Source: a virus
Virus record (IMG/VR): IMGVR_UViG_3300006875_000205
Location: 1-21,355 of that record
DNA: 21,355 nucleotides
Strand: one strand, 5' to 3'
Shown piece by piece: positions 1 to 21,355 of the stretch. The notes under the pieces are model-generated. The model did not search any database. It worked only from the letters and a program-made list of their open reading frames with translations, and was not told the origin of the DNA. The stretch's first letter is position 1, and each line of letters starts with the position of its first letter. A program made the translations under genes and the position numbers.

Positions 1-111
1 TTTACCATTGCGAATACGGCTAATGACAGGTGTAGATACATCAAGTCTTGCGGCTAAATGCCTGTCGTTACGAATATCAAATTGTTTTTGAAGCGCATCT
101 AGCAGTTTCAT
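1..111 (-). CDS. XRE-like helix-turn-helix repressor (3' end off window)
   Basis: The 37 visible codons start at the ATG 111..109, preceded by an AAGGA ribosome site five bases upstream. The peptide begins MKLLDALQKQFDIRND and continues into LAARLDVSTPVISRIRNGK, a Cro/C1-type helix-turn-helix with an ALA-type turn and a serine-isoleucine-serine recognition helix start. Known members of this family are small phage or prophage repressors and regulators that bind operator DNA. The gene lies at the far end of the leftward operon, after a gene-free stretch, so it may have its own promoter. The C-terminus is outside the window, so its length and any dimerisation domain cannot be judged. The DNA-binding call is firm; the role as lysogeny repressor versus early-gene regulator is inference. 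Confidence 0.75.
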   Translation of the reverse strand, partial: MKLLDALQKQFDIRNDRHLAARLDVSTPVISRIRNGK

Positions 112-124
112 AAATATCCTTGGT

Positions 125-148
125 TATACAAATATATAAGCATGTATA
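125..148. promoter_or_regulatory. Inverted repeat upstream of the XRE-like gene (candidate operator)
   Basis: TATACA at 125-130 is matched by its reverse complement TGTATA at 143-148, separated by 12 AT-rich bases. It lies 14-37 bases before the start codon of the XRE-like gene, where an autoregulatory operator would be expected. A single TATACA half-site also occurs at 2089-2094 between the two divergent promoters. The repeat is short and the region is AT-rich, so chance is a real alternative. Confidence 0.35.
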
Positions 149-180
149 CGGCATTTATCTTATAAATTGTGCAGGGTCAC

Positions 181-390
181 TAGACTTGGAGCAGTCCGAA
201 GGAGGTTCTAGCCCCTGCTGCTAGGGTTACGCGCCACTCCTAGCTAGGCGTATTAGGTGGGTACTCGCTGCGTCCTTAGCCCCGGACGGTTTCCCTCCGG
301 TCATTACCCACAAGCGCATTCGGCATCCGCTTTCCCCATAAAGGGTGGACTTACTTACTGCGGTGATGAACCCGACGTTAATCAAAGAAG
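181..390 (-). ncRNA. Gene-free GC-rich region with several hairpins (possible structured RNA)
   Basis: Between the stop of the SSB-tail protein (409) and the XRE-like start (111) there is no convincing gene. By hand count bases 181-360 are about 57% GC, while 121-180 is about 32%. Several inverted repeats lie close together: GTGGGTA (257-263) with TACCCAC (305-311), CCGGA (282-286) with TCCGG (296-300) nested inside it, GTCC (272-275) with GGAC (284-287) as an alternative, a CTAGC/GCTAG pair around 208-224, and TACGCC pairing with GGCG-C-GTA (one bulge) around 229-253. High GC and nested stems in an AT-richer phage suggest a folded RNA. Flanking genes are on the minus strand, so that strand is assumed. 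I do not match it to a known RNA family. An origin or a packaging signal is an alternative. Confidence 0.33.
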
Positions 391-408
391 CAGCTTTCAG
401 TCCGTAGA

Positions 409-648
409 TCAGAACGGAATCGGATCGTTAGGATCTTCTTCCTGCTTTGCTTTAGGTTTGACTGCATCTTTAGGCTTTATAGACAAGCTAAAGAACTTTT
501 TACCGTCTTTGCTGGACTCTTTAACCCATGCTGAAAGCCAGTAATCAACTCCGTCGGCATTGATTGAGCCAGAATATTCTGGATGATTGTCTGCCGTTTT
601 GTTCAAATTTTTGGACAATATGCCCCTATTTGTATTATCAAAGCTCAT
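409..648 (-). CDS. Small protein with SSB-like acidic C-terminal tail
   Basis: A 79-residue protein, start ATG at 648 with an AAGG site, six bases after the ERF gene stop. It begins MSFDNTNRGILSKN and contains HPEYSGSINADGVDYWLSAWVKE followed by a hydrophobic strand KKFFSLSIKPK, a pattern seen in short conserved phage and plasmid proteins of unknown structure that look like a small beta-barrel. The last residues, EEDPNDPIPF, closely resemble the DDDIPF tip by which bacterial single-strand binding proteins recruit partners. Together with its position directly after a single-strand annealing protein this suggests a ssDNA-binding or recombination accessory role. That is inference: it is much shorter than an SSB OB-fold plus linker. 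Confidence 0.8.
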   Translation of the reverse strand: MSFDNTNRGILSKNLNKTADNHPEYSGSINADGVDYWLSAWVKESSKDGKKFFSLSIKPKDAVKPKAKQEEDPNDPIPF

Positions 649-654
649 ATTTTT

Positions 655-1278
655 CTACCTTGTGGTGAATTTTTTAATTGCTGCCCGTTGTTTACTATCC
701 AACAAACTCCACAGGGCGGTCTTGGAGTCTGCATCCAACTCACATTGCTCGATATACTGGACAGCACCTTCTACATCGTCCATTGATAGCAAGGAGATAA
801 CCTGTACTCCGATACTACGGATAGCCTCCTGGTCTTCGCTGGTCATTTCATCGAATACATCTTTGGTAATCGGCTTTGCTGACTTAGGCGTATCTTGGCC
901 TGTTGTAGCGTCTAGGGCATCATGCTCTACGATTTCAAGTGCTGTAACGTACAGATAGCGTCTGGAATAAGTTTCTACAGCACCTAGATTCTGGATAGGA
1001 TGACAGCCTTTCAGGTGAGCATCAGCCATCGGGCTAGTAAATGTAATGCTCCCACCATTATCAGTATCGACAATGCGTAAAGTAGCCAGCTCCTTATCAA
1101 AGCTGATGACTGAGCAGAGTCCAAGTTCATCGAATATCTGGTTAATGGTTTTAAGAAAATCTCCAAGCTCAAAATACTGGTATCCAGCGAATTTATTGTG
1201 TCCTGATTTTTTTAGTGGCGCTGCTTGTAATTTAATCCTAGCTTTTTGCAGCTTTGCGTAGACTTGATATTCAGACAT
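655..1278 (-). CDS. erf: ERF-family single-strand annealing recombinase
   Basis: A 207-residue protein in the ERF superfamily, which anneals complementary single strands during phage recombination and circularisation (prototype P22 Erf). Family signatures are visible: an N-terminal helix ending in PLKKSGHNKFAGYQYFELGD, corresponding to the usual 'K...YkY..L.D' block at about residues 22-40, and NLGAVETYSRRYLYVTALEI at about 98-117, matching the 'GSa.tYarRY.l....i' block. The acidic/helical tail after about residue 135 is not conserved in the family and probably mediates protein contacts. The start at 1278 has AAAGGA seven bases upstream, inside the end of the preceding 57-residue gene, so translation is probably coupled. 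It acts in the cytoplasm on replicating phage DNA. Confidence 0.92.
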   Translation of the reverse strand: MSEYQVYAKLQKARIKLQAAPLKKSGHNKFAGYQYFELGDFLKTINQIFDELGLCSVISFDKELATLRIVDTDNGGSITFTSPMADAHLKGCHPIQNLGAVETYSRRYLYVTALEIVEHDALDATTGQDTPKSAKPITKDVFDEMTSEDQEAIRSIGVQVISLLSMDDVEGAVQYIEQCELDADSKTALWSLLDSKQRAAIKKFTTR

Positions 1279-1281
1279 TAT

Positions 1282-1455
1282 TTATCCTTTGAATTTCTTA
1301 TACTCGATAATATTGAGTGGTTGAATTTCCTGAACAGGCTGTACCGGATTAACCTTAGCTTGCATTTCTTTACGAGCCTTTGCAAACGTCTTAGCAACAT
1401 TGGTACTGGAAGCAGGTACATATTTAAACGATGGATCTAGGATTGATTTACTCAT
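1282..1455 (-). CDS. Conserved hypothetical, 57 residues
   Basis: Start ATG at 1455, stop TAA at 1284..1282. The protein begins MSKSILDPSFKYVPASST and continues NVAKTFAKARKEM, a proline-containing N-terminus followed by a basic helix and a glutamine/proline-rich end. I recognise the 'ILDPxFKYVPAxxT...TFaraRrEm' opening as one shared by small phage proteins near recombination genes, but no function is known to me. The start lacks its own ribosome site; its ATG overlaps the TGA of the upstream 32-residue membrane peptide, so it is probably translated by coupling. Its own 3' end carries the ribosome site for the ERF gene. Confidence 0.75.
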   Translation of the reverse strand: MSKSILDPSFKYVPASSTNVAKTFAKARKEMQAKVNPVQPVQEIQPLNIIEYKKFKG

Positions 1456-1550
1456 AAAAAACTAGCTAAAATATAAAGAGCAATAATTATTGCACCGGAG
1501 CATACTGGGTGTCTAGCAAACCAATCATTCGTTGATAGCAGCTTTTTCAT
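1452..1550 (-). CDS. 32-residue single-span membrane peptide
   Basis: This short gene overlaps the 3' end of the neighbouring 64-residue gene in another frame. Start ATG at 1550 is preceded by AAGGA with a five-base gap, one of the best ribosome sites in the operon. The product begins MKKLLSTNDWFARHPVCSG and then has a single hydrophobic span AIIIALYILASFL that reaches the C-terminus. It ends in TGA whose bases overlap the ATG of the 57-residue gene (ATGA junction), and that downstream gene lacks its own ribosome site. Strong start signal, exact coupling and a clear transmembrane segment together argue it is real. Function is unknown; small phage membrane peptides can act in superinfection exclusion or lysis control, but nothing here shows that. 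Confidence 0.68.
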   Translation of the reverse strand: MKKLLSTNDWFARHPVCSGAIIIALYILASFL

Positions 1551-1719
1551 AGCGTTCCTTCTCCCAGATCAATTTATCAACGTGAGCCAGAGCCTGACCG
1601 TAGCTTTCAATATCTTTGCCTAGACTGCTGCAAAGCATCTGGCGGGCTATCTCAATTCCTTCGGCAATGCCTTCTTTGTAGGCCACAGTCCTTACATCTG
1701 AAATAATTGGGTTTTCCAT
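1525..1719 (-). CDS. Hypothetical protein, 64 residues
   Basis: Begins MENPIISDVRTVAYKEGI and has a repetitive 'GIAEGIEIARQML' helix, then a charged helical C-terminus ending EKAAINE. It is probably a small all-helical protein. The ATG shares its first base with the TAA of the upstream 91-residue gene (TAATG), with GAGG nearby as ribosome site, so the two are co-translated. Its last 26 bases overlap the start of the 32-residue membrane peptide in a different frame. No family recognised. Confidence 0.65.
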   Translation of the reverse strand: MENPIISDVRTVAYKEGIAEGIEIARQMLCSSLGKDIESYGQALAHVDKLIWEKERYEKAAINE

Positions 1720-1994
1720 TAGTTGCCTCGCAGTTCATTAGCAAAGTCGCGGTGATCTTCTGATGTCAGCACAACGTCAGGAGCAGATTTAGTAGCCCGG
1801 CACAGCATTGCAGCGATCTCGTTGCTCATAGCCTGACGCAACTTTTCTGGATTGAGTCTGTACTTAGACCAGACATACAGGATGTTACTGAATTCTTCCT
1901 GTATTACTTCAGCACTTAGATCGCACAGGAAATCGTCAGGGTGGCCTGTTTGTATTTCGTTAAGATAGTAATATTGCAACTCATATTTATTCAT
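1719..1994 (-). CDS. Hypothetical protein, 91 residues, first gene of leftward operon
   Basis: Start ATG at 1994 with AGGAG six bases upstream, about 37 bases after the -10 element of the leftward promoter, so this is the first gene of the operon. The protein is acidic and helical, beginning MNKYELQYYYLNEIQTGHPD, with a cluster of aromatic residues near the N-terminus and ending DFANELRGN. I recognise no family. First position after an early promoter is where phages often place host-takeover proteins, but there is no sequence evidence for that here. Confidence 0.7.
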   Translation of the reverse strand: MNKYELQYYYLNEIQTGHPDDFLCDLSAEVIQEEFSNILYVWSKYRLNPEKLRQAMSNEIAAMLCRATKSAPDVVLTSEDHRDFANELRGN

Positions 1995-2030
1995 ATTAGG
2001 CTCCTAGTAATCCGCAGTTGCGGTGTAGAG

Positions 2031-2059
2031 ATAATGCACCATCACAATATCTGTGTCAA
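2031..2059 (-). promoter_or_regulatory. Leftward sigma70-type promoter
   Basis: On the minus strand TTGACA (2059..2054) is a perfect -35 element, followed by a 17-base spacer and CATTAT (2036..2031) as -10. The expected start site near 2024 gives a leader of about 30 bases to the first leftward gene at 1994, which fits well. This would drive the operon containing the ERF recombinase. Confidence 0.75.
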
Positions 2060-2103
2060 TGAATAATTTTAATCGTATGCAATATTCCTATACAGAAATT
2101 CTA

Positions 2104-2132
2104 TTGACAGGACTAGCATATAGCCGCACTAT
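2104..2132 (+). promoter_or_regulatory. Rightward sigma70-type promoter
   Basis: A perfect TTGACA at 2104-2109, a 17-base spacer, then CACTAT at 2127-2132 as -10 (the overlapping TATATT at 2130-2135 would need a 20-base spacer). The start codon of the first rightward gene is at 2161, giving a short leader of about 22 bases that carries a GGAGGA ribosome site. It is back to back with the leftward promoter, about 45 bases apart, so a single operator-binding protein could govern both. Confidence 0.7.
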
Positions 2133-2160
2133 ATTCCGGTAGCGAAACAATGGAGGAACT

Positions 2161-2346
2161 ATGAAAGTTACTGAAATTGCTATTTTGATATTTGTATTTA
2201 CCTGTGGGGCGTTTTCTATTTATTGGAGTATTAAGGCTCAGGAACGTGGTATTAAGCAGTCTCATTGTGCATTTGCTGAGATTAGTCCAGACTTTAGCCA
2301 TCAGGATCGTGAGAAATGCAGAATTATGAGAGGACATAAGCTATGA
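2161..2346 (+). CDS. Small membrane protein, 61 residues
   Basis: Starts ATG at 2161 behind a strong GGAGGA site. Residues about 5-23 (EIAILIFVFTCGAFSIYWS) form one hydrophobic span, followed by a positively charged stretch KAQERGIK, so the C-terminal 35 residues are predicted cytoplasmic by the positive-inside rule. The soluble tail has two cysteines and an HQDREKCR segment. It is the first gene after the rightward promoter and overlaps the next gene by four bases (ATGA). No family is recognised. Confidence 0.72.
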   Translation: MKVTEIAILIFVFTCGAFSIYWSIKAQERGIKQSHCAFAEISPDFSHQDREKCRIMRGHKL

Positions 2347-2678
2347 CTCGTAGAGAGAAAATCCTACAGGTGTTTCATAAACATGGCGGGATGACTGCTG
2401 ATGCGCTACTGATGAACTTTGGAATGTTCGGCTATGGGCAGGAACATGAGCTTATGGCTGGCCTTACTGATCTGGTTAATTACCGAAAGTTAATAAAAAT
2501 AGGTGATGTATACTATGCTATTGGGCAACCACCAACAGTTATGGATGTTGCGCCACCTAGATACCAACCACAATTTAAGCCGTTATCAACGTTTTTACCT
2601 AAGTTATCGCCTAGAAATCAAACAATTGAAACCAGATCCTTCTATACCTGTACAAGCAGACTTGCCGAAAAGCACTAA
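2343..2678 (+). CDS. Winged-helix-like protein, N-terminal part of a frameshifted gene
   Basis: Start ATG at 2343 overlaps the previous TGA. Residues 1-60 (MTRREKILQVFHKHGGMTAD onward, ending IKIGDVYYAIG) look like a winged helix: helix, 'GGMTAD' turn, helix and a short beta wing. A proline-rich linker follows. The last part of this frame, around FYTCTSRLAEKH, looks unlike protein in its context, while the +1 frame at the same place reads into a well-formed zinc motif ending at 2787. The distance 2343-2787 is 445 bases, so one skipped base would give a 147-residue fusion of winged helix, linker and zinc finger. I think this is the N-terminal half of that gene, broken by a natural or sequencing indel, or joined by +1 frameshifting. 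Confidence 0.6.
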   Translation: MTRREKILQVFHKHGGMTADALLMNFGMFGYGQEHELMAGLTDLVNYRKLIKIGDVYYAIGQPPTVMDVAPPRYQPQFKPLSTFLPKLSPRNQTIETRSFYTCTSRLAEKH

Positions 2679-2787
2679 TTTTTACGGGTTGAAAGTATGC
2701 CCCGGTTGCAGACGCTCTAGAAGTAGCATTCAGTTTAAAGATGCTAATGTTTGCAGGACTTGCCAGCTAAGAAATGTAAAGGTATGA
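2503..2787 (+). pseudogene. Zinc-finger C-terminal part in the +1 frame
   Basis: This frame is open from 2503, but only the part after roughly 2610 looks like real protein: KPDPSIPVQADLPKSTNFYG followed by CPGC, about 16 residues, then CRTC. That is a four-cysteine zinc finger of the short kind found at the end of phage regulatory proteins and HNH-type treble clefs. There is no ribosome site at the GTG at 2503, and upstream codons look like a shadow of the winged-helix gene. It is therefore read as the detached C-terminus of the gene starting at 2343. Confidence 0.5.
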
Positions 2788-2884
2788 TCTACGGGAATGG
2801 CTAGGGAGTGCAACCCGAAAAGACGATTCGTTACCGTCCTGCCTTATCCCACCAAGTAACGACAGCCAATAACGTGAGGCAGTT
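2788..2884 (+). other. 97-base intergenic segment with a 7-bp inverted repeat
   Basis: No gene is seen here. TCGTTAC (2828-2834) pairs with GTAACGA (2856-2862) across a 21-base loop, and GGCT near 2802 could pair with AGCC near 2864 around it. There is no T-run, so it is not an intrinsic terminator. The segment ends with GTGAGG, the ribosome site of the next gene, so a fold here might affect its translation. Confidence 0.3.
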
Positions 2885-3544
2885 ATGTTTTCTTATCAGC
2901 ACCATATCGGCGATTTTCGTCGAGATACAGCTTCCCTATCTGACGTAGACGCAATGGCTTATTTAAAGCTGTTGTGGATGTATTACGACACAGAAACACC
3001 ACTACCAGCAGATTCAAAATTACTGGCATTTAAGATCGGTTCAAATGCAGATACCGTCCAATTATTGCTGGACGCTTTCTTCATTCTAGACGGAGATGTT
3101 TACCGTCAGAAACGCTGTGATGCTGAAATCTCTGCTTATAAAAATAGGCAAGTAGTTGCTAGAAACAAGGCAAATAAACGCTGGAGCAATGCTATAGCAA
3201 TGCCGCAGCATAACAGCAGCAATGCCCCAGATACTAAAAACGATGCTAACCGAGAACCGATAACCGATAACCAAATAAATATAAAGAGCGCTCGCGGTAC
3301 TCGCTTATCTAAAGACTGGGAATTGTCTGAAGACCAAAAGCAGTTCTGCAAGCAGGAAAGACCAGACCTAGATCCGGTTAAGGTTTCTGCTGGCTTTAAG
3401 GATTACTGGATTAGCGTTGCTGGTGCTAAAGGTGTAAAGAAAGACTGGGACGCGACTTGGCGTAACTGGGTTCGTAATCAACGGTTCCAGAAACCTGCAT
3501 TTCCTGAGAACATAATCCCAGAGTGGAAGCTGAGAATCAAATGA
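2885..3544 (+). CDS. DUF1376-type phage replication protein
   Basis: A 219-residue protein. The N-terminus, MFSYQHHIGDFRRDTASLSD followed by MAYLKLLWMYYDTETPLP, is a typical DUF1376 (YdaU-like) domain, reaching about residue 85. It is followed by a low-complexity asparagine/serine linker, then a C-terminal module from about residue 143 with DWELSEDQKQFCKQERPDLD and a tryptophan-rich end DWDATWRNWVRNQ, the small domain seen at the end of phage replisome organisers and DnaT-like proteins. Such proteins bind origin DNA and help load the helicase. The helicase gene is two genes downstream, supporting that role. GAGG five bases before the ATG sets the start. Precise function is inference from the family. 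Confidence 0.85.
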   Translation: MFSYQHHIGDFRRDTASLSDVDAMAYLKLLWMYYDTETPLPADSKLLAFKIGSNADTVQLLLDAFFILDGDVYRQKRCDAEISAYKNRQVVARNKANKRWSNAIAMPQHNSSNAPDTKNDANREPITDNQINIKSARGTRLSKDWELSEDQKQFCKQERPDLDPVKVSAGFKDYWISVAGAKGVKKDWDATWRNWVRNQRFQKPAFPENIIPEWKLRIK

Positions 3545-3882
3545 AAGGCCACCAAGAGATTATCAAGATGCGTCTTGATAGGGTTGCTCCTAAAGCTATC
3601 TTCGTCCACTACGGTGAAGACAAAACTAAATCATGGGCTAGCTGGCATCGTCATACGATAGATTTTCCTGATGTGGAAATATTGCCGATAGAGAATATCA
3701 ATGCTCTGGATCTCAGATTCTGTGTAGGATTGCCGGTACACATAACGAGTCGTGAGCCGTACCAGAAGGTTAAGGCACTGCATAACGCTTTTCTGGCAGC
3801 CAAGGCTTCAAATGTACACACAGTGTGTAGACAAATATTGATAAATAATCTTGAGGAATATGATGACTATGTACCTAGCTGA
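3541..3882 (+). CDS. Conserved hypothetical, 113 residues
   Basis: I prefer ATG 3541, which overlaps the TGA of the replication protein as ATGA, over the in-frame GTG at 3523. The protein reads LDRVAPKAIFVHYGEDKTKS then a tryptophan-histidine pair and LDLRFCVGLPVHITS, with alternating strands and helices suggesting a small alpha/beta fold. I recall similar phage proteins with the 'R..P.A..V.YG.D.T..W' opening beside helicase genes, without assigned function. Its 3' end overlaps the helicase start by about 20 bases, so it is in the same translated unit. Confidence 0.72.
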   Translation: MKGHQEIIKMRLDRVAPKAIFVHYGEDKTKSWASWHRHTIDFPDVEILPIENINALDLRFCVGLPVHITSREPYQKVKALHNAFLAAKASNVHTVCRQILINNLEEYDDYVPS

Positions 3883-4822
3883 CAATATCGACTTCTCTGC
3901 ATACCTACACGCTACAGACCACAAGTACCTAGTCAAAGACGCTTCAGTCTGGATTGACGAGCTTGAAGACCAGATCGATAACCCGATGGTGGATCGGTCT
4001 GTACCTATGGAATGGGAGGCCACAAAGTCGTTTGCCTTCAGGCCGGGTGAGGTAACGGTCTGGGCTGGTTCCAATGGTGGTGGTAAGTCTTTGCTTACAG
4101 GTCAGGTTGCACTTGGTTTAATTAAGGCCGGACAGAAATGCTGTATTGCCAGCTTTGAGATGAAACCTAGAGTATCGATTAAACGGCTTTTAAGGCAGTT
4201 TGCTGGCGAAAATATCGACTGGGAGGCATCCAGACAAGGTGAGCCATACAAACGCGCCTTATACGCCCGTTTTAAGGCTTTTGCTCAGGGTAATCTTTGG
4301 TTCTATGACCAGCAAGGAACTACGTCTGCGGAACAGATTATCTCAGTGGCAAGATATTGCGCCGTAGAACTAGGGGTGCAACACTTTTTTGTGGATTCTT
4401 TGATGAAAATTATATCCGGGGAGGATGACTACAACGGTCAGAAGAAGTTTGTAGACGAGATGACTGCTTTGGCTAGGGATCACGACTGCCATATTCACCT
4501 GATTCACCATATTCGCAAGCTCCAGTCGGATGAGTTGATGCCTAACAAGAATGACCTGCGAGGATCGTCTTCAATTACGGATCAGGTCGATAACGTGTTT
4601 ATTGTGTGGCGCAACAAAAAGAAAGAAAACGATATTCAGAAGGGTCAAGAGATTGATCCGCAGAGTCCAGATATGATCCTGATGAACGAAAAGCAGCGGA
4701 ATGGGGAAAGTACGGACTGGTATCCGTTCTGGTTCCACAGGGATTCTAGCCAGTTTATTGAACGCTTTGAGGGCCAGCCAAGTGACTATGACAACAGAGG
4801 AAGATTTAAGGCATCAGTGTGA
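3863..4822 (+). CDS. DnaB/T7 gp4-type replicative helicase core (RecA-like ATPase)
   Basis: From ATG 3863 (GAGGA five bases upstream; earlier TTG 3851 and ATG 3860 are too close to it) the protein has 319 residues. It carries a P-loop GSNGGGKS at about 69-76, the 'SFEM' sensor after the next strand, a Walker B-like strand HFFVDSL at about 174-180, a histidine motif HIHLIHHIRK at about 210-219 and the DLRGSSSITDQVDN block at about 231-244 typical of hexameric SF4 helicases. There is no primase or N-terminal DnaB domain, so a separate primase or the host one would be needed. It should unwind DNA at the phage fork. The DUF1376 protein two genes upstream is a plausible loader. Confidence 0.92.
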   Translation: MTMYLADNIDFSAYLHATDHKYLVKDASVWIDELEDQIDNPMVDRSVPMEWEATKSFAFRPGEVTVWAGSNGGGKSLLTGQVALGLIKAGQKCCIASFEMKPRVSIKRLLRQFAGENIDWEASRQGEPYKRALYARFKAFAQGNLWFYDQQGTTSAEQIISVARYCAVELGVQHFFVDSLMKIISGEDDYNGQKKFVDEMTALARDHDCHIHLIHHIRKLQSDELMPNKNDLRGSSSITDQVDNVFIVWRNKKKENDIQKGQEIDPQSPDMILMNEKQRNGESTDWYPFWFHRDSSQFIERFEGQPSDYDNRGRFKASV

Positions 4823-4991
4823 GGTCAGGCAGGTACTTAGGTGGAGAGCAGAAAATCGCGACAAAGCAGTCAGTTATCTGCAATTAGTACGACAAAAACG
4901 GGGTGATGCGAAGGCTGACAAGCTAGAACGCGACACTAGGGAACAATGGGCCAAGGGAAACCGAGGCATTGAAGGAGAATGGCGTGAATAA
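4788..4991 (+). CDS. DUF7696-like small protein
   Basis: Start ATG at 4788 lies inside the end of the helicase gene, giving a 35-base overlap; codons upstream in this frame are helicase shadow. The 67-residue product, MTTEEDLRHQCEVRQVLRWR onward, has 'C.VR.VL..R...R..AV.YL..V...RG...AD.LE.D...QW..GNRG', which I recognise as the pattern of short phage proteins grouped as DUF7696. It is helical and highly charged. Function is unknown; it consistently travels with phage replication genes. Confidence 0.75.
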   Translation: MTTEEDLRHQCEVRQVLRWRAENRDKAVSYLQLVRQKRGDAKADKLERDTREQWAKGNRGIEGEWRE

Positions 4992-5388
4992 GCAAAGAAT
5001 ATATGACGCAATGTTAATTAAGGCTTTTAGGGCTGATATTCGTATGACAGACCTTGAGAAATGGCTTGCTCCTTACGATATTAAATTGATTGGTAGTGAT
5101 TTAAAGCGCATCCCTAAAAAAATTACATGGGTGGAACGTGTTAGGGTTGTTGTTGGTAGAAACATGAAATCATTAGCTGATCGTCTTTGGGATACGGACA
5201 AAAGCAAAGACATAGAAACATTAGATTGGATGGCAAACATTAGTTGTTCTAATCCAAGCTATGACAAAGTTTTAGCTGAAAGACAAAGACTTAAAAACCT
5301 ATCTAATAGAAATAGGAAAAAAGGTGGTGTTTTGTTTGAACAATGGGAGTCACAAAAACGAAACAACCAATGGGGTATTGTTAAATGA
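4984..5388 (+). CDS. AT-rich hypothetical protein, 134 residues
   Basis: I choose GTG 4984, which has AAGGAG with a six-base gap, over the TTG at 4969 that overlaps the ribosome site itself. The protein begins with NKQRIYDAMLIKAFRADIRM and ends in a basic KNLSNRNRKKGG stretch followed by LFEQWESQKRNNQWGIVK; the middle is mostly helical with lysine and arginine scattered throughout, giving a net positive charge. Base composition and codon choice are distinctly more AT-rich than the genes on either side, which suggests later acquisition. No family recognised; nucleic-acid binding is possible from charge alone. Confidence 0.72.
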   Translation: MNKQRIYDAMLIKAFRADIRMTDLEKWLAPYDIKLIGSDLKRIPKKITWVERVRVVVGRNMKSLADRLWDTDKSKDIETLDWMANISCSNPSYDKVLAERQRLKNLSNRNRKKGGVLFEQWESQKRNNQWGIVK

Positions 5389-5669
5389 GGGCTTACAGGG
5401 TAGACGGGAACCAGAAAGCTATTGTTGCTGCATTAAGAGCTGAGGGTTTTGTAGTCCAGCACTTGCATAAGGTAGGAGAAGGTTGTCCAGACTTATTGAT
5501 AGGTCATAGTGTTAATGGGAAGCGCTATAACGTCCTGCTGGAACTCAAGGATGGAGACGGAAAGCTAACGCCTCAGCAGGTAATCTGGCACGCTGGATGG
5601 CGAGGTCAAGTAGCTGTTGTAAATAATGCAAAAGACGCAATAGAAGCGGTTAAAAATGCCTACAAATAA
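5385..5669 (+). CDS. VRR-NUC domain nuclease
   Basis: A 94-residue stand-alone VRR-NUC protein of the PD-(D/E)XK superfamily. Catalytic residues are visible: Asp36 in GCPDLLIG, Glu53 and Lys55 in LLELKDG, and Gln64 in LTPQQ, with WHAGW after it, all in family order. Stand-alone phage members can cleave branched DNA such as Holliday junctions. The start ATG overlaps the upstream stop as ATGA, so it is co-translated within the replication block, where resolving or trimming replication intermediates is a reasonable role. The nuclease family is certain; the exact substrate is inference. Confidence 0.92.
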   Translation: MRAYRVDGNQKAIVAALRAEGFVVQHLHKVGEGCPDLLIGHSVNGKRYNVLLELKDGDGKLTPQQVIWHAGWRGQVAVVNNAKDAIEAVKNAYK

Positions 5670-6081
5670 AAAACCAAGAAAAGCTAAGAAATACGTACCG
5701 AAAACGATACCACTAACCATCAGGCATAACGAGGAAGCAGAAACAGCCTTACAGCTAGCGCCTCACGCTGAGTTAATGAAGCTACGGGAAGGCTATGGGG
5801 ATGAGGGAAGCTGGAATACGATAGTCGCTAGGCTCAATATCGGGTTAGTGGCTGCTAACTTTAATGATAAGGAAGATCAAGCCAAAGAGATACGGGTAGG
5901 GCTGGATGCCATGCTTAAAGTCGATGAAAGGCACAAAAAGTCTGGGAGATGGGGCTTATCTGGTAGTGATTTGAGGGAAGTAGGTGATGGGCTAGTCCTG
6001 ACTGATAACTTACAGCTATCGTTAACAAGAAAGCAATTTGCAAAAGCTATCGATTATGTCTGGGAACATGCTGCTAAATAA
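5656..6081 (+). CDS. Phage hypothetical with basic N-terminus, 141 residues
   Basis: Starts at 5656, overlapping the nuclease gene by 14 bases. The first 17 residues, MPTNKKPRKAKKYVPKT, form a strongly basic arm; the remainder is helical and contains DEGSWNTIVARLNIGLVAAN and a conserved-looking DAMLKVDERHKKSGRWGLSG. I recall similarly organised proteins (basic 'MPTNK.RKP' arm plus helical body) in betaproteobacterial prophages, without function. It is the last gene before the promoter at 6120, and an AT-rich 6-bp inverted repeat (6084-6089 with 6104-6109) follows its stop. Confidence 0.75.
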   Translation: MPTNKKPRKAKKYVPKTIPLTIRHNEEAETALQLAPHAELMKLREGYGDEGSWNTIVARLNIGLVAANFNDKEDQAKEIRVGLDAMLKVDERHKKSGRWGLSGSDLREVGDGLVLTDNLQLSLTRKQFAKAIDYVWEHAAK

Positions 6082-6119
6082 AATCTATCGGAATCTTCTG
6101 TTTGATAGAAATATTTATG

Positions 6120-6147
6120 TTGCATCGGCGTAATATCGTGCTATAGT
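6120..6147 (+). promoter_or_regulatory. Internal rightward promoter
   Basis: TTGCAT at 6120-6125, a 16-base spacer and TATAGT at 6142-6147 form a sigma70-type promoter. It lies in the only gap of more than 100 bases (6082-6187) in the early rightward block and 40 bases before the ATG of the zinc-ribbon gene, which has its own AGGAG. It gives that gene and those downstream a second transcription start. Confidence 0.6.
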
Positions 6148-6187
6148 TCACTCACAGCAGCACAATATCAATCACTAGGAGCTGACA

Positions 6188-6940
6188 ATGACTAAACTTT
6201 TTACCCGTAGCGGCACTGAGTACACTGGCGAAGTTCAGACCAGCCTCAAGGGTAAGCCTACCTACACCTACAAGGTTTCCTGCAACCGCTGCTGCGAAAT
6301 TAACGGCAAGCGTATGTGGATCATGGGCATGGAGAATGGCCGCCCTTACAGCCACACTGGCTTTGATTGCTATGCTTGCCATAACACTGGCTTTACCAGC
6401 ATCAAGACAGCCCCTCTGTACACGGCTGAACAGCTTGCCAAGCTCGATGCTGCTGCTGACAAACGTAATGCAGCAAAACTTGCAAAACAAGCGGCTATCG
6501 AGGCTAAACATCAGGCTGCTAAGGATGCCTTTGTTGAAATGCACAGGCCGTTTTTCGATATGCTTGACAGCCTAACTGGTGAGTTCTGGCAGCGTCTGCG
6601 TAATGACATGGTAAACCGCATCAAAACGCCAACAGAGCGTCAGATTGAGTTGGTCAATGGTGAGGTAGCCAAGCGCCAGCAAAACGCCACCAGCGCCCAT
6701 ATCGGCGCTATTGGTGACCGTATCGAGATCAATGGAACCATCGAGCGTGTAGTTAGCATCGAAACTCAGTTTGGCATCAAAAACATCAACATTATTCGCT
6801 GTAATGGTAATGTTGTGGTCTATCGTGGCAACTACCTTGGCTCAAAAGGTGAGCTAGTTAATATGATGGCAACAGTATCCGAACACGGCGAGCGTGACGG
6901 TATTAAGCAGACAATCGTTCAGCGCCCAAAAATAATTTAA
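6188..6940 (+). CDS. DnaJ-like zinc-ribbon protein with C-terminal beta domain
   Basis: A 250-residue protein. CNRC at residues 32-35 and CYACHNTG at 61-68 make a zinc ribbon resembling half of the DnaJ cysteine-rich region. A helical, alanine- and lysine-rich stretch (about 80-115) follows. The C-terminal about 80 residues, from HIGAIGDRIEINGTIERVVS to HGERDGIKQTIVQRPK, are a beta-rich module with the 'G.kG....m.ATV.EHGE.dG.kQT...RPK' ending that I know from other phage and bacterial proteins of unknown role; it may be an OB-type nucleic-acid-binding fold. AGGAG six bases upstream fixes the start, just after the internal promoter. Nucleic-acid binding is inference. Confidence 0.8.
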   Translation: MTKLFTRSGTEYTGEVQTSLKGKPTYTYKVSCNRCCEINGKRMWIMGMENGRPYSHTGFDCYACHNTGFTSIKTAPLYTAEQLAKLDAAADKRNAAKLAKQAAIEAKHQAAKDAFVEMHRPFFDMLDSLTGEFWQRLRNDMVNRIKTPTERQIELVNGEVAKRQQNATSAHIGAIGDRIEINGTIERVVSIETQFGIKNINIIRCNGNVVVYRGNYLGSKGELVNMMATVSEHGERDGIKQTIVQRPKII

Positions 6941-6946
6941 CTAACT

Positions 6947-6962
6947 CCCGGGGGAACCCGGG
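6947..6962 (+). other. Strong intercistronic hairpin without T-run
   Basis: CCCGGG (6947-6952), loop GGAA, CCCGGG (6957-6962): a perfect six-GC-pair hairpin that can be extended by AA/TT pairs around a bulged T. It ends eight bases before the ATG at 6971 and occupies the place where that gene's ribosome site would be. No T-run follows, so it is not a standard terminator. It may stabilise or process the transcript or limit translation of the next gene. Confidence 0.7.
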
Positions 6963-6970
6963 TTACCAAT

Positions 6971-7300
6971 ATGAACTCAATAGACCCGCATAAAAGTATA
7001 GACTACATGATACGGCACTCTGCTGAATACGCACAGGCCAAGGCTCAGGTTACCTACCTTGAAGAATTCCGCAAAAGCAAAAAGGCGATGTTGTTCTCAG
7101 CCGCAATAGGGAACACCATTGCCGACAGGGAAAACCAAGCATATAGCCATCCAGAATATCTAGCGGTGCTGGGCGGGCTTAAAGAGGCCGTAGAGAAGGC
7201 CGAAACACTTAGGTGGATGTTGGTAGCAGCACAGGCCAGAATCGACGTGTGGCGGTCACAGGAAGCATCTAACAGAGGTATGGATAGAGCAACCCAATAG
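6971..7300 (+). CDS. Conserved phage hypothetical, 109 residues
   Basis: The protein reads IDPHKSIDYMIRHSAEYAQA then a basic EEFRKSKKAM segment, ADRENQAYSHPEYLAVLGGL and a last helix ending ARIDVWRSQEASNRGMDRAT. I recognise this arrangement from many phages, where it also lies among replication genes; the protein is essentially all helical and likely forms a coiled-coil dimer. No function is established to my knowledge. The start has no ribosome site; instead the GC-rich hairpin at 6947-6962 lies directly upstream, so translation may be controlled by that structure. Confidence 0.78.
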   Translation: MNSIDPHKSIDYMIRHSAEYAQAKAQVTYLEEFRKSKKAMLFSAAIGNTIADRENQAYSHPEYLAVLGGLKEAVEKAETLRWMLVAAQARIDVWRSQEASNRGMDRATQ

Positions 7301-7309
7301 GAGGATAAT

Positions 7310-7540
7310 ATGATTAACGATAATGTTGTAGATGATAGCAATTTGGCACAATGTTGCAAATGTGGATTCGTGGATTACTGGGATGAGATACCTAAAGGTT
7401 ATTGTGCATTTACAGAAGAATCTCTTACTGAGTGCCCTGAGTGCTTTGATGTAGACGGTTTCTCTGACTATGATCCAGCAAAGGCCGTTACTAGAGAACT
7501 TGCCAATAAAGCTAAAGAAGCTCACGGATCAGGACATTGA
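7310..7540 (+). CDS. Small zinc-binding protein, 76 residues
   Basis: Start ATG at 7310 is preceded by a near-perfect AGGAGG, the strongest ribosome site in this part of the window. The protein has CCKCGF near residues 15-20 and ECPECFD near 41-47, two CxxC knuckles arranged as in rubredoxin-like zinc ribbons, and an overall acidic sequence. It is likely a small structural-zinc protein. Partner and role are unknown. Confidence 0.72.
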   Translation: MINDNVVDDSNLAQCCKCGFVDYWDEIPKGYCAFTEESLTECPECFDVDGFSDYDPAKAVTRELANKAKEAHGSGH

Positions 7541-7649
7541 AGAAATCGGGTTGCAGTCGTTTGGCAACCTTTGGTACTACTATCCAGACCAGATAAAAGA
7601 CTTAGTAAAGCTGGTTCACAAGCGGCTAGAAGGTAAAAATCGTGCGTAA
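7470..7649 (+). CDS. Small helical protein between zinc protein and HNH nuclease
   Basis: A frame open from ATG 7470 to TAA 7649 gives at most 59 residues; TTG 7500 would give 49. The convincing part is from LTDQDIEEIGLQSFGNLWYY onward, then YPDQIKDLVKLVHKRLEGKN: an acidic N-terminal helix, an aromatic patch and a basic helix. Without this gene the 101 bases between its neighbours would be empty. Similar 'LTDeqI.eIa...' microproteins are frequent next to phage nucleases. The start codon is uncertain since neither candidate has a good ribosome site, and it overlaps the HNH start by eight bases. Confidence 0.6.
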   Translation: MIQQRPLLENLPIKLKKLTDQDIEEIGLQSFGNLWYYYPDQIKDLVKLVHKRLEGKNRA

Positions 7650-7989
7650 AAGAGAAGCGCAATACTTGTCAAAAGTTGCTGACATTGGTTGTATAATCTG
7701 TTACAGAGCAGGTTATCCCGGTACTCCAGCCGAAATTCATCATATTCGAGGTATGGGTTTGGGGATGGGAGTCAGGAACTCGCACGACAACGTAATACCG
7801 CTTTGCCCAGAACACCACAGAGGTAACTCAGGTTATCACGGCTTAGGCCGTAAAGCCTTTGAAAGAGCCTATGGTGTTACGGAGCAGGAACTTCAATACC
7901 AGCTAGGGGAATTGCTCAATGAAGAAGACCAAAGGCCAGAAGAAGGTAGCCAAGGTTATGAAGGAATTTGGCAAGGGAACGCTGCATAG
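7642..7989 (+). CDS. Ref-like HNH endonuclease
   Basis: Start GTG 7642 with AGAAGG upstream. The protein has CIIC (residues 17-20), EIHHIRGMG (31-39), a conserved SHDNVIPLCPEHHRG (47-61) and FERAYGV: a beta-beta-alpha metal HNH fold matching the Ref family of phage P1, a RecA-dependent nuclease. Zinc would be held by Cys17, Cys20, Cys55 and a histidine in PEHHR, with catalysis by the HH pair. Ref proteins cut DNA within RecA displacement loops, stimulating recombination. Whether this one needs host RecA is inference. The last about 24 residues are an out-of-frame reading of the next gene's start and are unlikely to matter. Confidence 0.88.
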   Translation: MRKREAQYLSKVADIGCIICYRAGYPGTPAEIHHIRGMGLGMGVRNSHDNVIPLCPEHHRGNSGYHGLGRKAFERAYGVTEQELQYQLGELLNEEDQRPEEGSQGYEGIWQGNAA

Positions 7990-8083
7990 TGGCAAAGGCG
8001 GCCCGGTGGTCAAGTCTCAGAAACAGGCGGTAGCAATCGCACTGAGTCAAGCTGGCATGGCTAAGAAGAAGGGCAAGAAATGA
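7919..8083 (+). CDS. DUF6496-like lysine-rich protein
   Basis: A 54-residue ORF nested over the end of the HNH gene (71-base overlap), start ATG 7919 with AGGGGA eight bases upstream. It opens KKTKGQKKVAKVMKEFGKGT, then LHSGKGGPVVKSQKQAVAIA and an 'LSQAGMAKKK' end, which is the DUF6496 pattern ('K...K...VM.EFK.G.L.SGKGG.VV..RKQAIAIALSEAG'). It is strongly basic. The family is widespread in phages and bacteria without known function. Stop overlaps the next start as ATGA. Confidence 0.82.
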   Translation: MKKTKGQKKVAKVMKEFGKGTLHSGKGGPVVKSQKQAVAIALSQAGMAKKKGKK

Positions 8084-8241
8084 AGCCCGGTCTTTACAGC
8101 AATATTGCTGCCAAGCGCAAGCGCATAGCTGAGGGTTCTGGCGAGAAGATGCGTAAACCGGGTACTAAGGGCGCTCCGACTAAGGCCGACTTCAAGCAAG
8201 CGGCTAAGACTGCAAAACCACCTAAAAAGGCTAAAAAATGA
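8080..8241 (+). CDS. Tiny basic phage protein, 53 residues
   Basis: Start ATG 8080 overlaps the previous TGA; AAGGG lies six bases before it. The protein reads MKPGLYSNIAAKRKRIAEGS then GEKMRKPGTKGAPTKADFKQ and a lysine-rich tail. I recall the 'GLY.NI..KRKRI..GSGEKMR.PG.KGAPT...F..SAKTA' pattern in many phages, always as a tiny basic ORF. It is likely a nucleic-acid or virion-associated peptide, but no function is known. Confidence 0.8.
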   Translation: MKPGLYSNIAAKRKRIAEGSGEKMRKPGTKGAPTKADFKQAAKTAKPPKKAKK

Positions 8242-8414
8242 AAGGTATGAAATCATGCCCTAAGTGCAAGGGCGGCGAGTGCAAGGGCGGTAAGAATTGT
8301 ATGCACGAAGAAAAAGAAGGCAAGAACGGTAAAAACGGCAAGATTGAGATTGAAATATCTATGCCTATGCGTGGTTCCCGTACTGCCAAGAGCAAAGCAA
8401 AGAAGAAGAAATGA
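8238..8414 (+). CDS. Cysteine- and lysine-rich microprotein, 58 residues
   Basis: Start ATG 8238 overlaps the previous TGA; AAGG lies seven bases upstream. The N-terminus SCPKCKGGECKGGKNCMH has four cysteines in 15 residues, a metal-knuckle-like cluster, followed by KIEIEISMPM as a probable strand and a polybasic tail ending in four lysines. Stop overlaps the next ATG. I recognise no family. The same lysine-ended layout as its neighbours suggests a shared role. Confidence 0.68.
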   Translation: MKGMKSCPKCKGGECKGGKNCMHEEKEGKNGKNGKIEIEISMPMRGSRTAKSKAKKKK

Positions 8415-8710
8415 GTGCCGCTTGGACTAAGAAGGCAGGAAAGAATGCCAAGGGTGGTCTGAACGAGAAGGGCCGCAGGTCTTATGAGGCTGAGAATCCC
8501 GGTTCAAACCTGAAGGCTCCTGTTAAGTCTGGCGATAATCCCCGTAGAGCCAGTTTCCTAGCCCGTATGGGTGGTATGCCGGGGCCGGAGAAGAAGCCCA
8601 ATGGTGAGCCTACTCGTCTGTTACTGTCTTTACGAGCATGGGGGGCTAGCAGCAAGGCCGATGCCAAGAAGAAAGCCGCAGCCATCTCTGCTCGAAACAA
8701 GAAGAAGTAA
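8411..8710 (+). CDS. DUF6321-like basic protein
   Basis: A 99-residue protein that opens SAAWTKKAGKNAKGGLNEKG and contains SNLKAPVKSGDNPRRASFLA and RMGGMPGPE before an LLLSLRAWGASSKADAKKKA segment. This is the DUF6321 pattern as I know it from bacteria and phages: a 'W..KAGKN..GGLN.KG...Y....PG..LK.PV..G' front and a basic back. Function is unknown. The start overlaps the TGA of the preceding microprotein and there is no strong ribosome site of its own, so it is probably translated by coupling. Confidence 0.85.
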   Translation: MSAAWTKKAGKNAKGGLNEKGRRSYEAENPGSNLKAPVKSGDNPRRASFLARMGGMPGPEKKPNGEPTRLLLSLRAWGASSKADAKKKAAAISARNKKK

Positions 8711-9417
8711 TGCAAGCAATAGTCATCTGTACGGTAAACAACCCGGGCATAACGGTATTGCTGGAGAGCATCAGAATCTACGCACCAACTATCCCTGTAT
8801 ATCTATCTGGGAATAGCCTAGAGCTTTGGCACAAGGTTAAGGGAATCCTGCCGAACCTAGTTTGGAGTCCTAATTTATCGAGTAACTTTGGTGATGCCTA
8901 CAATACGGCTACAGATTACGCATTCCAGCATGGCAAGTTTGACTCAGTAATCCTCAGTAATGACGATGTGGTGCTGAACCCGAATACGATAAAGCTGCTG
9001 GCAGAGGATCTGAGAATTCTGGAATCAAACGACCTAAATTACGGAATCTTGGGGGCTAGGTCTGACTATGTATTGCCAGATCAAAACATCAGGTTCCCTG
9101 TAGAGGATGACAGTCGGGTAGGGCTAAGGTGGCGCAGTGAGGCGCAGATCAAGGAAACGGGTGTAATCGCGCCAATATTTGCCAGCATAAGCAGGAAGGC
9201 ATGGGATACGGCTAAGTTTCCTAGTACAAATTGGTATTCCGATAATATAATATGCCATGACCTGCAACAGGCAGGATTTAGGCATTTTGTGTCAAGGGCT
9301 TATGTGCATCATGCAGGAAGCCAGACGGTAGGCACAGACTTCAAGAAATGCCATGAGGAACCGCGAGAGTGGATAAAGGCTAACAGGCCGGATATGTACG
9401 AGGTATTTTATGGCTGA
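8710..9417 (+). CDS. GT-A (family 2-like) glycosyltransferase
   Basis: A 235-residue protein sharing one base with the previous stop. The N-terminus MQAIVICTVNNPGITVLLES is the nucleotide-sugar binding strand-turn-helix of GT-A enzymes, and SNDDVVLNP at about 83-91 gives the metal-binding acidic pair in place of DxD. The acceptor half has SRKAWDTAKFP and a histidine-rich end YVHHAGSQT. Phage enzymes of this type put sugars on phage DNA bases, on virion proteins or on host surface glycans. Its place in front of the structural genes makes virion or nucleotide modification likely, but the substrate cannot be read from sequence. Confidence 0.8.
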   Translation: MQAIVICTVNNPGITVLLESIRIYAPTIPVYLSGNSLELWHKVKGILPNLVWSPNLSSNFGDAYNTATDYAFQHGKFDSVILSNDDVVLNPNTIKLLAEDLRILESNDLNYGILGARSDYVLPDQNIRFPVEDDSRVGLRWRSEAQIKETGVIAPIFASISRKAWDTAKFPSTNWYSDNIICHDLQQAGFRHFVSRAYVHHAGSQTVGTDFKKCHEEPREWIKANRPDMYEVFYG

Positions 9418-11641
9418 GATGCCCAGACAATTGACGCAAGCTGAGATAGATCGGATTCTGTTCCAACAGAAGATGAATATGCAGCCTCAGTCTATCCAGA
9501 ACTTGAGTCGTAATGTGTCTGGGGCGGTTACTCCGGTAGCCCCTAATTTTGCTCAGATGGCTGCTGGTGGTGCTAGTCGAGTAGGGCAATTCCTCAATCA
9601 AATACTTCCTAATGCACAACAGGTAGTGGCTGCGAATCCTCTTAATCTTGAGCGATTATTCCCTACAACAAATGCACAGCCACAGGTAACTATCCCAACT
9701 GGGTTTAACTTCGCTCCTAAGCAAGCGCCTACTGGTGAGGTTATTCCCGGTGGTTTGCAGTCTCAGCAAGTGGATATGAATCAATTGTTAAGGGCAATTC
9801 AACCTGCTGATATGCTTGGTTTAACTGGCGCACAACAAGCATATACCGATGTAGGTATGGGCAGAGCGCCTAACACGATGGATGTAATAGATACATTAGC
9901 TTTGGGTGCTGGCGGCGTAGCTGCTGGCAGAGGTTTATTGAAAGCGGGTAAGGGGCTGCCTGTAGGGATGTCTGTTCAAGATGCGCCGGGATTATTGCAA
10001 GCGGCTCCAAAGTCTGACATTGGCTTTTACAGTGCTGTTGAACAGGCTGCAATGGCAAGTCCGAGGAAATCTGCCACTGGTCAGGCTTTCCTTAATGACA
10101 TCATGAAAGGCCCAGATGTACGGGCTGACGAGATTAAATGGATGGGTCTGGATGATTATCTAAAAGGCAAGCAGAATGTTACCAAGCAGGAAGTTCAGGA
10201 TTACATTGCTAATAATCGGGTAAATGTTAAAGAGGTACGATTAGGTGAGTCTGTAGCAGAAGATCCTATAGGTATTGCTAAACGAAAAGCAGTATTTGAT
10301 AAATATGAGCCAGAGATACAGGCTTTATATAAGCAAATGGATTCTTTAGGTTATGGAACTCCTCATAATGTTACTTATGAAATAGATAATAAATTAAGGT
10401 ATTTGCAAAATAAAAGGGATTATGAAGCTGATGCTGCTTATGTAGTACCAGAACCAATACCAACAAGACATTCTCAATGGCAATTACCAGGTGGTGAAAA
10501 CTATCGTGAGTTATTGTTGACTATGCCAGCAAAGCAATTAACTGAAGCTGAGGCTAGGTCTATTCTTGGGGCTGCCCCTGATGCGAAGTTATCAGCGGCA
10601 GATATAGCTTATGCAAGCAGAAAAAATGTAGATGAATATAGATCCTCACATTTTAGCCAGCCAAATATCCTAGCCCATCTACGAGTCAATGACAGAGTAG
10701 ACGCAGACGGTAAGAAGATGTTGCTAATTGAGGAAGTACAGAGCGACTGGCATCAGGCTGGTAGGGAAAAAGGATATGTTAGTGCAGAAGGAAAATCTTC
10801 TGAGTCTGCATTTAGGCAATATTCAAAAGAATTAGCTGATAAATATGACTTAAACCCTGAACAAAATCTTTCAATGTATGCAACTATGAAGCGTATGCAG
10901 CCGGAAGAAGTGGCTAAATATGAGCAATTACAATCTGCTTTTGTTGCTTCTAAAGGAGGCGTACCAGACGCACCATTTAAAGACACATGGTATCAACTAG
11001 CCTTAAAGAGAGCTATCCAACACGCAGCCGAGAACGGCTATGATCGTATCGGATTGACAACAGGTAAACAACAGATTACTAGATATTCAAATGAATTGAG
11101 ACAAAATGTAGATGAAATAACTTTTATGCCAATTGGTACAAAAGGAGAAATTTTAGTTTCTGCAAAGAAAAATAATGATAAAACATTTAGCGGTACAGTA
11201 GTTAATGGTAAGTTTATTGATGGCGCAGCAGAAGGTAAAACAGTTGAAGAAGTATTAGGTAAAGCAATGGCTAAACAAATTATTGAGAAAAAAGATGGTG
11301 TAATCAAAGGCGATGATTTAACCATTGGCGGTGAAGGAATGAAACAATATTACGATAAAAGCTATCCTGAATTTTTGAATAAATACGGTAAAAAATGGGG
11401 AGCTAAGGTAGGTGAAACTAAAATACGAACTCAATCAGATAAACAAGCATTAGAAGATTTAGACTTGCTTGAACAACTTGGTCAAGACAGAAGTAAGTTT
11501 AGTAGCAGTGGTATGACTGGCGTTCGTTACTTAGATATAACTCCAGAGATGAAGGCAGGAGTATCAAAAGGACAACCACTATTCCAAGCAGCCCCTATAA
11601 TTGGTACAGGACTACTAGGTAGCCAACAAGAAGAACGTTAA
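9410..11641 (+). CDS. Large 'polyvalent'-type phage protein, 743 residues
   Basis: Overlaps the glycosyltransferase by eight bases; GAGG six bases before ATG 9410. Residues 1-170 are glutamine/alanine/proline-rich, with a glycine-rich hydrophobic helix (TLALGAGGVAAGRGLLKAGKG) that could cross or insert into a membrane. From about 440 the protein carries EEVQSDWHQAGREKGY, PDAPFKDTWYQLALKRAIQH with AAENGYDRIGLTTGKQQ, GGEGMKQYYDKSYPEFLNKY and the end block DITPEMKAGVSKGQPLFQA. I know these blocks from very large multidomain 'polyvalent' proteins of phages and mobile elements, thought to travel with the DNA into the host. Function is not established. Parts at about 10250-10650 and 11040-11500 are clearly more AT-rich than the rest. 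Confidence 0.78.
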   Translation: MAEMPRQLTQAEIDRILFQQKMNMQPQSIQNLSRNVSGAVTPVAPNFAQMAAGGASRVGQFLNQILPNAQQVVAANPLNLERLFPTTNAQPQVTIPTGFNFAPKQAPTGEVIPGGLQSQQVDMNQLLRAIQPADMLGLTGAQQAYTDVGMGRAPNTMDVIDTLALGAGGVAAGRGLLKAGKGLPVGMSVQDAPGLLQAAPKSDIGFYSAVEQAAMASPRKSATGQAFLNDIMKGPDVRADEIKWMGLDDYLKGKQNVTKQEVQDYIANNRVNVKEVRLGESVAEDPIGIAKRKAVFDKYEPEIQALYKQMDSLGYGTPHNVTYEIDNKLRYLQNKRDYEADAAYVVPEPIPTRHSQWQLPGGENYRELLLTMPAKQLTEAEARSILGAAPDAKLSAADIAYASRKNVDEYRSSHFSQPNILAHLRVNDRVDADGKKMLLIEEVQSDWHQAGREKGYVSAEGKSSESAFRQYSKELADKYDLNPEQNLSMYATMKRMQPEEVAKYEQLQSAFVASKGGVPDAPFKDTWYQLALKRAIQHAAENGYDRIGLTTGKQQITRYSNELRQNVDEITFMPIGTKGEILVSAKKNNDKTFSGTVVNGKFIDGAAEGKTVEEVLGKAMAKQIIEKKDGVIKGDDLTIGGEGMKQYYDKSYPEFLNKYGKKWGAKVGETKIRTQSDKQALEDLDLLEQLGQDRSKFSSSGMTGVRYLDITPEMKAGVSKGQPLFQAAPIIGTGLLGSQQEER

Positions 11642-11668
11642 GCATGACATCCAAAGGATAATGCAATT

Positions 11669-11998
11669 ATGGAAACAAATGACAGTAAAGTTGAGGAAGA
11701 AAAATACCCCGGCCTAACTAATGCAGGTAAGGGTAGACCAGCAGGTGTTCCTAACAAGAGTACAGCAGTAGTACGCAATGCTATTGCTACATTGCTTGAA
11801 AAGAACGTGCCTTACATGGATAGATGGCTACAGAGGGTGGCTGAGGGCGATGAAGTCTATGGTCTAAAGCCTGATCCTGGCAAGGCATTGGACTTAATGC
11901 AGAAGCTCAGTGAGTACCACATACCTAAGTTGGCTAGAACTGAGGTTACTGGCCTTGATGGTGCTCCTCAACAACACGTGGTTACATGGCAGAAGTAA
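11669..11998 (+). CDS. terS: Terminase small subunit-like protein
   Basis: A 109-residue protein with an acidic start, then a GKGRPAGVPNKSTAVVRNAI segment resembling the HTH-like DNA-binding front of many small terminases and the 'GRPkGs.Nk.t' DNA-binding opening common in this class. It is followed by helices including ALDLMQKLSEYHIPKLARTE and an end QHVVTWQK. The large terminase start lies 13 bases inside its 3' end, the classical arrangement. It should recognise the packaging site and regulate the large subunit. Assignment rests on context plus the N-terminal motif. Confidence 0.75.
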   Translation: METNDSKVEEEKYPGLTNAGKGRPAGVPNKSTAVVRNAIATLLEKNVPYMDRWLQRVAEGDEVYGLKPDPGKALDLMQKLSEYHIPKLARTEVTGLDGAPQQHVVTWQK

Positions 11999-13260
11999 TC
12001 GAGATAGCTTACAAGCCAAGGGAGCAGCAGCTAAAGATCCATGAGGCAGTAGATAACCACAGGTTTACGGTCGTAGTGGCTCATCGTCGTATGGGCAAGA
12101 CTGTAAGCGCTATCAATCACTTGATAAAGGCTGCCATTGAGTGCAAGAAACCAAACCCACGATTTGCCTATATTGCTCCTACTTACGCTCAGTCTAAGCG
12201 TGTCGCTTGGGACTATCTGCTTGAGTTCACTCGCCCTTTGGGAGCTACTGCAAATATCTCGGAGCTACGGGTTGACTTCTGGGGAAGACGGATTAGTCTT
12301 TATGGTTCTGATAACGCTGATAGCTTGCGTGGTCAATACTTTGATGGTGTTGTACTGGATGAGATCGGAGACCAAAACCCTAAAATCTGGAACGAGGTCA
12401 TCAGGCCAGCCCTAGCAGATAGGAACTCAGACGATGCTCCTACGTGGTGTCTCTTTATTGGTACGCCTAAGGGTAAGAACCACTTTGCTGACTTTAGGGA
12501 TCGCGCACAGACAGCGGAAGGCTGGAAGCTACTGGAGTTCAAGGCTAGTGACACAGGCATCCTCAGCGACAAAGAACTCTGGGGCGCTCGCAAAGAGATG
12601 GGCGAGGACAAGTACCAGCAGGAGTTTGAGTGTTCCTTTAACGCAGCGGTTGAGGGTAGTTATTATGGTCAGATTATTAACGATCTCGAAGCCAAAAATC
12701 GTATTACCACTATTGACAGGGATGACCTTTGCCGGTCTTTTGCTGCTTGGGATCTTGGTATGGGCGATTCTACTTGTATCTGGATTACTCAGCTTGCTGG
12801 CAAAGAGGTTAGGCTTATCGATTGCGTCGAAAACCACGGTGTCGGTCTGGACTGGTATGTATCATGGCTCAGAGAGAACAGGTACGAAGGCTTTGCACAG
12901 ATACTGCCGCACGATGTGGAGGTAAGGGAGCTAGGCACTGGTCGCAGCCGTAAGGAGGTCTTGCAGGAGGCAGGGCTAGACATTACGGTTGCGCCTCGAC
13001 TATCTATAGCTGATGGCATTCAGGCTGTTCGGCGCTTGCTGCCTAGATGCTGGTTCGATCATAAGACTAAGCCTGGTCTGGACGCTATCCGCAACTATCG
13101 GCGGGAATATAACGAGAAGCAACAGGTCTTCTACGATAAGCCACTGCACGACTGGTCTAGCCACTACTCGGATGCCTTCAGATACTTGGCGATTGGGCTT
13201 GACGAGAGCGATGATTCGTGGTCATCAGACTTGCCTATCAATACTAAATGGGTTGTATAA
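11986..13260 (+). CDS. terL: Terminase large subunit
   Basis: A 424-residue packaging motor with all the expected blocks. The ATPase has a P-loop variant AHRRMGKT (32-39), a Walker B GVVLDEIGD with catalytic Glu126 (121-129), and a coupling motif GTPKGKNHF (159-167). The RNase H-like nuclease has AAWDLGMGDST with Asp255 (252-262), HDVEVREL (308-315) and the last metal ligand Asp395 in HYSDAFRY (392-399). It hydrolyses ATP to pump DNA into the prohead and cuts concatemers. Its compact size is normal for podovirus-like phages. The first bases overlap the small subunit gene. Confidence 0.96.
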   Translation: MAEVIEIAYKPREQQLKIHEAVDNHRFTVVVAHRRMGKTVSAINHLIKAAIECKKPNPRFAYIAPTYAQSKRVAWDYLLEFTRPLGATANISELRVDFWGRRISLYGSDNADSLRGQYFDGVVLDEIGDQNPKIWNEVIRPALADRNSDDAPTWCLFIGTPKGKNHFADFRDRAQTAEGWKLLEFKASDTGILSDKELWGARKEMGEDKYQQEFECSFNAAVEGSYYGQIINDLEAKNRITTIDRDDLCRSFAAWDLGMGDSTCIWITQLAGKEVRLIDCVENHGVGLDWYVSWLRENRYEGFAQILPHDVEVRELGTGRSRKEVLQEAGLDITVAPRLSIADGIQAVRRLLPRCWFDHKTKPGLDAIRNYRREYNEKQQVFYDKPLHDWSSHYSDAFRYLAIGLDESDDSWSSDLPINTKWVV

Positions 13261-13287
13261 TGAGCAAAATTCTTGCAAGGGTTTGCT

Positions 13288-15390
13288 ATGAAGATGGATG
13301 AAGGCCAGATCAAGGGCATACTTGAAGCCGAAATAGACAATAGTATCGGCTACATTGAGACAGAGACTACTGAAGAACGCCGCAGAGCGTTGGATTACTA
13401 TCTTCGCAATCCCTATGGTAATGAGGTAGAAGGCCGTAGCCAGATCGTTACTGGTGAGGTTGCTGAAGCTATTGACGGTGCATTGCCGCAACTTATCCGA
13501 GTATTCACGACTACTGAGGATATTGTCTATTTTGAGCCTAAGACTGCTGAAGATGAGGAGTCTGCTAAACAGGCCACAGATTACTGTAACTGGGTGTTCT
13601 ATCGGGAGAACGAGGGTCTGCTGATCCTGCACAACTGGTTCAAGGATGCCCTGCTTCAGAAGGTTGGTGTCGTTAAGAGCTACTGGGATGCCAAAGAGGA
13701 CGTTACCAAAGAGAAGTACCAGAATCTTACAGAAGATGAGCTAGCCTTGCTCCTGTCGGATGAGTCGCTTCAGGTAGTCCGTCAAAAGATAGAGATGGTT
13801 CCTGCTGGCATGGATATGATGGGTATGCCTATCGAGGCTCCGTCCTATTCTGTGACTGTCAAGCGGGTGAATAAGTACGGTCAAGTCCGTATTGAGAATG
13901 TTCCTCCAGAGGAGTTCCTCATATCCAAGGCTGCACGGACTATTGAGGATGCTCCCTTTGTAGCTCACCGAAAGCTCATGCAGCGGTCAGAATTGATTGC
14001 GATGGGCTACGATAAAGATGTCGTAGATGAGCTACCTTCTTATGATGATCTGACGTTTAGCCCTGAGCGAGTGGCTCGATTTGACCAAGGGGAACAACCA
14101 GACGATTCACAAAGCCTTGATCCTGCCATGCAGACGGTTGAGGTATACGAGTGCTATATCCGCATTGACGAGGACGATGATGGCATTGCTGAGTTGCATC
14201 GGATTATCTATTGTGGCTCAGAGATACTAGAGGATGAGGAGTGTGATTATGTACCGTTCCACTCTATTTGCCCTATCCCGATTCCGCATAAGTTTTTCGG
14301 ACAATCGCTGGCAGATCGGGCTATGGACATCCAGCTTATCAAGTCCACTATTACCCGTCAGTCTCTCGATAATCTCTATCTAACGAACAATAACCGTGTT
14401 GGCGCTGTTGATGGTCAGGTAAATCTTGATGACCTGCTGAACGCTACTCCCGGCGGTATTGTCCGGATGAAGAACCCTAACGCTCTGGTTCCGCTTCAGG
14501 TTCAGTCTACCTTTGGTCAGGCTATGCCGATGCTGGAGTACATGGATAACATCCAAGCCCGGCGTACTGGTGTTAGCGATGCACAACAAGGTCTTGACCC
14601 AGATATTCTGTCTAACGTAACGGCTACTGCTGTTGCTGCGATGATGAAGTCAAACTCTGGCAAGCTGGAGTTAATTGCCCGTGTGTTCGCTGAGACTGGC
14701 GTTAAGAGCTTGTTTAAAGGGATTCTGCATCTGTTGGGCAAGTATCAGGATAAGCCTAAGATTGTCCGTATGCGTGGCAAGTATGTGCAGTTTGACCCTC
14801 GCACATGGTCAAATGAATACGATGTATCAATTAACGTAGGTCTGGGTTCTGGTGATCGGGATCAGAAGCTGGCTATGCTCCAGATGGTTCTTGCCAAGCA
14901 GGAGCAGATTATTCAGCAGTATGGCCCGTCTAATCCTCTGGTATCGGTTGGTCAGTACCGGAACACATTGGCGCAGTTCATTGAGGCGGCAGGATTTAAG
15001 GATGCCAAAGCCTTTATGAATGAGATTACACCTGAGATGGATGCTCAGTTGTCGCAGCCAAAACCACCTACTCCTGACGCACAGGCAGAAGTGGCGCAGA
15101 TGTTGGCACAGGTAGAGCGTGAGAAGACACAGGCTAAAGCGCAGATTGATGCTGCCAAGTTGGATCTGGAACGTCAGACGCTTGAGGCTGAGTTCACCCG
15201 CAAGGGCATTGAGATGCAGATGAAGAACCAGAAGGATCAGGCTGAGATTCGGATTAAAGAGGCTCAGTTAGCAGTCCAGCAACTGCAAGCGGTTTTGGCA
15301 ATGGATATAGCAGACGAGGATACCCGTAACAAACAGGCTGAGATTGTTCTGAAGACGATTAAAGAGCTAGGGAGTCTGACTGGGGGCTAA
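13288..15390 (+). CDS. Portal protein (large, with coiled-coil C-terminus)
   Basis: I choose ATG 13288 because AAGGG sits six bases before it; an upstream TTG at 13273 is less likely. The 700-residue protein has a helical front (GYIETETTEERRRALDYYLR), an ISKAARTIEDAPFVAHRKLM block, a central HSICPIPIPHKFFGQSLADR block followed by NTT-like NNNRVGAVDGQVN, and an ARRTGVSDAQQGLDPDIL segment typical of P22/SU10-like dodecameric portals. The last about 120 residues form a long charged coiled coil rich in glutamine and lysine, likely the barrel inside the head. It forms the DNA channel and binds terminase during packaging. A TATAAT at 13256-13261 might give extra transcription. Confidence 0.93.
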   Translation: MKMDEGQIKGILEAEIDNSIGYIETETTEERRRALDYYLRNPYGNEVEGRSQIVTGEVAEAIDGALPQLIRVFTTTEDIVYFEPKTAEDEESAKQATDYCNWVFYRENEGLLILHNWFKDALLQKVGVVKSYWDAKEDVTKEKYQNLTEDELALLLSDESLQVVRQKIEMVPAGMDMMGMPIEAPSYSVTVKRVNKYGQVRIENVPPEEFLISKAARTIEDAPFVAHRKLMQRSELIAMGYDKDVVDELPSYDDLTFSPERVARFDQGEQPDDSQSLDPAMQTVEVYECYIRIDEDDDGIAELHRIIYCGSEILEDEECDYVPFHSICPIPIPHKFFGQSLADRAMDIQLIKSTITRQSLDNLYLTNNNRVGAVDGQVNLDDLLNATPGGIVRMKNPNALVPLQVQSTFGQAMPMLEYMDNIQARRTGVSDAQQGLDPDILSNVTATAVAAMMKSNSGKLELIARVFAETGVKSLFKGILHLLGKYQDKPKIVRMRGKYVQFDPRTWSNEYDVSINVGLGSGDRDQKLAMLQMVLAKQEQIIQQYGPSNPLVSVGQYRNTLAQFIEAAGFKDAKAFMNEITPEMDAQLSQPKPPTPDAQAEVAQMLAQVEREKTQAKAQIDAAKLDLERQTLEAEFTRKGIEMQMKNQKDQAEIRIKEAQLAVQQLQAVLAMDIADEDTRNKQAEIVLKTIKELGSLTGG

Positions 15391-15391
15391 T

Positions 15392-15769
15392 ATGGACGAA
15401 AATTATTACAATATTCCGGGGCTTCTTAATTCAAATCCTGATCCGTCATTTCTTCAAGATTTGTTATCTAGGTTGCAACTGTCTGCGAATATTGAAAGCG
15501 AGAGAAGTCAAGGCATAAATTCTGTTTACGGTGGTGGCAGGGTTGGCTATGAGTTCCCAATAAATAATGATGCTTTATCGCTTGGGTTGCTTGGCAGTGG
15601 TTACAAAGTAACTGGAAATACGCCAGAAGGAAAGATTAACGAGTCTAATTTTGGGCTAACTGGGTTGGATGCTTTATACCAAACCGGGCCATCAAGTTAT
15701 GGCATTAGTTATGAAAGAAATCCTAATATTGGTAACATAATTAACCTTTTGTATAACAGGCAGTTTTAA
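15392..15769 (+). CDS. AT-rich beta-rich hypothetical between portal and scaffold
   Basis: A 125-residue protein one base after the portal stop. After a helical N-terminus (PSFLQDLLSRLQLSANIESE) it turns into strands with glycine turns: GINSVYGGGRVGYEFPINND, ALSLGLLGSGYKVTG and SSYGISYERNPNI, ending NRQF. The alternating pattern and terminal phenylalanine recall strands of outer-membrane barrels, although there is no signal peptide and it is too short for a full barrel. It is more AT-rich than the portal and scaffold genes, as expected for a later insertion. Function unknown. Confidence 0.7.
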   Translation: MDENYYNIPGLLNSNPDPSFLQDLLSRLQLSANIESERSQGINSVYGGGRVGYEFPINNDALSLGLLGSGYKVTGNTPEGKINESNFGLTGLDALYQTGPSSYGISYERNPNIGNIINLLYNRQF

Positions 15770-15999
15770 TGGATAAAGCACAGTGGGCAATTAACCTGCT
15801 TAGAGAGCCGATGTTTGTGGAGATGATGGAAGAACTCCGAGGCAACGAGCTTAACAAATTTGTTAATAGTAACTATGGTGAGACTGAGCTAAGGGAACAA
15901 GCGTATATGCGCCTCCGAGTCTTGGAATCCGTTGAATCCTATCTTGAAGGCATTGCTGCTCAGAAGATGATCGACGAGAAAAGGATGAAGATTTTGTAA
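15769..15999 (+). CDS. Small helical protein, 76 residues
   Basis: Starts ATG 15769 sharing a base with the previous TAA. The sequence MDKAQWAINLLREPMFVEMM onward is all-helical and charged, with LREQAYMRLRVLESVESYLE in its second half and a lysine/methionine-rich end. Similar small ORFs sit between portal and scaffold in related phages, but I have no function for them. It is followed by a 40-base gap with a short GC hairpin (TCGGG 16006-16010, CCCGA 16016-16020). Confidence 0.75.
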   Translation: MDKAQWAINLLREPMFVEMMEELRGNELNKFVNSNYGETELREQAYMRLRVLESVESYLEGIAAQKMIDEKRMKIL

Positions 16000-16039
16000 C
16001 CCGTGTCGGGCGGTTCCCGATATAATTTAGGAAACATAA

Positions 16040-17017
16040 ATGAGCGATACTCAAAACACGACACCTGAGGGTAGTGGTGAGTTAAGTGTAAGTGGTGCAG
16101 CTGACGCTATCTTGGGTCTAATGGGTGGGGATGAAGGCTCCGAACAGGAACAACCTGAACTCCAAGCAGAGGCCAACGATAGCGATGCCGAATCTGATGA
16201 GCCTGAGTATTCAGACGAATCAGAGGTAGAACAAGAAGATGGCGAGGATGAGCAAGAGGAACCTCAGACATTCCGTGTCAAAGCCGCTGGCGAAGAACGG
16301 GAGGTCACCCTCGATGAGCTTATCAAGTCTTATCAACTTGGCACTGACTATACCAAGAAATCGCAAGCTGTAGCTGAGGAACGCAAGGCGGTTGAGGCCG
16401 AACGTCAAGCGGTTCAAGAAGCTAAGGCTATGCGCGATCAATACGCGCAACGGTTGGAGATCATCGAGTCGATGTTGCACCAGCCGCAGGAAACAGAGAA
16501 TCTTGATTACCTGAAAGAGACTGATCCTATCGGTTATGCCGTGAAGGTCGCTGAGATGTCTCAGAGGGAGAAGCAGTTAGCGCAGGTTCGTGCTGAACGG
16601 GAGAGAATTTCGCAACAGCAGGAATATGACAGGCAACAACAGATGAGGCAGACGATTGCTGCTGAGTCCGAGAAGCTAGTTGCTGCGATACCTGAATATG
16701 CTGACCCAGAGAAGGGCGAGACAATCCGCAAGGAAATCCGTTCTTTCGGTAAGCAACTAGGGTTCTCTGATGAGGAATTGGCTAATGTGTTCGATTCCCG
16801 AGCAGTTCTGACGCTGTATAAGGCGATGCAATACGACAAGTTACAGTTGAGTAAGCCTGCTGTTAATAAGCGTGTCCAAGAGGCTCCCAAGGCGATTAAG
16901 CCCGGCGCTGCTAAACCGCGAGACAGTAATAGCGAGGAACTGAAGAAACTTAAAGCGCGAGCGAAGTCATCCGGTCGGGTGGCAGATGCAGCAAGTGTAT
17001 TTGAACGATTCTTATAA
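16040..17017 (+). CDS. Head scaffolding protein
   Basis: A 325-residue protein, ATG 16040 with AGGA seven bases upstream. The front about 75 residues are very acidic (stretches such as DESEVEQEDGEDEQEEP); then a small beta segment QTFRVKAAGEEREVTLDELI with KSYQLGTDYTKKSQAVAEER, leading to a long charged coiled coil (about 115-230). The basic C-terminus, with KPGAAKPRDSNSEELKKLK and ending VADAASVFERFL, is the expected capsid-binding tail. Composition, order and position directly before the capsid gene identify it. It guides prohead assembly and is removed before packaging is complete. Confidence 0.9.
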   Translation: MSDTQNTTPEGSGELSVSGAADAILGLMGGDEGSEQEQPELQAEANDSDAESDEPEYSDESEVEQEDGEDEQEEPQTFRVKAAGEEREVTLDELIKSYQLGTDYTKKSQAVAEERKAVEAERQAVQEAKAMRDQYAQRLEIIESMLHQPQETENLDYLKETDPIGYAVKVAEMSQREKQLAQVRAERERISQQQEYDRQQQMRQTIAAESEKLVAAIPEYADPEKGETIRKEIRSFGKQLGFSDEELANVFDSRAVLTLYKAMQYDKLQLSKPAVNKRVQEAPKAIKPGAAKPRDSNSEELKKLKARAKSSGRVADAASVFERFL

Positions 17018-17029
17018 GGAATTTATATC

Positions 17030-17974
17030 ATGGCAACATATACCGCACATACCGCTATTGGTCAGCGTGAAGACCTTACCGATGTAATCTATGACATCAG
17101 CCCAACCGAGACACCATTTATGTCCTCGATTGGCAAGACGAAAGCTACGGCTGTTTACCATGAGTGGCAGACCGATAACCTTGCAGCCGCTACTACCGCT
17201 AACGCTGCTGTTGAAGGTGCTGATGCTTCGGACGCTACCCTGTCTCCGACTGTTCGTCTTGGTAACTACACCCAGATTCTGCAAAAGACTATCAAAGTCT
17301 CCGGCACTCTGGACTCTGTGAACAAGGCTGGTCGTAAGTCTGAAAAGGCTTATCAGTTGGCTAAGGCTTCGCAAGAGATCAAGCGCGATCTGGAAACCAT
17401 CATGCTGTCGAATCAGGGTCGCTCTGCTGGCGACGGTTCTAACGCTCGTAAGATGGGTTCGCTGCTGTCTTGGATCAAGACTAATACCTCGGCTCAGACT
17501 GACGGTGCTGATCCAGCAACCATTGGTGTTTCAACCCGTACTGACGGTACTGCTCGTACATTTACTGAAGCCCTGCTGAAAAGCGTTGTGGCTGAGGTGT
17601 TTGTATCCGGTGGCTCGCCTAAAGTGCTGATGGTTGGCGCAACTGGTAAGCAGAAGGTTAGCTCGTTTGCTGGTATCGCTGGCGCTCGTTTCAATGTTGA
17701 CGGTGCAAAGCCTTCGACGATTATCGGTGCTGCTGATGTTTATGTCAGTGACTTCGGCAATATGTCGGTGGTTCCTAACCGCTTTATGCGTACCCGTGAT
17801 GCTCTGATCCTTGATCCTGAGTATGCAGCAGTTGCTTACCTGCGTCCGTTCCAGACTAACGAACTGGCTAAGGCAGGTGACTCCGACAAGACTCAAATCT
17901 TGGTTGAGTGCACACTTGAGGTTAAGAACGAGGCTGCTCATGGCGGCGTTTTCGATCTCGATATGTCGCTGTAA
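17030..17974 (+). CDS. Major capsid protein (DUF5309/SU10-like)
   Basis: A 314-residue protein 12 bases after the scaffold, with AAGGAA eight bases before the start. It begins ATYTAHTAIGQREDLTDVIY, then SPTETPFMSSIGKTKA, the N-terminal signature of DUF5309-type capsids with the HK97 fold. Later LGNYTQILQKTIKVSGTLDS and the spine-helix region ASQEIKRDLETIMLSNQG are also typical, as is FVSGGSPKVLMVGATGKQKV. The gene's GC-richer, strongly biased codons (many GCT, CGT, AAG) fit high expression. A strong terminator follows directly. It builds the icosahedral shell together with the scaffold. Confidence 0.93.
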   Translation: MATYTAHTAIGQREDLTDVIYDISPTETPFMSSIGKTKATAVYHEWQTDNLAAATTANAAVEGADASDATLSPTVRLGNYTQILQKTIKVSGTLDSVNKAGRKSEKAYQLAKASQEIKRDLETIMLSNQGRSAGDGSNARKMGSLLSWIKTNTSAQTDGADPATIGVSTRTDGTARTFTEALLKSVVAEVFVSGGSPKVLMVGATGKQKVSSFAGIAGARFNVDGAKPSTIIGAADVYVSDFGNMSVVPNRFMRTRDALILDPEYAAVAYLRPFQTNELAKAGDSDKTQILVECTLEVKNEAAHGGVFDLDMSL

Positions 17975-17981
17975 ATAAGAT

Positions 17982-18012
17982 AGCCCCTGACCTTATGGTT
18001 GGGGGCTTTTCT
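17982..18012 (+). terminator. Intrinsic terminator after the capsid gene
   Basis: AGCCCCTGACC (17982-17992), loop TTAT, GGTTGGGGGCT (17997-18007) gives an 11-pair stem with two G-T wobbles, followed by a run TTTTCT. It begins eight bases after the capsid stop and ends just before the GAGG ribosome site of the next gene, so it limits read-through from the highly expressed capsid unit into later genes. Confidence 0.88.
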
Positions 18013-18022
18013 ACGAGGATTT

Positions 18023-18319
18023 ATGACCTATAGACAATCTGTTGTACACGCGGACGGTGACGGTGGTATCGTCATTGAGACTAAACAAGATGTTTCCGAG
18101 ATACTGGAAAGTAACAAGGAAATACTGGAGGCAGACAAGCAAAGAACTGGGCATCTAAATGAACTCCATCATGTAGCAAGAATCCCATTCACGGTCATTG
18201 ATGACTTGAACAAGATGGGGATAATGAAGGGGTTTCAGATAGTAGATGACGCAGCTTTTGCTCGATGGCTCAATAGTTCCGATAATGCACAATGGAAGGT
18301 TTATAGGGGGTCTGTATGA
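18023..18319 (+). CDS. Small virion-type hypothetical, 98 residues
   Basis: ATG 18023 with GAGG five bases upstream is the start; codons before it belong to the terminator. The protein opens MTYRQSVVHADGDGGIVIET, then DVSEILESNKEILEADKQRT, ELHHVARIPFTVIDDLNKMG and ends FARWLNSSDNAQWKVYRGSV. I recognise this 'iLe.Nk......g.l..larIP..v...w...g' and 'WLNd.dN..wRt..G.v' layout from proteins directly after capsid genes in many phages. It is probably a minor head or head-joining component; no experiment is known to me. Confidence 0.8.
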   Translation: MTYRQSVVHADGDGGIVIETKQDVSEILESNKEILEADKQRTGHLNELHHVARIPFTVIDDLNKMGIMKGFQIVDDAAFARWLNSSDNAQWKVYRGSV

Positions 18320-18996
18320 TCGTAGGTGCTTGCGTACCAGCTAGGGATGAGGTTCATACATCGTTTGCGTTTGACTTTGCCAAGATGGTTGGTAGAGACT
18401 CAAGGTATCGATGCTCTGAGGATGGCAATGGGCTAAAGCTCTATACGATGGCAGGAACGCTGATATTCGATCAGAGAGAGAAGCTAGTAGATGCTGCTCT
18501 CAAAGAGGGATGTGATGCGGTTCTGTTTATTGACTCAGATATGCGGTTTCCGGCTGACACGATTGACATTTTGTTAAGCCGTGAGGTTCCGATTGTTGGG
18601 GTCAATGCGGTAACAAGACGTAAGCCGACACTGCCGACTGCATTGAATCTTGAGCTAGAGAAGGATGACGATGGCAAGATTATTCGTCACGCTTGGCACA
18701 AGGTTGATTCGATGGGCAAGGAAGGAATAGAGCCTGTCACAGCGGTTGGTTTTGGTGTGGTGATGATTCGTAAGGAAGTCTTTGAGAAGGTTCCTAAGCC
18801 TTGGTTTGATGTTGGTTGGGGATCAAAGGGGATCATTGGCGAGGATGTGCATTTTTGCATCAAAGCCTTGGATGCCGGGTTCCAGACTCATGTAGATCAC
18901 AGTCTCTCAAAGCATATTGGTCACATTGGTACGTATGAGTATCGATGGGAAGATGTAGAGGAAGGCGCTGTTGAGGCGCACAATAACGGGAAATAG
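18316..18996 (+). CDS. Second GT-A glycosyltransferase
   Basis: A 226-residue protein overlapping the previous gene by four bases. It starts MIVGACVPARDEVHTSFAFD; the metal-binding DxD is DSD at 73-75 in LFIDSDMRFPAD, followed by VPIVGVNAVTRRKP and AVGFGVVMIRKEVFEKVPKP, then IGEDVHFCIKALDAGFQ with a catalytic-base candidate in GED. This is a compact GT-A enzyme of the type often encoded near head and tail genes. Its acceptor may be a virion protein or host glycan. It is not closely similar to the first glycosyltransferase at 8710. Confidence 0.85.
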   Translation: MIVGACVPARDEVHTSFAFDFAKMVGRDSRYRCSEDGNGLKLYTMAGTLIFDQREKLVDAALKEGCDAVLFIDSDMRFPADTIDILLSREVPIVGVNAVTRRKPTLPTALNLELEKDDDGKIIRHAWHKVDSMGKEGIEPVTAVGFGVVMIRKEVFEKVPKPWFDVGWGSKGIIGEDVHFCIKALDAGFQTHVDHSLSKHIGHIGTYEYRWEDVEEGAVEAHNNGK

Positions 18997-18998
18997 AC

Positions 18999-19619
18999 AT
19001 GGCATTTACGAGCTACAGTGACCTAAAGACTACGATAGCGAACTATCTAGCTCGTAGTGACCTAACTTCAGTAATCCCTGACTTTATCCGGTTGGCTGAG
19101 GAGCGTCTGCGTCGAGACTTGAGAATCCGTCAGATGTTGGTGGTGGCTACGGCTACTACGACTGGTGGCGATTCTACGGTTGGTCTGCCTACGGACTTCT
19201 TGGAGATGCGTGACATTCACTTCAATACGACTCCGATTAGCTCGGTATCGTATGAGGCTCCTAATACCTTCTACCAGAGTACACGGGCTACTGAGTCTGG
19301 TATCCCTAGAACTTATACTGTTCTGGCTTCAGAGCTTCAATTTGCCCCTATTCCTGACTCTGCTTATACGGTACAGATGCTGTACTACGCAAAGCCTCCA
19401 CTGCTAAGTGCTAGCAATGCTAGCAATGTATTCTTGGCTAACTGCCCTGATGCCTTGCTGTATGCTTCTTTGGGTGAGGCTGAACCGTATCTAATGAACG
19501 ATGCGAGATTGCAGGTCTGGGCTTCTCTGTATGATCGGGCTGTAGCATCTATTTCGGTATCTGACCAGTCTAGTGAGTACAGTGGTCAACCTATGTCTAT
19601 GTCTTATAACGTGAGGTAA
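18999..19619 (+). CDS. Head-tail adaptor protein
   Basis: A 206-residue protein. FTSYSDLKTTIANYLARSDL, then VIPDFIRLAEERLRRDLRIR near the N-terminus is the typical opening of phage adaptor proteins of the T7 gp11 / P22 gp4-like class, followed by STVGLPTDFLEMRDI and a C-terminal part with LLYASLGEAEPYLMNDARLQ. It should form a ring below the portal to which the tail attaches. The segment AIPDS-like loop includes two direct nine-base repeats (GCTAGCAAT, 19410-19427) coding Ala-Ser-Asn twice. Start at 18999, two bases after the previous stop. Confidence 0.88.
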   Translation: MAFTSYSDLKTTIANYLARSDLTSVIPDFIRLAEERLRRDLRIRQMLVVATATTTGGDSTVGLPTDFLEMRDIHFNTTPISSVSYEAPNTFYQSTRATESGIPRTYTVLASELQFAPIPDSAYTVQMLYYAKPPLLSASNASNVFLANCPDALLYASLGEAEPYLMNDARLQVWASLYDRAVASISVSDQSSEYSGQPMSMSYNVR

Positions 19620-19622
19620 ATC

Positions 19623-20009
19623 ATGGCAGAAATGTCGAATTATTTGGAAAATGCTCTGATTAACGCTACCTTGCGTAATACGAGCTATACAAGTCCTGCA
19701 TCTGTTTATGTCGGACTTTATACAACAGATCCGACAGATGCGAATACTGGCACTGAGGTATCTGGTGGTTCTTATGCCCGTACAGCGGTGACATTTGGTG
19801 CGCCTAGTAATGGTGCTAGTACCAATAGTGCTGCGGTTGAGTTTCCACAGGCTACGGCTTCATGGGGAACGGTAGCTTATATCGGTATCTTGGATGCTTC
19901 TACTGCTGGCAATCTGATGTATCACACTGCTCTGGATACGTCTAAGGCGATTGATACTGGCGATATTTTCAAGATTGCTGCTGGTTCACTATCGGTGACC
20001 TTGAGCTAA
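19623..20009 (+). CDS. Phage tail-fibre-type protein, 128 residues
   Basis: ATG 19623 with GAGG six bases upstream. The protein reads SNYLENALINATLRNTSYTS, then PASVYVGLYTTDPTDANTGT, EVSGGSYARTAVTFGAPSNG, and ends IDTGDIFKIAAGSLSVTLS. I know this 'AL.N.vLR.t.YtsPa.vYvGLft.dPtdA.tGtEvsGgsYaR..v.fg' pattern well from phage tail-fibre or virion decoration proteins; it is beta-rich and probably forms a trimer. It is placed directly after the adaptor, as expected for a tail component. Exact location in the virion is not shown by sequence. Confidence 0.82.
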   Translation: MAEMSNYLENALINATLRNTSYTSPASVYVGLYTTDPTDANTGTEVSGGSYARTAVTFGAPSNGASTNSAAVEFPQATASWGTVAYIGILDASTAGNLMYHTALDTSKAIDTGDIFKIAAGSLSVTLS

Positions 20010-20018
20010 GGATAAACA

Positions 20019-20438
20019 ATGTCCACTATCGTCACACGGGCTGGTAAGGGAAGTGCATTAACTCACAATGAGGTAGATGCTAACTTTACTAACCTGAATA
20101 ATGACAAATTAGAGGGTACTGTACCTATTGCTAACGGTGGTACAGGACAAACTACAGCACAAGCAGCGATAAACTCATTAGCTGGTGCTACTACATCAGG
20201 ACAGTATCTTCGCGGTGACGGAACTAATGTTGTAATGTCTGCTATTCAAGTGGCAGATGTACCAACACTAAATCAGAATACAACAGGTAGTGCTGGATCA
20301 GTTACTACTACTAACTTTAGTGTTGTTGAATCTGGTGGTGTTCTATATTTTAAGTACGGCGCAACAGATATAGCTAAACTTGATTCAAGTGGCAATTTCA
20401 CAGTATTAGCTAACGTAACAGCATACGGTACGGTGTAA
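20019..20438 (+). CDS. Tail-fibre-like protein, 139 residues
   Basis: ATG 20019 with AAGGA six bases upstream. The front opens STIVTRAGKGSALTHNEVDA, then FTNLNNDKLEG and PIANGGTGQTTAQAAINSLA, the IANGGTGQTTA fibre repeat unit common in tail fibres. It continues SGQYLRGDGTNVVMSAIQVA and ends in short strands (SGGVLYFKYGATDIAKLDSS). It is probably a beta-helical or trimeric fibre segment. It is too short for a full receptor-binding fibre and may act with the following glycine-rich protein. Confidence 0.82.
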   Translation: MSTIVTRAGKGSALTHNEVDANFTNLNNDKLEGTVPIANGGTGQTTAQAAINSLAGATTSGQYLRGDGTNVVMSAIQVADVPTLNQNTTGSAGSVTTTNFSVVESGGVLYFKYGATDIAKLDSSGNFTVLANVTAYGTV

Positions 20439-20440
20439 TT

Positions 20441-21355
20441 ATGGCGATTCCCGGCCCCGGCGTAGCGATATCACTAAACACTATTGCTGCTGAATTTGGT
20501 GGAACAACTCCACATTCATTGACTGAGTATTACCGAGGTGGTGGTCTTGTACCAAATTCTCCAGCTAACTTAGGAATTCCAACATCTGGGCAAATTGCTG
20601 TTGGCGATTTTTACGGATCATCAGCAGTAACAAGAGTTTCAATACCACTTACTATATCCGCTAACACTTATAACTATGATGTCTACACTACAGCATCTAC
20701 AAATCCTTTATATGTTGCTGGATCGTCAGATGTAACTGTGACAGTGAATCCGGGGGTTATAGTTGGAAGCACTGCAACACCTACTTACGCTATGTTAGTA
20801 CCATCTGCGTTTGACACAGGTGATACTGTTACCATCGTAAACAACGGAACTATTCAAGGTATGGGGGGTGTTGGCGGTGCAGGTGGTAATCCCGGCCCCG
20901 GCGGCGGCAATGTTCCGGGATATGCCGGTGCATTTGGCGGCAACGCTATCTATGTAAACCGCCCAACCACTATTACTAATAATGGTGCTGTCATAGGCGG
21001 CGGTGGTGGCGGTGGTGGCGGTGGTGGTCGTGTCTATTCAGCGCCAAGCCCAAAAGGCTCTACAACTTATAGAAAAGGCGGCGGTGGTGGCGGTGGTGGC
21101 GCTGGTTATAACTCAGGCGCTGGTGGTGCAGGAGGGTTAGGGGCTAATGCAACCTACAGTGGTAGCCCCGGATCTCCCGGTACTCAGACATCTGGCGGTG
21201 CTGGCGGTGCGGGGAATAATGCCGGGCCTAATAACCCGGCTGGCCCCGGAGGATCTGGTGGTGGTCAAGGCGCATCAGGCGCAAACGGTACTCCTGCCGG
21301 AGCGCCCGGTGGGGCTGGTGGTACAGCAGGTAATTACATAGTAGGTAATACATTT
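20441..21355 (+). CDS. Glycine-rich tail adhesin (3' end off window)
   Basis: Starts ATG 20441, two bases after the previous stop, and remains open for 305 codons to the window edge. Residues 1-65 (AIPGPGVAISLNTIAAEFGG, then a TEYYRGGGLVP segment, up to VGDFYGSS) are a recurrent phage module that I associate with attachment to the tail. Residues about 70-130 are beta-rich. From about 140 onward the protein is dominated by glycine runs (up to 11 in a row) with asparagine and proline, like the polyglycine-II helical layers of T-even-type gp38 adhesins, where loops bind host surface receptors. The final visible residues NYIVGNTF resemble the C-terminal stitch of such proteins. Confidence 0.82.
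   Translation, partial: MAIPGPGVAISLNTIAAEFGGTTPHSLTEYYRGGGLVPNSPANLGIPTSGQIAVGDFYGSSAVTRVSIPLTISANTYNYDVYTTASTNPLYVAGSSDVTVTVNPGVIVGSTATPTYAMLVPSAFDTGDTVTIVNNGTIQGMGGVGGAGGNPGPGGGNVPGYAGAFGGNAIYVNRPTTITNNGAVIGGGGGGGGGGGRVYSAPSPKGSTTYRKGGGGGGGGAGYNSGAGGAGGLGANATYSGSPGSPGTQTSGGAGGAGNNAGPNNPAGPGGSGGGQGASGANGTPAGAPGGAGGTAGNYIVGNTF

Follow-up and report, generated by a model that had tools for sequence, protein, structure and literature searches.

Structured RNA modules predicted by covariation behind phage genes for unrelated single-stranded-DNA-binding proteins

The window analyzed here, by which we mean the whole stretch of DNA, is the IMG/VR virus record IMGVR_UViG_3300006875_000205 with its 21,355 bases. 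At its left end the minus strand carries, in order, an erf-like gene (1278-655), an ssb gene (648-409) and, after a gap of some 300 bases, a truncated HTH gene (111-1). The ssb product has the C-terminus DPNDPIPF, and the stop codon occupies 411-409. A preliminary description had placed a GC-rich, gene-free stretch packed with hairpins between two minus-strand genes, and both are present, ssb at 409-648 and the HTH gene ending at 111. The gap is filled by a structured region on the minus strand (169-406) that comprises three modules: two copies of one hairpin family (406-344 and 340-256) and one copy of a pseudoknotted element, module C (255-169).

655-1278, minus strand: gene for an Erf-like ssDNA-annealing protein, upstream of ssb (PHROG 155, E 5e-25)
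409-648, minus strand: ssb, encoding a small single-stranded-DNA-binding protein (PHROG 7364, E 9e-16; PHROG 18154, E 4e-11)
344-406, minus strand: hairpin copy 1, UAC-GGACU-GAAAGC...GUAAGUA-AGUCC-ACC (R1 39.4 bits, E 2.1e-8; covariation)
256-340, minus strand: hairpin copy 2, UAU-GGG-GAAAGCGGAUGC...GACGCAGCGAGUA-CCC-ACC (R1 42.6 bits, E 3.2e-9)
169-255, minus strand: module C, a compact pseudoknot followed by a hairpin (R2 93.8 bits, E 6.4e-21; covariation)
112-168, minus strand: AT-rich linker from module C to the HTH gene (sequence comparison and composition)
1-111, minus strand: HTH (Cro-like) regulator gene, downstream of the modules and truncated by the window edge (PHROG 3642, 638 and 4441, E about 1e-5)

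R1 and R2 are covariance models built from the hairpin alignment and the module C alignment, respectively, with the window included in neither. The linker is also found in many relatives (TTATAAGRTAAATGCCGTATACANGCTTATAWATTTGTATAA) and may serve the HTH gene as its operator or promoter.

The GC enrichment noticed earlier is borne out, at 57.2% over 181-360 against 31.7% over 121-180, and the stems named then can be drawn (GTGGGTA 257-263 with TACCCAC 305-311, around CCGGA/TCCGG at 282 and 296). The hairpin density, by contrast, does not exceed what composition gives: the folding energy of the gap is close to that of dinucleotide shuffles on both strands (MFE z = 0.78 on the plus strand, 0.00 on the minus strand), and the number of stems is therefore no evidence by itself. 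The evidence comes from comparison. Relatives were collected by scanning IMG/VR with the Erf and SSB proteins, which gave at least 80 and at least 50 loci, and aligning the DNA behind ssb brought out a recurrent array of modules with varying copy number.

In these relatives the hairpin follows the consensus UAY-[stem]-GAAAGC ... GCGAGUA-[stem']-CACC and occurs in one to three copies per array, with stems that differ from copy to copy (GGAGA/UCUCC, GAGCC/GGCUC, GGCCU/AGGCC, GGGC/GCCC, GAUCU/AGAUC). Across 45 hairpins, the window excluded, 100% of the counted cells at eight pairs form standard pairs and 67 cells are double changes, compared with 21 in shuffles; when the partner is slid by one column, pairing falls to 27-40%. 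A pattern of the hairpin core that omits the outer-stem bases and a pattern of the module C pseudoknot each matched at least 120 IMG/VR stretches, counts that cover the matches listed and are not independent since the contigs, which are fragments, are mutually related; R1 confirms nearly all of the hairpin matches. Among those listed, pairing of the outer stem, which had been left out of the pattern, reaches 83% across five positions, compared with 50% (sd 2.4%) for shuffled partners. In 169 distinct hairpins, GC, CG, AU and UA pairs all occur as the outer and inner stems vary, and on the mRNA strand G-U pairs outnumber A-C mismatches by 19 to 5. Judged by this covariation, the hairpin is a conserved structured RNA and lies on the mRNA strand.

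Between the stems, a core of GAAA/GAGUA and GGAUG/ACGCA is nearly invariant. The columns GAAAGC and GAGUA hardly change, and AGUA stands opposite GAA at the helix junction, the letters found in the sarcin-ricin loop. On the strength of its letters, we take the GAAA/GAGUA part to be a candidate bulged-G (sarcin-ricin, loop E) motif. As bulged-G motifs of the AGUA/GAA type are folds of RNA, they count against the idea that the modules act as single-stranded DNA in replication, as a primosome assembly site or origin hairpin of the kind once considered for the STAXI element. The modules do lie among replication and recombination genes, and SSB itself acts on ssDNA, but their orientation and spacing track the stop codons of the coding strand, and the surplus of G-U pairs relative to A-C tells which strand is used, albeit not which sugar; we consider a DNA structure highly improbable.

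Copy 1 in the window begins 2 nt past the ssb stop codon and has an outer stem (403-399 with 351-347) followed by the conserved internal loop GAAA/AAGUA. Copy 2 encloses in its variable apical domain the CCGGA/TCCGG stem of the preliminary description. This inner 5-bp stem covaries, changing to CCGAA/TTCGG, while the 7-bp stem that had been drawn around it is not a conserved structure: the sole other sequence that shares the apical domain (L022) has TATAGGTA in place of TGTGGGTA, by which the 7-bp stem is gone and the outer stem GGG/CCC is kept. The latter is absent from the MFE fold of the window. Elsewhere, too, apical domains are exchanged or rebuilt over a constant core, and two of them look like tRNA T arms (L025:1345-1431, GCCGGTTCAACTCCGGC; L077:1343-1435, GTGGGTATCGAATCCCAC). 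Such swapping over a fixed core, together with the presence of several modules in tandem, would suit a separate small RNA, processed or independently transcribed, whose fast-changing apical domains bind host targets or serve as decoys. A trans-acting role of this kind nonetheless seems rather improbable to us, as the positions are bound to the ends of other genes and a simple scan of window positions 1-700, with other promoter types outside its scope, returned no promoter-like site.

Module C combines two pseudoknot helices, CGCC 250-247 with GGCG 235-232 and GCUAGG 244-239 with CCUAGC 225-220, and a hairpin of GCAGGG 218-213 and CCCUGC 176-171 with the internal loop G/UGA. Its consensus in relatives is CGCC(W)AGCCGG..GUGGCG.GUAACNCCGGCAGCAGGG..CCCUGC, and there is one pseudoknot per array in the window and in its relatives. 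In 46 copies, both H-type pseudoknot helices included, pairing is seen in 96.9% of cells, and double changes, present in 11 of 22 pairs, amount to 62 cells versus 12.7 in shuffles. At 37 loci matched by the pseudoknot pattern, the hairpin behind it, which lies outside the pattern, covaries as well; the whole model has 99 double-change cells against 31 in shuffles there, in an alignment fitted to the model, so that the slid controls (26-47% pairing) weigh more. On this comparative evidence module C, like the hairpin, is a structured RNA conserved by covariation on the mRNA strand.

Covariation in homologues, which the preliminary description had put forward as a check, is thus strong in both the hairpin and module C, and judged in this way the region 169-406 is a real structured RNA. 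The earlier limits of 181-390 enclosed part of it and were too short. No coding frame is conserved: hairpin lengths in relatives fall into all three modulo-3 classes, and the 52-aa ORF at 227-385 has no PHROG match. We therefore rejected a coding function, the lengths not being multiples of three. A further check, a search of Rfam, left the RNA unclassified. Rfam 15, which includes many families of this kind, offers no credible match to the window even at E <= 10; at gathering and permissive thresholds the window gives chance-level matches and relatives give tRNAs, and neither ARAGORN nor Rfam finds a tRNA or tmRNA in the window. Nor does the literature searched, outside which most subscription papers lie, describe these modules.

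BLASTN found no match to this part of the window in 50,697 phage records, and R1 found nothing in phage records chosen by protein similarity (L258, L268-L274). One isolate, Cronobacter phage JK004 (L384, MZ188976.1), has a module C match behind a tRNA-like T arm; the match lies in a 0.9-kb gap without annotated genes (805-1744) that contains other stems as well, perhaps a longer structured RNA. A pattern scan of genome contigs returned 15 matches, close to our own estimate of about 15 expected by chance, of which at least six score well with R1. The hairpin is rare in genomes of one bacterial family (2 of 401), by which we excluded an element of host chromosomes. R2 had no match in the bacterial genomes searched, an empty result that is weak for want of a known positive.

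The modules keep a consistent place relative to genes, with ORFs taken from a simple script. Among the matches listed, 96 of 116 viral hairpins have an upstream gene on the same strand, and 60 begin no more than 12 nt past its stop codon, most often at 3-6 nt. Likewise, 45 of some 65 listed copies of module C that have no intervening hairpin start within 20 nt of a stop codon, mostly at 5-9 nt. Such proximity to stop codons may also be expected in compact genomes of any element that avoids coding sequence.

Looking downstream instead, the next same-strand start codon follows within 10-30 nt in 34 of 118 cases among the matches listed, and the conserved internal loops look like aptamer cores, so the modules might be read as a leader of the next gene that controls, in the window, the HTH gene as a riboswitch, coupling device or protein-bound leader. 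Against this, the downstream genes are diverse (HTH, DNA polymerase-like, small Cys-rich proteins and others) whereas upstream families recur, and in the window, as in close relatives, the AT-rich linker lies between the modules and the start of the HTH gene. A further point against it is that the scan of window positions 1-700 found no terminator-like element (0 sites); the stem is followed by ACC and not by the immediate U tract that follows the GC stem of an intrinsic terminator. We regard control of the next gene as improbable. The start next to the stop codon, the shared strand, the lack of promoter-like and terminator-like sites in that scan and the same placement elsewhere point to the modules being part of the ssb mRNA. 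The preliminary description's conserved folded RNA of no known family accordingly stands, while the separate RNA gene it suggested is not borne out.

One copy of module C (L310:1165-1255) starts about 5 nt after the CCA of a tRNA-Gly gene, likewise the 3' end of a gene. This site recalls theta ribozymes of phage tRNAs (PMC10879173) and, with a small core of about 20 near-invariant internal-loop bases amid freely varying stems, would fit a self-cleaving ribozyme or nuclease-processing module that cuts cistron or tRNA 3' ends without other factors. Theta ribozymes are HDV-like and linked to phage tRNAs (PMC10879173), but they are marked by a nested double pseudoknot, a catalytic C and self-cleavage, as opposed to the single H-type pseudoknot plus hairpin of module C, which has no HDV-like match in Rfam. 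There is no Rfam match to theta, hammerhead or other ribozyme families either, and the hairpin has two nearly adjacent internal loops with no obvious docking partner. A cleaving module is in our view very unlikely.

Of 61 proteins encoded directly before the hairpin among the matches listed, 17 match SSB PHROGs from four groups: the small SSBs of PHROG 7364/18154 (12), the gp2.5/Enc34-like ssDNA-binding proteins of PHROG 112 (3), the classical SSBs of PHROG 44 (1) and the DUF669-type SSBs of PHROG 6015 (1). Families of unproven function recur as well (PHROG 27714 and 18187, seven each; 9528, four; 862, three). SSB-like acidic C-termini end 28 of the 61 upstream proteins and none of 61 control proteins from the same contigs (endolysins, structural proteins, nucleases and others), a draw that excluded the upstream proteins themselves and would be expected to hold a handful if unfiltered. 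Most of the uncharacterized upstream proteins have acidic tips such as DDDVPF, DIPF or DWDDE, which resemble the SSB interaction tip. Judged by C-termini, module C follows the same gene families as the hairpin (27714, small SSB and 9528). Some upstream genes do not encode SSBs (HNH endonucleases, a RecE-like exonuclease, small Cys-rich proteins and uncharacterized products), and the link to ssb is therefore a strong preference and not a rule. Gene-family comparison thus shows the modules recurring behind genes of unrelated ssDNA-binding-protein families.

An RNA structure in a phage SSB mRNA has a known counterpart in the leader pseudoknot of T4 gene 32. That element lies 5' of the gene; together with the A+U-rich stretch that follows, it binds gp32 and so governs the start of translation (PMC3014915). 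By analogy, free SSB might, once ssDNA is saturated, bind the modules in its own mRNA and repress translation or hasten decay, as an autogenous operator. The linkage to ssb and the H-type pseudoknot in module C fit this idea, as does the nucleation of T4 gp32 on its own-mRNA pseudoknot (PMC3014915). The T4 operator, however, is 5' of the start codon, whereas the window modules begin 2 nt after the ssb stop and elsewhere follow unrelated SSBs; they lie 3' of ssb and not across its start, some neighbor genes are not SSBs, and unrelated SSB families are unlikely to share the RNA-binding specificity to recognize the same RNA. We think an operator of this type unlikely.

As the modules are linked by their position and orientation to cistron 3' ends, we favor, tentatively and somewhat short of even confidence, a cis-acting RNA that sits at the 3' end of the ssb cistron and, through its conserved non-canonical core, would protect the ssb mRNA or process it. 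Its target would be the ssb portion of an early, polycistronic message. With the ribosome halted at the ssb stop codon, the modules would fold directly behind it, and a host or phage factor would recognize the conserved core; this reader would not be SSB, because the RNA is constant while the SSBs are unrelated. The modules would then label or shield the ssb segment at its 3' end, either resisting 3'-to-5' decay or guiding cleavage, with the result that expression of ssb, whose product is required in large amounts, stays high whatever happens to the next gene. Having several copies in tandem, or swapping a hairpin for a pseudoknot module, would be different ways to meet the same need. What we infer in this scheme is that the modules act on the gene before them, that a factor is involved and that decay is affected. 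Points against this mechanism are the upstream genes that do not encode SSBs, the proximity to stop codons that compact genomes would produce anyway, and the core: a plain stable hairpin would suffice for 3'-end protection, and the strict core sequence exceeds that need.

A parallel for the proposed 3' element can be seen in T4 gene 32 mRNA, the most stable T4 message, where a site for RNase E is found near the stop codon (PMC3014915). More broadly, since one RNA stands behind unrelated ssDNA-binding families, it would serve the job and not the protein. Unrelated replication systems might, as a more speculative possibility that we rate below the mechanism itself, share exchangeable RNA modules as 3' "handles" on ssb mRNAs, with a host factor reading the core and setting the amount of SSB. 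If so, this would be a general new form of gene control at 3' ends, linked to function and not to protein family. Nearly all known cases of bacterial control by structured RNA involve 5' leaders; to find a conserved element at the 3' end of an essential replication gene would be unusual, and phage control of SSB level becomes a directly testable question.

Precedents for 3' placement exist. The sib element of phage lambda is a structured RNA 3' of a gene and is known to control that upstream gene (retroregulation); the 3' structure here is alike, with no match in sequence or model. The L17 downstream element (RF01708) is a structured RNA 3' of a gene it is proposed to control, an arrangement called highly unusual in bacteria (Weinberg et al., PMC2864571), and again shares the placement but no sequence or model match. 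Nearest by association are the STAXI RNAs (RF01728), structured RNAs of Enterobacteriales with pseudoknots, often in tandem, near genes for ssDNA-binding proteins (Weinberg et al., 2010, PMC2864571). Our modules share the pseudoknots and the ssb neighbors and, like STAXI, lie near ssDNA-binding or DNA-handling genes. STAXI consists mainly of repeated pseudoknots (two or three in tandem), whereas here one pseudoknot accompanies loop-E-type hairpins behind phage ssb stops, and the STAXI covariance model has no match at E <= 10 in window positions 1-700, nor any in relatives. The ornate RNAs GOLLD and ROOL (PMC12286853) are likewise structured RNAs without assigned function, largely from environmental or phage-related sequence; in contrast, the modules described here are 60-100 nt long, modular, tied to ssb and without an Rfam match.

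The association with ssb also predicts that the proteins of PHROG 27714, 862, 9528 and 18187 bind ssDNA, and members of 27714, 862, 9528 and 18187-like families probably do. Examples with SSB-like acidic C-termini, or encoded before a DNA polymerase, are L177, L198 and L207 (27714), L132 and L190 (862), L202 and L223 (9528) and L130 and L180 (18187-like). The predicted model of PHROG 27714 is weak (mean pLDDT 54), and with this query a fold search gave, among rows given a second look, several ssDNA-binding OB-fold proteins at Z 2.4-3.0 and a phiC31 integrase-RDF fusion at Z 6.2, all below the meaningful level. The A3 family had no match in a fold search. At five loci (L016, L091, L149, L176, L275), HNH or homing-type endonuclease genes separate ssb from the RNA modules. 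Beside the modules, different phages repeatedly encode a small Cys-rich protein (MKYLIALWLAATATMSYAACTYN..CVYCTTCCYGGNCNTTCN) that has a signal peptide and no Pfam match (L083, L085, L147, L176, L215, L221, L282, L323, L357).

Some relatives carry extra modules that are absent from the window. In many of them the other modules are followed by a third one, CCAAGACGCATGA-[stem]...[stem']-TCAGYCGTGTTGG, with about 25 distinct copies, for example:

L002:6726-6851, third module
L004:1616-1695, third module
L016:2169-2252, third module

Its inner stem is either CC/GG or GG/CC, two compensated states, and exchange of apical domains is seen here too. At L222:8045-8110, L237:2817-2901 and L144:3737-3802, the hairpin core sits within TGTTGG...CCAACA, flanks that also mark the boundary of the third module, giving the impression that modules had been joined end to end there.
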